Below, in pieces: positions 1 through 64,000 of a stretch of 64,000 nt of DNA. Position numbers and translations under genes: made by a program. The DNA lies in assembly GCA_913056455.1 (NCBI GenBank), contig CAJXMJ010000002.1, positions 372,001-436,000 on the forward strand, in the 5' to 3' direction. The number at the start of each line of letters is the position of its first letter. The first letter of the stretch is position 1. The DNA comes from an uncultured Fodinibius sp. Lineage in GTDB: Bacteria; Bacteroidota; Rhodothermia; Balneolales; Balneolaceae. Below the pieces are notes generated by a model, which did no database searches, was not told the origin of the DNA, and saw only the letters and a program-made list of their open reading frames with translations.

Positions 1-1901
1 AAACTATTTAACGACTTAAATCTATTCAGCTTTTCTTTCAACTGCTTTTTTGCCTGAGGATCATCGCTACGACTTAGCAAAAGATTTTCCTTGAGCGTAT
101 AAAGCTCATCCCCGAATAGGTAATACTTGACATCCAGATAGTCCGAAATACGATTTTTATTACGCATAAACGGTACCGACTGCTTACTCTGAAAGATTTT
201 AGTCGTATCCAGCAATCCACTTATCCAGTGTACCTGTTCGGACATCTCCAACTCCGTTTTTTGATCTAACATCGCCACAAGCGACGGCGTAATTTCGGCA
301 TGTGTATTCACCGACTTAAAGTGAACCGGCTTTTTTAGCTTGGGTGAATACATGATAATAGGCACATGGTATCGTGAGATTGCCGTTGTTTGCGGGACCG
401 GAATAAGCCAATGATCACCTGTGATTACAAAAATGGTATTTTCAAATTGGGATTGGTCCCGATACGAATTCATAAAATCCCTAACCGCTTGATCAGCAAA
501 TAACAACGTGGTTAACTCATTTTGATACTGCCTGTAGGATTCTTTCTGGTTTGGGGAAAGCCCCAAGGTCTCAAGACGACTTGTGAACTCCTGCTTGTAT
601 TTTTCTGCATTGGGAACCGTAAATGGGGAATGACTTTGCAGGGTGTGATAAATCTCGAGTCGTGGAAAGGTGTTGGCGGTATCCAACAATTCGGCCGTAA
701 ACCCCAGCATGGTTTTATCATCAATGCCCCAGTAGTTCGCTTGGCTTTTAGACTCCGGGGTTAACTTTTCCAAACTTTGCTTATTTAACACATAGTCGGT
801 TCCGTGATACTCCAGAAAGAAATCGAGACCGTCAAAATAGGTGTCATAGCCGCTATAAAACGCTGTATAATAGCCTTGCTCGTCAAGAATACTAATAAGC
901 GATTGGTGATTAGGATAATCGGGACCAAGCTCCATAAACCCATGCCGCCCAAACGGAAGCGATCCCAATAGTGACGGTACCATTCCGAATGTTCGGCCTG
1001 AAAGACTGAGGCCATTTTCCCAATAAAGCCCCTCTTGTGATAGGGAATCCAGATAAGGGGCAAAACCAGTCCACTGGCCGGATGGTCCGATAAATTCTCC
1101 CCCCAAACTTTCTACCAACAGAAATACGATATTAGGTGGACTCTCAAACTCTTTAAAAAAAGGTCCCAGCACATCTTCCTCATAGTTAGCTGTCTGTAGT
1201 AATGGATATTCTTCCGAATCAAAATTTGACGATCTCTCTCCACCCCAATCGACGGTCTTTACACTCTGGCTAATAAAGTACGACAGCTTATTAGCATACT
1301 TTTCCTGCTGGGCTGGCGTAGCATTAACGCTTGTCACAAATAATGAAACCACAAAAAAGGCTGCAACTCCACCCAAGCTACTATAAACCAAGTTTGGTCG
1401 ATTCTTCTCAAAAATATGCACTGATTGTAGTTTCCTGACTAATAGATACACCAGCACATAAGCGGCTATAATAACACCAATACCGGCTACTGTCACCTGC
1501 TCGGCTGCGAGAACTGTAGTGGTCATTTCGGTCAATGAATAGGCCCAAAACTCCGCTCCCAACGGAATTTTCGTTGCTCCAAAATAAGATATCAGTAAAG
1601 TGTTTAGAATCCCTATCAGTACAATAAGATGAGCTGTCACCCGATCTGCCAATCTTGGTTGCTGATTTTTTTTAATACCCAGTGAGAAAAGAAGTACAGT
1701 AGGAGTTAATATTACTCCAAATTGAAAATCTCTAACCACTGAAGCCCAAGCATACGAGAGGTCTATAAATCCACTACCAAAGTTCCAGGTCCCAAGCATC
1801 ATTTCATAACCCCTGCCCAAGAGAAGTATACCCAAAGTAAAAGCAAATAACTTTAGTACCTGAGGTAAGTAAAAAATGTTTGGAGCTGTAGTTTTGTTCA
1901 T
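1..1901 (-). CDS. LTA synthase-like membrane sulfatase (3' end beyond left edge)
   Basis: The reading frame is open from the ATG at 1901 to the window edge (about 633 codons, no stop reached), so the C-terminus is missing. The first 190 residues hold about five hydrophobic segments (near 14-30, 62-76, 90-107, 135-155 and 172-191), followed by an extracytoplasmic alkaline-phosphatase-fold domain. Family residues visible are the metal ligand Glu264 in LLVESLGGEF, the nucleophile Thr304 in SGRTFGMV, a HSPF motif and a GDHW motif. This is the arrangement of LtaS/phosphoglycerol transferases and membrane sulfatases; the actual substrate in a Gram-negative host is unknown (an envelope phosphoglycerol or phosphoethanolamine transferase is possible). 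An in-frame GTG lies 18 bases upstream of the ATG; neither start has a strong ribosome binding site. The gene is divergent from the response regulator gene at 2081. Confidence 0.85.
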   Translation of the reverse strand, partial: MNKTTAPNIFYLPQVLKLFAFTLGILLLGRGYEMMLGTWNFGSGFIDLSYAWASVVRDFQFGVILTPTVLLFSLGIKKNQQPRLADRVTAHLIVLIGILNTLLISYFGATKIPLGAEFWAYSLTEMTTTVLAAEQVTVAGIGVIIAAYVLVYLLVRKLQSVHIFEKNRPNLVYSSLGGVAAFFVVSLFVTSVNATPAQQEKYANKLSYFISQSVKTVDWGGERSSNFDSEEYPLLQTANYEEDVLGPFFKEFESPPNIVFLLVESLGGEFIGPSGQWTGFAPYLDSLSQEGLYWENGLSLSGRTFGMVPSLLGSLPFGRHGFMELGPDYPNHQSLISILDEQGYYTAFYSGYDTYFDGLDFFLEYHGTDYVLNKQSLEKLTPESKSQANYWGIDDKTMLGFTAELLDTANTFPRLEIYHTLQSHSPFTVPNAEKYKQEFTSRLETLGLSPNQKESYRQYQNELTTLLFADQAVRDFMNSYRDQSQFENTIFVITGDHWLIPVPQTTAISRYHVPIIMYSPKLKKPVHFKSVNTHAEITPSLVAMLDQKTELEMSEQVHWISGLLDTTKIFQSKQSVPFMRNKNRISDYLDVKYYLFGDELYTLKENLLLSRSDDPQAKKQLKEKLNRFKSLNS

Positions 1902-2039
1902 CCCTGCGTGGACTTCCACATATTTCTAAGAATTAAAAGGTTACTCATCATATAGGACCTTCCAAGATACAAATACTAAAAAGAATATTAAGATTTTTTA
2001 ATATAAATCATTATACTTTCTTAGTTAGCATAAATAGGA

Positions 2040-2080
2040 AACTGCCATATTAGGTTTCAACGGCAAAATAGGAGGCAGTT
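2040..2080 (+). promoter_or_regulatory. Inverted repeat overlapping the ribosome binding site of the response regulator gene
   Basis: AACTGCC at 2040-2046 is a perfect inverted match to GGCAGTT at 2074-2080, directly before the ATG at 2081. The right arm overlaps the GGAGG Shine-Dalgarno sequence (2071-2075), so folding in the mRNA could hide the ribosome binding site. The loop is 27 nt, long for a simple hairpin, so this is a candidate only. Confidence 0.35.
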
Positions 2081-2545
2081 ATGAATCAAATGAGTTCATA
2101 TCACAATCTGGCTAAGGGGACTAAAAGTTCTGTGGATAAAAATACAGGAGCTTCACAATCATCTACACCCAAAAATGAAATTCTTATCGTGGATGATGAT
2201 GACCTCAGCAGAAAACTAATTAGCAGACTCGTCTCAAAAGAGTTTGACTATGAAATTGCAACAAAAGCAAATGGAATTGAAGCTCTTGAGTATGCCCGGG
2301 AACACATTCCTTGTCTGATCATTTTAGACTTAATGCTGCCCGGAATGAATGGATTTGAAATCCTTAAAAAAGTTCGTGAAGATCAAATATTTGACCAGAC
2401 AAAAGTAGTATTGGTTTCAGCAAAATCGCGGTCAGAAGATATTGAACGTGGCTTTGACCTTACTGCTGATGAATATATTACCAAACCCTTTCAACCCAAG
2501 GAATTTGCGGCTCGTATCCGAAAGTTATTGACAAAAGCTGCTTAG
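2081..2545 (+). CDS. Single-domain response regulator (CheY-like REC)
   Basis: Receiver protein of 154 residues with a disordered, Ser/Thr-rich 30-residue N-terminal tail followed by one REC domain (about 32-152). The acidic pocket is DDDD at 38-41, the phospho-acceptor is Asp83 in LDLMLPGMNG, the switch residue is Ser113 and the conserved lysine is Lys135 in TKPF. No output domain follows, so it must act by protein contact. A strong GGAGG ribosome binding site precedes the ATG. It is the first gene of a cluster with the HEAT-repeat membrane protein (15-bp gap) and the GT2 glycosyltransferase; the GAF histidine kinase at 5158-6354 is the nearest candidate phosphodonor. The inference is that phosphorylation controls the downstream polysaccharide synthase, perhaps through the HEAT protein. 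Confidence 0.92.
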   Translation: MNQMSSYHNLAKGTKSSVDKNTGASQSSTPKNEILIVDDDDLSRKLISRLVSKEFDYEIATKANGIEALEYAREHIPCLIILDLMLPGMNGFEILKKVREDQIFDQTKVVLVSAKSRSEDIERGFDLTADEYITKPFQPKEFAARIRKLLTKAA

Positions 2546-2560
2546 GGCGTATATTGTGGC

Positions 2561-3757
2561 ATGTTTAATTTTGATATCGCCTTACAGTCGCTGATCGGGC
2601 TGACGATCTTTTTGGCTCTCCTATTCCTTTTTTTACTGGGATATACTTTTTGGACCCGGAAGAAACAACAGTACTGGAACAGCTATGAGCAAAAATTCCG
2701 TGATTACTTTTTTTCCCTGATCTTAGACTATACGGAAGAATCCGATCCAATGCTAAGTGCAGATGATATCATCAAAAAAATAAGCAAACGATCAAAGGAT
2801 TATTCATTTTTTATCAAGCTGCTAAATGAGCTTGACGACATCCTGGATGGCACGGAACGCGAGCGACTTGCTGATCTTATAGAGCACCGCGTTTTTACCT
2901 CCTTCTATCAAAAAAAGCTGTTTGAATTTTCTACGGATTCCAAAATCTACGCATGTGTCTATTTTCAAAACAGTGGCAATATTGACAACCGCATTTTGGC
3001 CAAGCTTGTCACGATAAGCAAATCAAACAACTTGAAATTGGCCTTTGCTGCTACCAAGGCTCTGCAATCGGCTGAGGACTGGTCAATACGAAAGAAGGCA
3101 TTATTACGATTCTTCAAACGAACTGATATCTCAGAGCTTATGGTGGCCGAGCTCCTTCATATTTTTGATACAGGATTGGCTGAAGACCGCGAACAAGTTG
3201 GAGAAGCACTCAAAGACTTGCTGTTGAAAAAAATAGACCCCGACATTAAAAATATTATTGTCCGATATATGGGATATCAGCAATTTTATGAATGTGATGA
3301 ATTTTTGTATCAGTATCTAAATCGGGTTCATTTTAGCCCCAAAAATTTTTCTCTTATTCGAGGGCTTATTACAGCTCTTGGTGAATTATATTATACCGAA
3401 GCCGCTTCTACGATCAGAAATTATTGGGAAAAGGAGAACAACACGCCCATTCGGTTAGCCAGCGTAAAAACGCTCAGCATTTTTGCAGATAAAGAAAATT
3501 TATCTTTCTTACTACAGCATCTGTTAAAAGTTGAATTTCCAGTTCGGAAAGCCATTATCTATGAATTCATGACGAAAGGAGAGGAGCGTATAGAATTGCT
3601 GACTAAATTTATTAAAGAAACCCAAAAATCACTTAAAGAGATTGCTCTTACACAGAAGTCACAAGAAGAACTTGATCCTCGTTTGGATAACATATTAGAT
3701 ATTACATCAGGGATTAAAATAGCCCTAACTCACCGACTCAATAAACCCTATGCTTGA
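2561..3757 (+). CDS. HEAT-repeat-like membrane-anchored protein
   Basis: Protein of 398 residues with one N-terminal membrane helix (about 8-29) followed by a basic stretch (WTRKKQQYW), so the rest should be cytoplasmic. Residues about 60-370 are a run of paired amphipathic helices with the spacing of HEAT/armadillo-type repeats, for example around 140-180, 230-250 and 300-345, where alanine/leucine-rich helices end in short polar turns. There is no catalytic motif. HEAT solenoids are usually docking platforms. The gene is sandwiched between a stand-alone receiver and a GT2 synthase, and its last 8 bases overlap the GT2 start (ATGCTTGA), which suggests coupled translation and a scaffold role linking signal to synthase. 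The function is inferred from context only. Confidence 0.8.
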   Translation: MFNFDIALQSLIGLTIFLALLFLFLLGYTFWTRKKQQYWNSYEQKFRDYFFSLILDYTEESDPMLSADDIIKKISKRSKDYSFFIKLLNELDDILDGTERERLADLIEHRVFTSFYQKKLFEFSTDSKIYACVYFQNSGNIDNRILAKLVTISKSNNLKLAFAATKALQSAEDWSIRKKALLRFFKRTDISELMVAELLHIFDTGLAEDREQVGEALKDLLLKKIDPDIKNIIVRYMGYQQFYECDEFLYQYLNRVHFSPKNFSLIRGLITALGELYYTEAASTIRNYWEKENNTPIRLASVKTLSIFADKENLSFLLQHLLKVEFPVRKAIIYEFMTKGEERIELLTKFIKETQKSLKEIALTQKSQEELDPRLDNILDITSGIKIALTHRLNKPYA

Positions 3758-5156
3758 TAGCTTTTCATTTTTCAATATTGCTGAGCAGTTCATCATAGGC
3801 TATTTTTTTACTATTAATACCGTTTACTTAGCATTGGTCGTCGGGGCTCTTATCTATGTCCGAAAACAAATGCTGCACCGCAGTGTCGTAAAAGCAGATG
3901 CCCTTTTTAAAACGGAGCTTTTTAAATCAATAAGCATACTCGTACCTGCCTATAACGAGGCGGACAATATTGTTGAATCAGTGGAATCGTTACTGAAGCT
4001 GGAATATCCCGAATACCACATCATTGTCGTCAATGACGGAAGCGCCGATGATACACTGCAACGACTTATTGACCATTTTGATCTGACTGAAACGGACATT
4101 TACTTTGAAGAACAGATCGAACATCAGCAAATACGGAACATCTATCGCTCCCCAGACACTTCTATGCTTACCGTCGTAGATAAGAAAAACGGTGGCAAAG
4201 CAGATGCTCTCAATGCCGGCATAAATATTGCCGAAACTGATTTGGTTTGCTCAATCGATGCGGATTCCATCCTTGAGCAGGATGTTCTGAAAAAACTCAT
4301 TCAAACATTTATAGAACATAAAAATACCATTGCAGCCGGTGGCGTTGTTCGGGTTATTAATGGTTGCAAGATCGAGAATCGAGAAATTCAGAAGATTCAC
4401 ACCCCAAAAAATTTCTGGGCTCGACTGCAATCAGCTGAATATATTCGCGCTTTTTTATTTGGACGTGTTGGATGGGACTACTTTAAGAGTCTGCTTATCG
4501 TATCAGGAGCATTTGGTATTTTTGATCGCCAAGCGGTTATCAAAGTAGGAGGGTACTTAACAAATACGGTTGGCGAAGATATTGAGCTGATCGTCCGCCT
4601 GCATAGCTACCATCTTCGGAATAATGAGGATTATCAAATCCGCTTTCTTCCCGAACCCATCTGTTGGACAGAAGTACCTACTGACTATAAGAGCTTACGC
4701 AACCAGCGCAACCGATGGCATCGAGGCTTGGCTGATTCGCTTTGGAGACACAAATACATGCTTTTTAACCCCTCTTATAGTCATATCGGAATGTTTGTAA
4801 TGCCGTTTTTCCTATTTTTTGAACTTCTTGGTCCCATTGTCAATATCCTGAGCTACATTTACCTGATTATTGTAATTTCACTGCCAGCCTATTTTAATCT
4901 TACCTTTATTCTGCTCTTTCTGGCTGTATCTATCATTTATGGGATGGTGGTTTCACTCATTGCTATTTTAACTGAAGAGATTGTATTCAAAACATATGAT
5001 AGTTTTAAAGACGTGGCCATTTTGAGTTTATACTCTTTCCTTGAAAATCTGGGATATCGACAAATCCACGCATGGTGGCAGCTCAAAGGACTGATAGACT
5101 TCTTTAAAGGCAAAAAAAGCTGGGGTAAAATGACTCGAAAAGGGTTCAAAGAGTAA
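3750..5156 (+). CDS. Processive family 2 glycosyltransferase (PgaC/hyaluronan synthase-like)
   Basis: Membrane glycosyltransferase of 468 residues. There is an N-terminal helix at about 15-37, a GT2 catalytic domain at about 60-330, and three to four C-terminal helices at about 345-420. Hallmarks of processive beta-glycosyltransferases are present: VPAYNE (65-70), NDGS (95-98), the DxD pair Asp170/Asp172 in SIDADS, the GED general-base motif (Asp277) and QRNRW (319-323), which fits QxxRW. Such enzymes polymerise a nucleotide sugar at the inner face of the membrane and export the chain. No PilZ or BcsA-type domain is present, so regulation by c-di-GMP is not indicated; the upstream receiver and HEAT protein are better candidates. 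The sugar cannot be told from sequence. The gene ends 1 bp from the convergent kinase gene. Confidence 0.88.
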   Translation: MLDSFSFFNIAEQFIIGYFFTINTVYLALVVGALIYVRKQMLHRSVVKADALFKTELFKSISILVPAYNEADNIVESVESLLKLEYPEYHIIVVNDGSADDTLQRLIDHFDLTETDIYFEEQIEHQQIRNIYRSPDTSMLTVVDKKNGGKADALNAGINIAETDLVCSIDADSILEQDVLKKLIQTFIEHKNTIAAGGVVRVINGCKIENREIQKIHTPKNFWARLQSAEYIRAFLFGRVGWDYFKSLLIVSGAFGIFDRQAVIKVGGYLTNTVGEDIELIVRLHSYHLRNNEDYQIRFLPEPICWTEVPTDYKSLRNQRNRWHRGLADSLWRHKYMLFNPSYSHIGMFVMPFFLFFELLGPIVNILSYIYLIIVISLPAYFNLTFILLFLAVSIIYGMVVSLIAILTEEIVFKTYDSFKDVAILSLYSFLENLGYRQIHAWWQLKGLIDFFKGKKSWGKMTRKGFKE

Positions 5157-5157
5157 T

Positions 5158-6354
5158 TTATAGATGCTTAATCGCAATGGTTACTGTAAATTGTGTACCT
5201 TCTCCGGGATTGCTTTCCACTGATATGTTTCCATCTAACTCAGCAACCATTCTCCGCACATGATGTAACCCGATCCCAAAACTCTCTTCTCCTTCAGTTC
5301 CTGATGAACCAAAAACTTTCTCCCCACTATTAAAGCTCTCAACCTTATCCTCATCCATACCTATACCATCATCCTCAACCATAATTTTTAATAACGATTG
5401 TTCTTCAACTTCTTCAGTCGTATATATAACCTTAATCGTCCCCTCATTGCCAGTAAATTTTATACCATTGGCCACAAGGTTATTTATGATTTGCACTAAC
5501 TGTTTCGCGGAGTAAGGAGAAATATAGTAATCAGCATCATCTTTTCGCTCAATCCGAAAGTTTATATCTTTCCTTTTTGCTGACGGTATATTTAGCTTTT
5601 GAACCTGTTCAAAAACGTTCTTCAATGGTTTCTTATCAACTCCATCAACCACTCCCTCCTGTTCATCCGTTGATAGCACCCTGTCAATTTCCCCCACAAT
5701 GGCATTTGCACAATCTTTAATCATTTGCAGGTCATCCGTTGAAACTTCTATCTGTTCATCTCCCTCATCAGTCATTAGTAAATCAACGATACCTACTATA
5801 CCATTGATAGGATTTCGGATATCATGATTTAATGTTCGAAATCGCTCCTCCATTTTGTGCACCTTTCTATTTGACTGGTGAACCAACCTATCCTTCTGAA
5901 GATACTGTACAACAAGATCGGCCAGATATTCTAGCTGCTCTTTTTGTTGGTTCGTAATCTCCTTTGTTTCCTGGTCTAATACACAAATAGAACCGATATT
6001 TATATCTTCATCGGTGGTTAATTGAACCCCGCAATAATACCTGAAATAGGGCTCCCCCGCGACATAACTACGATTGCTATATCGAGTATGACCTTTTAGG
6101 TCCCTTACTTCGTAGGGCTTACTTTCCTGAATAGTATCCATACAAACACTTTCTTCGCGCGGAATGACCTTCAGCTCCTCCTCGGTTCGGGCAATCGTCC
6201 ATTGGTTGTACGCATCAATAATATTTATTTCACATACCGGAGAATCGGTAATTTCCTGAGCCAATTTGACGAATGGGCTTAGCTCTTGGTGATACGAGCT
6301 ATAGTCCAATGCAAATGAGGCAAGATGATCTACACGATCAATTTCCTGTTCCAT
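5158..6354 (-). CDS. GAF-domain histidine kinase (soluble)
   Basis: Kinase of 398 residues with no membrane segment. Residues about 20-155 form a GAF sensor (GSICVLDQET is the typical strand), followed by a helical linker. The H box is HDIRNP with phospho-accepting His177. The ATPase domain (about 255-398) has the N box in QIINNLVANGIKFT, G1 in DDGIGMD and G2 in GIGLHHVRRMV. It therefore senses a cytoplasmic cue and phosphorylates a separate receiver. The stop lies 1 bp from the end of the GT2 gene on the other strand, and no receiver gene follows it, so the stand-alone receiver at 2081 is the best candidate partner. That pairing is inferred from position only. Confidence 0.88.
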   Translation of the reverse strand: MEQEIDRVDHLASFALDYSSYHQELSPFVKLAQEITDSPVCEINIIDAYNQWTIARTEEELKVIPREESVCMDTIQESKPYEVRDLKGHTRYSNRSYVAGEPYFRYYCGVQLTTDEDINIGSICVLDQETKEITNQQKEQLEYLADLVVQYLQKDRLVHQSNRKVHKMEERFRTLNHDIRNPINGIVGIVDLLMTDEGDEQIEVSTDDLQMIKDCANAIVGEIDRVLSTDEQEGVVDGVDKKPLKNVFEQVQKLNIPSAKRKDINFRIERKDDADYYISPYSAKQLVQIINNLVANGIKFTGNEGTIKVIYTTEEVEEQSLLKIMVEDDGIGMDEDKVESFNSGEKVFGSSGTEGEESFGIGLHHVRRMVAELDGNISVESNPGEGTQFTVTIAIKHL

Positions 6355-6425
6355 AAATTTGATGTTTTAACCCTAAAGCACATTTTAACTTGGAAGAACC
6401 CTAAACCTAATATATAAAAACGATC

Positions 6426-7388
6426 CTACACTCTTGAACCGCCACTCAGCAGATATAAAATAGCCATCCTAACAGCCACGCCATTAGTAACTTGGCTTAA
6501 AATAATCGATCGGTCGCTGTCCGCCACCTCGCTTTCCATCTCCACTCCGCGATTCACCGGTCCGGGGTGCATTATGGTAAAGTCGGGATATTTTTCGAGA
6601 TGTTTCATCGTAATACCAAAGAGCTGATGGTATTCGCGAATACTGGGGAAGAGTTCGGTACCATCTTCCTGCCGCTCCAGCTGGATACGAAGTGCCATTG
6701 CAATATCACACCAACCAAGAACTTCATCTATATTGTGGGACACCTCAGCACCCAGTTCATGAACATAGGCTGGCATCATCGTTTTGGGTCCACAAACCGT
6801 AACATTAGCTCCCAATTTCAATAATCCAAGAACATTTGATCGTACTACGCGACTGTGTGCAATATCCCCAATGATTGCAATATTCTTTTCTGTTAGATCG
6901 GAATGGACCTGCTTCATGGTAAACATATCAAGCAGGGCTTGCGTAGGGTGTTCGTGTGCACCGTCTCCCGCATTGATAATAGCGGCATCTACGCAACGCG
7001 TCAAAAAGTGGGGCACACCGGGACTTTCGTGACGTGTTACCACCATATCAATTTTCATGGAACTGATATTACGAATGGTATCTTTTAGCGATTCCCCTTT
7101 TTTCACGCTCGAAGATCCCTTAGAAAAGTTAACCACATCAGCCCCCATACGCTTTTGAGCCAACTCAAAAGAAAGGCGTGTCCGAGTACTATCTTCATAA
7201 AACAGATTCACGATCGTCTTATCACGAAGTGTTGGCACTTTGGGGACGGGACGATCCAAAATCTCTCGAAAATATTTGGCCTGCTCCAAGACATATAAAA
7301 TATCTTCTTTGGAATAGTCTGCCAGCCCCAAAAGATGTTTGTGGGTGAATTCATGATCGCTATCCTGCAGCTCAATATCTTCAGTCAT
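6426..7388 (-). CDS. pyrB: Aspartate carbamoyltransferase catalytic subunit
   Basis: Makes N-carbamoyl-L-aspartate from carbamoyl phosphate and aspartate, the first committed step of pyrimidine synthesis. The 320-residue length is normal. The carbamoyl-phosphate loop STRTR (67-71) follows FYED, the SVKKGES loop holds the catalytic lysine (about 97), and HPTQ (147-150) and the aspartate-binding region near HPGPVNRG are present. No regulatory subunit (pyrI) gene is adjacent. The ATG directly follows the pyrR stop codon, and a strong GAGGAGG ribosome binding site lies inside the end of pyrR. Both genes are therefore one transcript, as in Gram-positive pyr operons. Confidence 0.97.
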   Translation of the reverse strand: MTEDIELQDSDHEFTHKHLLGLADYSKEDILYVLEQAKYFREILDRPVPKVPTLRDKTIVNLFYEDSTRTRLSFELAQKRMGADVVNFSKGSSSVKKGESLKDTIRNISSMKIDMVVTRHESPGVPHFLTRCVDAAIINAGDGAHEHPTQALLDMFTMKQVHSDLTEKNIAIIGDIAHSRVVRSNVLGLLKLGANVTVCGPKTMMPAYVHELGAEVSHNIDEVLGWCDIAMALRIQLERQEDGTELFPSIREYHQLFGITMKHLEKYPDFTIMHPGPVNRGVEMESEVADSDRSIILSQVTNGVAVRMAILYLLSGGSRV

Positions 7389-7940
7389 CTACTCAACCTC
7401 CTCGTCGGCATTTTCTGCTACATAAACTGCATCTTCATCATCCAAAGCTTTAACCCTTACGCGCACTTCTTCCTGAACATGTGTGGGAAGCTTTGTACCT
7501 ACATAGTCGGCACAAATGGGCAGTTCACGGTGTCCCCGATCAACCATACAGCAAAATTTTATACTGCGCGGACGTCCGTAATCCATCAAGGCATCCATAG
7601 CCGAACGAACCGTTCGGCCAGTGTAGAGAACGTCATCCACCAATACTACATCGCGGTCGTATAGATCGAAAGGAATTTCCGTTACTTTCACCTCCGGCAT
7701 CTTTAGCTTCGTTCGAAAATCATCACGATAAAAGGTGACGTCAAGCACTCCAAAATCGATATCATACTCAAACTTTTCTTCGATGTGTTGCAAAATCCGC
7801 CTACCCATATGCACTCCCCGCGTTTGCATACCGATAATGGCCAATTGATTAGGATCGTCATGCGGCTCTAAAAACTGATGGGCAAATCGCAGGTAAGTGC
7901 GATTCAAATCTTCGGCCGACATTATTTTTGTTGTATTCAA
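7389..7940 (-). CDS. pyrR: Bifunctional pyr operon regulator / uracil phosphoribosyltransferase PyrR
   Basis: PyrR binds pyr mRNA when UMP is high and also has uracil phosphoribosyltransferase activity. The PRPP-binding signature VVLVDDVLYTGRT and the N-terminal TTKIMSAEDLNRTYLRFAHQ region match the family. The frame stays open upstream to a TTG at 8024, but I chose the TTG at 7940: it is preceded by GAGGA with 7-nt spacing, gives 183 residues (the family norm is about 180), and removes an N-terminal stretch unlike PyrR. The start remains the uncertain part. The gene abuts pyrB. The sequence GACCGAGTGAGG around the ribosome binding site resembles the PyrR-binding loop, so translational autoregulation is possible. 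Confidence 0.93.
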   Translation of the reverse strand: MNTTKIMSAEDLNRTYLRFAHQFLEPHDDPNQLAIIGMQTRGVHMGRRILQHIEEKFEYDIDFGVLDVTFYRDDFRTKLKMPEVKVTEIPFDLYDRDVVLVDDVLYTGRTVRSAMDALMDYGRPRSIKFCCMVDRGHRELPICADYVGTKLPTHVQEEVRVRVKALDDEDAVYVAENADEEVE

Positions 7941-7942
7941 AC

Positions 7943-7962
7943 GTTGATCCTCACTCGGTCTT
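7943..7962 (-). promoter_or_regulatory. Candidate PyrR-binding site over the pyrR ribosome binding site
   Basis: Minus-strand AAGACCGAGTGAGGATCAAC lies just upstream of the proposed TTG start of pyrR. It resembles the PyrR RNA loop consensus (AGUCCNGNGAGGYU) with one extra base, and includes the GAGGA ribosome binding site. Flanking TTGA...TCAA can pair, but the stem is weak. Treat as a candidate. Confidence 0.25.
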
Positions 7963-8111
7963 TTATTCAATCCAAAAGAAGAAAGAATGTAGTCAATGCT
8001 TATTACGAACTCAATACTACGCAAGAAGATAGTCTGTTATTAACAACCGGACAAATTTCCTATGACTTTTATCAAGCTGCAGACAAAACAACGCCAAAAG
8101 ACTAATAGATT

Positions 8112-8149
8112 TAATAAGAAAGCCCGACCACTTACAAGCAGCCGGGCTT
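8112..8149 (-). terminator. Rho-independent terminator after the DUF4382 gene
   Basis: On the minus strand an AAGCCCGGC / GTCGGGCTT stem is followed by TTCTTATT. It lies just beyond the stop of the gene at 8178-9071 and separates it from pyrR. Confidence 0.75.
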
Positions 8150-8177
8150 ACAGTCCAAAGTAAAATTATTCTTTTAT

Positions 8178-9071
8178 TTATTCGGTTTCATCCAGCGTGA
8201 TAGTACCCAAGTTTGTTTGTTTATCCTCTTCAACCATCACATCATTAATTGTTGTGTCCGCGTATTGCTCAATGGTCGGTTCAATACTTACATCATATTG
8301 ACCATCTTCCAATCCCTGCAGTAGGAAACTGCCCTCTTCATCGGCCTGTGTAGTTGCTGCAGTATCATCATCCATGATAGCATACACATTGGGAGCTGCC
8401 TCTGCCGGATCCACACTGCCTGCAATCGATCCTACTTCAACTTCCTCACCTTCTTCAACAAAAGCTTTAAGAACGGGTTTCAGGATATACTTGCCACTTT
8501 TCCCAGCCTTGTGTACAGAACGACCGGCATCAAAGTCGACAACAACATCCAGCTCATCACCCGCTTCAAGGTCGGTCTCAAATTTAATCTTATAACCAGA
8601 CTGCTGTCCGCTCGGTACTTTAAGATTGCTGATAGTGCTGTCAACCATTACGGTGTTATCATTTCCAAGAATCAGGCGAAGCTCTCTGTAATGTCCCGGA
8701 TCCAAATCCACCTCTGCCAGTAACGTATCAACACCATTTGTAAGCTCTAACAGATTTACGTTCATTGGCTCAACAGGTAAATCAATCCATTCACCATTAT
8801 TATCACTATCAGTAGTATCACTTTCGGCCGTATCACTCTCTGCAGGCGTATAGTGAATTCTTAACCCCTGTACGTCAATATTAACCTGCTGATAATCACC
8901 GGGGGCATCAGTAAGTGTTACTTCCATATGTGCTTTTCCATCTGCGGCCTCGCTAGTTTCTACATTTGAGCTGATATCACTGCACGCAATAGCCAAAACA
9001 CCCGCAACTATTAAGGATAACCCAATAGTAAAGAGACGGGATGGATTGAACTTCATTTTAGATAATTCCAT
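8178..9071 (-). CDS. DUF4382 domain lipoprotein with carboxypeptidase-regulatory-like C-terminus
   Basis: Exported protein of 297 residues. The N-terminus has a hydrophobic stretch ending in VLAIAC, a probable lipobox (Cys30). Residues about 45-205 form a DUF4382 domain (TDAPGDYQQVNIDVQGLRIH, then LLELTNG and LDPGHYRELRLIL), a family of unknown function common in Bacteroidota-type lipoproteins. The tail (about 212-295) looks like a carboxypeptidase-regulatory-like beta sandwich (GSFLLQGLEDGQYDVSIEP). The composition is strongly acidic. The start is supported by GAGGAG six bases upstream. It is monocistronic, with its own terminator. No function can be assigned beyond a surface or periplasmic adhesion/carbohydrate-related guess. 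Confidence 0.85.
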   Translation of the reverse strand: MELSKMKFNPSRLFTIGLSLIVAGVLAIACSDISSNVETSEAADGKAHMEVTLTDAPGDYQQVNIDVQGLRIHYTPAESDTAESDTTDSDNNGEWIDLPVEPMNVNLLELTNGVDTLLAEVDLDPGHYRELRLILGNDNTVMVDSTISNLKVPSGQQSGYKIKFETDLEAGDELDVVVDFDAGRSVHKAGKSGKYILKPVLKAFVEEGEEVEVGSIAGSVDPAEAAPNVYAIMDDDTAATTQADEEGSFLLQGLEDGQYDVSIEPTIEQYADTTINDVMVEEDKQTNLGTITLDETE

Positions 9072-9233
9072 AATAAACTCCTCACTTTATTAAATAATAT
9101 TTTCGTTCCTTGCTCTCATTCATATCCGAACCCAACACTTTTGTTCCGCTCTTATCTTCCATAACATCTCGAATAACGGCGAGGGAATCCTTATTTTCTC
9201 TCGTCATAACAATGAAAAACAAGCTCAGATATA

Positions 9234-9785
9234 ATGAACAAAGCTTTTTTCCTTGACCGGGATGGTACGTTGAATGTGGATTACAATTATGTGCATAAGC
9301 CGCAAGAATGGACGTGGTGCAACGGGGCTTTAGACGCTTTGCGATGGATGAAGGAGCAGGACTTTAAAATTATTGTAGTAACAAATCAGTCTGGCATTGC
9401 CCGAAACCGATATACCGAGCGAGATGTACAACATCTGCACCACTGGGTTGATGAAAGGCTGGCTAAAAAAGGCTTATATATAGATGACTGGCTTTATGCA
9501 CCACATCATCCCGAGCATGATCTCAACGAGAAATATGCTCCTGAAGACCGCAAGCCCGGTACGGGTATGTTCAAAAAAGCTGCAGCCAAGCATGACATTG
9601 ATTTTAGTAGGTCATACATGGCAGGGGACAAAGTCACCGACCTGAAACCAGCCATCGACTTGGATATTATTCCTTTCTTTATCCGATCACGCCATGAACC
9701 CGACCAAGACAAACAATGGCTGAGAAATCACGATATTTCAACTTTCGATAATATTGGACAAGTTATCAATACCTTACCAAGCTAA
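9234..9785 (+). CDS. gmhB: HAD phosphatase, D-glycero-D-manno-heptose 1,7-bisphosphatase-like (GmhB)
   Basis: Protein of 183 residues of the HAD histidinol-phosphatase/GmhB group. The nucleophile and acid are Asp8 and Asp10 in FLDRDGT, motif II is VVTNQSG, the phosphate-binding RKP is at 106-108 and the Mg-binding GDK at 131-133. In LPS heptose synthesis GmhB removes the 7-phosphate. The family's structural zinc site (CxH...CxC before RKP) is not preserved: the cysteine positions read Ala89, Pro103 and Asp105. Substrate assignment is therefore by overall similarity; a histidinol-phosphate or other sugar phosphatase is possible. No other heptose gene is in the window. Confidence 0.8.
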   Translation: MNKAFFLDRDGTLNVDYNYVHKPQEWTWCNGALDALRWMKEQDFKIIVVTNQSGIARNRYTERDVQHLHHWVDERLAKKGLYIDDWLYAPHHPEHDLNEKYAPEDRKPGTGMFKKAAAKHDIDFSRSYMAGDKVTDLKPAIDLDIIPFFIRSRHEPDQDKQWLRNHDISTFDNIGQVINTLPS

Positions 9786-9823
9786 TTGTAGCACATATAT
9801 AACTTTTCATGCTTTAAACAACA

Positions 9824-9859
9824 TTTTTTAGTAATGTTATTTTAACCGTTACTAAAAAA
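9824..9859. promoter_or_regulatory. Perfect 11-bp inverted repeat upstream of the propeller gene
   Basis: TTTTTTAGTAA (9824-9834) and TTACTAAAAAA (9849-9859) form a perfect inverted repeat with a 14-bp spacer, ending 9 bases before the proposed ATG. It may be a weak terminator for gmhB, an operator or an mRNA hairpin near the ribosome binding site; the sequence does not decide between these. Confidence 0.4.
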
Positions 9860-9868
9860 GTGAGAGTG

Positions 9869-10891
9869 ATGAAACGCTTTCTTCTGCTTTTAAGCGCACT
9901 ATTATTTTTCAATAGTTTTGCTTTAGCTCAGCTAACCACTCCGGACTCTGCCGGAAATATCCATCCCTATTGGTCACCCACCGGTAACGAAATTGCTTTC
10001 GCTGCCGCGATTAATGATAATTTTGACGTTTATGTAGTTAATTTAAGCAGTGGAGAAGTTCAAAATATGAGCCATCACCCTGCCAATGACTATTATCCTT
10101 CGTGGGCCCCCAACGGCAAGCGTTTGGCTTATTTTTCGGAGCGTGAACGTCAGCATTATTATGATCTGAAGTATAAAGATGAGGACCAACAGGAAAAAGA
10201 TTTTCCCATAAATTCGGCACGAGATGTTGATATGCCCTCATGGTCTCCCGATAGTCGAAATATTGTATATCATTCAAGTGAGGATGGCGACATGGATATT
10301 TATTTGCGCGATTACCGGGGTAACCACATCCGCAAGCTAACCAACAATGAAGAAACCGACGTATATCCGTTCTTTTCGCCAGATGGTCGACATATTCTTT
10401 TTCTTTCCGATCGAGATGGTAACCTGGAAATCTATAAGATGCGTCCCGACGGCCGCAATCAAACCCGGCTCACCTACTCCCCACATTCTTATGAGGTTGA
10501 CCCTATATGGTCACCCGATGTAGAAAAAATTGCTTTTGCCTCAGATCGAAACAAAAACTTTGATATTTATGTGATGGATGCGGACGGATCAGATACCAAA
10601 CAACTTACTACGGATCCCCATTTTGACCTTGGTCCGCAGTGGTCTCCGGATGGCAAATATCTTGTATTTTCATCAAACCGTTTTGGCAGCTTTGATATCT
10701 TTACCATACAAGCAGATGGTACAGATCTAAAACGATTAACCGGACACCCCGGGAAAGATCATTATGCCTCATGGTCTCCGGATGGTGATGAAATCGTTTT
10801 TAGTTCTGACCGAAGTGGAAAGTCAGAAATTTATCTGATGGAAAAAGACGGGAGCAATTTGAGAAAATTGAAAATTAATATTCATCAATAA
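9869..10891 (+). CDS. Periplasmic TolB-like beta-propeller protein (PD40 repeats)
   Basis: About 340 residues with a clear signal peptide ending in SFALA before QLTT. The mature part holds seven WD40-like/PD40 blades, each with a W-S-P-D-G core (YWSPTG, SWAPNG, SWSPDS, FFSPDG, IWSPDV, QWSPDG, SWSPDG), enough for one closed seven-bladed propeller. Blades of this type occur in TolB and in the N-termini of S9 peptidases; there is no TolB N-terminal domain and no catalytic domain here, so it is probably a binding protein. A GTG 9 bases upstream (9860) is an alternative start. No Tol/Pal genes are nearby. Confidence 0.85.
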   Translation: MKRFLLLLSALLFFNSFALAQLTTPDSAGNIHPYWSPTGNEIAFAAAINDNFDVYVVNLSSGEVQNMSHHPANDYYPSWAPNGKRLAYFSERERQHYYDLKYKDEDQQEKDFPINSARDVDMPSWSPDSRNIVYHSSEDGDMDIYLRDYRGNHIRKLTNNEETDVYPFFSPDGRHILFLSDRDGNLEIYKMRPDGRNQTRLTYSPHSYEVDPIWSPDVEKIAFASDRNKNFDIYVMDADGSDTKQLTTDPHFDLGPQWSPDGKYLVFSSNRFGSFDIFTIQADGTDLKRLTGHPGKDHYASWSPDGDEIVFSSDRSGKSEIYLMEKDGSNLRKLKINIHQ

Positions 10892-10967
10892 TATCCCCTT
10901 CTATTACAACAAATTAGCCCAGTTGGTTTTTTGTCCCAAGAACCAGTCTGTTTATAAATAATCGCCT

Positions 10968-11867
10968 TTATCGTACGCCATTCCTATTGGTCTCAAGCTT
11001 ATAAACCGCATTAGGTGCGGTCAAAAACAATGTGGACCCATCAGAACCTCCCCATGCCAAATTCGTAATTCGATCAGGAGTTTCAACTTGTTGTAGTACT
11101 TTGCCCTCGGGAGAAAAAACCCACAAGCCTCCCGGACCTGTAGAATACAAATTACCATCCGTATCAACTTTCATTCCATCGGCCGCACCCTCCGCATTCG
11201 ACTCCATTTTAGCAAATATTTTTCCATTTGATAACGATCCATCGTTATTTACATCAAAAGCACGGATATGATTATGACGAGTATCATTGACGTACAATCG
11301 GGATTCATCCGGTGAAAAGACAATCCCGTTCGGTAGATCAAAATCATCAATGAGCAACTGTAACCCATCCTCCCGGGAATAGCGATACACTCCGTTAAAA
11401 TCCAGCTCTTTATCTTCGTCTGAAACGCCGAAAGATGGATCCGTAAAATAGATCGAACCATCCGACTTCACGGTCAGATCATTGGGACTATTGAGCCGTT
11501 TACCATTATAACTATCAGCTACTACGGTAAGCTCTGTATCCTTTGTTAATCGTGAGACAAGACCATCATGCTGCGCCAGTAACAAGTTTCCATCCCCATC
11601 GAAAGTGAGACCATTAGAATGACCACTGGGTTTTAAATATATGACAGCCCCTTCAGCAGGCGTCCATTTGTAAATAGTGTTAGCCGGAATATCACTAAAC
11701 AGTAAATATCCGGAATCATGCCAGAGCGGACCTTCCGTAAACTCATACCCGTCTGTAATAATTTTGGGCTCAGCCTCTTCATTAATAATCTGTTGCCCAA
11801 AAGTTATCATAACTGGTAAGATGATCATCATTAATAATGCTAAAATAGCTTTCGATAATTTTTTCAT
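10968..11867 (-). CDS. Secreted SMP-30/gluconolactonase/LRE-family protein
   Basis: Protein of 299 residues with a signal peptide (cleavage likely after ITFG). The six-bladed SMP-30 propeller is recognisable from EFTEGPLWHDSGYLLFSD, SNGLTFDGDGNLLLAQHD, SPNDLTVKSDGSIYFTDPSFG and LPNGIVFSPDESRLYVND. Metal-ligand positions typical of the family (Glu in the EGP motif, Asn in PND, Asn and Asp in LPNG...VND) are present, so lactone hydrolysis is plausible. These proteins usually act on sugar or aryl lactones in the periplasm. The gene stands alone, with no sugar-oxidation genes around it, so the substrate is unknown. Confidence 0.85.
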   Translation of the reverse strand: MKKLSKAILALLMMIILPVMITFGQQIINEEAEPKIITDGYEFTEGPLWHDSGYLLFSDIPANTIYKWTPAEGAVIYLKPSGHSNGLTFDGDGNLLLAQHDGLVSRLTKDTELTVVADSYNGKRLNSPNDLTVKSDGSIYFTDPSFGVSDEDKELDFNGVYRYSREDGLQLLIDDFDLPNGIVFSPDESRLYVNDTRHNHIRAFDVNNDGSLSNGKIFAKMESNAEGAADGMKVDTDGNLYSTGPGGLWVFSPEGKVLQQVETPDRITNLAWGGSDGSTLFLTAPNAVYKLETNRNGVR

Positions 11868-12166
11868 AGTAATATAGACTGTTTAAAATGCCTTAAAATC
11901 CAATTTTGTTTTCCCTGTGAGTAAGCAAAGTAGACTCATACATTCAAGATCGCAAAAAGTTACTAAAGAATCCTGGCCACTTAAAATCAGAGATAGAGAA
12001 TACATACTTTTCCTAGTTGGTAAAATATTTAAATCCAAAGCCCTAAAATTCTTGCCATTCATTTGTTATATTAACCGCTCAATTTTGATACGGTATTTAG
12101 GGATGTTCACAATATCCTATTTTGACGAGCTAAACTGAGGTAATTACTAACTATACGATTGTTGTT

Positions 12167-13381
12167 ATGAAAATTCATGAGTATCAAGCGAAAGAACTTT
12201 TAAAAGAATATAATGTTGCCGTTCCAGCCGGGGTAGCAACTGATTCAGTTGACGAAGCAGTTGATGCTGCTAAAGAGATGAAAGAAAATGGATCATCTCT
12301 CTTTGTTGTTAAGGCCCAAATTCATGCCGGTGGGCGAGGTAAAGGAAAAACCAAAAACAGCGGTGTGAGCGGCGTAATTCTCTGTAAAACGATCGATGAG
12401 GTGCGCGATGCGGCCGAATCGCTGCTTGGCGACGTACTGGTTACCAAGCAAACCGGTGAAGAAGGACAGAAGGTACAGCGCATTTATGTTACCGACGGTG
12501 TAGATATTGAACAGGAATTTTATCTCGGCATTCTGCTCGACCGCGCAAAAAGTAAAAACGTCATCATGGTTTCTACCGAAGGCGGTATGGATATTGAAAC
12601 CGTTGCCGAAGAAACCCCTGAAAAAATTGTCAAAGAATGGGTTGAGCCGGGGATGGATCTACAGCACAATCAAGCTCGACACTTAGCTTTTGCACTCGGC
12701 TTGGAAGGCGATGCCTTCAAAAAAGCTGTGAAGTTTATCATGGCGCTGTACAACTGCTATCTGGAAACAGACGCCAATATGGTAGAAATTAACCCGCTGG
12801 TTCTTACTCCAAGTGGCGATGTGATGGCGCTTGATGCCAAGATGACTTTCGACGACAATGCGCTCTTCCGTCATCCCGACATTGAAGAACTACGTGATAA
12901 ATCAGAAGAAAATCCTGTTGAGCTCGAAGCCTCCGAATACGGTCTCAGTTATATTAAGCTTGATGGAAATGTGGGCTGTATGGTAAACGGTGCCGGTCTT
13001 GCCATGGCTACCATGGATATCATTAAACTTTCCGGTGGCGAGCCAGCCAACTTTTTAGATGTAGGAGGTAGCGCCAATGTTGAAACCGTCAAAAATGGCT
13101 TTCGCATCATTCTTGAAGACAAAAATGTCAAAGCAATTCTCATCAACATCTTTGGCGGAATTGTCCGCTGTGACCGCGTAGCAAACGGAGTCATTGAGGC
13201 AGTCAAAGATCCTGAAATTGCTGAAAAAGTGGAAGATGTACCCATCATTGTTCGCTTGCAGGGTACCAATGCCGAAGAAGCAAAAGAGATCATCGACAAC
13301 TCAGACTTGAATGTGATCTCTGCTGTTCTGCTTAAAGAAGCAGCCGAAGAGGTCTCGAAAGTATTGGCACCTGCCTCATAA
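12167..13381 (+). CDS. sucC: Succinyl-CoA ligase (ADP-forming) subunit beta
   Basis: TCA-cycle enzyme subunit that carries the ATP-grasp fold and the CoA/phosphohistidine interface for succinyl-CoA to succinate conversion with ATP formation. The 404 residues start with MKIHEYQAKELLKEY, the classical N-terminus. VKAQIHAGGRGKGK, the EINPLV motif and DVGGSAN and FGGIVRCD in the C-terminal domain are all present. sucD is not adjacent: a strong terminator follows 25 bp after the stop, so the alpha subunit must lie elsewhere. A possible promoter has TTGACG at 12122; the downstream -10 is weak. Confidence 0.97.
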   Translation: MKIHEYQAKELLKEYNVAVPAGVATDSVDEAVDAAKEMKENGSSLFVVKAQIHAGGRGKGKTKNSGVSGVILCKTIDEVRDAAESLLGDVLVTKQTGEEGQKVQRIYVTDGVDIEQEFYLGILLDRAKSKNVIMVSTEGGMDIETVAEETPEKIVKEWVEPGMDLQHNQARHLAFALGLEGDAFKKAVKFIMALYNCYLETDANMVEINPLVLTPSGDVMALDAKMTFDDNALFRHPDIEELRDKSEENPVELEASEYGLSYIKLDGNVGCMVNGAGLAMATMDIIKLSGGEPANFLDVGGSANVETVKNGFRIILEDKNVKAILINIFGGIVRCDRVANGVIEAVKDPEIAEKVEDVPIIVRLQGTNAEEAKEIIDNSDLNVISAVLLKEAAEEVSKVLAPAS

Positions 13382-13406
13382 ACCGATTAGTAGTTTAGAA
13401 TACTCT

Positions 13407-13447
13407 AACCCTGTCAGAGTAATTAACTCTGACGGGGTTTTTTATTT
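13407..13447 (+). terminator. Strong rho-independent terminator after sucC
   Basis: A 14-bp stem, AACCCTGTCAGAGT with ACTCTGACGGGGTT (one mismatch), has a 5-base loop and is followed by TTTTATTT. Confidence 0.92.
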
Positions 13448-13515
13448 AACGGAACAGCCAGTGTAACAAATCGGTTTTGTTGTCAAAGTATTCTACAAAA
13501 ATACAGCTGACCATC

Positions 13516-14313
13516 ATGCAGAAAATACTGCAAATCACTAACATCATATCCTTTATTATTACCATCTTCTTAAATTACTTGGCTGGTGCCGGACTCATCA
13601 ATGGTCAGACTATAGGTGATATTTCAGCCCGATATGAAAATTTGTTTACACCAGCCGGCTACGCATTTTCCATATGGGGTGTGATTTACTTCATGCTTGC
13701 AGGGTTTGTTATTTACCAGGCTCGGAGCCTTTTCAAAAATGTCAATAACGACGATTTTGTCCTGCAAATAGGCTGGTGGTTTGTAATTAGTTGTATTGCT
13801 AACAGTCTGTGGATTATCGCCTGGGTACAAGACTATATCGGACTATCCGTTGTTCTGATAACTGTTCTATTGTTTTCATTGATAAAGATTGTCGTCAATA
13901 CCAACATGGAACGCTGGGATGCGCCTTTTCCAAAAATTGTCCTGCTTTGGTGGCCGTTCTGCTTTTACTCGGGATGGGTCACCGTAGCTACTATTGCAAA
14001 TATCTCAGCTTATCTAACAAAAATAGGTTGGAATGGTTGGGGCCTCAGTGATACAAGTTGGGCTATCATCATGATTATTGCCGCGGGCCTGATCAACTTA
14101 ATGATGATTATTACTCGTAACATGCGTGAGTTTGCGGCAGTAGGCATCTGGGCACTCGTAGCCATCGCAGTTGCAAATTGGAGTATACATCAATCAATAG
14201 TAATAGCAGCTATCACAGTATCCGCAATCTTATTTATTGCTATTTCAATACACGGTTACCAGAACCGCCACACTGCTCCCCACATTAAATTCAAGCAAAT
14301 GAGAAGCGGATAA
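13516..14313 (+). CDS. TspO/MBR-like tryptophan-rich membrane protein
   Basis: About 265 residues, almost wholly hydrophobic, with seven to eight predicted helices and many tryptophans. The stretch FTPAGYAFSIWGVIY matches the TspO/MBR-related tryptophan-rich sensory protein family. Members bind tetrapyrroles or act as membrane sensors/transporters, but this longer subgroup is uncharacterised. I chose the ATG at 13516; the frame is open to a TTG at 13477 without a ribosome binding site. It is convergent with the DMT transporter gene, with only 31 bp between them. Confidence 0.75.
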   Translation: MQKILQITNIISFIITIFLNYLAGAGLINGQTIGDISARYENLFTPAGYAFSIWGVIYFMLAGFVIYQARSLFKNVNNDDFVLQIGWWFVISCIANSLWIIAWVQDYIGLSVVLITVLLFSLIKIVVNTNMERWDAPFPKIVLLWWPFCFYSGWVTVATIANISAYLTKIGWNGWGLSDTSWAIIMIIAAGLINLMMIITRNMREFAAVGIWALVAIAVANWSIHQSIVIAAITVSAILFIAISIHGYQNRHTAPHIKFKQMRSG

Positions 14314-14344
14314 TTCATCTACTACAAATAATATATTGTTTTGC

Positions 14345-15238
14345 TCACTTTTTGTTTTTAGTTGCTCCCAGATAAATAGCAGCCAACACAATTGCAGCAC
14401 CGACATATTCGAGCGTAGTAGTCGGACGATCGAAAAAGAGAATATCCCATCCAAAAGCCAGTGCCGGCTGTAGCAGTAGTGCCAAGCCGGCTACCGAGGC
14501 ATTTACCTGTGGCAACCCCTTGGAAATAGAAACCCATCCAAGAACCTGACCCATAATGCCAAGTCCAATTAAAGCTGCCCAAGTCTGCAGGTCCGGTATG
14601 TTAAATTGTGCGCCGGGTTCAATCACAACCGTTATCCCCAAAATAGCTGCCGACATCAGGCTAATCCACATCATGTTAGCAATCAATGAAAAGCGAAGTT
14701 CATATCCAGCTGACTGGGATTTACGTAGCGTAAGAATATAAAGTGCGTATGTAAGTGCCGTAAGTAATCCGTAAAATACGCCCATCTCTACGGCACCCCC
14801 TTGCTCTCCCCATCCCGTTCTGACAATCATGAACAGCCCGATGACTGCGAAAGGAATAGCAACCAGCAGACGCCAACCAAGTTTTTCTTTTAGAAAGATA
14901 ACGGCCAGTATAGCTACAAAAAATACCTGCATATTACCAAGTATGGTAGCCAGTCCCGGCCCCACAAAATTAATACTCCGATGCCAGAAAAACAGATCCA
15001 TGCTGAACAGAAGAGCACAAATAAACGGAATGGCCAGACTTTTTATCCCAAACCATAAGCGATCCTTTCTAATAACCGTTACACCCAGCAAAATAAGTCC
15101 GCCAAAGAGCATCCGATAAAAAGCAGAAACCGTTGGTCCAACATTAGCCAACTCCACCAACACAGAGGTAAAGCTTACCATTGCGGCACCAAAAACAATA
15201 AACCCAATGGCACGCAATGAGACCCGGGAATCAGTCAT
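14345..15238 (-). CDS. EamA/DMT-superfamily transporter
   Basis: Protein of 297 residues with ten predicted membrane helices arranged as two EamA repeats of five (about 8-140 and 150-290). Typical features are the proline/glycine-rich PTVSAFYRMLFGGLILL region and the ILGNMQVFFVAILAVIFLKE segment in the first repeat, matched by LLLQPALAFGWDILFFDRP in the second. DMT carriers export or take up small metabolites (amino acids, nucleotide sugars, drugs); the substrate cannot be read from sequence. bshA lies 50 bp downstream on the same strand, so the two may be co-transcribed. Confidence 0.88.
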   Translation of the reverse strand: MTDSRVSLRAIGFIVFGAAMVSFTSVLVELANVGPTVSAFYRMLFGGLILLGVTVIRKDRLWFGIKSLAIPFICALLFSMDLFFWHRSINFVGPGLATILGNMQVFFVAILAVIFLKEKLGWRLLVAIPFAVIGLFMIVRTGWGEQGGAVEMGVFYGLLTALTYALYILTLRKSQSAGYELRFSLIANMMWISLMSAAILGITVVIEPGAQFNIPDLQTWAALIGLGIMGQVLGWVSISKGLPQVNASVAGLALLLQPALAFGWDILFFDRPTTTLEYVGAAIVLAAIYLGATKNKK

Positions 15239-15288
15239 GGTTAAATATTTATTAACAAGAAATTATGCAGATTATAGAAATGAAGAAG

Positions 15289-16440
15289 TTAACCCATCTT
15301 ACTAGACTGCGGCATCTGTTTTTTACACTCTTTGTAATACTCCTCGTATTGGCTGATAATCTTACTCATCTCAAATGTTTCAGCCTGCTTTCGGGCATTT
15401 TGGGCAAGCTCTTGGTGTAAAGACTCATCCGATAAAATCTTAACGGCATATTCGCCCATGCAATCAATGTCATCAAGATCACATAAATACCCTGTTTCCC
15501 CATGGATATTCACTTCAGGTAATCCCCCTATATTGGAACTGATTACCGGTACACTGCAGCTCATCGCTTCAAGGGCAGCCAGTCCAAACGTTTCTGATCC
15601 GGACGGAATCAAAAACAGATCAGCTATCGACAAAATATCCTCCACCTGATCCTGCTTGCCAAGAAAACGAACCTCGTCACACATCCCCAGCTCGCGACAC
15701 CGCTGTTCAGCACGCTGCCGATCGGGCCCGTCACCAACCAAGAGTAGCTTTGCTTCAATGCCATTCTCCAAAATCCGTGCAAACACACTCACTACTTCCG
15801 GCACCCGCTTCACTTCTCTAAAATTAGAGACGTGAACTACCACCTTTTCATCATTCGGACAAATGGCTTTTTTGAAGTGGGTTTGATCGGATTTTTGAAA
15901 GCGATCCAGATCAATAAAATTAGGTATCACCTTGATATCTTTCTTGATATCAAAACGTTCGTACGTTTCATCGCGCAAATATTCCGAAACCGCCGTAACG
16001 CCATCACTCTGATTAATTGAAAAGTCAACCACATTCTTATAACTGGGATCGCTTCCCACGATAGTAATATCGGTGCCGTGCAATGTTGTGATCAGCGGAA
16101 CATGCTCTGCCTTTTCTCCTAATATCTGCTTCGCTAAGTATGCGCTGGTAGCATGTGGTATCGCATAATGCACGTGCAAAATATCAATCTTTTCATATTC
16201 AATAAGGCTAGCCATCTGATTTGCCAGCGCCAGATCATATGGTGGATATTCAAACAACGGATAGGTATTCATGTTCACTTCGTGATACGATATGTTCGTC
16301 CGAAACGTATCTAAACGAGCCGGACGCGCATAACTTAACATATGAACATTATGATCGCGCTTGGCCAATCCCTTGGCCAATTCCGTGGCAACAACACCGC
16401 TGCCTCCAAAGGTGGGGTAACAAACAATTCCTATATTCAT
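15289..16440 (-). CDS. bshA: N-acetyl-alpha-D-glucosaminyl L-malate synthase (bacillithiol)
   Basis: GT4-family glycosyltransferase of 383 residues that joins UDP-GlcNAc and L-malate, the first step of bacillithiol synthesis. The N-terminus MNIGIVCYPTFGGSGVVATE is diagnostic, followed by LHVHYAIPHATSA and LHGTDITIVG. The nucleotide-sugar-binding region SGSETFGLAALEAMSC has the E-x7-E motif of GT4 enzymes. The cell therefore probably uses bacillithiol as its low-molecular-weight thiol, which fits the electrophile-detoxification cluster at 43.7-47.5 kb and the ArsI/CadI-like protein at 30.1 kb. bshB and bshC are not in the window. Confidence 0.96.
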   Translation of the reverse strand: MNIGIVCYPTFGGSGVVATELAKGLAKRDHNVHMLSYARPARLDTFRTNISYHEVNMNTYPLFEYPPYDLALANQMASLIEYEKIDILHVHYAIPHATSAYLAKQILGEKAEHVPLITTLHGTDITIVGSDPSYKNVVDFSINQSDGVTAVSEYLRDETYERFDIKKDIKVIPNFIDLDRFQKSDQTHFKKAICPNDEKVVVHVSNFREVKRVPEVVSVFARILENGIEAKLLLVGDGPDRQRAEQRCRELGMCDEVRFLGKQDQVEDILSIADLFLIPSGSETFGLAALEAMSCSVPVISSNIGGLPEVNIHGETGYLCDLDDIDCMGEYAVKILSDESLHQELAQNARKQAETFEMSKIISQYEEYYKECKKQMPQSSKMG

Positions 16441-16638
16441 CTAACAGTTTCTTATAAAATTAATCCGGTATCACTTATTGTGACCTAATATTTCTTACCA
16501 ACAAAATAAAAGTGTATCTCATTTCCTACAATCCCATATTAGGTGCAAAGTCAGTTATCTATTATATTAAAGGCTTGGGATTTTTTGGAGATCCCCTGCA
16601 TCCAAACACACTTTTTGCTAAAAAACAGATATCAACCT

Positions 16639-17412
16639 ATGGCTGGTCATTCCAAATGGTCTAATATAAAGCATAAAAAAAAGAAAGAAGACAAAAAGCG
16701 GAATAAGATTTTCAACAAGCATCTGCGTGAGATTTCTGTTGCTGCACGTGAAGGCGGCGGCGATCCGGAAATGAATCCCAGGCTTGACACAGCCATCAAT
16801 AATGCCAAAAGTGATAATGTCCCCAAAGATAACATCGAGCGTGCCATCAAAAAGGGTACCGGGGAACTCGACGAGGGCGACGGCAAGTATGAAGATGCCA
16901 CCTATGAAGGGTATGGACCCGGTGGTATTGCGTATTTCATTGAAGTAACTACGAATAACTATAATCGTACGGTGGGAGAAATTCGCCACATCTTTTCATC
17001 TCACGGGGGCAACCTGGGAACTGACGGATCCGTTGGATATCTGTTTGAACAAAAAGGAATGATTCGCATTAAAAAGAAAGACCAAGATCAAGAAATTGAT
17101 GAAGAAGAATTTATGCTGCAAGCTATTGATGCCGGCGCAGAAGATATTGATACCGACGGCGAGGTATTGAATGTAACAACGGGCCGCGAATCGATGTATG
17201 AGGTTAATGACGAGCTCGAGCAAATGGGCTACGACATAGAATCTGCAGAGCTGATTCGCATTCCCATGACCGAAGTGAAAGTAGAATCCAACGTAGCAGA
17301 ATCAAACTTTAAGCTAATGGAAAAGTTTGAAGATAATGACGATGTATCCAACGTATTTACGAATATGAAAATGGATGAAGAAACGCTGGCCATTGCGGAG
17401 CAGATGGACTAA
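16639..17412 (+). CDS. yebC: YebC/PmpR-family protein
   Basis: Protein of 257 residues whose start MAGHSKWSNIKHKKKKEDKK is the invariant YebC N-terminus, so the ATG at 16639 is chosen over the upstream in-frame starts. The GGDPEMNPRLDTAI, YEGYGPGG and GSVGYLF signatures follow. YebC proteins were described as transcription regulators (PmpR); recent work on the family links them to relief of ribosome stalling at proline-rich sequences. The protein probably acts in the cytoplasm. It is followed by the bat genes after 62 bp, but their relation is unclear. Confidence 0.95.
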   Translation: MAGHSKWSNIKHKKKKEDKKRNKIFNKHLREISVAAREGGGDPEMNPRLDTAINNAKSDNVPKDNIERAIKKGTGELDEGDGKYEDATYEGYGPGGIAYFIEVTTNNYNRTVGEIRHIFSSHGGNLGTDGSVGYLFEQKGMIRIKKKDQDQEIDEEEFMLQAIDAGAEDIDTDGEVLNVTTGRESMYEVNDELEQMGYDIESAELIRIPMTEVKVESNVAESNFKLMEKFEDNDDVSNVFTNMKMDEETLAIAEQMD

Positions 17413-17474
17413 GTTTTACAATTTTTAGCTCTGTTTTTTCGTTAATGGGATGAACATTCAATAAGGACAGTACA

Positions 17475-18191
17475 ATGAGATACATTTGGGCTTTGCTGAT
17501 AAGTTTTTTACTGCTGGGAGCTTCTATCGAAGATGCCCGAAAGGCCAACGAGGCCTATGACGAGGGTAACTATGAAGAGGCCATCTCACTATACAAAAAA
17601 GCGATAGATGCTGATCCGGAGAATGCCAAACTCCATTTCAACTTGGCTTCAGCCCTGGCTAAATCGGGACAAAGTGAAAAAGCCATCCGGACATTTGAGC
17701 AGTATAAATCAATGACTACCAGTGCTGAAGAAAAAGCAAAAGCCAATTATAATATTGGCAAGGTATTATCTGATAATCAGAAGTGGGATAAAGCTGTTGA
17801 CTATTTTAAACAGTCGCTTCGATATATGGCTGGCGATGCCGATGCAAAACATAATTTTGAGCTTGCCAAGAAAAAGAAACAGCAGCAACAGAATCAGCAA
17901 AATAAGAATAAGCAGAACCAACAAAACCGGCAGAAGAATAACGAGCAAAATCAGGATCAACAACAAGACCAACAGCAGCAAAATCAACAAGATCAACAGG
18001 ACCAGCAGCAAAACCAACAGAATCAGCAAAATAAAAACCAAAAAAAGCAACAGCAGCAGTCTCAAAAAATGAGCAGGGCCCAGGCTCAAAAGATATTAAA
18101 CGCCCTGGAACAGAAAGAGAAAGAACTGCTTAAAAAATTCAAAAAACAGGAAACGGAGTCCAGCAAAAGTTCCAATGAGAAAGATTGGTAA
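17475..18191 (+). CDS. batC: BatC-like TPR protein with Gln/Asn-rich tail
   Basis: Protein of 238 residues with a short signal peptide (hydrophobic to about residue 17). Three TPR-like units occupy about 20-130 (ANEAYDEGNYEEAISLYKKA is the clearest). Residues about 133-200 are almost only Gln, Asn, Lys and Asp, and the end (MSRAQAQKILNALEQKEKELLKK) is the coiled tail seen in Bat-type TPR proteins. In Bacteroides the Bat proteins are linked to aerotolerance and envelope stress. The last 17 bases overlap batD, so translation is probably coupled. The Gln/Asn tail is low-complexity and the most length-variable part of the gene. Confidence 0.85.
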   Translation: MRYIWALLISFLLLGASIEDARKANEAYDEGNYEEAISLYKKAIDADPENAKLHFNLASALAKSGQSEKAIRTFEQYKSMTTSAEEKAKANYNIGKVLSDNQKWDKAVDYFKQSLRYMAGDADAKHNFELAKKKKQQQQNQQNKNKQNQQNRQKNNEQNQDQQQDQQQQNQQDQQDQQQNQQNQQNKNQKKQQQQSQKMSRAQAQKILNALEQKEKELLKKFKKQETESSKSSNEKDW

Positions 18192-19962
18192 ATTATTTTA
18201 TACAGTCGGTTTTTTTCTGGTTTTCGTACTCCTTGGGAGTTCATTTAGCTGGGCTCAATCGAATGTCTCTGTTGAAGCCAGCTTGTCTCAGACCACTGTT
18301 TATACCGGTGAACGTGTTAGTCTTTCGATTGAAATAAGTGGAAGCTTTAACAATGTATCCCGACCCGAACTACCCCAGTTTGAGAATTTTCGTTTACTGA
18401 GTAACAATCCCTCCACTTCTCGAAGCTATAGCTATATAAATGGTCAAAGTACGGTTTCATACACCTACAGCTACTACCTTATCGCCCAGAAAAAGGGGGA
18501 TTCCCAATTGCCTGCCGTCAGTATTTCTATTGATGGAAAAACCTATACCACTGACCCTATTCAGGTTAATGTAATTGATCGCAACGAATCAGCCACATCA
18601 GAGAATTCATCGGAACGCCCTGATATTTTTCTGAAACTCGAGGTTTCTGATGACCAACCGGTAACCGGACAACAAATTATTACAGATGTTATTTTATATT
18701 TCAGGGATGGATTAGAAGTTAATTCTTACCAGCCTGTACCCGGATGGAAAGCTGAGGGATTTTGGAAAGAGGAGCTGGAGAACTCCGGACGTCCTCGAGC
18801 TGAATCTACTGTTTTAGATGGTATTCGATATCGCAAAGCTCGGCTGCTACAATTTTCACTTTTTCCCACGAAGTCAGGTGAACTCGAAATTAGTCCCTAT
18901 AAAATTGTTGTTGCCGTCCGATCAGCTCGATCCGGTAATGATCCATTCAGTAGTTTCTTTAGCGGGTTTGGTAGCAACCAACGTGAGGTCGAACTATCCA
19001 GCGACCCTATAACGGTCGATGTTCAACCTCTTTCTCCTACCGATGGGGCCACCTATCTTGGTGCCGTCGGCGATTTTGATATTTCTCGAAGTATCAGCAC
19101 CAACAATGCCCTTGTCGGTGAATCTATTGAAATTGAAACACGCGTTAGAGGATCGGGCAATATTCCTCTTATCTCAAAACCTAATTACGATCTACCCGAC
19201 GGACTCGAAATTTACGAGCCCCAAGAAAACATGAGGCTTAATCGTAGAAACAGTACTATTAGCGGTAGCAAGTCATTCACTGATGTTATAATTGCTCGTT
19301 CACCGGGTAATTATACCATCCCAGCAAAAACCGTTTCGTACTATAACCCGGCGCGCGACCGATACATATCTACTACCCTCGAGTCGCTCACCTTTTCTAT
19401 TGATGAGAATCCAGAAGCTATGGCCGCCTCAGAGGGCCCCGGACAATTACCTGTTTCTCCCATTACAGGTCTTGCCAGCTGGATTACCGTATCACCGGAG
19501 CCGGCAGATATATTGGAAATATGGTGGTTTTGGGCGGGAGTCTTGATACCACTTATTACTGCCGGAGCAGCATACTGGCGAAAACTGTATACCGACAGAA
19601 TGCAGACGGATACAGCCTTTGCCCGATCGGTTAAAGCAGCTGACAAAGCACAACAGCGTCTTCAAAAGGCTATCCAAGTATCCGAAGAGGGAAATATCAA
19701 ACAAGCCTATAACCTCCTGCAAAAAGCAGTCACAGGTTTTATCAGTGATCGACTAAATATGCCGGAAGCAGGGTTATCCAATCAAGATTATATTGAAGCA
19801 CTCAAAGAAAAGGGCATTGAAGAGAATCTTGTTAAAAACATCCGAATGCTGCTGGACAAGTGTGCTTCTATCAGCTATGCTCCCAATACTACCCATGCTT
19901 ATCTTAAGTCGCATGTTGGGCTGGCAGAAAGTACGCTCGAAAAATTGCAAAAAGTATTATAA
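18175..19962 (+). CDS. batD: BatD-family protein (Bacteroides aerotolerance-type)
   Basis: Protein of 595 residues with a signal peptide ending in SSFSWA before QSNVS. The ectodomain (about 25-435) contains the BatD beta-sandwich repeats (EASLSQTTVYTGERVSLSIE near the start; a second set near NNALVGESIEIETRVRGSG). One membrane helix near 445-465 (ILEIWWFWAGVLIPLITAG) is followed by a cytoplasmic tail with helical repeats (IKQAYNLLQKAVTGFISDRL). BatD works with the VWA proteins BatA/BatB in other Bacteroidota; neither gene is in this window. The gene overlaps batC by 17 bp and lies 2 bp before batE. Confidence 0.92.
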   Translation: MRKIGKLFYTVGFFLVFVLLGSSFSWAQSNVSVEASLSQTTVYTGERVSLSIEISGSFNNVSRPELPQFENFRLLSNNPSTSRSYSYINGQSTVSYTYSYYLIAQKKGDSQLPAVSISIDGKTYTTDPIQVNVIDRNESATSENSSERPDIFLKLEVSDDQPVTGQQIITDVILYFRDGLEVNSYQPVPGWKAEGFWKEELENSGRPRAESTVLDGIRYRKARLLQFSLFPTKSGELEISPYKIVVAVRSARSGNDPFSSFFSGFGSNQREVELSSDPITVDVQPLSPTDGATYLGAVGDFDISRSISTNNALVGESIEIETRVRGSGNIPLISKPNYDLPDGLEIYEPQENMRLNRRNSTISGSKSFTDVIIARSPGNYTIPAKTVSYYNPARDRYISTTLESLTFSIDENPEAMAASEGPGQLPVSPITGLASWITVSPEPADILEIWWFWAGVLIPLITAGAAYWRKLYTDRMQTDTAFARSVKAADKAQQRLQKAIQVSEEGNIKQAYNLLQKAVTGFISDRLNMPEAGLSNQDYIEALKEKGIEENLVKNIRMLLDKCASISYAPNTTHAYLKSHVGLAESTLEKLQKVL

Positions 19963-19964
19963 CC

Positions 19965-20747
19965 GTGATTACCAATCGATTTACCAAAATATTTGTTTTT
20001 CTACTTCTTATTGGTGGATTTGCTACTCTCAGCTTTGCCCAGCAAAATGCTCAGGCGCTTTTCGATGATGCCAATGAAAAACTCGGGAAGGGTAACTATC
20101 AACGAGCGATATCGTTATATCAAAACCTAAAAGACAACAATACTGTTTCTGGTGCGCTATTTTTAAATATGGGAATCAGCTATCAGCGTATCGATTCGCT
20201 GGGAAAAGCAAAGTATTATTTTTTAAAAGCTTCTCAATTTGAGGAGACAGAGCAACAGGCCCAAAAAGCACTGGAGTTTGTGGAATCACAATTCAGTCGC
20301 CAATCAGCCGTACTCCCTAAACTACCCTGGGATATAGCTACCGGATGGATGCAAGAACATATCGGGGCTAAAAACATTCTGTTGATTGGAATCATTACAC
20401 TAAATATTGGGGTTCTCATTTTTATTGCACACTGGTTTATGCAGGCCTATCCCAAAATATTACGTATTGGGGGGCTTTCTCTCATTATAGCAGCCTTGCT
20501 TATTATTACCGCAAGCTTTTATACACAATATATTAGCGAGCGATACAGCAAAGCAGTGATGGTAACCGATCAGGTAGCGGTTTTAGAAGAACCCGTTGAA
20601 GAAGCTCCCGTTGTAAGCCGTGCCTATGAAGGATATTCATTTACAGTGGACCATCGACAAAGCAATTCACAGCAGGGCTGGTCATATGTGCGCATGAGTA
20701 ACGGGCTGTACGGATGGATTCCCAACAGCGAGATACTTATACTCTGA
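19965..20747 (+). CDS. batE: BatE-like TPR/SH3 protein
   Basis: Protein of 260 residues starting with GTG 2 bp after the batD stop. It has a signal peptide (cleavage likely after LSFA), two TPR units at about 27-105, and two membrane helices at about 140-160 and 165-188. The C-terminal bacterial SH3-like domain (about 195-260) ends in LYGWIPNSEILIL. This TPR-TM-SH3 order is that of BatE. It is the third gene of a compact batCDE transcript. A direct role in oxidative or envelope stress is inferred from the family. Confidence 0.85.
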   Translation: MITNRFTKIFVFLLLIGGFATLSFAQQNAQALFDDANEKLGKGNYQRAISLYQNLKDNNTVSGALFLNMGISYQRIDSLGKAKYYFLKASQFEETEQQAQKALEFVESQFSRQSAVLPKLPWDIATGWMQEHIGAKNILLIGIITLNIGVLIFIAHWFMQAYPKILRIGGLSLIIAALLIITASFYTQYISERYSKAVMVTDQVAVLEEPVEEAPVVSRAYEGYSFTVDHRQSNSQQGWSYVRMSNGLYGWIPNSEILIL

Positions 20748-20854
20748 CTAACACAATATTGCGTATTTTGTACTGCGTTTTTATCTACTCAAACGAATTA
20801 CGAAATACGCAGCTTGATAATTTTCCAATAAGGACAAACCATAACCATTTTATT

Positions 20855-22225
20855 ATGTCTGAAGTAGCCGACTATATTGATATCAATAAGGAACAGTTCA
20901 AACATGAGCTGTTTGACTTTTTACGCATCCCCAGCATCAGCACCGATTCGGAATACAAAAATGAAGTCATTGATGCCGCAAATTTCCTGCTTGACAAGCT
21001 CAACAACCTTGATCTTGATCGAGCAGAAGTGTTTGAGACAAACGGCAACCCCATTGTGTACGGCGAGCTAATTACTGATGAATCAAAGCCTACCGTGTTG
21101 GTTTATGGTCATTACGATGTACAACCGCCTGATCCCATGGACCTGTGGGAAACGCCCCCCTTCGACCCAAAAGTACGAGACGGAGATATTTATGCCCGAG
21201 GTGCCAGCGATGACAAGGGGCAGTCATTTACGCATGTAAAAGCACTGGAAGCCTATCAAAAAACAGGTACTGATTTCCCCGTAAATATTAAGTTTATCTT
21301 TGAGGGAGAAGAAGAAATCGGATCCCCCAACCTCGTGCCTTTTATCGAGGAGCACAAAGATCTGCTCGAATGTGATATGGTACTCATTTCTGATACGGCC
21401 ATGTTTGCCGAAGATACGCCATCTATTACGTATGGCCTGCGCGGATTGGCTTATATGGAGATCAACGTTCAGGGTCCAAATAGAGATTTGCACTCCGGCG
21501 TTTATGGAGGTGCTGTTGATAACCCCGCCAATGTGCTCTGCGAAATTATTGCACAGTTAAAAGATGAGGACGGCGTTATCCAGATTGACGGATTTTATGA
21601 TGATGTTGTAGAGCTTACGGAGGATGATCGTGAGGCCTATAGCAAACTTCCCTTCGATGAAGAGGAATATAAAGAAAAGCTTGGACTTAAAGCACTGAAA
21701 GGAGAAAAAGGATACAATACCCTGGAACGTACGTCGGCACGTCCCACGCTTGATGTGAACGGTATGTGGAGTGGCTACCAGGGCGAAGGAGCTAAAACGG
21801 TACTTCCCGCCAAGGCAGGTGCCAAAGTAAGTATGCGCTTAGTCCCCGACCAAGATCCCAAAAAAATTGCGAAGCTCTTTAAAGAGCATGTTGAGTCGAT
21901 TGCTCCCGACACTGTTACCGTTGAAGTAAACGAACATCACGGCGGACATCCGGCCATAACAGATTTAACGTTTTACGGATTGCAAGCTGCAGCCGATGCT
22001 TTTGAAGCAGTGTATGATAAAGAACCTTTTTTCACACGGGAAGGTGGATCTATTCCTATCGTCGCAGATTTTCAAAAAATATTGGGAGCGCAATCCATCC
22101 TAATGGGCTTTGGCCTCAACAGTGATGCCATCCATTCGCCCAATGAAAAATTTGCGCTGAAGGATTTCTATCGAGGGATTCACACCTCCGCAAAATTCTT
22201 CGAGCTGCTGCCCGATTACAGCTAA
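20855..22225 (+). CDS. M20-family dipeptidase
   Basis: Protein of 456 residues from the ATG at 20855 (MSEVADYIDINKEQ); the frame is open further upstream, but that stretch overlaps batE and is unlike the family. The di-zinc metallopeptidase ligands are readable: HYDVQP (His and catalytic Asp), RGASDDKGQ (bridging Asp), FEGEEEIGS (catalytic Glu plus ligand Glu), SDT and the C-terminal SDAIHSPNE (His). The lid/dimerisation domain lies at about 190-345. No signal peptide is seen, so it is probably a cytoplasmic dipeptidase working on imported peptides. It is followed by a bidirectional terminator. Confidence 0.93.
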   Translation: MSEVADYIDINKEQFKHELFDFLRIPSISTDSEYKNEVIDAANFLLDKLNNLDLDRAEVFETNGNPIVYGELITDESKPTVLVYGHYDVQPPDPMDLWETPPFDPKVRDGDIYARGASDDKGQSFTHVKALEAYQKTGTDFPVNIKFIFEGEEEIGSPNLVPFIEEHKDLLECDMVLISDTAMFAEDTPSITYGLRGLAYMEINVQGPNRDLHSGVYGGAVDNPANVLCEIIAQLKDEDGVIQIDGFYDDVVELTEDDREAYSKLPFDEEEYKEKLGLKALKGEKGYNTLERTSARPTLDVNGMWSGYQGEGAKTVLPAKAGAKVSMRLVPDQDPKKIAKLFKEHVESIAPDTVTVEVNEHHGGHPAITDLTFYGLQAAADAFEAVYDKEPFFTREGGSIPIVADFQKILGAQSILMGFGLNSDAIHSPNEKFALKDFYRGIHTSAKFFELLPDYS

Positions 22226-22247
22226 TATTATTTAATTTTTGCTAATG

Positions 22248-22280
22248 AAAGGCCGTGAATCTATAGTTCACGGCCTTTTT
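22248..22280. terminator. Bidirectional terminator between the M20 and S9 peptidase genes
   Basis: A perfect 12-bp stem, AAAGGCCGTGAA with TTCACGGCCTTT, is flanked by A-rich and T-rich runs, so it can serve both converging genes. Confidence 0.9.
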
Positions 22281-22291
22281 ATTTTAACTAA

Positions 22292-24331
22292 CTATTCATC
22301 CGTCCTATATCGCTCAAACCATGCGATAATATTATCAACCTTATCAATAAGCTGGCTGGGACGATCAGATATAAAATGTGATGCCCCGGGTATCTCCACA
22401 TAGGCTGTTTCAATCTCGCGTATCTGCAGTGCGCTATAAAGCTGTTTTGCTTCGGAGGGTGGTGTTCGCAAATCATCTGTTCCAACCATAACCATGGTCG
22501 GCGTTTCTATATTACCAACCAGCGAAACGGGAGAGTGCTCCCAATACGCCTCAAAATTTTCCCATGGCTGACCCGGATAGCGATAATGTGCATAACCGTA
22601 ATAATTATCAGCCGTCAGAGTCTTACTGATCCAGTTCATTACCGGTTTGATAACCGCTGCAGCTTTAAAACGATCGGTCTTGCCAACTATCCATGACGTC
22701 ATCGTTCCGCCGGCACTTCCCCCTGTCACAAAAAGGTTGTCCTCATCGATATATCCATTTTCAATCACAGCATCTACACCATCCATAACATCATGATAAT
22801 CATTTCCGGGATAATCATGGTATAACAAGTTTCCAAACTCCTCTCCAAACCCTGTACTGCCGCGGGGATTGGGATAGAATACCACATACCCGGCCGAAGC
22901 AAATAGCTGAATTTCAGGTGAAAATCGATCGCCGTAGTTAGAAATAGGTCCGCCGTGATTTTCAACCACTAACGGATATTTTTTATCGGGATCAAAATTA
23001 GGCGGTTTCACAATCCAGCCCTGAATTTTTCGTCCGTCTACTGATGAAGTGTACCAGATCTCCTCCACCTGCCCTAGATCACGATAATCAAGCAGTGCTT
23101 TATTCAATCCGGTAATTTTCGCCCGTCCATCCTGATTCCTTGAAGTAGTTGCGAGCTCCGCAGGATAGTAGGGAGTGGTTTCATTATATGCGATCCTGCC
23201 GTCATTGGCTACTGAATAAGAGCCGCCGCCATAGGGACGAGCAACCGTAGTTCCTCCTACATCCTTGGCCACAACAGAAGTTTTTCCGTCGAGAGTCGTA
23301 TAACCAATCTTGGTATTGCCTTCATCATCATACATAAAGTACAACCCTTGGCCATCCTTATCCCACTGAATTGATGAGATACTTCGGTCCAGACCAAGAT
23401 TAATTTTTCGTTTCTCACCGCCGTCCGCATCCATAACATACAACTCGGTGAGCTGATAAGTCTGTACCTTGTCATCATATCCAAGATACGCTATTCTTTC
23501 CCCGTCGTGGGATACTTTGGGACTATAATCCGGACCATCACGGTCAGTCAGTTGTTCAATATTTCCATTTTCCACATCTACTGCATACAGCTCTGACTCC
23601 CTGCGTTCGTGCTCCCAACCCTCGTTCAAATTGGCAGAAAAATACAGTCGTTCCCCATCACTGCTCCACACGGGATCACCGGAGTGATGGTAATCACCCT
23701 TAGTTATTTGACGTGGGGCACCGCCTTCGGCAGGCACAGTAAAAATATGCGTGAAGCCCGGATCTATATAGCCTGATCCATCGGACTGGTAATTGAGCCG
23801 AGTCGTTACACGAGGGTTATCCGCCCACTCTGCTCCTTCAGGTGGTTGTTTTGAATCTGCCAGTTTAGGATTGGACTCCTTCACCTTCATATTGAAAGCC
23901 AGATACTCTCCATCAGGTGACCATGAGAGGCCGCTTGGTGACTTCTCCAACTGCGTAATCCGTGACAAAGCACCACTCTCTATCCAATAAACATAAATTT
24001 CAGCGCCGACCTCTTTTGTTGAAGAAGTAAAAGCAATCCTGCTACCGTCCGGCGACCAACGCGGGCTACTTTCATTGACATCCCGGGTAGTAAGCTTACG
24101 GTGATTAGAACCGTCGGCATCCATTATCCAAAGGCGGGATATTCGCTTGTCCTTCATTTTATCCATCTGTCCCCGAGAATACACAATATGTTCTCCATCC
24201 GGAGATACTTGCGGATCTTCAACCCATTGTAGTTCGAACACATCCATGCCGGTAAAAGGTTGCACAGATTGGGCAACCGTCGTAATAGGTAGTAGAAGAA
24301 TAATAAAGAGAGGAAACAGTAAACGTTTCAT
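22292..24331 (-). CDS. Secreted S9-family prolyl oligopeptidase-like peptidase
   Basis: Protein of 679 residues with a signal peptide (ending in TTVAQ). Residues about 25-420 are a WD40/PD40-type propeller (RWSPDGSRIAF, SWSPDGEYLAF and VWSSDGERLYF are blade cores). The alpha/beta-hydrolase domain is at about 430-679, with Ser539 in GGSAGG as nucleophile, the acid Asp in VGTDDLRTPP and the His in GASHFIS. It probably degrades peptides in the periplasm. A second S9 enzyme lies at 55.5-57.6 kb; the two share architecture but differ clearly in sequence. Confidence 0.94.
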   Translation of the reverse strand: MKRLLFPLFIILLLPITTVAQSVQPFTGMDVFELQWVEDPQVSPDGEHIVYSRGQMDKMKDKRISRLWIMDADGSNHRKLTTRDVNESSPRWSPDGSRIAFTSSTKEVGAEIYVYWIESGALSRITQLEKSPSGLSWSPDGEYLAFNMKVKESNPKLADSKQPPEGAEWADNPRVTTRLNYQSDGSGYIDPGFTHIFTVPAEGGAPRQITKGDYHHSGDPVWSSDGERLYFSANLNEGWEHERRESELYAVDVENGNIEQLTDRDGPDYSPKVSHDGERIAYLGYDDKVQTYQLTELYVMDADGGEKRKINLGLDRSISSIQWDKDGQGLYFMYDDEGNTKIGYTTLDGKTSVVAKDVGGTTVARPYGGGSYSVANDGRIAYNETTPYYPAELATTSRNQDGRAKITGLNKALLDYRDLGQVEEIWYTSSVDGRKIQGWIVKPPNFDPDKKYPLVVENHGGPISNYGDRFSPEIQLFASAGYVVFYPNPRGSTGFGEEFGNLLYHDYPGNDYHDVMDGVDAVIENGYIDEDNLFVTGGSAGGTMTSWIVGKTDRFKAAAVIKPVMNWISKTLTADNYYGYAHYRYPGQPWENFEAYWEHSPVSLVGNIETPTMVMVGTDDLRTPPSEAKQLYSALQIREIETAYVEIPGASHFISDRPSQLIDKVDNIIAWFERYRTDE

Positions 24332-24510
24332 AAAAAATAGTTTTATGGATTTGAATAGGCTATACTACAGCAAACCTAAAGTCTGATTACAGCAATGATA
24401 GCTATTTGAATACCGCGCTTCAATTTCAAAATCACTTTTATATTACTCAGATCTTCTATAGGTTTTTTATATCTATATGTCTTGAACTTTATAGCAACTA
24501 TTAAACTAAG

Positions 24511-25053
24511 ATGCGAGTATTCACCCACTACTTAAAACTGGTTCTTTTGGGATGTCTTTCCATTGTAATAGCAAGTTGCGACCTGTCAAATGATGAGGAG
24601 TTCGAAGAAACCTACACCTACTCCTTTCAACAAGATAAACAGTTAGTTGTTGATACTACCTCAAGACAAGCGACGGGGGATAGCACACAAACCATCCTCA
24701 GTGTATCGTCACAGTCGGGAGATAACCGCGTTTTCCATTATGAAAAACGCATTACTGCTCCCCCTAGAGTTATGGATGGTGGCAGTGTTACCACAGTCTA
24801 TTTCCAAATACCACCTGAAACTGAACGATTTACATTTGAGGGAACGGAATTAACAAATGCCAACGTCTACTTTCAAAGAAGCTGCTTTTGTCCCCTTATC
24901 GGAGCCCTGAAAGTTGAAAGTGGGTTAATAGAAGGGCAGAAACTCAGTGAAACCCTTTGGAGCATTTCGGCCTCTTTACAACCGGAAGGACCAGAAACAA
25001 CATATAATATTAAATTTGAGGGCGCATTCACTTTGAATAACAATCAAGAATAA
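24511..25053 (+). CDS. Putative lipoprotein of unknown function
   Basis: Protein of 180 residues with a lipoprotein signal (hydrophobic helix ending in VIASC, Cys23). The mature part is polar and beta-rich, with an acidic start (SNDEEFEETYTY) and a Cys pair close to CFCPLIGAL. I do not recognise the family. It is divergent from the S9 peptidase and convergent with panD (7 bp between the stops). No ribosome binding site is evident before the ATG. Confidence 0.65.
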   Translation: MRVFTHYLKLVLLGCLSIVIASCDLSNDEEFEETYTYSFQQDKQLVVDTTSRQATGDSTQTILSVSSQSGDNRVFHYEKRITAPPRVMDGGSVTTVYFQIPPETERFTFEGTELTNANVYFQRSCFCPLIGALKVESGLIEGQKLSETLWSISASLQPEGPETTYNIKFEGAFTLNNNQE

Positions 25054-25060
25054 ATATCAG

Positions 25061-25486
25061 CTATTCTTCTACAACAGAATTATCTACTACTCCTTTTTGG
25101 AGATCGTACTTGGTGGCATACTCCGATTCATCCACAATAGTTTTGGGATCATTATTTTCATCCACAATTACTACCTTAGGCTTAAAGTCCTGAGCTTCTT
25201 CGGGGGTCATCTCGGCATAGGAAATAATGATTACACGATCCCCTACCTGCGTTTTTCGCGCTGCCGCTCCATTTAGACAGCATACACGCGAACCCGCATC
25301 ACCGGGTATGGTGTAGGTTTCAAGACGTGCACCGTTAGTAATATTTACGACCTGAACTTTCTCATAGGGAAGGATTCCTGCTTCATCCAACAAATCTTTG
25401 TCAATCGTTATGCTCCCCTCATAATGAAGGTTTGCCTCAGTTACCTTCATCTGATGTAACTTAGATTTGAACATCGTCAGCTTCAT
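25061..25486 (-). CDS. panD: Aspartate 1-decarboxylase
   Basis: Makes beta-alanine from L-aspartate for pantothenate and CoA. The proenzyme self-cleaves between Gly24 and Ser25 in HYEGSITID to make the pyruvoyl group; numbering and context match E. coli PanD exactly. Later motifs [10 protein letters not shown] and [20 protein letters not shown] are present. It has 141 residues, slightly longer than usual at the C-terminus. It follows panC with an 8-bp gap on the same strand, so it is an operon. Confidence 0.97.
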
Positions 25487-25494
25487 GGTCGTAG

Positions 25495-26343
25495 CTATTT
25501 TTCAATAATTAGATTATCAATTAAACGGGTATCTCCCAAGTAAACGGCTCCAGCTAAAATATATTTGCTGTCAGCCTTGGGTTTCGAAACCGGTTTCATC
25601 TTCTCAAAAGAAAACAGGTTAAGATAATCAATTTTGAACCCTTTTGCTTCTAATTCGTTTTTCTGATGTTCTAACAACAATTGTACGTTTTTCGCCCCAT
25701 CAGAAATTTGCTTGCCCACGTATTGGAGAGAACGATATAAGCCGGGAGCCAACTTACGCTGCTCGTCATCCAAATATTTATTTCGACTACTCAGCGCCAG
25801 CCCATCATTGGCCCGTTTAATCGGTCCCATAATCAATTCCACATCATGATTAAATTCAGTCACCATCTGCTGCAGGATACGAAACTGTTGTATGTCTTTT
25901 TGACCAAATACAGCAAAATCAGGCTCAATAATATTAAACAGCTTATTAACAACCAGCAGAATTCCCTCAAAAAAACCGGGTCGCGAACCACCATCCATAT
26001 ATTCATTAAGCTCGTCAACCTCGATACTTAAATACTGTTTTGTGGGATACATAATCTCATCCGTCGGTGCAAATACAGCAGAAATACCTTCCTCCTCGCA
26101 CTTTGCCAGGTCGTTTTCGAGTTCCCTTGGATATTCCTCAAAATCTTCGTCGGGAGCAAATTGCTCAGGATTCACATAGATCGATGCGACGACTTCATCG
26201 GCATGCTTCCGGGCTAAGCGAAAAAGAGACAAGTGCCCCTCATGGAGAGCACCCATCGTCGGCACAAAAGCAACAGTATTACCCTCTTTTTTCAGAGATC
26301 GTACCTTCTCACGAATGTCATCTACAGTTCGTTTTGCTTCCAT
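25495..26343 (-). CDS. panC: Pantothenate synthetase
   Basis: ATP-dependent ligation of pantoate and beta-alanine. The 282-residue protein carries the nucleotidyltransferase HxGH motif in [13 protein letters not shown], the SIYVNPEQF substrate loop, FGQKDIQQ and the SSRNKYL (KMSKS-like) loop. The upstream gene of the panC-panD pair, it is separated from the E2 acyltransferase gene by a terminator. panB is not in the window. Confidence 0.97.
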
Positions 26344-26355
26344 ATAACACTCAAT

Positions 26356-26389
26356 AAAGAAGGGGTTTATCGCAATAAACCCCTTCTTT
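26356..26389 (-). terminator. Terminator between the E2 gene and panC
   Basis: A perfect 15-bp stem, AAAGAAGGGGTTTAT with ATAAACCCCTTCTTT, has a 4-base loop. It lies downstream of the E2 gene on the minus strand and upstream of panC. Confidence 0.85.
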
Positions 26390-26411
26390 CAGATTATTAA
26401 TTTTGGGATAA

Positions 26412-28214
26412 CTAAACCGCACGATCGGGATCAAAATTCTCCAACAGCTCCTTAACACGGTTGAGAAATGCACCGCCATGGGCACCGTCAACAATTCGGT
26501 GATCATAACTCATAGACAGATACATCATCTGACGGATTGCTATAACATCGCCTTCGGAAGTTTCACGGACAACCGGGCGTTTTTCAATAGCACCCGTTCC
26601 CATAATGGCAACCTGCGGCTGGTTAATAATGGGAGTTCCCATCAAGTTACCAACACTTCCGTAGTTAGTAAGCGTAAAAGTACCGCCCACAAGATCGTCC
26701 GGATTCAGATTTTTATTACGTGCCTTCATAGCTAAATCATTCACGGACTTGGCTAATCCAACCAAGTTCTTTTCCTGAGCTTTTTTAATAACAGGAACAA
26801 TTAATCCACCCTTACCACCTTCACCCAGCGCAACTGCCAAGCCAAAGTTGATATCACGCTTGAGTATGATTTCATCATTCTCGGTATCCACCGAACTGTT
26901 GATAAGTGGAAATTCACGCATGGCCTGTATAATCTTCTCAATAAAGAGAGGCGTGTACGTCAATTTAACACCGGCCCGCTCTTTAAATTCCTGCTTATTG
27001 GCCTCGCGCCAACGAACAAGGTTTGTAACATCGACTTCGGAGAAGGTTGTTACGTGTGCCGATGTCTGCTTTGAGCGAACCATGTGCTCTGCAATCATTT
27101 TGCGCATGCGATCCATCTTAATGCGCTCAACATTCTCGGATGGTCGCTCAATATCGAGCTCTCCGGCAGATATAGAACGCTGTTCGCCTTGTGCCGGAGC
27201 TGACTCTTTCTTGCCGGGCTTACTTAGTCCTGATTTCTGTGAAGCAGGTTGCGCTGGCTGTTTCGGCTGAGACTTTCGCTCCTCAAGATAACTCATTACA
27301 TCTTCCTTGGATACGCGTCCACCCTGACCGGAACCCTCAATACTTTCAAGCTCTTCCTGTGAAATTCCTTCTTCCTTAGCAATAGAACGCACCAGCGGAG
27401 AGTAAAATCGTCCGTCACTGCCTATACGTTGCGGCTCTGATCCCCCGGAAGGTGCTCCATTCGTGCTCTTCGCCTGTGCAGGCTGTGATTCTGTTTTCTG
27501 TTTAGATGTAGTTTCCTGTTTTGTTTTCTGAGTATCAGTCGCAGTAGAACTTGTTGTATCGGCTGAAGCAGAGGCTGCTTTTCCGGTTGCAATAATTGCA
27601 ATGGTTTGACCCACTTCAACGGTATCACCTTCTTCGACCAGAATTTCTACCAGCGTGCCGGCCTGTGGTGATGGAACTTCTGTATCCACCTTATCCGTAG
27701 AAATCTCGAGGAGCGTTTCATCCTCTTCCACTTCGTCACCGACAGACTTCGCCCATTCGATGACCGTACCTTCCATCACAGATTCGCCCATCTGAGGCAT
27801 CTGAACCTCAATGCGCTCTCCTTCCTCATCGGTATCTCCCCCAGAAGATTCTTCAGATGTTTCTTCTGCAACTACTTCCTCTGCTTGTTGGGACTCTTCC
27901 TGACTTTCATCGACCTGTTCCTCAGACTCTTCAGCAGCACCGCCTCCAGTATCTGAAGTATCAGCTGCATCAGGATCGGTTTCGATAACCGCAATGGCCT
28001 GTCCCACTTCAATAGTGTCTCCTTCTTCAGCTAACATTTCGATCAAAATTCCAGCTTGGGGAGAGGGTACTTCAGTATCCACCTTGTCGGTAGCAATTTC
28101 CAGAAGGGTTTCATCCTCTTCAACTTTGTCACCTACTGCTTTCGCCCATTCAATGACAGTGCCTTCCATTACCGATTCGCCCATCTGGGGCATTTCTACT
28201 TCAACTCTGGCCAT
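26412..28214 (-). CDS. 2-oxo acid dehydrogenase E2 (dihydrolipoyllysine acyltransferase) with two lipoyl domains
   Basis: Protein of 600 residues. There are two lipoyl domains at about 1-80 and 134-212, with lipoylated Lys44 and Lys175, each in ATDKVDTE / STDKVDTE. They are joined by acidic Ser/Glu-rich linkers. A peripheral-subunit-binding domain is at about 270-310 (SPLVRSIAKEEGISQEELE), then a catalytic domain at about 355-600 ending with SYDHRIVDGAHGG (catalytic His). The fold fits E2 of pyruvate, 2-oxoglutarate or branched-chain complexes; two lipoyl domains of this type resemble the SucB-like group, but no E1 or E3 is adjacent, so the substrate is open. The two lipoyl domains are nearly identical, pointing to an internal duplication. 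Confidence 0.93.
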   Translation of the reverse strand: MARVEVEMPQMGESVMEGTVIEWAKAVGDKVEEDETLLEIATDKVDTEVPSPQAGILIEMLAEEGDTIEVGQAIAVIETDPDAADTSDTGGGAAEESEEQVDESQEESQQAEEVVAEETSEESSGGDTDEEGERIEVQMPQMGESVMEGTVIEWAKSVGDEVEEDETLLEISTDKVDTEVPSPQAGTLVEILVEEGDTVEVGQTIAIIATGKAASASADTTSSTATDTQKTKQETTSKQKTESQPAQAKSTNGAPSGGSEPQRIGSDGRFYSPLVRSIAKEEGISQEELESIEGSGQGGRVSKEDVMSYLEERKSQPKQPAQPASQKSGLSKPGKKESAPAQGEQRSISAGELDIERPSENVERIKMDRMRKMIAEHMVRSKQTSAHVTTFSEVDVTNLVRWREANKQEFKERAGVKLTYTPLFIEKIIQAMREFPLINSSVDTENDEIILKRDINFGLAVALGEGGKGGLIVPVIKKAQEKNLVGLAKSVNDLAMKARNKNLNPDDLVGGTFTLTNYGSVGNLMGTPIINQPQVAIMGTGAIEKRPVVRETSEGDVIAIRQMMYLSMSYDHRIVDGAHGGAFLNRVKELLENFDPDRAV

Positions 28215-28408
28215 CGTTACTCAGATTATGTTATTAAAAATTTGAATATAAATACCTTAAATAAAATTGCTGGTTCTAACGTTCATAAAACAGCTATCAA
28301 AGATCACAATAAATGGGATTAGATCAAAATATTTAGGGCTACAGAACAGATATTTAAGTAACCAATTAGTTAGCCTATTAGTTATTCTAAAATCACATTA
28401 CCAAACCC

Positions 28409-28741
28409 TTAAGTCCAGAATCGCCAAGCTAACAGAAGGCAAGTTGCGGAAAATATTATCCCAAATATTAGAAACAAACGATCAGACAGCCATTCGGGCA
28501 AGAACAGGTCCGCCACCGATCCGACATCCGCCCCCTGTTGCTCGGCCAAATCCGTGAGCGGACAGCGCCAGTCGTTCAACACCAAAGCCAATAGTTCTAC
28601 AATCACAACCCCAAAGGCCCACCACGTAAGCATATTTATCTGATCCAGCGCCGCAGATATAAATACATATATGGTACTTATTCCAATCAGAAGAAAGAGG
28701 ATAGAATGAACCAGTTTTATGTAAAAAACGGTTTTGGACAT
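28409..28741 (-). CDS. Small membrane protein of unknown function
   Basis: Protein of 110 residues with three predicted membrane helices (about 8-31, 38-56 and 85-108). The segment NDWRCPLTDLAEQQGAD between helices 2 and 3 resembles the RCPLT motif of the DUF2784 family, a weak link. There is no signal peptide, and no partner gene is in tight linkage. The gene ends 132 bp from the PLP enzyme gene upstream and is the last gene before a 190-bp gap. Confidence 0.65.
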   Translation of the reverse strand: MSKTVFYIKLVHSILFLLIGISTIYVFISAALDQINMLTWWAFGVVIVELLALVLNDWRCPLTDLAEQQGADVGSVADLFLPEWLSDRLFLIFGIIFSATCLLLAWRFWT

Positions 28742-28784
28742 TATTCATTAAAGCATTACAAAACTTGAAAAGCTCATGCCATCC

Positions 28785-28832
28785 ATAACAAAACTTGCTT
28801 ATACAGATGCTGAAATAAATTCAGCACGACAT
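28785..28832. repeat. Degenerate REP-like palindrome
   Basis: TGCTGAAataaaTTCAGCA followed by CGACA at 28808-28831 matches the second hairpin and end of the 51721-51785 repeat (TGCTGAACcaaGTTCAGCATGACA). The first half is decayed. It sits just after the stop of the PLP enzyme gene and may help terminate it. Confidence 0.55.
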
Positions 28833-28873
28833 TAACCTTTTTGATAAAATTAACGCTAATTATTTACCACGAT

Positions 28874-29998
28874 TCATTCAACATCCAACGCTTGTTCCAA
28901 GTCCTCCAGCAGATCATCTGCATGTTCCAAACCTACGCTGATGCGGATCAGATTTTTGGGGGTTATCGAACCTTCCCCTTCGCTGCTGCGGCGATGTTCC
29001 CACGTACTCTCGACCCCACCAAGACTTGTTGCCCGACCAATCAATTTAGATTGTCCTACAATGCTAATCGCTTCTTCGGCATTGCCGTCAATCAAAAATG
29101 AAATCATACCGCCGAAACCGCTCATCTGTTTTTTGGCAATATCGTGTCCGACATGAGTTGCCAAACCCGGATAAAACACCTTTTCCACTTTCGGATGATT
29201 CTGCAGAAACCGGGCAAGGGTAGTAGCATTTTCGTTATGTCCTTTCATACGATACGGCAGCGTTCGGGTACTTCGAACCAACATCCAGCAGTCATCAGGG
29301 GAGGGAACCGCACCCCCAACGCGTTGTACAAGTCTTATTTTTTCAAATTGTTCATTTTGCTCTTTTGCTATCACTGCACCACCCAATATGTCACTGTGTC
29401 CTCCAAAATATTTTGTTGTAGAATGAACAACTAAATCTGCCCCTAACTTCAATGGCATCTGATTAATGGGGGTCGGCCACGTATTATCCACACAAACAAT
29501 CGAACCGTTGTCGTGTGCCAGATCACTGATTGCTTCAATATCCATAATATTCATTAGTGGATTAGAAGGAGATTCTACCCAGATAAGCTTTGTACTTTCA
29601 ATGATATGATCCTTAATATTTTGCAGATCAGTCATATCAATAAAGTCAGCCTGTAAACCCCACGGCTTCATTAGTTTGTTAACCAGTTTACGATTGCCGG
29701 CATAAACATCTTCAGGGATAATAATATGATCACCCGGCTCCAAGGATCTAAGCACAGCCGAAGCTGCAGCTACACCACTCGAAAATGCCGCAGCTGCTTC
29801 CCCTTCTTCCATCACTTTTAAGACCTGTTCCCATTGAACTCGATTGGGGTTTTCGAGTCTCGTATAGTGCCAGTCCCCCTCGGATCTTCCTTTCTTATCC
29901 AGCTGGTAAACCGTTGAACGATGCACAGGCGGGACGATATCAGGATTATCATTTGCCACTTCCATGGCGGCGTGTATGGCTTTGGTTTCCGTACGCAT
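28874..29998 (-). CDS. Cys/Met-metabolism PLP-dependent enzyme (cystathionine gamma-synthase/beta-lyase family)
   Basis: Protein of 374 residues of the fold-type I trans-sulfuration family. The PLP lysine is Lys196 in VVHSTTKYFGGHSD, the pyridine-nitrogen Asp is Asp171 in VCVDNTW, and the phosphate-binding region is FSSGVAAAS (72-80). The N-terminal HYTRLENPNR holds the tyrosine and arginine that contact PLP of the partner subunit. The family covers cystathionine beta-lyase, gamma-synthase and methionine gamma-lyase, and sequence alone does not choose between them. No met or cys gene is adjacent. It is flanked by a terminator upstream and a REP-like element downstream. Confidence 0.9.
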   Translation of the reverse strand: MRTETKAIHAAMEVANDNPDIVPPVHRSTVYQLDKKGRSEGDWHYTRLENPNRVQWEQVLKVMEEGEAAAAFSSGVAAASAVLRSLEPGDHIIIPEDVYAGNRKLVNKLMKPWGLQADFIDMTDLQNIKDHIIESTKLIWVESPSNPLMNIMDIEAISDLAHDNGSIVCVDNTWPTPINQMPLKLGADLVVHSTTKYFGGHSDILGGAVIAKEQNEQFEKIRLVQRVGGAVPSPDDCWMLVRSTRTLPYRMKGHNENATTLARFLQNHPKVEKVFYPGLATHVGHDIAKKQMSGFGGMISFLIDGNAEEAISIVGQSKLIGRATSLGGVESTWEHRRSSEGEGSITPKNLIRISVGLEHADDLLEDLEQALDVE

Positions 29999-30059
29999 TT
30001 ACATGTGAGTTTTTTTGGGATTCAATACAATGGTAATCATTTGCCGATTCTTTTTCAGA

Positions 30060-30096
30060 AAGAAAATCCCGCCCGTAGCAAAGCTACGGAACGGGA
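30060..30096 (-). terminator. Terminator after the ArsI/CadI-like gene
   Basis: On the minus strand GTCCCGTTCCGTAGC pairs imperfectly with GCTACGGGCGGGAT around a TTT loop, followed by TTTTCTTTCT. Confidence 0.75.
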
Positions 30097-30132
30097 CCTT
30101 TATCCGTTAAAAACCAAATATTTAAAATATTC

Positions 30133-30528
30133 TTAACAACAAGCGGTCTCTTCAGCGTGATAACTTTCGCTCTCTCCAAAAGTATGGAAAGCCTCCCACT
30201 CTACGCCTTGGGGATCAGTAATCCAACTTTTATCAGAATTAGCATAACAGCAGGTAGTCTCACCTTCATCACGGCTTAAACCATGTGTGCGGTCAATGTT
30301 TGAACGCAGTTCAAGAAGCTCTTCTTCCGACTCTGCCTCAATACCCAGATGTTCGATACCTTTGGCTCCCTCACGTTCGGCTATCGAAAAGTTAACGCGG
30401 GGATCATCAAGCATCCACTTTGCGTAATCTTCTCTTTGCTTGGTTGGGGCTGTACCAAAGAGTGTGCTGTAAAATTCTACTGATTCGTTTAGGTCATTCA
30501 CTTTTAACATTACGTGCATACGTTTCAT
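30133..30528 (-). CDS. ArsI/CadI-family VOC metalloenzyme (C-As lyase-like)
   Basis: VOC-fold protein of 131 residues. The N-terminus MKRMHVMLKVNDLNESVEF, the AKWMLDDPRVNF segment, IEHLGI, the TCCYANSDKSW thiol pair and PQGVEWEAFHT are the signature of the ArsI/CadI group, which cleaves methyl- or aryl-arsenicals or binds cadmium. The His-His-Glu metal triad is plausible (His in MHV, His in EHLG, Glu in WEAF). A second Cys pair closes the protein (ETACC). The start at 30528 is chosen because AGGTGA lies 6 bases upstream. There is no arsR, arsM or acr gene in the window. Confidence 0.82.
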   Translation of the reverse strand: MKRMHVMLKVNDLNESVEFYSTLFGTAPTKQREDYAKWMLDDPRVNFSIAEREGAKGIEHLGIEAESEEELLELRSNIDRTHGLSRDEGETTCCYANSDKSWITDPQGVEWEAFHTFGESESYHAEETACC

Positions 30529-30534
30529 AATAGT

Positions 30535-30546
30535 CACCTTTAGGTG
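30535..30546. promoter_or_regulatory. Palindrome over the ribosome binding site of the ArsI/CadI-like gene
   Basis: CACCTTTAGGTG contains the ribosome binding site AGGTGA on the minus strand. It could be a repressor operator or an mRNA hairpin; it is too short to be sure. Confidence 0.3.
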
Positions 30547-31217
30547 TTTTAAGTTATAATTAACCGTTTACACCTATGTAGTCGGGCCCCAACCAAAAAA
30601 GACGCAAAATTAACTCAGATTATTTTGATTTCTCTGATATCTTGGGATTATCCCTTTATAGACTTGCTTGAAGCAATACTTCCGTCCTACTGAATTGCGA
30701 ATGTAGAACAAAAGGCAAAAATGCTAATTTTCTATCGATATAGTAACAAACGCAATCCGGATGTTAATTCAATTTTGATGACCAAAAAATGAATCAAAAA
30801 AGTCCCGGAGAAATCGTAGATTTTGCACTTCCTGAAACAAAAAAATCAAACATAACTTTTCCTCATTAACAGGTTGAAATATAATTTTCCCCGCTATTCG
30901 CCCCGGACCCCAACTTTATAAAACCTATAACTAAACCATAGCACTTGCTATATGTTCGACTTTACGGTTATAGTTCGGCCTAAGAATTGGAAGCTGAGAC
31001 AAAAGAATGCGATTGTGGGTTTTTGTACCGGTGATTTTCTAATCTCAGATGCATATATAGAAAAGGCCAGCCTGAAAAGACTGACCCTTATTATGAGTTC
31101 ATTAAGTTAGACCGTTGAGAAATGGATTCCTTACCGATTCTTTCAGCTATGCTTAGTTTTTATATCACGGTTCTCTCCAACCGTCAACATCATCTTAGGA
31201 TGTAACATTTTCTATAG
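30538..31217. other. Gene-poor 680-bp region
   Basis: No gene of normal length is present on either strand. It holds the possible redoxin relic at 30789-30925 and a 52-codon open frame at 30952-31110 without ribosome binding site or recognisable family. With the broken recombinase at 32-33.2 kb it looks like a decayed insertion zone. Confidence 0.5.
30789..30925 (+). pseudogene. Possible peroxiredoxin/redoxin N-terminal relic
   Basis: An ATG frame reads MNQKSPGEIVDFALPETKKS..., then stops after 26 codons. Its start is similar to the redoxin opening (G-x-x-x-DF-x-LP). After the stop, a different frame gives LKYNFPRYSPRTP, loosely like the peroxiredoxin LYFYPKDNTPG segment. This would be a frameshifted, truncated remnant; the evidence is weak and rests on short matches. 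Confidence 0.25.
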
Positions 31218-31844
31218 TTAAAAGTTTTTATACCTCTCAAATACAAGACCAAATACCTGGATTGTCATTTCTCTTCCATCTTCTCCAATCATACTAGTAT
31301 ATGTCACGAACATTGTTTCATCAGTTCCCAGATCAATATTATTAAGAACCATCTCTTCAACTTCAGGTTTGTCCAGAGCTGGGTCTAATGCAATAATAAT
31401 AGGGTCCGTAGTTTGAATAAATGTTGATTTTGGTTTCCAGTCACTACTTGGCACCCAATCTTTGCCCAGCGCCCCCAAAGAAGGACCTAAAGTTATTTCT
31501 GCCGTTAACAACCCTGAAGAAAGTTCATCAGCCGATACTTCAACAGGTTCTGTCATGCCGCGATTGACAACCTCGCCGTTGTTTACCTGAAAGCTATGGA
31601 GCACAAGGTCGAATTTAGAAAAGTCAGTCTGGGAAGGACCCTCTATGCGCACGTTATCCTGGTAGTAATCCCACGTAAAATCGCTGGGGGTATCGTTTAT
31701 CATATTTTCTAACCCGTCAGAGGGTGCGGTCTCTAACCCTACGGGTGCAGGTCCGGGGTCGGGGGCGCTGGTATCTTCACAGGATATGAATACCAGCGGG
31801 ATAATAAATAATAAGACTACAATGCTAAATAGGGATCGTCGCAT
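31218..31844 (-). CDS. Putative lipoprotein of unknown function
   Basis: Protein of 208 residues with a lipoprotein signal ending in LVFISC (Cys22), followed by a Pro/Gly-rich linker (APDPGPAPVG). The mature domain (about 45-208) is probably all-beta; I do not recognise its family. It appears intact with normal codon use, although it lies between the gene-poor region and the recombinase remnant. Confidence 0.65.
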   Translation of the reverse strand: MRRSLFSIVVLLFIIPLVFISCEDTSAPDPGPAPVGLETAPSDGLENMINDTPSDFTWDYYQDNVRIEGPSQTDFSKFDLVLHSFQVNNGEVVNRGMTEPVEVSADELSSGLLTAEITLGPSLGALGKDWVPSSDWKPKSTFIQTTDPIIIALDPALDKPEVEEMVLNNIDLGTDETMFVTYTSMIGEDGREMTIQVFGLVFERYKNF

Positions 31845-32002
31845 AATTGATAAAAGTCTAATATTCGGATTAGCGTCTGAGTTGATGAAAGTTTTTATTG
31901 ATTGAACATCTGACCTTAAAATCCGATGGCCGATAATTTCTTTACTAATATCCAGTTTAGTATAGCCCTAATAGATTATAAGAGCTATTAGTTTAATAAA
32001 AA

Positions 32003-33241
32003 CTTATCAGTAATAGACAGAAAATCAAATATTTGATTACCCTGACAGGTTCCGAAAAGAATAAGAAATGGGGACTTGATGATGAAAAAGTTAAGGCCAT
32101 CCAGTGGGTATATGAAGAATACGTCAAAAAAGATCGTTCACTTCAGCAAATCGCCATCGACATTGGAAATCGCTTCGATTTCTCTATCACGTATAGCTAT
32201 TTAATTACGGTATTGAAAGAGCGGTGCGGAACTCACTGGGAAGTCAATTTTAAAGCAGAGGATAAACCTTTTCCTTTCAAAGTCCCTCGGATACTGTCTG
32301 ATCACAAAATTCAGGCCATCAAGGATAGATTAGCCCATAATAACACCAGCAATCGTAGTGATGTAAAGGGTAAATATTTACTTGCTGGTTTTATTCGGTG
32401 CATGCACTGTGGAAAAAGCCTACACGGCCAAGCCCCGCACGGCGGTAAATACAAGTACTATCGTCATCCGTGCAAACTGGCCGATACCTGTGATGCTTTT
32501 GGCTCTGTGCCATTAGATAAAATTGAGCACGCTGTTTTTCAGACTATATTTGAAAACATCTACGACGCCCCAACTTTTGAAAAAGCTATCAAAAATTCGC
32601 TACCTGACGAGGATCTGATTGAGGAGCTTGAAAATAAAATTGAGACTAAAAAAGAGCGTAAGAAAAAGGTCAAAATGAAGCGTTAAAGATTAGTATATGC
32701 AGTTCTAAATGATACCCTGGAAGAGGATAACATCAAGGAAACTGACAAAGAATTAAAAGAAACCGAGGAGCGTCTGGATAATGAAATAGATAACCTTAAA
32801 TATAGTCTCGATAATCTACCCGACCCAGTGGAAGTCAAAAAAGAGGCCCATCAAGAACGCAGGAGGCTCAAACGCAAATGCCAGTCCAAAGAACACCTGC
32901 AAAGCATGTCATTCCATGAGAAGAAACAGCTTCTGCATTTCTTATTTGACGGGAAGGCGCCCAACGGTGATGACTACGGTATATATATTGATAAAAGAGG
33001 CAAAGGCAAGGATGCTGAAATTGATTACTTCATGTTCGGTCGTATTACAGGACTGCGGACAATCAAGAGAGATGATATAGATTACTTTCCAGAAGAGGAC
33101 GATGATGATAATAGAAATGGAGGTAATTCATCTACTCCAAAAAACCATAACTCGCACAGGAATTTGGATTATAAGACTAATAATTTTGCTACAAGCCAAA
33201 AGGGACACTTCAAAGAACTTTGGCTTTACACATTACCATGA
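32003..33241 (+). pseudogene. Broken large serine recombinase (catalytic domain missing, in-frame stop)
   Basis: Two open segments, 32003-32686 and 32687-33241, are in the same frame and separated only by a TAA at 32684-32686. The first holds the recombinase domain (WGLDDEKVKAIQWVYEEYV, then LAGFIRCMHCGKSLHG) and a zinc ribbon (CMHC, then HPC and C). The second continues the coiled-coil (LKETEERLDNEIDNLKYSLD) and the C-terminal region. The N-terminal resolvase domain with the catalytic serine is absent: a stop (TAA at 31997) closes the frame upstream and no domain is found in other frames. An integrase of a lost element is the likely source. Polypeptides would begin at a TTG at 32033 at best, so no functional product is expected. 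Confidence 0.8.
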
Positions 33242-33278
33242 CAACCCAATATCCACTTCTCACAATTCATCTCCCTCT

Positions 33279-33905
33279 TTAACAGTCGTCACAGGAATCT
33301 TCTTCACTCTCATCTCTAATTTTATGATAAGCCACAGCACGTCCCTCTTCACCGAATTGTACCTCACAGCAAGCCGCCAAAACTTCGCCCAGTTTTTGTC
33401 GTGCCCGCTGCACTCTTGACTTAGCTCCCGACAATGACAATCCCAGATCATCAGCAATCTCCTGCTGGGGTTTCCCCTCCACATCAGCCATCTTAAGCGG
33501 TTTTCCATATTTTTCAGGCAGCTCATCAATCATCGGAATAAGCCATGAAAGCACCTCTTCGTGAACATCGTGTTCCCCTTCGAACTTGTTCAAATCCAGA
33601 GTCACGTCTTCATCTCCTCCCGTTCTGATATCATTTCCGGCCGGCTCTTCTTTATCTCGTCCCTTTTGGCGATAGTGATCAGCCAACGCGCGACGGGCTA
33701 TCCCAAACACCCACGACTGCACGCGATCTTCATGGCGTAGCTCATCAATGCCCTTGTGGATGCGAATAAAAATGTCCTGAAGTACATCTTCAGCTTCCTG
33801 GTCATTCGAAACCTTTGACCGAATAAACCCGCGCACTTGGTCACTGAATTTGCGCCAGAGGATCTCGGTATTTAAGGGATGGTCTGACATTCTCTGAAAT
33901 TTCAT
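33279..33905 (-). CDS. sigZ: ECF RNA polymerase sigma factor, SigZ type
   Basis: Protein of 208 residues with sigma region 2 at about 15-85 (DVLQDIFIRIHKGI, then SWVFGIARRALADHYR) and region 4 at about 135-185 (LPEKYGKPLKMADVEGKPQQEIADDL, recognition helix LSLSGAKSRVQRARQKL). The tail holds the ACC motif and ends in CDDC, as in SigZ proteins; the Cys groups suggest metal or redox control. No anti-sigma gene is adjacent. The start could be the ATG at 33905 or 33890; neither has a good ribosome binding site. Confidence 0.88.
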   Translation of the reverse strand: MKFQRMSDHPLNTEILWRKFSDQVRGFIRSKVSNDQEAEDVLQDIFIRIHKGIDELRHEDRVQSWVFGIARRALADHYRQKGRDKEEPAGNDIRTGGDEDVTLDLNKFEGEHDVHEEVLSWLIPMIDELPEKYGKPLKMADVEGKPQQEIADDLGLSLSGAKSRVQRARQKLGEVLAACCEVQFGEEGRAVAYHKIRDESEEDSCDDC

Positions 33906-33956
33906 TATTCATTATGAGTAATAAATATAATTCAAAACTTCGCAAGTAATAGCAAT

Positions 33957-34036
33957 CTCCTTTTCTAAGGAGGAACTCACTGGTGAATTGGGCTAAGCTA
34001 CTGAAGTCCCTCTTGACGAGGAGAGATTTAGGGAGA
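33957..34036. repeat. Intergenic repeat of the Bacteroidota type with hairpins
   Basis: CTCCTTTTCTAAGGAG (33957-33972) forms a 6-bp hairpin, and CCCTCTTGACGAGGAGAGATTTAGGGAGATC is the typical degenerate run of this repeat class, known from intergenic spacers of Bacteroidota-like genomes. It may serve as terminator for the peptidase gene at 34037. Confidence 0.45.
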
Positions 34037-35269
34037 TCATTTGCCGCGAATCGCTTTTATCCTCTCGAGCACGGGGGGATGTGAATAGTTCAAAAACACG
34101 TAAAACGGATGGGGCGTCAGATTCGACAAATTATCCTTCGAGAGTTTTTTCAACGCGTCAATCATGGGCTCTTTTTTGTAGGTCGTCGAAGCAAACTCAT
34201 CAGCTTCGAACTCATATTTGCGGGACAGTATCTGCATAAAGACCGAAACAATCATGTCAATAGGTGCATAAAGCATTCCAAAGAAAATGAGACCGGCATA
34301 CACCGACATCTGCTCCATAAAAAATGCATCGTACAATCCTTCAGAATTTAGAAAGATCGATAACAAGAAAAACATAATCCCGGTCTGGGCGATACTAATC
34401 GCCATGTTCTTGATGATGTGCTTTTTCTTATAGTGACCAATTTCGTGAGCCAGCACCGCCACCAGCTCGTCTTCCTCGTGATTATCAATAAGCGTATCGT
34501 AGAGGGCTATGCGCTTGTTTTTACCAAAGCCGGTGAAAAAAGCATTCGACTTACTGCTGCGTTTGGAGCCATCCATCACATATACGCCTTCCATCGCGAA
34601 ATTGACTTTATCGGCATAATCGCGAATCTTCTTGCGCAGATCACTCTCCTCATCAAGCGGTTCAAAATCATTGAAAATAGGCATAATCCAAGTGGGCGCT
34701 ATAAATTGGATAAAAAGTGTAAATACCGTTACCGCACCCCATGCATATAACCACGCGTATTGATCGATAAACGTAAAAAATGCCAATATTCCGGCCAGCA
34801 GCGGTCCGCCGAGCAGAATGCTCAAGCCCAACCCTTTTATCAAATCCAGCACAAACGTTTTGGGCGTCGTTTTGTTAAAGCCATATTTCTCTTCAATTAC
34901 AAAAGTGGAATAAATACTGAAAGGCAGAGATAGAATCTGTTTGGCAAAAATTAACACTCCAATGTATACTAAGCCAGTCCAGATAACTCCGAGCTCCCAG
35001 CTGCGCACAATCTCATCAAGCCATTGAAATCCGCCGGCAAACCAGAAAACAAGCAACAGCCCCAGATTAAATACCGAAGTTAGAATACCAAACTTCGTCC
35101 GCTCTTTGGTATAGCGCTGAGATTTGTCATAAGTCTCCTCATCGTAGACATCTTGAAACTCTCCGGGTAATCCTGTGTCGAGTGATTTTAAATTCAGGTA
35201 ATCGCTAACCAGGTTGAGGATAAAATCAATAGCCAGCGTAGCCAGGATAATTACAGCAAAAATATTCAT
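34037..35269 (-). CDS. M48 metallopeptidase (CAAX protease/Ste24-like)
   Basis: Membrane zinc protease of 410 residues. Membrane helices lie at about 4-20, 62-82, 95-115, 145-165, 170-195 and 285-330. The zinc motif is HEIGH at 275-279 (Glu276 catalytic), and the third ligand Glu is in EFEADEFA near 350. N-terminal M48_N-like helices identify it as the Ste24/CAAX-protease-1 type rather than HtpX. Bacterial members trim membrane or lipoprotein substrates. No prenylation genes are present, so the substrate is unknown. Confidence 0.92.
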   Translation of the reverse strand: MNIFAVIILATLAIDFILNLVSDYLNLKSLDTGLPGEFQDVYDEETYDKSQRYTKERTKFGILTSVFNLGLLLVFWFAGGFQWLDEIVRSWELGVIWTGLVYIGVLIFAKQILSLPFSIYSTFVIEEKYGFNKTTPKTFVLDLIKGLGLSILLGGPLLAGILAFFTFIDQYAWLYAWGAVTVFTLFIQFIAPTWIMPIFNDFEPLDEESDLRKKIRDYADKVNFAMEGVYVMDGSKRSSKSNAFFTGFGKNKRIALYDTLIDNHEEDELVAVLAHEIGHYKKKHIIKNMAISIAQTGIMFFLLSIFLNSEGLYDAFFMEQMSVYAGLIFFGMLYAPIDMIVSVFMQILSRKYEFEADEFASTTYKKEPMIDALKKLSKDNLSNLTPHPFYVFLNYSHPPVLERIKAIRGK

Positions 35270-35320
35270 CTATTTATTACCAGATGTGAGTTTAGATTTT
35301 TTAATTCTGGTGAGAGCCTA

Positions 35321-35662
35321 TTATAAAATATCTATCTCATCGTCGGATACAATAGTAGTGCCCCACCCATCATAACTTCCATTTTTAGCCGTGGCTAACC
35401 GTTCAAAAAAGTTTTTGAGCGCCAAGAGTCGACCTTTAGTAGGTTTGATTTCCTTTTTAGCCAAGCACAACCAACTATCAGACGACTCGGAATAATGTAC
35501 CGAAGTATCAAACTGTAAATTCATCAGGCAAGACTTGGTTACATAGGCATCCCATTCGGTAGGGAAGTATAAAAAGAACTCCATGGACTGCGCTACGTCC
35601 GGATCACCCTCCGGCGTCTCAATGTTATTAACTGCCATTTGTTCTACTGTTTTTCGTGCCAT
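35321..35662 (-). CDS. RraB-like ribonuclease E inhibitor domain protein
   Basis: Small protein of 113 residues. The FFLYFPTEWDAY region and the closing GSYDGWGTTIV stretch are characteristic of the RraB family (regulator of RNase E activity B), which binds the RNase E C-terminal scaffold in E. coli. Whether it inhibits RNase E here is not known, and no other RNA decay gene is adjacent. Highly charged and probably cytoplasmic. The start ATG at 35662 is the only reasonable one. Confidence 0.75.
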   Translation of the reverse strand: MARKTVEQMAVNNIETPEGDPDVAQSMEFFLYFPTEWDAYVTKSCLMNLQFDTSVHYSESSDSWLCLAKKEIKPTKGRLLALKNFFERLATAKNGSYDGWGTTIVSDDEIDIL

Positions 35663-35827
35663 CGTTAGTAAAACTATTTTTTAGCTCTAATTCTTCCTTA
35701 ATTTCATCCCCAAAGGTACGGAAAGTGAACGATATCATTAAATTCATAATTAATATGCCTAATGTTGTGTTGTTGAAAGAAATTCATAACTTTCCCGCTC
35801 ATTTGTTCAGATTAATAATTTACAGGT

Positions 35828-38179
35828 ATGGCTGATTTACGACGCGAACTTGGCTTTTGGGATGCTTTAACCATAGGAGCCGGAACCATGATTGGAGCCG
35901 GTATTTTTTTACTGGCGGGAGTGGCCTTGGAACTTACCGGTCCCGCAGCCATCTTTTCCTACATAGCCGCAGGAATTATCTGCATCATCACGGCCTCAAG
36001 TGCTGCTGAACTTGCTACAGGGATGCCTACCTCCGGTGGCGACTACTTTTTTGTATCACGATCACTGGGACCTGCCTTTGGGGCTATTTCTGGTGTAGGA
36101 ATATGGCTTAGCCTCACCTTTGCTATCTCCTTTTACCTTTTCGGATTGGGCGAATATCTCAGCCAGTTCATGCCCCTCACCCCTTTCTGGGGCGCTGTAT
36201 TAGGTGGTGTTTTGCTCATTATCCTAAATATTGTAGGGGCTAAAGAATCTGGCCGGATGCAAGTTGTCGTTGTTCTTACCCTCTTTGCTATTTTGGGTGG
36301 ATTCAGTGTATTCGGCTTTTTTAATATGGAGACCGCGAATCTGAATCCATTCTTTCCCCTGGGCACAGAACCTATTTTCACTACTACCGCCCTTGTATTT
36401 GTCTCCTTTTTGGGATTTGTGAAAATTGCAGCTGTGGCCGAAGAAATTAAAGACCCTGCCAGAAACCTTCCTCGAGCACTTATCGGTTCAGTAGCACTCG
36501 TTACTGTGTTATATGTAGTCATTCTTTTGGTGATTGGAGGAATATTTCCACAGTCCACCATTCGTGAAGTTAAAGATCCACTCACAACCGCTGCTCGACA
36601 AATGCTGGGTGGCTTTGGGGGTGTTGCCATCATTTTTGCGGGTCTTCTTGCCACCCTCTCATCTGCCAATGCAAGTATTATGGCATCATCACGCATTAAT
36701 CTGGCCATGGCCCGCGACCGTATGGTCCCCAACTGGCTAAGTACAATTCATAAGAAACTCCTTACCCCTTATCGCGCCATCCTATTAACAGGTCTGCTGG
36801 CACTTGGTTTTCTGTTAATTGAAAGCCTGGAAGATCTTGCAAAAATTGCCAGTGTCCTGCAATTATACAGTTATGCCGCCTTAAATATTGGTTGCATAGT
36901 ACTGCGCGCTGCGAACCCCGATTGGTACAAACCGAGTTATCGTACGCCCGGTAATCCTTTTGGTCAACTTTTGGCAGCTATTGGATGTTTGGGCGTGATT
37001 ATTTATTCGGGACCTTTTGCTCAAGTTGCGGTTGTAGTTCTCATTGTTGTAAGTCTTGCCTGGTATCTAACATGGGGACGAAACAGAGTATCTATAGACT
37101 CTGCCATACCGGAATTTAAAGAGCGTTGGGCCGAACATGGATTAAGCTTATTCTGGCTGCCACCTGAAGAAATTGAAAAAGAAGAAGTCAAAGAATGGAT
37201 TCCCTCCAAGCGCCCACTTAATACCAAATCACCGCGGCACTTGGTGACCGCACTGGCCAATCCTGAACATGAAACCGACTTATTAAGACTTGCTCAGTTT
37301 ATTTCCTCCGGCAAAGAAGAGCCCGGAGTTGTTGAGGGGATGCACTTTATTCATGTGCCTTATCAAACACCCATTTCAACCATTAGAGAAAAGTTGGAGC
37401 AGCGGCCTTCGATACAACGCAAGATTGATACTATTTTGGAACAATCGAGCGAAGCTGCAGAACATATCCAAAACGGGTACAGGGATATTCTCAAAAAGAC
37501 CGACTTCCGCTCTGTGACCGATGCGGCCCACGAGGTATTTGGCGCGATGATAGAAGAAACCCAATCTCGCGAAGCTGATATGCTGCTAATGGGTTGGCAA
37601 GGCGGTTTTAGCGTAGGACGGATATATAATTCTCCTGTCCAGCGTATTATCAAAAACTTAAAGGCCGATGTCGGCATCCTCAAAAATCGCGGTCTCGAAA
37701 AAATTGATTCCATCTTGTTACCATGGGGCGGGGGACTGCATGCCTGGCTCGGACTTGAACTCGCTGTGCGCATCGCTCGTATCCATGATGCAGAACTTAA
37801 AATTCTGAGACTGGTTAGAGAAGGTACGAACATAGACGACGAGCGCGAATCCCTTCTAGAGACTATCGATCCATTGGTAAACGATTTTGATAAATTAAAT
37901 CTGGATATTCGCTTAGCTGAAGATGTGACTTCTGGTATTATGGCTGATTTTGAGGATGACGCTCACGACTTGGTCATTATTGGAGCATCAAGGGAGTGGG
38001 GCATACGCAATGTACTTATCGGAACAATTCCAGATATAATTGCCGACCGTGCTCCGTGCTCGGTACTAATGGTACGCCGATACGTTTCCGAACACTGGAA
38101 AGTGAAAGCAAGTGAGGGGTTCAAACGAATCAGAGAAAATCTTGGGCTAACCTCTTCACCAGCAACCAACCAGGAGTAA
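35828..38179 (+). CDS. APC-family amino acid permease with C-terminal universal stress domains
   Basis: Protein of 783 residues. Residues about 1-420 are an APC-superfamily transporter with about 12 helices; the family motif GAGTMIGAGIFLLAG opens helix 1. The C-terminal half carries two universal stress protein-like units at about 455-610 and 625-770; the second has a normal G-x2-G-x9-G-(S/T)-type ATP loop (VIIGASREWGIRNVLIGTIPD). The fusion suggests that amino-acid uptake responds to nucleotide or stress state. A 650-bp shadow frame on the other strand (36133-36732) is ignored. No other amino-acid transport gene is adjacent. Confidence 0.9.
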   Translation: MADLRRELGFWDALTIGAGTMIGAGIFLLAGVALELTGPAAIFSYIAAGIICIITASSAAELATGMPTSGGDYFFVSRSLGPAFGAISGVGIWLSLTFAISFYLFGLGEYLSQFMPLTPFWGAVLGGVLLIILNIVGAKESGRMQVVVVLTLFAILGGFSVFGFFNMETANLNPFFPLGTEPIFTTTALVFVSFLGFVKIAAVAEEIKDPARNLPRALIGSVALVTVLYVVILLVIGGIFPQSTIREVKDPLTTAARQMLGGFGGVAIIFAGLLATLSSANASIMASSRINLAMARDRMVPNWLSTIHKKLLTPYRAILLTGLLALGFLLIESLEDLAKIASVLQLYSYAALNIGCIVLRAANPDWYKPSYRTPGNPFGQLLAAIGCLGVIIYSGPFAQVAVVVLIVVSLAWYLTWGRNRVSIDSAIPEFKERWAEHGLSLFWLPPEEIEKEEVKEWIPSKRPLNTKSPRHLVTALANPEHETDLLRLAQFISSGKEEPGVVEGMHFIHVPYQTPISTIREKLEQRPSIQRKIDTILEQSSEAAEHIQNGYRDILKKTDFRSVTDAAHEVFGAMIEETQSREADMLLMGWQGGFSVGRIYNSPVQRIIKNLKADVGILKNRGLEKIDSILLPWGGGLHAWLGLELAVRIARIHDAELKILRLVREGTNIDDERESLLETIDPLVNDFDKLNLDIRLAEDVTSGIMADFEDDAHDLVIIGASREWGIRNVLIGTIPDIIADRAPCSVLMVRRYVSEHWKVKASEGFKRIRENLGLTSSPATNQE

Positions 38180-38270
38180 CAGTGTTCATTAATACATAAA
38201 CTAAAATGAGGATTCCCTGCCAGTATTCGGTGTATGGGAACAATCATACACTGATAGAAGCGTATTATCG

Positions 38271-38975
38271 TTAGTTCGTTTCCAGCATTTTATCGACGTC
38301 CTCTTTGTTTCCAACCAATAACAAGCGATCTCCCTCTTTTATTTCTGTACTTCCTTTCAGCATACCAATCGGCTCATACTGTTTTGGAAGGCCAATTTTT
38401 TGATCCGTTTTACTCAATCGTTTTATCGTGATCAGATTGAGCTGATAGCGGTTTCTTATCTTCAATTCCTCGATCGTATATCCGGCCATCGAATCTGGTG
38501 CTTCCACTTCAAACATGGCCAACCCTTCTCCAAGATCAAATACATCCGACATACCGCGCCGTACCAGTGAAACTCCCATACGTTCGGCTACCTGTCGCTC
38601 GGGGTGAATTACATCGGTAATGCCAATCTGTTTTAGAATCTGCTCTTGCGTATACGAACTTGCACGTCCATACACTTCCTTAACTCCGGCATTCAACAAA
38701 TGCATAGCAATGAGAGCCACTGGCTCAAATACTTCTCCAATTGAAATAATTGCTACATCAACATTCGTAATCCCATGTTCTTCCAATAGTTCGGCATCTG
38801 TCCCGTCAAAACAGATCGCATCAGAAACGTAATCCTTTATCTGTTCGATATGTTCCATATTATTGTCAATAGCAATGACATACGCGCCCTCTTCAGAAAG
38901 CTTTTTTGCCAGAGCTTTTCCGAAAGCACCAATTCCAATAATAGCAAACTGCAGTTCGGTCCGTCGTTTCATCAT
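38271..38975 (-). CDS. ktrA: KtrA/TrkA-type RCK subunit of potassium uptake
   Basis: Protein of 234 residues with an RCK-N domain (Rossmann, GIGAFGKALAKKL at about 16-28, acidic IDNN after beta-2) and an RCK-C domain at about 150-230. It gates the TrkH/KtrB channel gene 22 bp upstream on the same strand. The nucleotide-binding glycine motif is intact. A start one codon later (38972) is possible. Confidence 0.9.
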   Translation of the reverse strand: MMKRRTELQFAIIGIGAFGKALAKKLSEEGAYVIAIDNNMEHIEQIKDYVSDAICFDGTDAELLEEHGITNVDVAIISIGEVFEPVALIAMHLLNAGVKEVYGRASSYTQEQILKQIGITDVIHPERQVAERMGVSLVRRGMSDVFDLGEGLAMFEVEAPDSMAGYTIEELKIRNRYQLNLITIKRLSKTDQKIGLPKQYEPIGMLKGSTEIKEGDRLLLVGNKEDVDKMLETN

Positions 38976-38997
38976 AGTTGAAAATTAGTAGTTAACG

Positions 38998-40848
38998 TTA
39001 TGATACCATAATACTTTCTTCGGGATAACGATATTTTCGGTTGTCGGCTCGGCTTGCAAAAGCAACCATAAATGTCAGTATCCCAACCCGGCCGAGAAAC
39101 ATTGATACAATAATAATACTTTTCCCCCATGAGGTTAAATCGCCCGTTATTCCTCGCGAAAGTCCCACAGTAGCAAAGGCAGACACTTCCTCAAACAATA
39201 GGTCCAAAAAGGCGTGATCCTCAACAATAGCAAGTAAAATGGTACTTATACTTATGCAGGAAACCGCCAGTAAAATGACGGTCATAGCTCGAAATATAAC
39301 CGAGTTGGGAATCGTGCGTTTGAATAGCTCCATTCGACTGTAGCCGCGAATGCTCATAGTCATCGATCGAACCAAAACGGCAAAAGTAGTTGTTTTAATT
39401 CCTCCAGCTGTAGAAGCAGGGGACCCGCCTATCAACATTAAAATAAGCATCCCCAATATAGCCGGTATGCCTATGGCACCGGTATCCATGGTATTAAAAC
39501 CGGCAGTTCGCGTGGTAATACTCTGGAAAAGCGAAATCAAGAACTTATCCGGAGTAGAATGCCCCGCCAGTGTTTTATCCCATTCCAAAACCAGGATCAA
39601 TCCGGTACCTGCCACAATTAAAATTCCTGTGACGGTCAATACTACGCGAGTATGTATTGATAGGTGGCGTCGCCATATTTTCTTTTCATTTCTGCGCTGA
39701 ATAAGTTCCCAAATAACGGTAAAGCCGATTCCGCCCACGACAATTAAGATCATTGTGGTAATATTTATAGGCCAATTAGTAGCATTATGGGCATCAGCCA
39801 AACTATTGGTAAAAAGCGAAAACCCGGCATTACAAAAGGCAGATATGGCGTGAAATACCGAAAACAAAAACCTCTGGCCTTGTGATGAGAATTCCATATC
39901 CCAACTGACATAATAAGCTACTACGGCGATAGCCTCCACGAGAAATGTAAAGCCCACTACTTTTTTCAATGTAGCGGTTACCAAACTGGTATTCTGTTCG
40001 GCGACCATCTCTTTAACCGTATTCATTTGCCCCACACCAAGCCCACCGCTGATAAACAGAAATAAAAAGGTGGCAAAAGTAATGATACCGATACCGCCGA
40101 GTTGAATGAGCGTCATAATAACAAGCTCCCCAAAAAGGGTAAAGTGTGTAGCCGTATCCACCACAATCAATCCCGTTACACAGACAGCACTTGTGGATGT
40201 AAACAGTGCATCAATAAATACAAGCCCCTGCCCGTTTTGGGTAGCGCCGGGCAACATTAGCAAAACAGTTCCCGCAGCTATAATTGAAAGAAAACTATAT
40301 ACAAGAAAACGAGCCGTATTTTTCTGATCCTCAAGCAACTCAGGCAAGTATTGCACAAATTTGATAATGACGATAAACAGAAGGTATCCTTTCAAAAATT
40401 TCAGGAAGAATCCACCGGCATCTTCAACATTAAAAAACAGGGTCCCTATAATATTTGTTGTGGTGACAAAATCTGCTAATACCAACAGCGAGAAAAAGGA
40501 AAGCACTCCCTCAAACCAACGTCTCTGGAGAAATGTTCTTCGAGAAGTTGTTAAAATGAATCTCAGTAAAAAGTTTAGGATAAATCCCAAAACCAACCAG
40601 CCCTCAACCTGCCGATTTAGCTGCGTCAGCTCAGGTGTGAGCTTAAATCCCAGGGGAAGAAGTAAACTGACAATAACCAATGCGACAAGTATGGCCGAAA
40701 ATCCCCTAAGATATGGGTGAGCAACTTTATCTATCTCATAAATATCGTCCTGTATATAATGGAAAAAGAGATTAGCTCTCTTTTTAAACTCTTGCCAACG
40801 CTCTTGCAGTTGTACCCAATTTTGTTTCCAACGATGCGGGATTTCCAT
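38998..40848 (-). CDS. ktrB: TrkH/KtrB-family potassium uptake channel subunit
   Basis: Membrane protein of 616 residues with about eight membrane helices and an N-terminal cytoplasmic extension. Four pore loops are visible: STSAVCVTGLIV, AISAFCNAGFS, ITTRTAGFNT and EVSAFATVGLS. The glycines sit at the filter positions as in K+/Na+-coupled uptake channels. The gene is followed after 22 bp by the RCK subunit, so both form a KtrAB-type unit; halophilic or marine cells need it for osmotic adjustment. The naming (Ktr rather than Trk) is uncertain, since both share these features; a two-gene channel/RCK pair favours Ktr. Confidence 0.92.
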   Translation of the reverse strand: MEIPHRWKQNWVQLQERWQEFKKRANLFFHYIQDDIYEIDKVAHPYLRGFSAILVALVIVSLLLPLGFKLTPELTQLNRQVEGWLVLGFILNFLLRFILTTSRRTFLQRRWFEGVLSFFSLLVLADFVTTTNIIGTLFFNVEDAGGFFLKFLKGYLLFIVIIKFVQYLPELLEDQKNTARFLVYSFLSIIAAGTVLLMLPGATQNGQGLVFIDALFTSTSAVCVTGLIVVDTATHFTLFGELVIMTLIQLGGIGIITFATFLFLFISGGLGVGQMNTVKEMVAEQNTSLVTATLKKVVGFTFLVEAIAVVAYYVSWDMEFSSQGQRFLFSVFHAISAFCNAGFSLFTNSLADAHNATNWPINITTMILIVVGGIGFTVIWELIQRRNEKKIWRRHLSIHTRVVLTVTGILIVAGTGLILVLEWDKTLAGHSTPDKFLISLFQSITTRTAGFNTMDTGAIGIPAILGMLILMLIGGSPASTAGGIKTTTFAVLVRSMTMSIRGYSRMELFKRTIPNSVIFRAMTVILLAVSCISISTILLAIVEDHAFLDLLFEEVSAFATVGLSRGITGDLTSWGKSIIIVSMFLGRVGILTFMVAFASRADNRKYRYPEESIMVS

Positions 40849-40988
40849 AGATCATAAAATAGCAATTATTGATTATCGATAAACCATCAATACATATTAA
40901 TCTTTCTTATTTTGAAGCCACATAATGAATGATTGGATACATTAAGCTGTTAATTATTTCAATATTAAACTAAGAATATGATTTCGTC

Positions 40989-41702
40989 ATGGATTTCACT
41001 GATAAACATGTGATCATAACAGGAGGAGCAGGATCACTGGGAGAAGCAGTCGTACAATTATTATTGAACTTGGGGGCATCCTGCAGCGTACCCTGCTTCA
41101 ATCAAGATGAATTCGACACTTTTCAGTTTTCTAATCATCAAAACGTATTCACAAAGGTGGGGGTAGATTTATCCGATGAAGGTCAGGCACAATCATTTTA
41201 TAAGGATGCGATTGAAGCCAACGGCTTTCTCTGGGGATCCATTCATATCGCCGGCGGTTTTGGTATGGGATCGATCGAAGACACCTCCAAAGCTGATTTT
41301 ATGAAGCAGGTTAACTTGAACCTGGTCACCTGTTACAACAGTTGTCGTGCTGCCGTACAACATTTTAAATATCAGGGCAGGAGCGGACGCATTGTCAATA
41401 TTGCCTCGCGTCCTGCATTGGAACCGCGCCAAGGGGCCGGGATGACGGCTTACACTACATCCAAAGCCGGTGTTGCCGCACTTACTGAATCGCTGGGTGC
41501 AGAAGTAGTAGAAGATGATATATTGGTGAATGCCATTGCACCCTCGGTAATTGATACTCCGCAAAATCGTGAAGGCATGCCCAATGCTAATTTTGAGAAG
41601 TGGCCGAAACCTAAGCAGCTGGCCAAGCAAATTGCTTACTTGGCTTCTCCTGAAAATGAAATAACCCGAGGCAGTATTGTTACGGTATACGGCAAAAGCT
41701 GA
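40989..41702 (+). CDS. SDR-family oxidoreductase
   Basis: Protein of 237 residues of the classical short-chain dehydrogenase type. TGGAGSLGEA (cofactor-binding TGxxxGxG), the IHIAGGFG strand and YTTSKAG (YxxxK active site), preceded by the SRPAL serine position, are readable. Divergent from ktrB, with 140 bp between. The substrate is unknown. Confidence 0.9.
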   Translation: MDFTDKHVIITGGAGSLGEAVVQLLLNLGASCSVPCFNQDEFDTFQFSNHQNVFTKVGVDLSDEGQAQSFYKDAIEANGFLWGSIHIAGGFGMGSIEDTSKADFMKQVNLNLVTCYNSCRAAVQHFKYQGRSGRIVNIASRPALEPRQGAGMTAYTTSKAGVAALTESLGAEVVEDDILVNAIAPSVIDTPQNREGMPNANFEKWPKPKQLAKQIAYLASPENEITRGSIVTVYGKS

Positions 41703-41725
41703 TTTTATTAAAAAATTCCCATACA

Positions 41726-41760
41726 AATACCCGGCTCTTTAGAAGGGCCGGGCATTTATT
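41726..41760. terminator. Terminator after the SDR gene
   Basis: ACCCGGC...GGCCGGGC inverted repeat around CTTTAGAA, with A-rich sequence before and TTTATT after; it can serve the SDR gene and the converging BspA-like gene. Confidence 0.8.
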
Positions 41761-41798
41761 AGTTCAGACCAAACAATATCAATTGATTTGCTGATAAA

Positions 41799-42428
41799 CT
41801 ATGGACAAGTACCCCACTGCGGCATTTTAGCCGAGTCAAACTCAAAAGCAGCACCACTGGAGAAATTAGTTGGCTCAGAAGTAATCTGATCAACACACCA
41901 CCCGCTGAGGTCTTGATCAAAGGCTATGGCATCTCTAAACATGTTTCCCATATCCGTCACACTACTGACATCCCAATTCCCAATATCTTGATTAAAGACT
42001 GTAACACCTATAAACATACCTCCCATATGCGTAACACTGCTCACATCCCAGCTCCCTAGGTCTTGGTTAAAGGATTTAGCATACACAAACATGGAGGACA
42101 TATCCGTCACGCCACTTACATTCCAGCCACCAATGTCTTGGTTAAAGGAGGTGGCATCATAGAACATAACGCTCATATCCGTTACACTGCTGACATTCCA
42201 GTTTCCAATATCTTGGTTAAAGGAACTAGCATCCCTAAACATATTTTGCATGCTCAGCACTCTACTTACTTCACAGCTGCTAATATCTTGATTAAAGGAT
42301 TCCGCACGTCTAAACAAGTTCTGCATATTTGTTACATTACTAACATCCCAACCGCTAATATCTTTGCTAAATGATTCGGCCCTCAAAAAGCATTGGCAGA
42401 AATAGCAGTTACGTCCAACACCTAACAA
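41799..42428 (-). CDS. BspA/DUF285-type repeat surface protein, probably 5'-truncated
   Basis: About 209 residues made of seven copies of a 25-residue repeat, A-x-SFNQDI-x-x-W-x-V-S-x-V-T-x-M-x-x-MF (75-bp direct repeats in DNA). The last unit is variant ([13 protein letters not shown]) and ends with WGTCP, the usual BspA-like end. No signal peptide or N-terminal domain is present, and the first residues ([15 protein letters not shown]) are not repeat-like; in the next frame NAF matches the expected repeat (AESFS follows), so a slip in the TTTTTGAGG run near 42390 probably cut the gene. Such proteins sit on the cell surface; this copy is likely non-functional. Confidence 0.6.
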
Positions 42429-42494
42429 AGGGATGCAGGACCTAATTTAGCTTGGAAATGACAAAACCGTCTACATTTTTAACTTAATTCCCCC

Positions 42495-42720
42495 CTTCTA
42501 CGGTGTGAGGCAAGCTCCCCATACCGACGTGTTGGCTGAAGTAAGTGGTGCATTGGTTGAGAAATTACTGGACTCAGAACTGATATTGGTCACACACCAG
42601 CCGTTGAGATCACGGTTTTATGAAGAAGCATATTAAAATTTGATGCATACAAGTCACGCTGTTGACACCCCAGCCTCCGATATTTTTGTAAAAGAAGAAC
42701 TCCAATTAAATGTTGAATAT
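42495..42720 (-). pseudogene. Decayed second copy of a BspA-type repeat gene
   Basis: In one frame FYKNIGGWGVNSVTCMHQ matches the repeat core and then runs into a stop. In another frame NRDLNGWCVTNISSESSNFS...VWGACL matches the C-terminal unit of the gene at 41799-42428. The two frames differ, so at least one frameshift separates them. This is a remnant of a tandem duplicate. Confidence 0.6.
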
Positions 42721-42733
42721 AATTGCCGCCACT

Positions 42734-43510
42734 TTAGCCAATCTCCTTTTCATCCAACTCGTTCTTGGCAGCATTGTATCCCTCTGTAATCATCTCGTCA
42801 ATATCTTTGGTTTCGCTTCGGCTAAACTCGGCCAGGTTGGGCTGGATAAGTAGATCTACTTCATTCAGGTTTACGTTAGCCAGGTGTTTTAAAGCAATTT
42901 CAAGCGTATTATTCAGGATATCCAAAATATTTTCGGGGCGCTTGTACTGTCTATGAGCATTCAAATCCACCCCGATGGTAAATTCGGCACCCATATTTTG
43001 AATAGCTGAAAGCGGAACACTCTCTTTAAGTCCACCATCCACCAAAAGGCGTCCGTTATATTCAATGGGTTCAAAAAGCACGGGAATACAGGTGCTTGCC
43101 TTTACTGCTTCGGAGACATCTCCTTTATCAAGAATAACTTTTTCACCGGTAGAAATGTCAGTTGTTACTGCGGAAAATGGTATATCAGCATCTTCGAAGT
43201 GAACATCCCCTAAATATTTATCCAACCGTTTTCCCATTTTATCATTGTTCAGTAATCCTCTTCGCGATAAGGCAATTCCAGAGATATCCGGCCAGTCGAG
43301 ATCAAGGGCTATTTGCTCAATTTCATCCACCGACATACCAAATGCATAAAATGCTCCCACCATTGCCCCAATACTGGTGCCCGCAATACAATCTATTTCA
43401 ACCTCAGCTTCTTCTAACGCACGCAAAATCCCTACATGAGCAGCACCCAATGTAGCCCCACCACCCAAGGCCAAACCAATATTCTTTTTTGTCTTGCTAA
43501 ATAATCCCAT
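42734..43510 (-). CDS. Patatin-like phospholipase (RssA-type)
   Basis: Protein of 258 residues with the patatin catalytic dyad: GTSIG (Ser nucleophile, about residue 45) and LVDGGL (Asp, about 157). The oxyanion loop is GGGATLGAAHVG near the N-terminus. No signal peptide or membrane segment is seen, so it is cytoplasmic, with lipid acyl hydrolase activity inferred from the family. It borders the decayed BspA copy. Start MGLFSKTKKNIGLALGGG fits the RssA type. Confidence 0.92.
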   Translation of the reverse strand: MGLFSKTKKNIGLALGGGATLGAAHVGILRALEEAEVEIDCIAGTSIGAMVGAFYAFGMSVDEIEQIALDLDWPDISGIALSRRGLLNNDKMGKRLDKYLGDVHFEDADIPFSAVTTDISTGEKVILDKGDVSEAVKASTCIPVLFEPIEYNGRLLVDGGLKESVPLSAIQNMGAEFTIGVDLNAHRQYKRPENILDILNNTLEIALKHLANVNLNEVDLLIQPNLAEFSRSETKDIDEMITEGYNAAKNELDEKEIG

Positions 43511-43714
43511 ACAACAAATAGTTTTTAATTAATTCCTGTTTGCTTATCCACAATGTACAATTAATGGCGGTAAGAAAGGAATAGGATAAGAACTTCTATT
43601 GTTTAGTAAAATCAATAAGATCTATCGAGACTATCTATTTTACTATTAAAAAGTTTGACATTAAATTAAATGTGGGTTAAAAAATTTTACTATAACTCTA
43701 ACAGATCAATATCC

Positions 43715-44821
43715 ATGAGTAACCAACCACTGTTATTTACCTATAATCTGTCTGGTCTGGAATTAGCCAATCGCATGGTAATGGCCCCCATGACGCGAAG
43801 TCGTGCCGGTGAAGGAAATGTACCTACCGATCTAATGGCTAAATACTACCGACAGCGATCATCTGCTGGTTTGATTATAAGCGAGGGCACCCAAATTTCA
43901 CAACAGGGTATCGGCTACCCGTGGACGCCGGGCATCCATACCAACGAACAAGTTGAAGGATGGAAGAAAGTAACAAATGCCGTTCATGAAGAAGATGGGA
44001 AAATATTTGCCCAGATATGGCATGTTGGCCGCGTATCTCACCCACGCTACCATGACGGAAATCCACCGGTAGCCCCCTCTGCAGTAAAACCCGAAGGACA
44101 AATTTTCACTGCGGATGGCATGATGGATTTTGTTACACCACGTGCTCTTAAAACCGATGAAATACCAGGCATTGTAGAAGACTATGCCCAAGCCGCACAA
44201 AATGCCATTAAAGCTGGTTTTGACGGTGTGGAAATTCACGGGGCCAATGGGTATCTCATAGATCAATTTCTAAAAGACAGTACTAATAAGCGTTCTGACA
44301 AATACGGTGGTGGCCTTAAAAACCGCATCCGGTTTGCCATAGAAGTTATTGAAGCGGTAGTTAAGGCTATCGGAGCTGACAAAACGGGTATTCGATTTTC
44401 ACCGGCCGGACGTAATCAGGGGATCAGCGATTCCAATCCCAAAGAAACATTTGGCTATCTCTTGGAACAGCTCAATGAGTTCAACTTGGCCTATGTTCAC
44501 CTGATGGAACCTATGAATGATGTCAGCAACCTTGAGAACTACCCGACCGAAGTCACCAAATACTTTCGGGAAATATATAACGGTACTATTATTACCAATG
44601 TCGCCTATGATCAACAAAGTGGAAATGATGCCATTGAAGACGGCATAGCTGACCTGGTAGCCTACGGCCGACCATTCATTGCCAATCCCGACCTTCCTGC
44701 TCGATTTGCAGCCAATGCAGAGCTTAACGAACCCGACAAAAGCACGTTTTACGGCGGCGATGAGAAAGGATATACTGACTATCCGTTTATGAGTAAATCC
44801 ACCGAAATAGCTGCCGAATAA
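43715..44821 (+). CDS. Old Yellow Enzyme-family alkene reductase
   Basis: FMN-dependent NAD(P)H:enone reductase of 368 residues from MSNQPLLFTYN at 43715 (the frame is open upstream, but this ATG gives the family N-terminus). Motifs MAPMTRSRAG (FMN-binding), QIWHVGR, HGANGYL (His and Asn for substrate anchoring) and FLKDSTNKR follow the NemA/OYE pattern. It reduces alpha,beta-unsaturated carbonyls and quinones. It is the first gene of a four-gene run (two ring-cleaving dioxygenases, one hydrolase), consistent with electrophile detoxification. Confidence 0.94.
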   Translation: MSNQPLLFTYNLSGLELANRMVMAPMTRSRAGEGNVPTDLMAKYYRQRSSAGLIISEGTQISQQGIGYPWTPGIHTNEQVEGWKKVTNAVHEEDGKIFAQIWHVGRVSHPRYHDGNPPVAPSAVKPEGQIFTADGMMDFVTPRALKTDEIPGIVEDYAQAAQNAIKAGFDGVEIHGANGYLIDQFLKDSTNKRSDKYGGGLKNRIRFAIEVIEAVVKAIGADKTGIRFSPAGRNQGISDSNPKETFGYLLEQLNEFNLAYVHLMEPMNDVSNLENYPTEVTKYFREIYNGTIITNVAYDQQSGNDAIEDGIADLVAYGRPFIANPDLPARFAANAELNEPDKSTFYGGDEKGYTDYPFMSKSTEIAAE

Positions 44822-44948
44822 CTTGATCTCCTGTCTGATCTTATATTGGAGAGGGGCGTTTAACACAAAGTCCCAATATAGATTTTTATACAGGAACCGC
44901 TATTTTGTACTGCAAATGTAAAACAATTAAAGTTTGAAGTAATCATTT

Positions 44949-45878
44949 ATGTCGCATTATAAAGGCATCCATCACATTACCGCTGTAGCAGGAGACCCTA
45001 AACAAAATCATCAATTTTATACACAGGTTATGGGGCTGCGATTAGTGAAGAAAACGGTAAATTTTGATGATCCTTCTGTATATCATCTTTATTATGGAAA
45101 TGAGTCAGGGAATCCCGGCAGTATTCTCACTTTTTTCCCCTGGGAACATTTGCAAGACGGTGACCCCGATCGCGGACAAGTCGTAGCTGTTTCATTTTCA
45201 ATTCCAACCGGCTCTAAAACTTTTTGGTTAGATCACTTGCGTAACCATGATCTTGATATCGAAGAACCTTTCTCCCGCTTCGGAAAAGAAATAATTGGCC
45301 TGCAAGATCCTGACGGATTACACCTTGAACTTGTACTCGACCCCAAGGCAAATAGTATTGAGGGGTGGTCGGACGGACCTATTCCTGAAGAGTATGCTAT
45401 AAGAGGATTGCATGGAGCTACTCTGGCAGAAGAAAATTACTCCGGAGCAGGCAGATTGCTCGAGGAATACCTTGGCTTTCAACTAACCAATCAGTTAGAT
45501 AATAGATATTTATACGAGACGGAAGCCGACTTCGGATCAGTTATTGAAATTATCGACGGATTTGACCTTAACGGGCGACCGGGCAAGGGTACGGTGCATC
45601 ACATCGCTTTTCGGGTAAAAGACGAAGATGAGCAGCAGTCCTTAAAAAAGAAACTCCTCAACAAGGGGTATTACCTTACCGAAGTTAAAGATCGTGATTA
45701 CTTTAAATCGGTCTATTTTCATGAGCCAGGAGGAATTCTTTTTGAAATTGCTACTGATCCACCCGGCTTTACCCGTGATGAAGAGCTGGATAAACTTGGC
45801 TCATCTCTGAAACTGCCCGACTGGCTCGAACACGAACGTTCTGTAATTGAGAAAGAACTTCCAACACTAAACAGTTAG
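44949..45878 (+). CDS. Ring-cleaving dioxygenase, MhqO-like VOC protein (copy 1)
   Basis: Protein of 309 residues with two VOC modules. The N-terminus GIHHITAVAGDPKQNHQFYT begins the first, LVKKTVNFDD follows, and HHIAFRVKDEDE and FKSVYFHEPGGILFEIA build the second. Metal ligands His-His-Glu are plausible (HHI in module 1, HHIAF and FEIA in module 2). It resembles B. subtilis MhqO, which protects against quinones. The gene follows the OYE gene by 127 bp and precedes its paralogue by 9 bp. Confidence 0.9.
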   Translation: MSHYKGIHHITAVAGDPKQNHQFYTQVMGLRLVKKTVNFDDPSVYHLYYGNESGNPGSILTFFPWEHLQDGDPDRGQVVAVSFSIPTGSKTFWLDHLRNHDLDIEEPFSRFGKEIIGLQDPDGLHLELVLDPKANSIEGWSDGPIPEEYAIRGLHGATLAEENYSGAGRLLEEYLGFQLTNQLDNRYLYETEADFGSVIEIIDGFDLNGRPGKGTVHHIAFRVKDEDEQQSLKKKLLNKGYYLTEVKDRDYFKSVYFHEPGGILFEIATDPPGFTRDEELDKLGSSLKLPDWLEHERSVIEKELPTLNS

Positions 45879-45887
45879 TTAACTACC

Positions 45888-46817
45888 ATGTCTAAGCACA
45901 GAGGACTACATCACATTTCGGTGATTGCCAGCGATCCCCAAGACAACTATGATTTCTATGTCAAAAAATTGGGGATGCGCATGGTCAAGAAAACAGTTAA
46001 CCAAGATGATCCTACAAAGTATCATCTCTTCTACGCCAATGCCAAGGGGAGCCCCGGCTCGAGCCTTACATTTTTCCCGTGGCCGCGTGCACGACAAGGA
46101 TCAGCTGGCACAGGCGAAGCTACGGAAGTATCATTTGCTGTTCCGGAACAATCACTTGACTTCTGGCAAAGCCGTTTAAAAGATCATAATATTCCTCATA
46201 GCAAACCCTTTGACCGCTTTGGGAAGACACACATTTCATTCAAAGATCCTGATGGACTGCAGCTGCATCTGGTTTTTGACTATGATGATGCCCCTCACAG
46301 CTGGGAGCAATCCCCCGTCCCCGAAGAACATCAGATACAGGGATTTTGGAGCACAACGCTAAAACTTAATCAGATAGCACAGACCGAAGACATTTTAACC
46401 TCTGTTTTAGGATTTGAGAAAAAAGATAGCGAAGGCAACCTCATACTTTACCAAACAGAGAGCACACTCGGCCACAGCCTGATTATTGAAAATATTGACT
46501 CCCAAGCCGGCCAAAATGGAGCGGGTATTGTTCACCATGTAGCCTTCCAGAGTGAGGACGAGGAAGATCTTACCAAAATGCGCTTCGAAATCATTAGGCG
46601 CGGATTACAACCGACTGAAATTATTGACCGGCACTTTTTCAAGTCGGTTTACTACCGGACCCCCGGCGGCGTGCTTTTTGAAATGGCAACAAACGGTCCC
46701 GGTTATTTCGTGAACGCTGACCCTTCCGAAGACCAGGCAGAAAAACTTGAATTAACTCCTTGGCATGAACCAAAACGAGCACAGATAGAAGAGGCCCTGC
46801 CACCTATCAAAACCTAA
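45888..46817 (+). CDS. Ring-cleaving dioxygenase, MhqO-like VOC protein (copy 2)
   Basis: Protein of 309 residues of the same length and plan as the preceding gene, with GLHHISVIASDPQDNYDFY, MVKKTVNQDD, VHHVAFQSEDEED and FKSVYYRTPGGVLFEMA. The two proteins align over their whole length with many identities, so this is a tandem duplication that has diverged. It lies 9 bp after copy 1 and 18 bp before the hydrolase, in one operon. Confidence 0.9.
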   Translation: MSKHRGLHHISVIASDPQDNYDFYVKKLGMRMVKKTVNQDDPTKYHLFYANAKGSPGSSLTFFPWPRARQGSAGTGEATEVSFAVPEQSLDFWQSRLKDHNIPHSKPFDRFGKTHISFKDPDGLQLHLVFDYDDAPHSWEQSPVPEEHQIQGFWSTTLKLNQIAQTEDILTSVLGFEKKDSEGNLILYQTESTLGHSLIIENIDSQAGQNGAGIVHHVAFQSEDEEDLTKMRFEIIRRGLQPTEIIDRHFFKSVYYRTPGGVLFEMATNGPGYFVNADPSEDQAEKLELTPWHEPKRAQIEEALPPIKT

Positions 46818-46835
46818 ATTTCACTAATATTATCT

Positions 46836-47513
46836 ATGTCCTTATTTCGAGTCGATCCCGAAAGCCCTTTTAATGGCCCGCATCAAAATCAGCAGGTCGT
46901 CACCGGCGGCATTAATGTTGATAATGCCAAAGTAGCCATGATTTTAATCCATGGTCGGGGTGCATCGGCTCAGAGCATGCTGATGTTTGCCGATGAGTTT
47001 GATATCAATAACATCCACTACCGAGCTATCCAGGCAAAGGGACATACCTGGTATCCGCGTTCATTTATGGCCCCCAGAGAGATGAATCAACCGGGTATCA
47101 AAAGTGGGCTTCAGGCTATAAATGACCAGATTTCAGAGTTGAATGAAGCAGGCATCCCCACAAACAAAATTATGCTTCTTGGTTTTTCACAAGGGGCATG
47201 CCTGACAACAGAATTTGCAGCACGACATCCGCAACGCTATGGTGGCATTATTGGGCTCAGCGGCGGGTTGATCGGTGATGAAATTGATCCTCAAAGCTAC
47301 AAGGGATCCATGGAACAAACACCGGTATTCTTAGGATGCAGTGATCGTGATCCCCATATCCCACAAGAACGTGTTGACCTGACTGAAGAAATATTCCAAC
47401 AAATTGGTGCTAACATCACCAAGAAAATATATGTAGGCATGGGACACACGGTCAATCAAAACGAAATTCAACACGTCCAAGACCTGATCAAACAAACTAT
47501 TAATGAAGAGTAA
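46836..47513 (+). CDS. Phospholipase/carboxylesterase-family hydrolase (MhqD-like)
   Basis: Alpha/beta hydrolase of 225 residues. The nucleophile elbow GFSQGAC, HGRG oxyanion sequence (ILIHGRGAS), catalytic Asp in SDRDPHIP and His near GMGHTV are present. Its position after two MhqO-like dioxygenases mirrors MhqD in the B. subtilis mhqNOD operon, here with OYE in place of the nitroreductase MhqN. It may process products of ring cleavage. No MhqR-type regulator is adjacent. Confidence 0.88.
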   Translation: MSLFRVDPESPFNGPHQNQQVVTGGINVDNAKVAMILIHGRGASAQSMLMFADEFDINNIHYRAIQAKGHTWYPRSFMAPREMNQPGIKSGLQAINDQISELNEAGIPTNKIMLLGFSQGACLTTEFAARHPQRYGGIIGLSGGLIGDEIDPQSYKGSMEQTPVFLGCSDRDPHIPQERVDLTEEIFQQIGANITKKIYVGMGHTVNQNEIQHVQDLIKQTINEE

Positions 47514-47605
47514 CTTTTTGCATGGTTAAACTAATACTGTAGAGCATCACTAATACAGTCTCTTAAACCCGCAACTGTGTTTAACGGTAACTAAAAACCC
47601 TTGTT

Positions 47606-48856
47606 GTGAAAAAACATACCGCTACCAAATCACTTTTTTCACTGCTGATCCTTGCTGTGTTAAGCGTTCTGACACATTCCCCCTCGCTCGGAATTTCCAC
47701 CGGTGATACCACTGAAGTTGCACAGGATGAACTCAGTATCTTTAATTCCGGAATTTTTACAACGGCCAATGCAGATTCCAGTAACTACCTGACTATTGGC
47801 GGAGCCCTCCGCTATAATCTTTATCTCGAAGATTACGGAGGCGCTATTGGTGAACAGGATAGCGAATTTACTTTCGACATGTGGCGCATCAATGTTGAAG
47901 GACGCGCCGAGGGAATCAATATAAATTTCGAATATCGGTTTTATCCTACTTTTGGAACCCACTTCATCAAGCAGGGCTGGCTGGGCTACAACTTCTCAGA
48001 ACAAACCAATCTACAGGTAGGAGTCACCCAAGTTCCTTTTGGGCTGCTACAATATGCCTCCCATAACTGGTGGTTTCAACTCCCCTACTATCTGGGATTG
48101 GAAGACGATCATGACATGGGAGCAAAACTTACCACCTCCAGAGGTAACTGGGATTTTCATCTGGCTTATTTTATGCAGGCCGACCCCAATGGCATAGCAG
48201 AGTTTGCTCCACAAAATACGGCTCGCTATTCATATGATATCGTCCCCTCTCAAAATCAAACCAATACTGAAACCAGTCAATTTAATGGACGTGCCGTCTA
48301 TAATTGGCAGCATGGCTCAAACAGCAATACAGAACTTGGTGCTTCACTTCAATATGGAGGAATCTACAATTCAGAGCTCGATGAAGTCTCTAACCATTTT
48401 GCTATTGCCCCACATATCGATGGTACGTATCGCAACGTTAATATTAAGGCCGAATATATTTACTACAATCATAATGCACAGAACGATGTGGGCAACACCA
48501 CTGACGTCGTTCGAATGGCGGCCTATGGCGTAGCCCCTTACGATGTTGCGGCAGAAGGCAATATGTACGTACTCGGTGTTTCATATTCCCATGATGTGGA
48601 TTGGGGACCTATTTCAAACCTCACGTTCTACAATAATTATACCTACCTGGATAAATCCAATGAGACATTCACCGACTCCCAGCATAACGTACTTGGGGTG
48701 ATGGTTACTGCCGGTAGATTATATACCTATTTCGATATCGCCTCAGGCAAAAATCAGCCCTGGCTGACGGATAATTTTGGACAAGGATTGGGAGCCGGCG
48801 TCGATGATCCCCGCTGGAATACGCGATTCAATATCAACATTGGATACTATTTTTAA
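47606..48856 (+). CDS. Outer-membrane beta-barrel porin
   Basis: Protein of 416 residues with a signal peptide (cleavage likely near SLG). Alternating amphipathic strands rich in Tyr, Trp and Gly run through the mature part, and the chain ends in aromatic GYYF, a typical outer-membrane barrel terminus. Segments such as YRFYPTFGTHFIKQGWLGYNF and QVGVTQVPFG resemble the phosphate-selective O/P porin group. The GTG start has no strong ribosome binding site, though the signal peptide begins there directly (MKKHTATKS). Whether it belongs to the operon of the preceding genes is not clear. Confidence 0.82.
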   Translation: MKKHTATKSLFSLLILAVLSVLTHSPSLGISTGDTTEVAQDELSIFNSGIFTTANADSSNYLTIGGALRYNLYLEDYGGAIGEQDSEFTFDMWRINVEGRAEGININFEYRFYPTFGTHFIKQGWLGYNFSEQTNLQVGVTQVPFGLLQYASHNWWFQLPYYLGLEDDHDMGAKLTTSRGNWDFHLAYFMQADPNGIAEFAPQNTARYSYDIVPSQNQTNTETSQFNGRAVYNWQHGSNSNTELGASLQYGGIYNSELDEVSNHFAIAPHIDGTYRNVNIKAEYIYYNHNAQNDVGNTTDVVRMAAYGVAPYDVAAEGNMYVLGVSYSHDVDWGPISNLTFYNNYTYLDKSNETFTDSQHNVLGVMVTAGRLYTYFDIASGKNQPWLTDNFGQGLGAGVDDPRWNTRFNINIGYYF

Positions 48857-48949
48857 TAGCATTCATTACAGTTATAGCTGCCCCCTCAGTCATTCGAGGT
48901 AATGATCAAATCTTTATTCTACTTGTAGACATTGAACTCATGTAGAAAA

Positions 48950-49041
48950 CACAGATCTCTCCCGCTGGTCGAGATGACAGAAACAAATATAATCTACCGA
49001 ACTTGTCATTTCGAACGAAGCTTAGCGTAGTGAAAAATATT
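48950..49041. repeat. REP-like intergenic palindrome
   Basis: TCGAGATGACA (48969-48979) and TGTCATTTCGA (49004-49014) form an imperfect inverted repeat. The flanks (ACAGATCTCTCC... and AACGAAGCTTAGCGTAGTGA) match the class of 'TGTCATTTCGAACGAAG' intergenic repeats known from Bacteroidota-like genomes. Confidence 0.55.
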
Positions 49042-49054
49042 TGCTTTAAATAGC

Positions 49055-49087
49055 AATAGAAAAAGCCCGGATCTTTAGACCCGGGCT
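49055..49087 (-). terminator. Terminator after the M1 peptidase gene
   Basis: AGCCCGG...CCGGGCT stem around GTCTAAAGAT on the minus strand, followed by TTTTTC. Confidence 0.85.
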
Positions 49088-49111
49088 CATACCTAAAAGA
49101 TAATGAAACAA

Positions 49112-51001
49112 TTACTTTGCCGGATGTACATACTCATCCATTTTGATAACATTGTTCTCGCGATTAATATCAGCCATTCGTTTTGATGGATCGATCTCAA
49201 CACGCTTAATCTCTTTGGCCGGTCGATCAATTTCTACCGTATATGTTGGATTGACCCACGGCCAGTCTTTTTTGATGGTGCGGGGAATAGCAGGATTTTC
49301 ATTCGGCTTGGTATTTCGCATGATTCGCATCGGAATATAGATCTGCTCCTTACTTCCATCTTCATACGTAACCATCAGATCAATCGGCATGGGCATCAGG
49401 TCTTCACGTTTTAGGGTTACGTAGGTAGATCCATCCACACCTAAAAGAGAAGTGATTCCATAATCAATATGCTTGGTGCTCTCGATAAAGTACTGATAGT
49501 ACCAGTCCAGCACCATATTTGATTCCTCTTCCATTACCCGAAGAAAATCGCGTCCGTCCGGATGCTTAAACTTCCACTCTTTGAAAAAGCGTTTCATTCC
49601 GCTATCAAACGTTTCGCCGCCAATGATGTAGCGCAGCTGATTTAAAAACACAGCACCGGTAGAATAGGAAGCCGTTCCATAAGCACGATTGGTATGGAAG
49701 TGGTCGGCATGGGTATCGAGTGCTTCCTGATCACTATCTTCCACAATACTATAATACGACTGGTATGAACGTTGGTGTACGTTTTCCCCTTTTCCGTCAT
49801 TAAATAGTTCATCCATGGTGAGTGCAGAGGCATAAGTCGTAAAGCCTTCATCAATCCAGGGATAGCGGCTTTCATTATTAGCTAACACACCGTAATACCA
49901 CATGTGGATAAGTTCGTGAACCGTAACGCCAACGAGGCTGCCCAGCGACCGATTTCCTGTAACTAAAGTGCCCATAGGGTATTCCATCCCCCCGTCTCCA
50001 CCTTGAATAACTGAAAACTTCTCATAGGGATAGTCCCCAAAGTTTTCGCTCATAAACTGAAACGCTTTGACTGTATATTCAGGCAACTCCTTCCAGTTTT
50101 CGCGAAGCTGCTCTTGGGAGTAACGATCGGCATTTACTGCCACCGTATCTTTTTGATAAAAGAAGTGTAGCTTAGGTCCATTTGGAACCTGAGCTGTCGT
50201 ATGCGTAAAGTCGGGATCTGCCCCCCACATAAAGTCATGAACCTGATCCGCTTTCCAGTGCCAGGTCAACTTTTCTGAGTCCGGACGATCATATTCTTCA
50301 GCATAACCGTGTCCAATATCTTCGGGATTCTGCAAGTGTCCCGTTGACCCCATTACATACGAACTGTCAATCGAAATCTCGACATCGAAACTACCAAAAA
50401 CGCCATAGAACTCGCGGCCGACATAGGGATTGGGATGCCATCCATTATCATCATATTCCGAAATCTTGGGATACCACTGACTCATCGAAAACTCAACCCC
50501 TTCCTTATTCATCCAGCCACTGCGACGAATTTGCCGCGGCACCTGGCTTTCAAACTCCATATCAAAAACAGCAGATTCTCCCGGCGCAATAGGTTCATTC
50601 AGGGTAACCTCCATGACTGTACCTTCCACATCATACGAAACGGCATCACCATCCTGTTTTAGACTATTTATGTGGTGGTAGCCAATCTCATCCTTGGGTA
50701 ATTTCTGAATGCGGTCACGCACACGGCTATCCGGATCTTCGATCGTCCGCGAACGAACATCCATCATACTATTCGGCTGAAACGCATTGAAATATAAATG
50801 ATAAAATACTCGGTCCAGTGTATCAGGCGAATTATTATGATACGTCAACTTCTGGGTTCCGGTAAATTGATGGCTTTCGACATCAACGTCGATATCCATC
50901 TCATACTCTACCTCTTGCTGCCAATAATGTTCATCCTGCGCATGAACGGATAACGTAATCCCCAATAAAAGTAGCGGTAAAAGTAGATGTCGTAATTTCA
51001 T
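49112..51001 (-). CDS. Secreted M1-family metallopeptidase
   Basis: Protein of 629 residues with a signal peptide ending in SVHAQ. An N-terminal beta domain (about 30-230) is followed by the catalytic domain. The zinc motif is HELIH at 362-366 with the third ligand Glu about 19 residues later in WIDEGFTTY. The substrate-binding GxMEN motif appears as GGMEYP, with Asn replaced by Tyr, so the aminopeptidase specificity may differ. A beta-sandwich end follows. Probably periplasmic peptide hydrolysis. Own terminator; upstream recR is separated by 86 bp. Confidence 0.92.
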   Translation of the reverse strand: MKLRHLLLPLLLLGITLSVHAQDEHYWQQEVEYEMDIDVDVESHQFTGTQKLTYHNNSPDTLDRVFYHLYFNAFQPNSMMDVRSRTIEDPDSRVRDRIQKLPKDEIGYHHINSLKQDGDAVSYDVEGTVMEVTLNEPIAPGESAVFDMEFESQVPRQIRRSGWMNKEGVEFSMSQWYPKISEYDDNGWHPNPYVGREFYGVFGSFDVEISIDSSYVMGSTGHLQNPEDIGHGYAEEYDRPDSEKLTWHWKADQVHDFMWGADPDFTHTTAQVPNGPKLHFFYQKDTVAVNADRYSQEQLRENWKELPEYTVKAFQFMSENFGDYPYEKFSVIQGGDGGMEYPMGTLVTGNRSLGSLVGVTVHELIHMWYYGVLANNESRYPWIDEGFTTYASALTMDELFNDGKGENVHQRSYQSYYSIVEDSDQEALDTHADHFHTNRAYGTASYSTGAVFLNQLRYIIGGETFDSGMKRFFKEWKFKHPDGRDFLRVMEEESNMVLDWYYQYFIESTKHIDYGITSLLGVDGSTYVTLKREDLMPMPIDLMVTYEDGSKEQIYIPMRIMRNTKPNENPAIPRTIKKDWPWVNPTYTVEIDRPAKEIKRVEIDPSKRMADINRENNVIKMDEYVHPAK

Positions 51002-51087
51002 AATGTCGTTTTTGATTAAGAGTTCGATATCAAAAATGGAAAAACTTTCTAACTCCTAACAAGGAGCTTCCAATATTGATTTTATTT

Positions 51088-51696
51088 TTAAAAAGTATTG
51101 CGACTCGCAAAAGCACGCCCCAACGTGGCTTCGTCAATAAATTCAAGTTCCGTTCCCATTGGTATGCCGTATGCAATGCGCGTTACCTTCACATCATCAA
51201 AAGGTTTGAGCAATTTGTTGATATAATAGGAGGTAGCTTCACCTTCCGAATCGGGATTGAGCGCTAAAATTACTTCGTCTATCTGTTCGTCATCCTCATT
51301 GATCCGCTGCATAAGCTGTTTAATACGAACATCATCGGGCCCAATATTATCAAGGGGAGAAATAACACCGCCGAGCACGTGATAACGGCCGCGAAACTCA
51401 TTGGTTTTTTCAATCAGAAATACATCCTGCGATTCTTCAACTACGCAAATTTGTCCAGTTTGACGTTTCGCATTTTGACATATAGAACAGGGATCACCGT
51501 CGCTAATTACGCCACAGGTAGAACAGCGCGTAATGGATTTTTTGAGATTAATTAGTGCCTCTGCCAAATTAATTACCGATTCGTCGTTCTGTTTAAGCAG
51601 AAACAAAGCAATCCGTCGCGCTGACTTTCGTCCCGTCCCCGGAAGCTTGGCCAATTGCTCAATAGCCTGCTCCAGTATTTCTGATGTTCCTTCCAT
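51088..51696 (-). CDS. recR: Recombination protein RecR
   Basis: Protein of 202 residues from MEGTSEILEQ at 51696; an upstream in-frame start (51726) lies in the REP-like repeat and adds residues not typical of RecR. The helix-hairpin-helix LPGTGRKSARR, the four-Cys zinc finger (Cys58, Cys61, Cys70, Cys73) and the Toprim region VVEESQDVFLIE are present. With RecO/RecF it loads RecA in gap repair. Third gene of dnaX-ybaB-recR. Confidence 0.96.
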   Translation of the reverse strand: MEGTSEILEQAIEQLAKLPGTGRKSARRIALFLLKQNDESVINLAEALINLKKSITRCSTCGVISDGDPCSICQNAKRQTGQICVVEESQDVFLIEKTNEFRGRYHVLGGVISPLDNIGPDDVRIKQLMQRINEDDEQIDEVILALNPDSEGEATSYYINKLLKPFDDVKVTRIAYGIPMGTELEFIDEATLGRAFASRNTF

Positions 51697-51720
51697 GTAG
51701 CAGTTATTTGTTAAGCTATA

Positions 51721-51785
51721 TGTCACCCTGAACTTGTTTCAGGGTCTGTAATCATGATAGATGCTGAACCAAGTTCAGCATGACA
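51721..51785. repeat. REP-like two-hairpin repeat inside the dnaX-ybaB-recR operon
   Basis: A 65-bp element begins TGTCA and ends TGACA. It contains two palindromes, CCCTGAacttgtTTCAGGG and TGCTGAACcaaGTTCAGCA. The class is common between genes in several phyla. Here it lies between the ybaB stop and the recR start. Confidence 0.8.
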
Positions 51786-51791
51786 CGGTAG

Positions 51792-52136
51792 TTAAAGTCC
51801 CAATTTGCTCAAATCCATACCTGGAATTCCACCGCCGGGCATAATATCTTTATAGGTTTCCTGCATGCGTTCCTGGGCCGCTTCTTCAGCTTTGTCAAGC
51901 GCCTTATTAACACCAGCTACCACCAGGTCTTCCATCATTTCGGCGTCATCGGGATCAATAACATCCTTATCCAGGGTAATGCTCAAAATTTGACGCTTGC
52001 CGTTGGCTTTTACTTTAACCATACCGCCACCGGCTTCAGCCTCAACTTCAAGCTTTGAAAGTTCTTGCTTTGCTTCTTCCACCTTTTCTTGAAGCTCGGA
52101 AAACTTCCCGAACATATTTGCCATATTCTGATTCAT
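51792..52136 (-). CDS. ybaB: YbaB/EbfC-family nucleoid-associated protein
   Basis: Protein of 114 residues; FGKFSELQEKVEEAKQELSK (helix) and the beta-hairpin GGGMVKVKANGKRQILSI match the family. It forms DNA-binding dimers. The usual position between dnaX and recR is conserved. An internal ATG at residue 5 (MANMFGK) is an alternative start. Confidence 0.95.
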   Translation of the reverse strand: MNQNMANMFGKFSELQEKVEEAKQELSKLEVEAEAGGGMVKVKANGKRQILSITLDKDVIDPDDAEMMEDLVVAGVNKALDKAEEAAQERMQETYKDIMPGGGIPGMDLSKLGL

Positions 52137-52217
52137 AACAATAGGTTTTAACGTTTTGATATATTTAATTCATTCAACACAATCTTTCATCGATTGTATA
52201 AAGATAAGAGTCTTAAA

Positions 52218-54158
52218 CTACTGATTTAAATTATAATCCAATTCAGCGCCAAAGAGTTCAACCAGCTTTTTGATCGTGGGATCACGTTCCTGGAGTTTTT
52301 TAAAACGCTCATAAGGACTCATTGAATCTTCTCCACTCTTTTCCTGCTTTTGAACAATACAGGTAAGGTTGAGAAAAGCGCCAATTTCATCCTCCAAAAG
52401 CTTACCAAGACGACGCCTGTTTTCATCCACTATCTTTTTAGCAAAATCATCATTAGCCCGTAACTTTAAGTCTCCGTTTTTTAATTCAACGGGATCTACG
52501 CGCTGCATCTGAAAATAAAGCATTTGCGGTACGTGGTGGCGAAGATTGTCTAAGTAATCATCCCAACAATCATTTATTTCTTGAAGCGAAACATCTTTGG
52601 GAGCCCGTTTTGTTGCTGTTTCACTTTGTGAGGCCTGTTGTGATTCGGTTGTCTCTTTTTTGTCCTCATTTTGAGGCTTGGGATTGCCCAACGACGAAGC
52701 TCCAAACAGGCTTTCAAACTCATCTTCTTCATCAGCCTGTTGTCCCTCTTCATTGACTGTGGGTTCACTTGTAGTGGGATGCTGCTCTTTTTGCGTTGGT
52801 TCTTTTGAGGATGTAGCCTGACCATTTGAGTCGGCTGGTGCTGACATGCTCTCAGTCGTGTCTAACGATTCTTCTGATAACTCTTTAGAATGAGGCTTTG
52901 CCTGCTGCTCTTGCGAAGCTTGTCGATTTGATTCAGAAGTCGACCCTGCTCCAGTTGATGCCGTACTTGGTTGCTGTTTATTCTCTTTGGAACCCTCATC
53001 ACCTGTATCGATTTCAGATGATGAAGACAGCTCAGAATTATTCAGCTTTTTTTTTACCTGCTCCAACTCAGCAAGCAATGTATTCAGCTTTTGGGTACGC
53101 TCCATGTGGATAAGCTTAAGGAGCGTTATCTCAAACTGAATTTTAGGCTGATGCGCTTCCTTAATTTTATACTGCGCCTCACTCACAATGTGAAGCATGC
53201 GCATCAGGTCATCCTCGGTAAAAACTTTAGATGATTCCCGATATCGCTTTTTAGTATCGGGAGATGCTTCGACTAAATGCATCTGGTCTGAGCTCTTTGC
53301 CACATAAAGATTTCGCAGGTGTTCGGTTAACCCAACCAAGTATTCCTGGATGTCATACCCTTCTTGCAGCAGATCGTTAATCAACTCAAGCCCGTGGCTG
53401 GCATCTTGTGCTTCCACCGCATCCATAAACTCGAACATGCGTTCAGTGCTCACCACATTGAGTGCTCGAAGCAGCTCATCGTGTTGAATATTATTGCCGC
53501 AAAAAGCAATAGCCTGATCCATCAGTCCGAGGGCATCCCGAAGCGCACCGTCGGCCTTCTTGGCAATTACATGAAGCGACTCCTCGTCAATATTGATGCC
53601 TTCATCCTCGGCTACATTGGCAAGGCGTTCAACGATTTGATCCACGCTAATGCGTTTAAAGTCAAACCGTTGCACACGGGATAAAATGGTCGGTAGAACC
53701 TTGTGCGGCTCCGTTGTAGCAAAAATGAAGATTACATGATCGGGGGGCTCTTCCAGTGTTTTCAGCAGGGCATTAAACGCCGACTTGCTGAGCATGTGAA
53801 CCTCATCGATGATATAGATCTTATAGCGGCCGTTTTGCGGAGGAATGCGAACACGTTCGCGCAGGTCGCGAATATCATCCACACTGTTATTTGAAGCCGC
53901 ATCGATCTCGACAACATTAAGCGTCTGATTCAACGATTCCCCGTCAACATCGCGATCGATATCATTCACCGTTCGTGCCAGCACACGCGCCATAGTGGTT
54001 TTCCCAACCCCTCGCGGCCCACAAAACATATACGCATGAGCCAATCGGCTTTTTTTGATGGCATTCTTCAGCGTACTGCTGACATGCTCCTGTGATACAA
54101 TATCATCAAAAGAAGTAGGGCGATAGGTACGTGTTAACGCGCGATAATTATCAGACAT
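52218..54158 (-). CDS. dnaX: DNA polymerase III subunits gamma and tau
   Basis: Clamp-loader ATPase of 646 residues. Walker A is GPRGVGKT (47-54), the Walker B region IYIIDEVHML follows near 116, and DAASNNSVDDIRDLRERV is the conserved stretch. Domains I-III end near residue 370; then comes a Ser/Thr/Gln/Glu-rich linker (about 372-540) and the tau C-terminal domain, which binds the polymerase and DnaB. Between residues 64 and 82, where other DnaX proteins carry four zinc cysteines, there is no cysteine. Codons 368-371 contain an A9 run followed by G, at which slippage would end the protein after about 373 residues (gamma form). First gene of dnaX-ybaB-recR. Confidence 0.97.
   Translation of the reverse strand: MSDNYRALTRTYRPTSFDDIVSQEHVSSTLKNAIKKSRLAHAYMFCGPRGVGKTTMARVLARTVNDIDRDVDGESLNQTLNVVEIDAASNNSVDDIRDLRERVRIPPQNGRYKIYIIDEVHMLSKSAFNALLKTLEEPPDHVIFIFATTEPHKVLPTILSRVQRFDFKRISVDQIVERLANVAEDEGINIDEESLHVIAKKADGALRDALGLMDQAIAFCGNNIQHDELLRALNVVSTERMFEFMDAVEAQDASHGLELINDLLQEGYDIQEYLVGLTEHLRNLYVAKSSDQMHLVEASPDTKKRYRESSKVFTEDDLMRMLHIVSEAQYKIKEAHQPKIQFEITLLKLIHMERTQKLNTLLAELEQVKKKLNNSELSSSSEIDTGDEGSKENKQQPSTASTGAGSTSESNRQASQEQQAKPHSKELSEESLDTTESMSAPADSNGQATSSKEPTQKEQHPTTSEPTVNEEGQQADEEDEFESLFGASSLGNPKPQNEDKKETTESQQASQSETATKRAPKDVSLQEINDCWDDYLDNLRHHVPQMLYFQMQRVDPVELKNGDLKLRANDDFAKKIVDENRRRLGKLLEDEIGAFLNLTCIVQKQEKSGEDSMSPYERFKKLQERDPTIKKLVELFGAELDYNLNQ
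52996..53055 (-). promoter_or_regulatory. A9 slippery site and downstream stem-loop in dnaX
   Basis: The minus strand reads CAGGTAAAAAAAAAGCTGAA; nine A (53047-53055) span codons 368-371. With one A more, or with -1 ribosomal shift, the reading is GCT GAA TAA; with one A less it is AGC TGA. A 10-bp stem with one G-U pair (TCATCATCTG with CAGGTGATGA, 52996-53024) lies 21 nt downstream. Confidence 0.6.
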
Positions 54159-54315
54159 CAGAGGCTCTTGTTGAGCTATTGGTTATTGCTTAAAACAACG
54201 GATAAATCTACAAAAAATGAAGGCCATTTCGCAGTTGAATTTAGGCCTATTAGCGGTGATGCTTCTCTCAAAAAAGGCTGTAAATAATGTATGGCACAAG
54301 AATCTTTATTTTGGC

Positions 54316-55398
54316 CTATGCCACTTCAGATCTATACTCTGTTTGCTCCCGCTCCTGATGGTATAATTCACCATGTTGAAGGCTCATAAATTCTTGCTCT
54401 GAAACTTTGTACTTACGGCGTGCCTTTTCCAAATCTTCGAGTGGCTCATACATTCCGTCATCAGCCATGGGAAACGTTCCAAAGTGCATCCCAATGCTCC
54501 TTTCGGATTGAAGTTCTTTATGAGCCTTAACCGCTTCTTCGGGGGACATATGAATAGCCTCCATAAACCAGCGGGGCTTATAGGCTCCAATGGGAAGGAT
54601 GGAAGTATTTATGGGTCCTATCTGGTCCTTGATATCTCTAATAAAATCCCCGTAACCGGTATCTCCGGCAAAGTAGATGTTGCCAGAGGAATTCTCTAAA
54701 ACATATCCACACCAGAGGGTTTTGTTACGATCAAAAAGACCACGCCCAGAAAAATGTCGCGCCGGCACAGCTGTCAAAGTAATATCATCGCCTAATCCAT
54801 ATTTGTCCCACCAGTCCATGCGGATGGTTTTATCCACCCCCTGATTGTGTAAGTATCTTTCCACACCGAGGGGAACAATGAATTGGGGGTCAAATCTATT
54901 TTGCAAATACTTTACCGTATCAATATCCAGATGATCATAATGATTGTGACTAAGTAAAACCGTATCAATATGGGGCAGATCATCGAGGTCGACACCGGCC
55001 GGTCGTTTTCGCTTGGGGCCAATCCATTGGTAGGGACTTGCCCGGAAACTCCATACGGGATCGGTGAGAATATTTTGTCCCTTAACCTGAATTAAAAAAG
55101 TGGCATGATTTACAAAAGTGATACGATGAGAGCCATTTTCGACTGTAGGTTTGGGAGCAGGATAATCGGGCAAATCATTTTTGGTATACGTATCCCAAAT
55201 ACCCTTGTCATTACCACCCAACCACCATTTTAGCACCTCTCCGTAATGATGGGTTCCGGCACCATCAGGATTAACAAACTTTTTGCCGTCAAAGTGATTG
55301 GAATCATCTTCAACATATTTTGGGGCAGATAATAATTTATCTACAACAAAAAGGGCAGCTAAAAATGTAATTCCAATTGCAAATGGCCAGATCATCAA
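54316..55398 (-). CDS. MBL-fold metallohydrolase (NAPE-PLD/UlaG-like)
   Basis: Protein of 360 residues with an N-terminal membrane helix (about 3-20) that may be an uncleaved anchor. The metallo-beta-lactamase motif SHNHYDHLD, the His in ARHFSGRG, Asp in AGDTGYG and final His in MHFGTF are the metal ligands of the NAPE-PLD-like group. It probably acts on a lipid or phosphodiester at the membrane. It is followed in the genome by a 157-bp gap with no gene, and the neighbouring S9 gene lies 77 bp upstream on the same strand. Confidence 0.9.
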   Translation of the reverse strand: MMIWPFAIGITFLAALFVVDKLLSAPKYVEDDSNHFDGKKFVNPDGAGTHHYGEVLKWWLGGNDKGIWDTYTKNDLPDYPAPKPTVENGSHRITFVNHATFLIQVKGQNILTDPVWSFRASPYQWIGPKRKRPAGVDLDDLPHIDTVLLSHNHYDHLDIDTVKYLQNRFDPQFIVPLGVERYLHNQGVDKTIRMDWWDKYGLGDDITLTAVPARHFSGRGLFDRNKTLWCGYVLENSSGNIYFAGDTGYGDFIRDIKDQIGPINTSILPIGAYKPRWFMEAIHMSPEEAVKAHKELQSERSIGMHFGTFPMADDGMYEPLEDLEKARRKYKVSEQEFMSLQHGELYHQEREQTEYRSEVA

Positions 55399-55475
55399 TA
55401 CCTATACATTCATTTTACATTTCAAGTGGTTACAACTAATTCAGCCAAGTTTTGTTTCCCCTGAATTTTATCAGC

Positions 55476-57557
55476 CTAATTTTGAAGATGTTTATTGAAA
55501 AAGTCAAAAATACGAGAGTACTCATCGTACCATGCATCAGGATCTTCAAAGCTGTGGCGTTCTGAAGGGTACATCATCATGTCAAACTCTTTGCCACCGG
55601 TTTGTATCAGCTTCTCGATATACTGAGCAGCATCCTGAAATCCTACATTATTATCAGTCAACCCATGTAAAATAAGAACAGGATCTTCGAGTTCTTCAAC
55701 ATAGGTGATGGGCGAACTGCGGGCATAGTGTGCCGAATCAGCTTCGGGCGTTCCCAGTCGCGGCTGCGTGTACCACGGATTAGTATGATAGTAGTTTTCC
55801 CAGTTCGTAACTGCACGCAAAGCTGCAGCAGCATCAAAATAATCGGGAGCTACGCTTGTAGCATACAATGCCATAAATCCGCCGTAGCTGCCCCCGTAAA
55901 TCCCCACGCGTGACGTATCGGCCTGTGGATAATGCTCTGCCAAGTTATCAATACCGTCAATAATATCCTGGGTCTCATATTTACCCATCCAATTTGTGAC
56001 ATCTTCGCGGAATTCACGGCCATAACCGGTGCTATGACGATAATCCACTTCAATCACGTAGTAGCCGTGCGCTGTTAAATATTGATGGAACATATATTCT
56101 CGGTAATAATTATTCGACCACCCCTTGTACACATTTTGCAGGGAACCCGCCCCATGTACAAAAACAACTACCGGAGAGCTCGACTTTTCCTTTCCATTGA
56201 CAGGTTCCAAAACCGACATCGACAATTTCGTCTCTCCATCCCTGGCAGTAAAACGTATATAATCTTCTTTCTGCCAGTCTATTTTGTTAAATCGATCCGG
56301 AATGGTTTGTGTCAATCTTTTTTCTCCGGAATCATTTTGCAAATTCAGTGAATAAAGTTCGAAGGGTTCATTAAAGTAGCTGTACTGATACACCAGGTGC
56401 TTTTTATTATCACTCAGTTCAAAATTCTGACGGTACCCTGTCTCCGTCGTAAGTTTTTCTGTTTCATTTCTGCTGGTATCCAACCGGTAAATATGGCGTT
56501 CTCCGGGTCCAACTTCCGTAGAGGCGTAAATAACTGTTTCACCGTTGAGCCATTCCGCCCATGGCACTTCATACTCTCCACTGGTATGTTGCTGCAGATT
56601 GGTCCCGTCGGGATTTACAGTATAAATATGATTCCAGCCGTCCTTTTCAGAGAGTATCAACAGCTTTTTACCGGATGGAGCAAAAGCAATTTCAGTGTTA
56701 TACAGCCACCCCTTTGTCGAATCTTCAAATACTGTTGTAGGTTTATTTGAACTGAGGTCAAATACCTTAATATTACGTTTCTTCATGGGCGGACCGGTTA
56801 TATCAACGGCAAGATAGTTACCCCCGGCACTTATATCAGTATCGATATATCCTTTATTTTCCAATATCAGATCAATCTCTTTAGTTTGTAAGGTGGCAAC
56901 CGAAACAAGCTGTCGAGCAATCCCGCGCCGTGTAGAACCGGGCTTTACATATTCACCAACATATTCCGGAAAATAGTACTCTTCATAGCCTGAGGTATCA
57001 TATTGAGTGAGGATAAGCTTGTTATTTCCTGCCCAACCATCAACGCTGAAACCTGGCTCATCTTCTTTTTTATTGGTAACCTGGGTCAGCTTTGATGTAC
57101 TGATATTAATTATCCAAATGTCTCCGTCCTGAACAAATGCAATCCGTTCACTGTCGGGGCTCCACATTGCCCCATATTCCTCTGCCTTGGAATCAATCAG
57201 CTGCTTTTTATTAGAAAAATCAAGATCTGCAATCCAGACATCACCTTGCTCATGGTACAGCAGCTTTTGACTATTGGGCGATACTCGGAAATTTCGTTCA
57301 ACCTGATCGGAAGTAAGAGCACGCTGCCCACCGGTAACCGGACGCCTAAACAGCTCCTCCTCTGACATAGATGAGTCATTGGCCTGATAATAAATCTGGG
57401 ACTGATCGGGAGAAAAGGAAACGATATCGGGATTATTTCCGGCCAGCAGTGGATCATAGAAAATAGATTCTAAGCTTAGGGTATCAAGACTGCTTTGCCC
57501 AAAAGCCAGTGCTGGTAAAAAAAGAAGTACAAAGAAAACCTTAATAAATGATCGCAT
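55476..57557 (-). CDS. Secreted S9-family peptidase (dipeptidyl peptidase IV-like)
   Basis: Protein of 693 residues with a signal peptide (LALAFG, then QSS). The propeller (about 30-430) has the blades of the DPP IV group, including AEWLNG and WAGNNKLILTQYDTS. The hydrolase domain (about 450-693) has Ser557 in GIYGGSYGGF, the Asp in HGLTDNNVG and the His in SERHSF. The N-terminal Glu pair that binds the peptide amino group in DPP IV is not clearly recognised. It acts in the periplasm on peptides and is the second S9 enzyme of the window. Confidence 0.93.
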   Translation of the reverse strand: MRSFIKVFFVLLFLPALAFGQSSLDTLSLESIFYDPLLAGNNPDIVSFSPDQSQIYYQANDSSMSEEELFRRPVTGGQRALTSDQVERNFRVSPNSQKLLYHEQGDVWIADLDFSNKKQLIDSKAEEYGAMWSPDSERIAFVQDGDIWIINISTSKLTQVTNKKEDEPGFSVDGWAGNNKLILTQYDTSGYEEYYFPEYVGEYVKPGSTRRGIARQLVSVATLQTKEIDLILENKGYIDTDISAGGNYLAVDITGPPMKKRNIKVFDLSSNKPTTVFEDSTKGWLYNTEIAFAPSGKKLLILSEKDGWNHIYTVNPDGTNLQQHTSGEYEVPWAEWLNGETVIYASTEVGPGERHIYRLDTSRNETEKLTTETGYRQNFELSDNKKHLVYQYSYFNEPFELYSLNLQNDSGEKRLTQTIPDRFNKIDWQKEDYIRFTARDGETKLSMSVLEPVNGKEKSSSPVVVFVHGAGSLQNVYKGWSNNYYREYMFHQYLTAHGYYVIEVDYRHSTGYGREFREDVTNWMGKYETQDIIDGIDNLAEHYPQADTSRVGIYGGSYGGFMALYATSVAPDYFDAAAALRAVTNWENYYHTNPWYTQPRLGTPEADSAHYARSSPITYVEELEDPVLILHGLTDNNVGFQDAAQYIEKLIQTGGKEFDMMMYPSERHSFEDPDAWYDEYSRIFDFFNKHLQN

Positions 57558-57664
57558 AGAGAGAAAGCCTATTTTTAGTTAACGGGTCGATAATAAAGAA
57601 AGGTTTTGTGAGATGGGCAAAGAATGCAACAAATTTTTACTCTTTTACCTCCCTCAAGCTAATC

Positions 57665-58423
57665 TTAACGATTATGAGGTGTATTTTTCTTATGGGCGGC
57701 AACCATTGCAGCACCAACAATGCTGGCATCATTTAAAAAGCTGGCTGCCTTAAATGCCGTATTAATTTTAATAAACGGAAATGTTTTATCTGCTTTCCGG
57801 CTTAACTGTCCGCCCAGAATAAATAGGTCCGGATGAAAAATTTCTTCAAAATGCTCAAGCACAAGTTCCAGTCGCTTAGCCCACGTTTTTTTGCGAATAC
57901 CTTCTTCTTTGCGTGTTTTATTTGAGGCGTGTTCTTCAACCGAAATACCCTGAATTTCTATAAGTCCCAGCTCAGTGTTGGGCACCAATTTTCCATCCAT
58001 AAAAACAGAAGAACCGATACCGGTCCCTACCGTAAGCACAACTGTTACCCCGTCCTGATTTTGCCCGGCGCCAAAATGCATTTCTGCCAAACCGGTCGCA
58101 TCTGTATCGTTAATAATAGAAAACTCGTTGTCAGTGATCTCAGAAAATAGTTGTTCAGCATTGGCATCAACCCAGGAGTCATCAATACGTTTGGCGGATA
58201 ACACAATACCTTTATTCACCGGTGCGGGAAAAGCACAGCCTACAGGGCCATCCCACTTGAATTCCTTGCTGACAATCTGGTGCATCTTAGCAAGTATCTT
58301 ATGAGGCGTTGTATCCTCAAGAGGCGGGGTGCCTTTTCGTTCTGAAATAATCTTCCCCTTATCTGTATCTACAATACAACCTTTTATTCCATAGCTGCCG
58401 ATATCAATTCCTAAGACTTCCAT
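57665..58423 (-). CDS. ROK-family polyphosphate glucokinase (PpgK-like)
   Basis: Protein of 252 residues with the actin-like phosphate-1 motif IDIGSYGIKG (6-15) and the phosphate-2 motif TVGTGIGSSVF (about 130-140). The PNTELG region with EHAS downstream replaces the ROK zinc motif and is characteristic of polyphosphate/ATP glucokinases. It phosphorylates glucose using polyphosphate or ATP. The start lies 9 bp beyond the secA stop, so it is expressed with secA; a functional link is not obvious. Confidence 0.85.
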   Translation of the reverse strand: MEVLGIDIGSYGIKGCIVDTDKGKIISERKGTPPLEDTTPHKILAKMHQIVSKEFKWDGPVGCAFPAPVNKGIVLSAKRIDDSWVDANAEQLFSEITDNEFSIINDTDATGLAEMHFGAGQNQDGVTVVLTVGTGIGSSVFMDGKLVPNTELGLIEIQGISVEEHASNKTRKEEGIRKKTWAKRLELVLEHFEEIFHPDLFILGGQLSRKADKTFPFIKINTAFKAASFLNDASIVGAAMVAAHKKNTPHNR

Positions 58424-58431
58424 AAGATGTG

Positions 58432-61400
58432 CTACTTCTCAATAAGCACCCAGCCCTCATCATCAATCATACGCTTGGCTTTTTTCCATTTGATGTCGAT
58501 CACTTCGCCGCTGTTCATGTTCTGAATTTTAACATAGTCGTTACGGCCGGGTTCTTCTTCTACCGTTACGGGCTGCGGCTTCTGATCGCTTCGCTGTTGC
58601 TGCCCTCCATTTTGTTGGGCTCCGCCTCCAGACTTAAAGCCCATATTGGTAGCATCAGAATGCTGCGTTTTAGCACGATTCATATCTACTTTGGCCCGCT
58701 CTTCTGGTGCTTGCTTTATTTTCTCTTCGTCAGCCTGCATCTCCGGAATAGCCTTCCAGATCAGTGAGATAGCATCTTGATTAATTTCATCCAAAAGCTG
58801 CTTAAACATTTCAAATGCCTCTTTCTTGTATTCAAGCAGTGGATCTTTCTGACCGTACGCACGTAAGCCAATACCCTCCTTCACCGAATCAAGCTCCCGC
58901 AGGTGATCCATCCATTTGCTGTCAATGGTGGAAAGTACGGCGGTACGTTCCAGAGCACGTGCCACTTCTTTGCCTTCATTTTCATAGGCCTTTTCCACAT
59001 CCACAACAACCCGCAATCGGCGAATACCATCGGTAAAAATAACCTGCACTTTCGTCGGCTTGTTATCGGCATCCGACTCTTTAATATTTTTGATAACCTG
59101 ATACAACGGTTTGGAGATCATCTCCTCTTTCTGACGGTAGACCTCATAAGCCCGCTCAATAATATGGTCAATGAGTACATCGGGACCCATCTTACCCATT
59201 TCATCACGGTCAAGCTTGATATCAACAGCTAAGAATCGCAGAATCGTGTCGCGTAGCTGGTCAAGTTCGCCCTGTGGATAATGCTCTTCAACAACACTTT
59301 CTACAAGGTCTTCAAGCATATCATAAATATCGCTGCGAAGTTCATCACCCTCCAGCGCATGCTTTCGTCGTTTATAGATAACCTCACGCTGATTATTCAA
59401 CACGTCATCATATTCCAACTGTTTCTTACGAATGCTGAAGTTATTTTGCTCAACCTTGCTCTGCGCGCGCTCCAGTGATTTCGTAATCCATGAGTGCGTA
59501 ATGGGTTCGCCTTCCTCAAAATTGAGCCGTTCCATCACATTAGCAACCCGATCAGAGCCAAAGAGCTGCATCAGATCATCTTCAAGGGATACAAAAAACT
59601 GCGATTCTCCGGGATCACCCTGTCGACCGGAACGTCCGCGGAGCTGCAAGTCAATTCGACGCGATTCATGGCGTTCCGTACCAAGAATTGCAAGCCCGCC
59701 TCTTTCTTTAACACCGGGCGCCAACTTAATGTCGGTACCGCGACCGGCCATGTTAGTAGCAACCGTAACAGCACCCGGTTGACCGGCATTTTCTACAATT
59801 TCACTTTCTTTTGCGTGGTGCTTCGCATTCAGCACATTATGGGGAATTCCTTCACGTTTAAGCATCCGGCTGATCGTTTCTGAAACATCCACGCTGGTAG
59901 TACCAACGAGCACCGGCTGTTTTTTCTCATGGTATTCCCGGATGCGTTCAATAGCCGCATTATACTTTTCGCGCTTGGTTCTAAATACAAGATCTTCTTT
60001 GTCATCCCGGATTACCGGTTCATTGGTAGGAATAATAACGACGTCAAGATCGTAAATCTCGTTGAATTCACCTTCTTCCGTTGCAGCCGTACCGGTCATA
60101 CCGGCCAATTTATTGTACATACGAAAGTAATTCTGCAACGTAATGGTTGCATAGGTCTGTGTCGCTGCTTCAACACTCACATTTTCTTTAGCCTCAAGAG
60201 CCTGGTGTAACCCATCAGAATAACGACGCCCTGAAAGGACACGCCCGGTATGCTCATCAACAATCTGAACTTTGCCATCCTGCACAATGTATTCCTCTTC
60301 ACGCTCGAACAGAGTATAGGCTTTAAGCAGCTGGTTTACCGTGTGGATACGATCGCTACGTTCAGCAAACAGGCGGTGAAGCTCATTCAGACGTTTTTCA
60401 CGCTTCTGTGCAACCTCCTGCTTGGCCTCTTCGATCTTTTCCTCTTTATATTCCTCACTCCAATCGTCATTATCTTTAATTTTCTGAATTTTCTCTTCTC
60501 GGAGCTCATCCATCTCTTCATCGAGATCAGTGGTCTCGGTACCGAGATCGGGAATCACAAAAAATTCTTCATCCTCATCGGCTTTTGTAATAAAATCCTG
60601 TCCCTTCTCGGTCATCTCGATGTTATTCATCTTCATATCCACCGAGTAGTAGAGCACTTTATCAACTTCGGGCAATCGACGGGCGTTATCCTGCAAGTAA
60701 AACGCTTCTGTTTCCTGAACCAGTTTCTGGTTTTCAGGAATCTGCATCATCTTGCGAAATTTCTTGTTCTTTGGAAATCCGCGCTGAGCACGATACAGGG
60801 CAAGTCCCGCCTTCTCTCTATTTCCTTCTTCCAAATGATCTTGGGCTTCTTTCACAAGATTTGCAACCAATTTCTTCTGGGCACTAACTAAAGACTCAAC
60901 CCGGGGCTTGAGCTCTTCATATTTTTCTGATTGTGTATCTTCGGGCACGGGACCGGAAATAATAAGCGGCGTTCGTGCCTCATCAATAAGAATAGAATCA
61001 ATCTCATCAATAATGGCAAAGTTGTGGTCGCGCTGCACCAGCTGTTCCGAATTAACAACCATATTATCACGGAGATAGTCGAAACCAAACTCGTTGTTGG
61101 TTCCATAGGTTATATCAGCTTGGTATGCCTTACGACGCGGCTCAGAATTAGGATCATAAAGATCAACACAATCTACCTCGAGGCCGTGAAAATTGAACAG
61201 GGGTTCGTTCCATTCGGCATCACGCTTGGCCAGGTAATTATTCACCGTAACAATATGCACGCCCCGACCACTAAGTGCGTTCAGATAGGCCGGCATAATA
61301 GCAGCCAGCGTTTTACCCTCACCGGTTTTCATCTCAGCAATTTTGCCCTGATGCATCGCAATAGCACCGGCGATCTGGACATCATAGGGCACCATACTCC

Positions 61401-61830
61401 ATTCGTTCATATTGCCACCAACCATCCATTTTTCTCCCAAGAATCGGCGACAGGTATCCTTCATCACAGCAAATGCTTCAGGAAGAATCTCATCCAATAC
61501 CTCTTCAATGGTATCGGTTTGCTCCTGCTTTAAGTCATCCAGTTCTTCAGCAAGTTCGCGCCGGCGATTTACCGACAACTCCTCATTACTGTTGAGAGTC
61601 TTCTTTAAAGACTCTATTTCTTCATCAATTTCTTTGGTAGCCTCTTCTATTTGTTGACGAAATTTTTCTGTTTTTTGCTTCAGCTCCTCGTCAGAAAGCT
61701 GCTCCATGCCCTCGTAGTGTTCATTTACTTCTTCAACGATGGGCCAGATCTTTTTAAGATCTCGATCACTTTTGGTACCAAAAATTGAGGTTAAAACATC
61801 TCCAACCGTTTCGGTTAATGTATCGAACAT
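58432..61830 (-). CDS. secA: Preprotein translocase ATPase SecA
   Basis: Protein of 1132 residues that drives Sec export. Walker A is GEGKT (170-174), and the DEID box is in IIDEIDSILIDEARTPLI. Compared with E. coli SecA there is an N-terminal insertion (about 60-110, acidic coiled coil) and a long insertion in NBD1 (about 310-440, LVSAQKKLVANLVKEAQ and onwards), the latter usual in Bacteroidota-type SecA. The C-terminal CPCGSGKKYKKCHG zinc tail of many SecA proteins is absent; the protein ends with IKWKKAKRMIDDEGWVLIEK. This may alter SecB binding. The upstream region is shared with divergent rpmH. Confidence 0.97.
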   Translation of the reverse strand: MFDTLTETVGDVLTSIFGTKSDRDLKKIWPIVEEVNEHYEGMEQLSDEELKQKTEKFRQQIEEATKEIDEEIESLKKTLNSNEELSVNRRRELAEELDDLKQEQTDTIEEVLDEILPEAFAVMKDTCRRFLGEKWMVGGNMNEWSMVPYDVQIAGAIAMHQGKIAEMKTGEGKTLAAIMPAYLNALSGRGVHIVTVNNYLAKRDAEWNEPLFNFHGLEVDCVDLYDPNSEPRRKAYQADITYGTNNEFGFDYLRDNMVVNSEQLVQRDHNFAIIDEIDSILIDEARTPLIISGPVPEDTQSEKYEELKPRVESLVSAQKKLVANLVKEAQDHLEEGNREKAGLALYRAQRGFPKNKKFRKMMQIPENQKLVQETEAFYLQDNARRLPEVDKVLYYSVDMKMNNIEMTEKGQDFITKADEDEEFFVIPDLGTETTDLDEEMDELREEKIQKIKDNDDWSEEYKEEKIEEAKQEVAQKREKRLNELHRLFAERSDRIHTVNQLLKAYTLFEREEEYIVQDGKVQIVDEHTGRVLSGRRYSDGLHQALEAKENVSVEAATQTYATITLQNYFRMYNKLAGMTGTAATEEGEFNEIYDLDVVIIPTNEPVIRDDKEDLVFRTKREKYNAAIERIREYHEKKQPVLVGTTSVDVSETISRMLKREGIPHNVLNAKHHAKESEIVENAGQPGAVTVATNMAGRGTDIKLAPGVKERGGLAILGTERHESRRIDLQLRGRSGRQGDPGESQFFVSLEDDLMQLFGSDRVANVMERLNFEEGEPITHSWITKSLERAQSKVEQNNFSIRKKQLEYDDVLNNQREVIYKRRKHALEGDELRSDIYDMLEDLVESVVEEHYPQGELDQLRDTILRFLAVDIKLDRDEMGKMGPDVLIDHIIERAYEVYRQKEEMISKPLYQVIKNIKESDADNKPTKVQVIFTDGIRRLRVVVDVEKAYENEGKEVARALERTAVLSTIDSKWMDHLRELDSVKEGIGLRAYGQKDPLLEYKKEAFEMFKQLLDEINQDAISLIWKAIPEMQADEEKIKQAPEERAKVDMNRAKTQHSDATNMGFKSGGGAQQNGGQQQRSDQKPQPVTVEEEPGRNDYVKIQNMNSGEVIDIKWKKAKRMIDDEGWVLIEK

Positions 61831-62048
61831 AAAATAATACGGGTCTCGTGCAATTTTTGTGATTTGTGAAAGTTACAGTATACGCAGTGCCTGTTCAAAT
61901 TATTTAACGGCATATGAGGTATTTTTAAAATCATCCCAATACCCACGCACCTTAATGTAACCGATAATTTAGGGTTCTTATTGTCTAATTTTATTTTTAT
62001 TTTAGGAGTCTCTCTAAGAATCGAATTCTCATAAACCAATTTGTAACA

Positions 62049-62204
62049 ATGAAACGTACTTACCAACCAAGCAGCAAGAAGCGTAAATCCAAGCATGGTT
62101 TCCGTAAGCGCAATAGCAGCAAGAACGGAAGAAAGGTGTTGAAGAAGCGTCGCAAAAAAGGACGTCACAGCTTAACTATCAGTGATGAAAAAGGACCCAA
62201 GTAA
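62049..62204 (+). CDS. rpmH: 50S ribosomal protein L34
   Basis: Protein of 51 residues beginning [20 protein letters not shown], the conserved L34 start. The length is close to normal, with a slightly longer C-terminus ([10 protein letters not shown]). It is the first gene of rpmH-rnpA-yidD-yidC, and its last 20 bases overlap rnpA. Confidence 0.97.
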
Positions 62205-62619
62205 TTATATTTCTGGCTTTGGTGATGACGTAAGCTTACCCAGGGCCAAAATATTAAGGGGCCGGAAGAACTTTCAGCGTCTGTTTGAACAAGATGCACA
62301 AACCATCCGCAATACTCTTGTGGATCTGCGGTTTAAGATTTTGGAATCAGATTCTTCCGGCTGCCTTATGGGATTTGTCGTCAAAAAAAGCTTGGGAAAA
62401 GCCAATAAACGAAATCGCATGAAACGGCTTCTTAAAGAAGCATATCGGCACCACCAGAACATCTTATCTGAACCCATTGAAAATGCCGGTAAAATGTTTC
62501 ATGGGGCGCTGATGGCAAAGACGACAAATGCAAATTATACTGATGTGGAACAAAATGTTATCGCTTTGCTAAGCAAAGTTCGAGATCAACTCTCTACTAC
62601 TTCTCCCGGCCATTCATGA
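62185..62619 (+). CDS. rnpA: Ribonuclease P protein component
   Basis: Protein of 144 residues from the ATG at 62185 (a GTG at 62182 is directly upstream). The RNR motif ([17 protein letters not shown]) and the N-terminal [12 protein letters not shown] region are the family signature. It pairs with the RNase P RNA in tRNA 5'-end maturation. It overlaps rpmH by 20 bp and yidD by 4 bp (ATGA). It is longer at the N-terminus than usual. Confidence 0.96.
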
Positions 62620-62840
62620 AGTATCTCTTTATAGGACTTGTCCGCTTATATCAATTAGTTATATCTCCCTGGATGCCCAGTAGTTGTCGATACCACCCAA
62701 CTTGCAGCCAATACAGTATCAAAGCATTTCAAAAGCATGGTGCACTCAAAGGATTGTGGCTGACTATAAAACGGTTGGGCAGCTGTCATCCATGGAGCAA
62801 AGGGGGACATGACCCAGTGCCGGAGCAAAAACATAATTAA
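62616..62840 (+). CDS. yidD: Membrane protein insertion efficiency factor YidD
   Basis: Protein of 74 residues with [20 protein letters not shown] and [14 protein letters not shown], both family-diagnostic. An ATGA overlap links it to rnpA; yidC follows by 22 bp. Confidence 0.96.
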
Positions 62841-62862
62841 TAATTCAGACTGAGGATTTCTT

Positions 62863-64000
62863 TTGGATCGTAACACCGTAACCGGATTTATATTAATATT
62901 TTTAGTAATGGTTGCATGGACCTACTATTCCATGCCATCAGAACAGGAACGACAACAACGGCAGGCAGAGCAGGCTCGTCAGGATAGCATAGCTGCTGCA
63001 CAGGCTGATAGCCAACAACAAAATCAGAAACGGGCAGAAGAAGTAGCCCAACAGCAGGCGGAACAAAAAGAACAAGAGGAAGAACCTGCACGCCTAACCC
63101 AAGAGCAGGAAGAAGAGCCTGAGATGGGTATGTTCTCTGAGGCCAGTATTGAAGATACCGCACAAATTGTGGTTGACTCCCCGTTGTATAACGCCACCTT
63201 TACCAATGTTGGCGCAGGCCCGTCCAAGATCATATTTAAGGACTACGAAACATGGGATCATAAACCGGTTCAGATGATTAAGGACACTACTGAATCAGCG
63301 TACTCATTGGGGTTCCTTACCAGTGAAAATTATAATGTGGAAACTGACAATCTTGTTTTTGAACAAGTTACTTCCGGTGATACCCTTTCCATTGGTGAAG
63401 ATGATAGTACCGAAGTTAAATATGCATTAAATATCAGTGATGATAAACGTCTGATATATACATATACCCTTTTTGGAGATTCTCATCAGATAAAATTAGA
63501 TGTTGAATTTGAAGGACTTGACCGGAATATCATTGGCGGCAACTTTGACTTCGGATGGAAGTCTCCTCTGAACTTTACTGAAAAAAATCCGGCTACTACC
63601 GAAGCCACCTATGCATCGGCCTATGTCTACACTGGTGGAGAGATGGAACAGCTTAAATTAAGCGAAGCCGGACGCAATACTCAGGACTATAATGGAACTA
63701 TTGACTGGGTTTCCACACGAACCAAGTTTTTTGCTCAAATCATAAAAACGAGTAACTCTACAGAAGGAGCACACCTTATTGGCGAACAGAGTGGAGAAAC
63801 AGATCTGTCAACCACCGAGCACCGTTATCAATCATTTATAACCACTGATCTTTCACAACAAGGTACCGCCTCATTTCACATGTATGTGGGTCCATTAGCC
63901 TATTACGCTATGCAGGAATATGATGGAACCACATACGGCATAGTCGATACTGGGTACAGTTGGCTTAGCTGGATTTCGGATCCAATCGTTGAGTATCTCG
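62863..64000 (+). CDS. yidC: Membrane protein insertase YidC (3' end beyond right edge)
   Basis: The frame runs open from TTG 62863 to the right edge (about 379 codons). The TTG is chosen because GAGGA lies six bases upstream and the chain begins MDRNTVTGFILIFLVMVAWTYY, the usual YidC N-terminal helix. A Gln/Glu/Ala-rich linker (about 25-85) leads to the periplasmic beta-sandwich domain (SPLYNATFTNVGAGPSKI at about 107-124). The conserved five-helix insertase core lies outside the window. It is the last gene of the rpmH-rnpA-yidD-yidC operon seen here. Confidence 0.94.
   Translation, partial: MDRNTVTGFILIFLVMVAWTYYSMPSEQERQQRQAEQARQDSIAAAQADSQQQNQKRAEEVAQQQAEQKEQEEEPARLTQEQEEEPEMGMFSEASIEDTAQIVVDSPLYNATFTNVGAGPSKIIFKDYETWDHKPVQMIKDTTESAYSLGFLTSENYNVETDNLVFEQVTSGDTLSIGEDDSTEVKYALNISDDKRLIYTYTLFGDSHQIKLDVEFEGLDRNIIGGNFDFGWKSPLNFTEKNPATTEATYASAYVYTGGEMEQLKLSEAGRNTQDYNGTIDWVSTRTKFFAQIIKTSNSTEGAHLIGEQSGETDLSTTEHRYQSFITTDLSQQGTASFHMYVGPLAYYAMQEYDGTTYGIVDTGYSWLSWISDPIVEYL

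Follow-up and report, generated by a model that had tools for sequence, protein, structure and literature searches.

In Thermus, dnaX is reported to undergo transcriptional slippage at a run of nine A residues (A9) (PMC1088944, PMC5009743, PMC4320859). The E. coli gene makes gamma by a -1 ribosomal frameshift on the heptamer A_AAA_AAG, within a shorter run (A6G) that is followed by a stem and by a stop in the -1 frame. A third set of cases comes from GeneTack, which reported 17 split poly-A dnaX genes in 12 genera, nine with A10, and proposed slippage for them; its Chlorobi cases are Chloroherpeton, with A9, and two Chlorobium, with A8 and A7 (PMC3711429). A 2012 review holds that, beyond enterobacteria and Thermus, most bacteria keep no dnaX frameshift signature and may make no gamma (PMC3290774). 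Our literature search, which covered mostly titles and few subscription journals, found no paper on dnaX slippage in Bacteroidetes besides PMC3711429.

The window, that is, the whole 64-kb stretch of DNA analyzed here, covers positions 372001-436000 and belongs to a 3.28-Mb assembly. Its dnaX gene (52218..54158, minus strand) is a single open frame of 646 codons encoding full-length tau, with matches to Pfam DNA_pol3_delta2, DNAX_ATPase_lid, and DNA_pol3_gamma3 and to NCBIfam TIGR02397 (dnaX_nterm; 405 bits against a cut-off of 250). Domain III occupies residues 235-357 (DNA_pol3_gamma3). Shortly beyond it, nine T residues on the plus strand (53047..53055) form an A9 run in the coding strand of dnaX, at codons 368-371, which we propose as a slippage site. 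Codons 368-374 read GTA AAA AAA AAG CTG AAT AAT, with A_AAA_AAG in phase. If an A is added, or after a -1 ribosomal shift, the sequence is read as GCT GAA TAA, with the TAA at 53038..53040 (minus strand) and a predicted product of 373 residues. Loss of an A leads to AGC TGA, with the TGA at 53042..53044 (minus strand) and a predicted product of 371 residues. Codons 1-371 (53046..54158, minus strand), the last of which contains the end of the run, would be common to tau and to the proposed gamma. Downstream, the minimum free energy model places a 12-bp stem-loop 3' of the run (52994..53026, minus strand), and the 80 nt from the run onward fold with a z score of -3.62. Upstream lies a Shine-Dalgarno-like word, GGAG. 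The original prediction had described A9 followed by G at codons 368-371 and ending in A_AAA_AAG, a location at the end of the ATPase/collar region, proteins of about 371-373 residues after a shift in either direction, and a 10-bp stem 21 nt after the G. Our reading of the sequence agrees on each count: Pfam domain III ends at residue 357, just 5' of the run, and the 10-bp stem is the core of the 12-bp stem in our model.

After dnaX on the same strand come what are presumably a YbaB/EbfC-type gene (51792-52136) and a recR-like gene (51088-51726). dnaX, a YbaB/EbfC-type gene, and recR are a common bacterial gene order. We also noted, in the intergenic segment 51715-51790, the imperfect palindromes cctgaacttgtttcaggg and gctgaaccaagttcagca, which resemble an interspersed repeat.

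Compared with the known systems, the window's gene shares with Thermus thermophilus dnaX a sense-strand A9, tau in frame 0, stops soon afterwards in both other frames, and a gamma-like short product, which is predicted here. The run is placed differently, lying seven-eighths of the way through the Thermus gene (PMC1088944), whereas here it is at codon 368 of 646, immediately beyond domain III. Thermus is reported to have two tRNA-Lys (PMC5009743), whereas a single one was found here in an incomplete tRNA list, and mRNA heterogeneity, reported for Thermus, is deduced here from the DNA. With E. coli the gene shares the in-phase A_AAA_AAG, a downstream stem, a stop in the -1 frame, and a predicted gamma product. 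However, the window has A9 rather than A6G, and neither the heptamer nor the stem nor the Shine-Dalgarno-like word is conserved in its relatives. The suggestion that the site has elements of both E. coli and Thermus thus holds for the window's own sequence but not for the relatives, which keep A9 and do not keep the heptamer's final G or the stem. The split genes reported by GeneTack (PMC3711429) likewise have an A-run at the gamma/tau boundary, and joining their two parts requires a frame change. The window's gene, in contrast, has one open frame rather than the split two-frame architecture, which within its family is found in L093 and L094. We regard the window's dnaX as a strongly supported, single-frame, Thermus-like member of these known cases.

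Of 92 genomes from the same family (Balneolaceae), 87 yielded a dnaX gene. A run of at least nine A in the same phase lies within codons 355-385 in 79 of the 87 genes and in 19 of 21 genera. Within the wider stretch of codons 338-412, 82 of the 87 genes have such a run, the extra three (L071, L076, and L092) further downstream. The five family genes without one there all belong to genus g19 (L062, L063, L064, L065, and L086): L062 has A9 at about codon 411-412, and the other four have only A7-A8 in dnaX. Conservation in relatives had been set beforehand as one test that could refute the site, and the outcome (79/87) favors it; the run is not a product of chance.

This conservation can be traced to individual bases. 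We aligned the 79 genes by codon columns, setting aside 8 sequences (genera g19 and g8). Among 362 degenerate columns up to codon 372, the third base is identical in all 79 genes only at codons 368, 369, and 370, and no other column reaches even 97% third-base identity. Lys 369 and Lys 370 are invariant. At codon 371 we found AAC in 49 genes, AAG in 19, and AAA in 11, such that residue 371 is always Asn or Lys, the two residues that have codons starting with AA. The E. coli heptamer A_AAA_AAG is consequently present in 19 of the 79 family members that have the site. Since both ends of the run are kept, the selected unit appears to be the nine-base run and not the heptamer. From each gene's own codon usage, taking the most lenient sequence per genus and treating genera as independent, the joint probability of this pattern is about 10^-22. 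These data strongly support selection on the A9 run throughout the family, which, together with the presence of both architectures within it, is what our analysis adds to the known cases.

Long A-runs are otherwise scarce in this genome. Apart from the dnaX run, the 64-kb window has no A or T run of nine and none longer, and runs of at least eight number just three. In the whole genome, on both strands, AAAAAAAAA matches 18 times, with two pairs overlapping to leave 16 runs, whereas Markov models trained on the window (orders 1-5) predict 176-555 matches. Nine-A runs are 10 to 30 times rarer in the genome than predicted by the Markov models, and selection against such runs has been reported for many bacteria (PMC1088944).

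We then considered stops in the two other frames, using 77 of the 79 genes with the site (two split genes were omitted). In the extra-A frame, 76 of 77 relatives have a stop no more than 15 codons away, compared with a fraction of 0.69 when the downstream codons are shuffled synonymously. In the lost-A frame, the corresponding values are 75 of 77 and 0.43, and the average over genera is 0.92. At other positions in the linker, the stop rates are 0.66 and 0.42 for the extra-A and lost-A frames, respectively. Across our wider survey, 195 genes have a run and an identifiable tau frame, and in 183 of them each of the two other frames reaches a stop within 15 codons. E. coli dnaX also has a stop in the lost-A frame, at 14 codons, and for that reason the argument from stops is a statistical one, made over the family.

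A further line of evidence comes from relatives in which the two parts of dnaX are encoded in different frames. We recognized the tau tail with an HMM built from 70 single-frame relatives. Our first survey contained 40 split genes, among them L093 and L094 of the window's family, with gamma in frame 0 and the tau tail in another frame: the extra-A frame in 39 and the lost-A frame in one (L137). In three further flagged genes (L082, L092, and L171), the stretch ends too early to show the tail. To these we added 20 genes of the order of L164 that were chosen because their frames are short; 13 of the 20 are split at runs of A9-A12, with tau in the extra-A frame in twelve and in the lost-A frame in one (L412, A12). 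Of the 53 split genes in all, 51 carry tau in the extra-A frame, and L137 and L412 carry it in the lost-A frame. Since the DNA of these 53 relatives is split at the A-run, a one-piece tau would need a frame change there. Conservation of the run and the existence of genes that need a frame change for a one-piece tau both lend good support to the original claim of a programmed frame change that yields a gamma-length protein. On a FastTree phylogeny of 298 gamma-part proteins, the architecture changes at least 17 times, a count that tree error inflates. A single genus can hold both states: among the matches listed for genus g134, L252 has A9 and is split, and L245, L247, L253, and L254 have A10 and are unsplit.

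Outside the family, a run of at least nine A within codons 338-412 is present in 7 of 34 genes from other families of the order and in 0 of 32 from other orders of the class (one of the 32 being too short to cover the whole stretch). It is present in 53 of 80 named genomes, whose titles are mostly Bacteroidota with a few labeled as other phyla, and in 56 of 68 genes from other classes of the phylum. This last sample is biased toward Chryseobacterium relatives because it consists of the best 68 of 385 genomes matching a Chryseobacterium query and is not random. Of the best-matching 29 loci from the order of L164, five have the run (two of the loci are counted elsewhere too), and in these loci the A-run is often absent. 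By contrast, codons 1-330 of dnaX contain no such run in any of 301 genes, and other 74-codon stretches of dnaX have at most 2 per group. In other groups, the run occurs in all three phases and hence encodes different peptides. The totals of 301 correspond to 300 distinct genes, L096 being the same contig as L072; we omitted L018 (the same gene as L040), L019 (a tail fragment of the L017 gene), and L002-L007 (other AAA+ genes). On the tree, which leaves out L095, L300, and L096 and carries no architecture state for L171, presence of the run changes at least 22 times, a figure again inflated by tree error. These changes fit one old origin with losses and repeated gain of the run equally well.

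We suggest that the A9 run in dnaX is probably a programmed transcriptional slippage site of the Thermus type. RNA polymerase would gain or drop A residues while copying the run, producing dnaX mRNAs in all three frames. Messages with nine A, or with nine plus or minus a multiple of three, would encode full-length tau; in the remaining messages a stop would come within about 15 codons, and their product would be gamma, which has the ATPase domains and domain III but lacks the tau tail. Both the length of the run and the early stops in the two other frames would then be under selection. Because a mixture of mRNAs would be made whichever frame the DNA encodes, that frame could drift, which would explain the relatives that encode gamma directly and reach tau only through the run. 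We infer from the sequences that RNA polymerase, and not the ribosome, does the slipping, and the same holds for the ratio of the products and for the use of gamma in the cell. We favor slippage because it would account together for the run's length, for stops in both frames, for a phase and a coded frame that are free to vary, and for the absence of any conserved stimulator.

The main competing explanation is a programmed -1 ribosomal frameshift on the run, either alone or together with slippage, using A_AAA_AAG in the window and A_AAA_AAA or A_AAA_AAC in relatives and ending at the TAA at 53038-53040 to give a 373-residue gamma. Several observations speak for it and are counted against slippage. 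First, 51 of the 53 split genes need a change in a direction that would equally result from a -1 ribosomal shift. Second, the window has the in-phase A_AAA_AAG, a stem of its own and, as in E. coli, one tRNA-Lys gene (anticodon UUU), the only one among 38 tRNA matches in a list that is incomplete (it lacks tRNA-Ile) from an assembly that is 95.87% complete. Third, L411, from another order, has A_AAA_AAG with only six A before a zero-frame TAG and resembles a pure heptamer case.

Other features of the family fit a ribosomal shift poorly. Only 19 of 79 members have the heptamer, yet all nine A are kept, and the A that precedes the heptamer, the third base of codon 368, is invariant though a -1 shift does not need it. 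The commonest form, A_AAA_AAC, is reported to be far less shift-prone in E. coli (PMC5009743). A -1 ribosomal shift needs only the stop in the extra-A frame, and the enrichment of stops in the lost-A frame would therefore serve no need under that route. No stimulator is conserved either. Over 77 relatives, we found no conserved stem in the 66 nt downstream of the run (mean z 0.00), in a weak test that gives the known E. coli stem a z score of only -0.50, and we dropped the stem as a family feature. Shine-Dalgarno-like words upstream of the run occur in 34 of 79 genes versus 28.8 expected from codon choice, which is no excess; a comparison of 34/77 with a 14% background had looked suggestive, but synonymous shuffling accounts for the difference. 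Ribosomes of Bacteroidia are also reported not to recognize Shine-Dalgarno sequences (PMC9976891), although the family studied here may differ. The phase in which the run stands does not argue against the ribosome, since any A9 includes an in-phase A_AAA_AAA. On balance, we consider a -1 ribosomal frameshift unlikely, and a mixture of slippage and ribosomal shifting is possible. The genes added from the order of L164 supply evidence for either mechanism and leave this balance unchanged.

Two further explanations fare much worse. That no programmed event takes place, the run being kept for its Lys-Lys peptide or by shared descent plus codon bias, would agree with the invariant Lys 369 and Lys 370 and with the non-independence of related sequences, but we find it very hard to reconcile with third-base invariance confined to codons 368-370, with the codon-usage probability even given its assumption of 19 independent genera, with the different peptides encoded by the run in its three phases elsewhere, and with the existence of split genes. 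Equally improbable to us is that gamma arises by proteolysis of tau, as reported for Caulobacter crescentus (PMC5009743), and that the run has another role, since the signal is at the nucleotide level and the frame in split genes changes exactly at the run.

Slippage at an A-run, our preferred reading for the family, might not be the only event at this domain boundary in the phylum. At about codon 366, L411 (G780) reads AGA AAA AAG TAG, and its tau tail is encoded in the -1 frame. We consider it a candidate for a heptamer of the E. coli type with its role inverted, the shift producing tau; with its heptamer before TAG and only six A, it would mean that the phylum uses ribosomal shifting, too, at this boundary. 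A nine-A run is absent from L418 and L428; at about codon 372 they have CAATCGCAGGAGCG in common just before a zero-frame TAA, with AGGAGCG shortly before that TAA, and the tail lies in the +1 frame. These two are candidates for a +1 ribosomal frameshift, at a site that we take to recall the +1 site of prfB. Meanwhile, L101, L153, and L164, from uncultured Bacteroidales or Bacteroidetes, have no A-run and carry a TAG after about codon 366, with the tau tail in the same frame; TAG ATT GCW AGG is common to all three. Their genomes each have a release factor 1 gene above the NCBIfam cut-off, and so TAG is probably a stop there. Stop readthrough is a candidate explanation, and a separate tail started at ATT is possible. 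Among the matches listed from a search of 247 genomes, there was no further in-frame TAG case, the one other match with a TAG being L411, of the frameshift type.

Extended to much of Bacteroidota, our reading would be that RNA polymerase makes the gamma/tau switch at runs of A9-A12, that the frame of the DNA is a matter of indifference and has repeatedly flipped, and that lineages without a run may use other recoding at the same boundary. We see the chances of this broader reading as even, and the other mechanisms in L411, L418, and L428 make it slightly less likely than it would otherwise be.

The signature, under strong selection throughout the family, reappears elsewhere in Bacteroidota, where it sits at the same domain boundary and is sometimes achieved by other means; it bears on the debated need for gamma. 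It also implies that a dnaX gene of about 365 residues is, in many of these bacteria, probably intact. Natural replicates of the switch come from run lengths between 9 and 12, from the three phases and the two architectures, and from lineages that no longer have the run.
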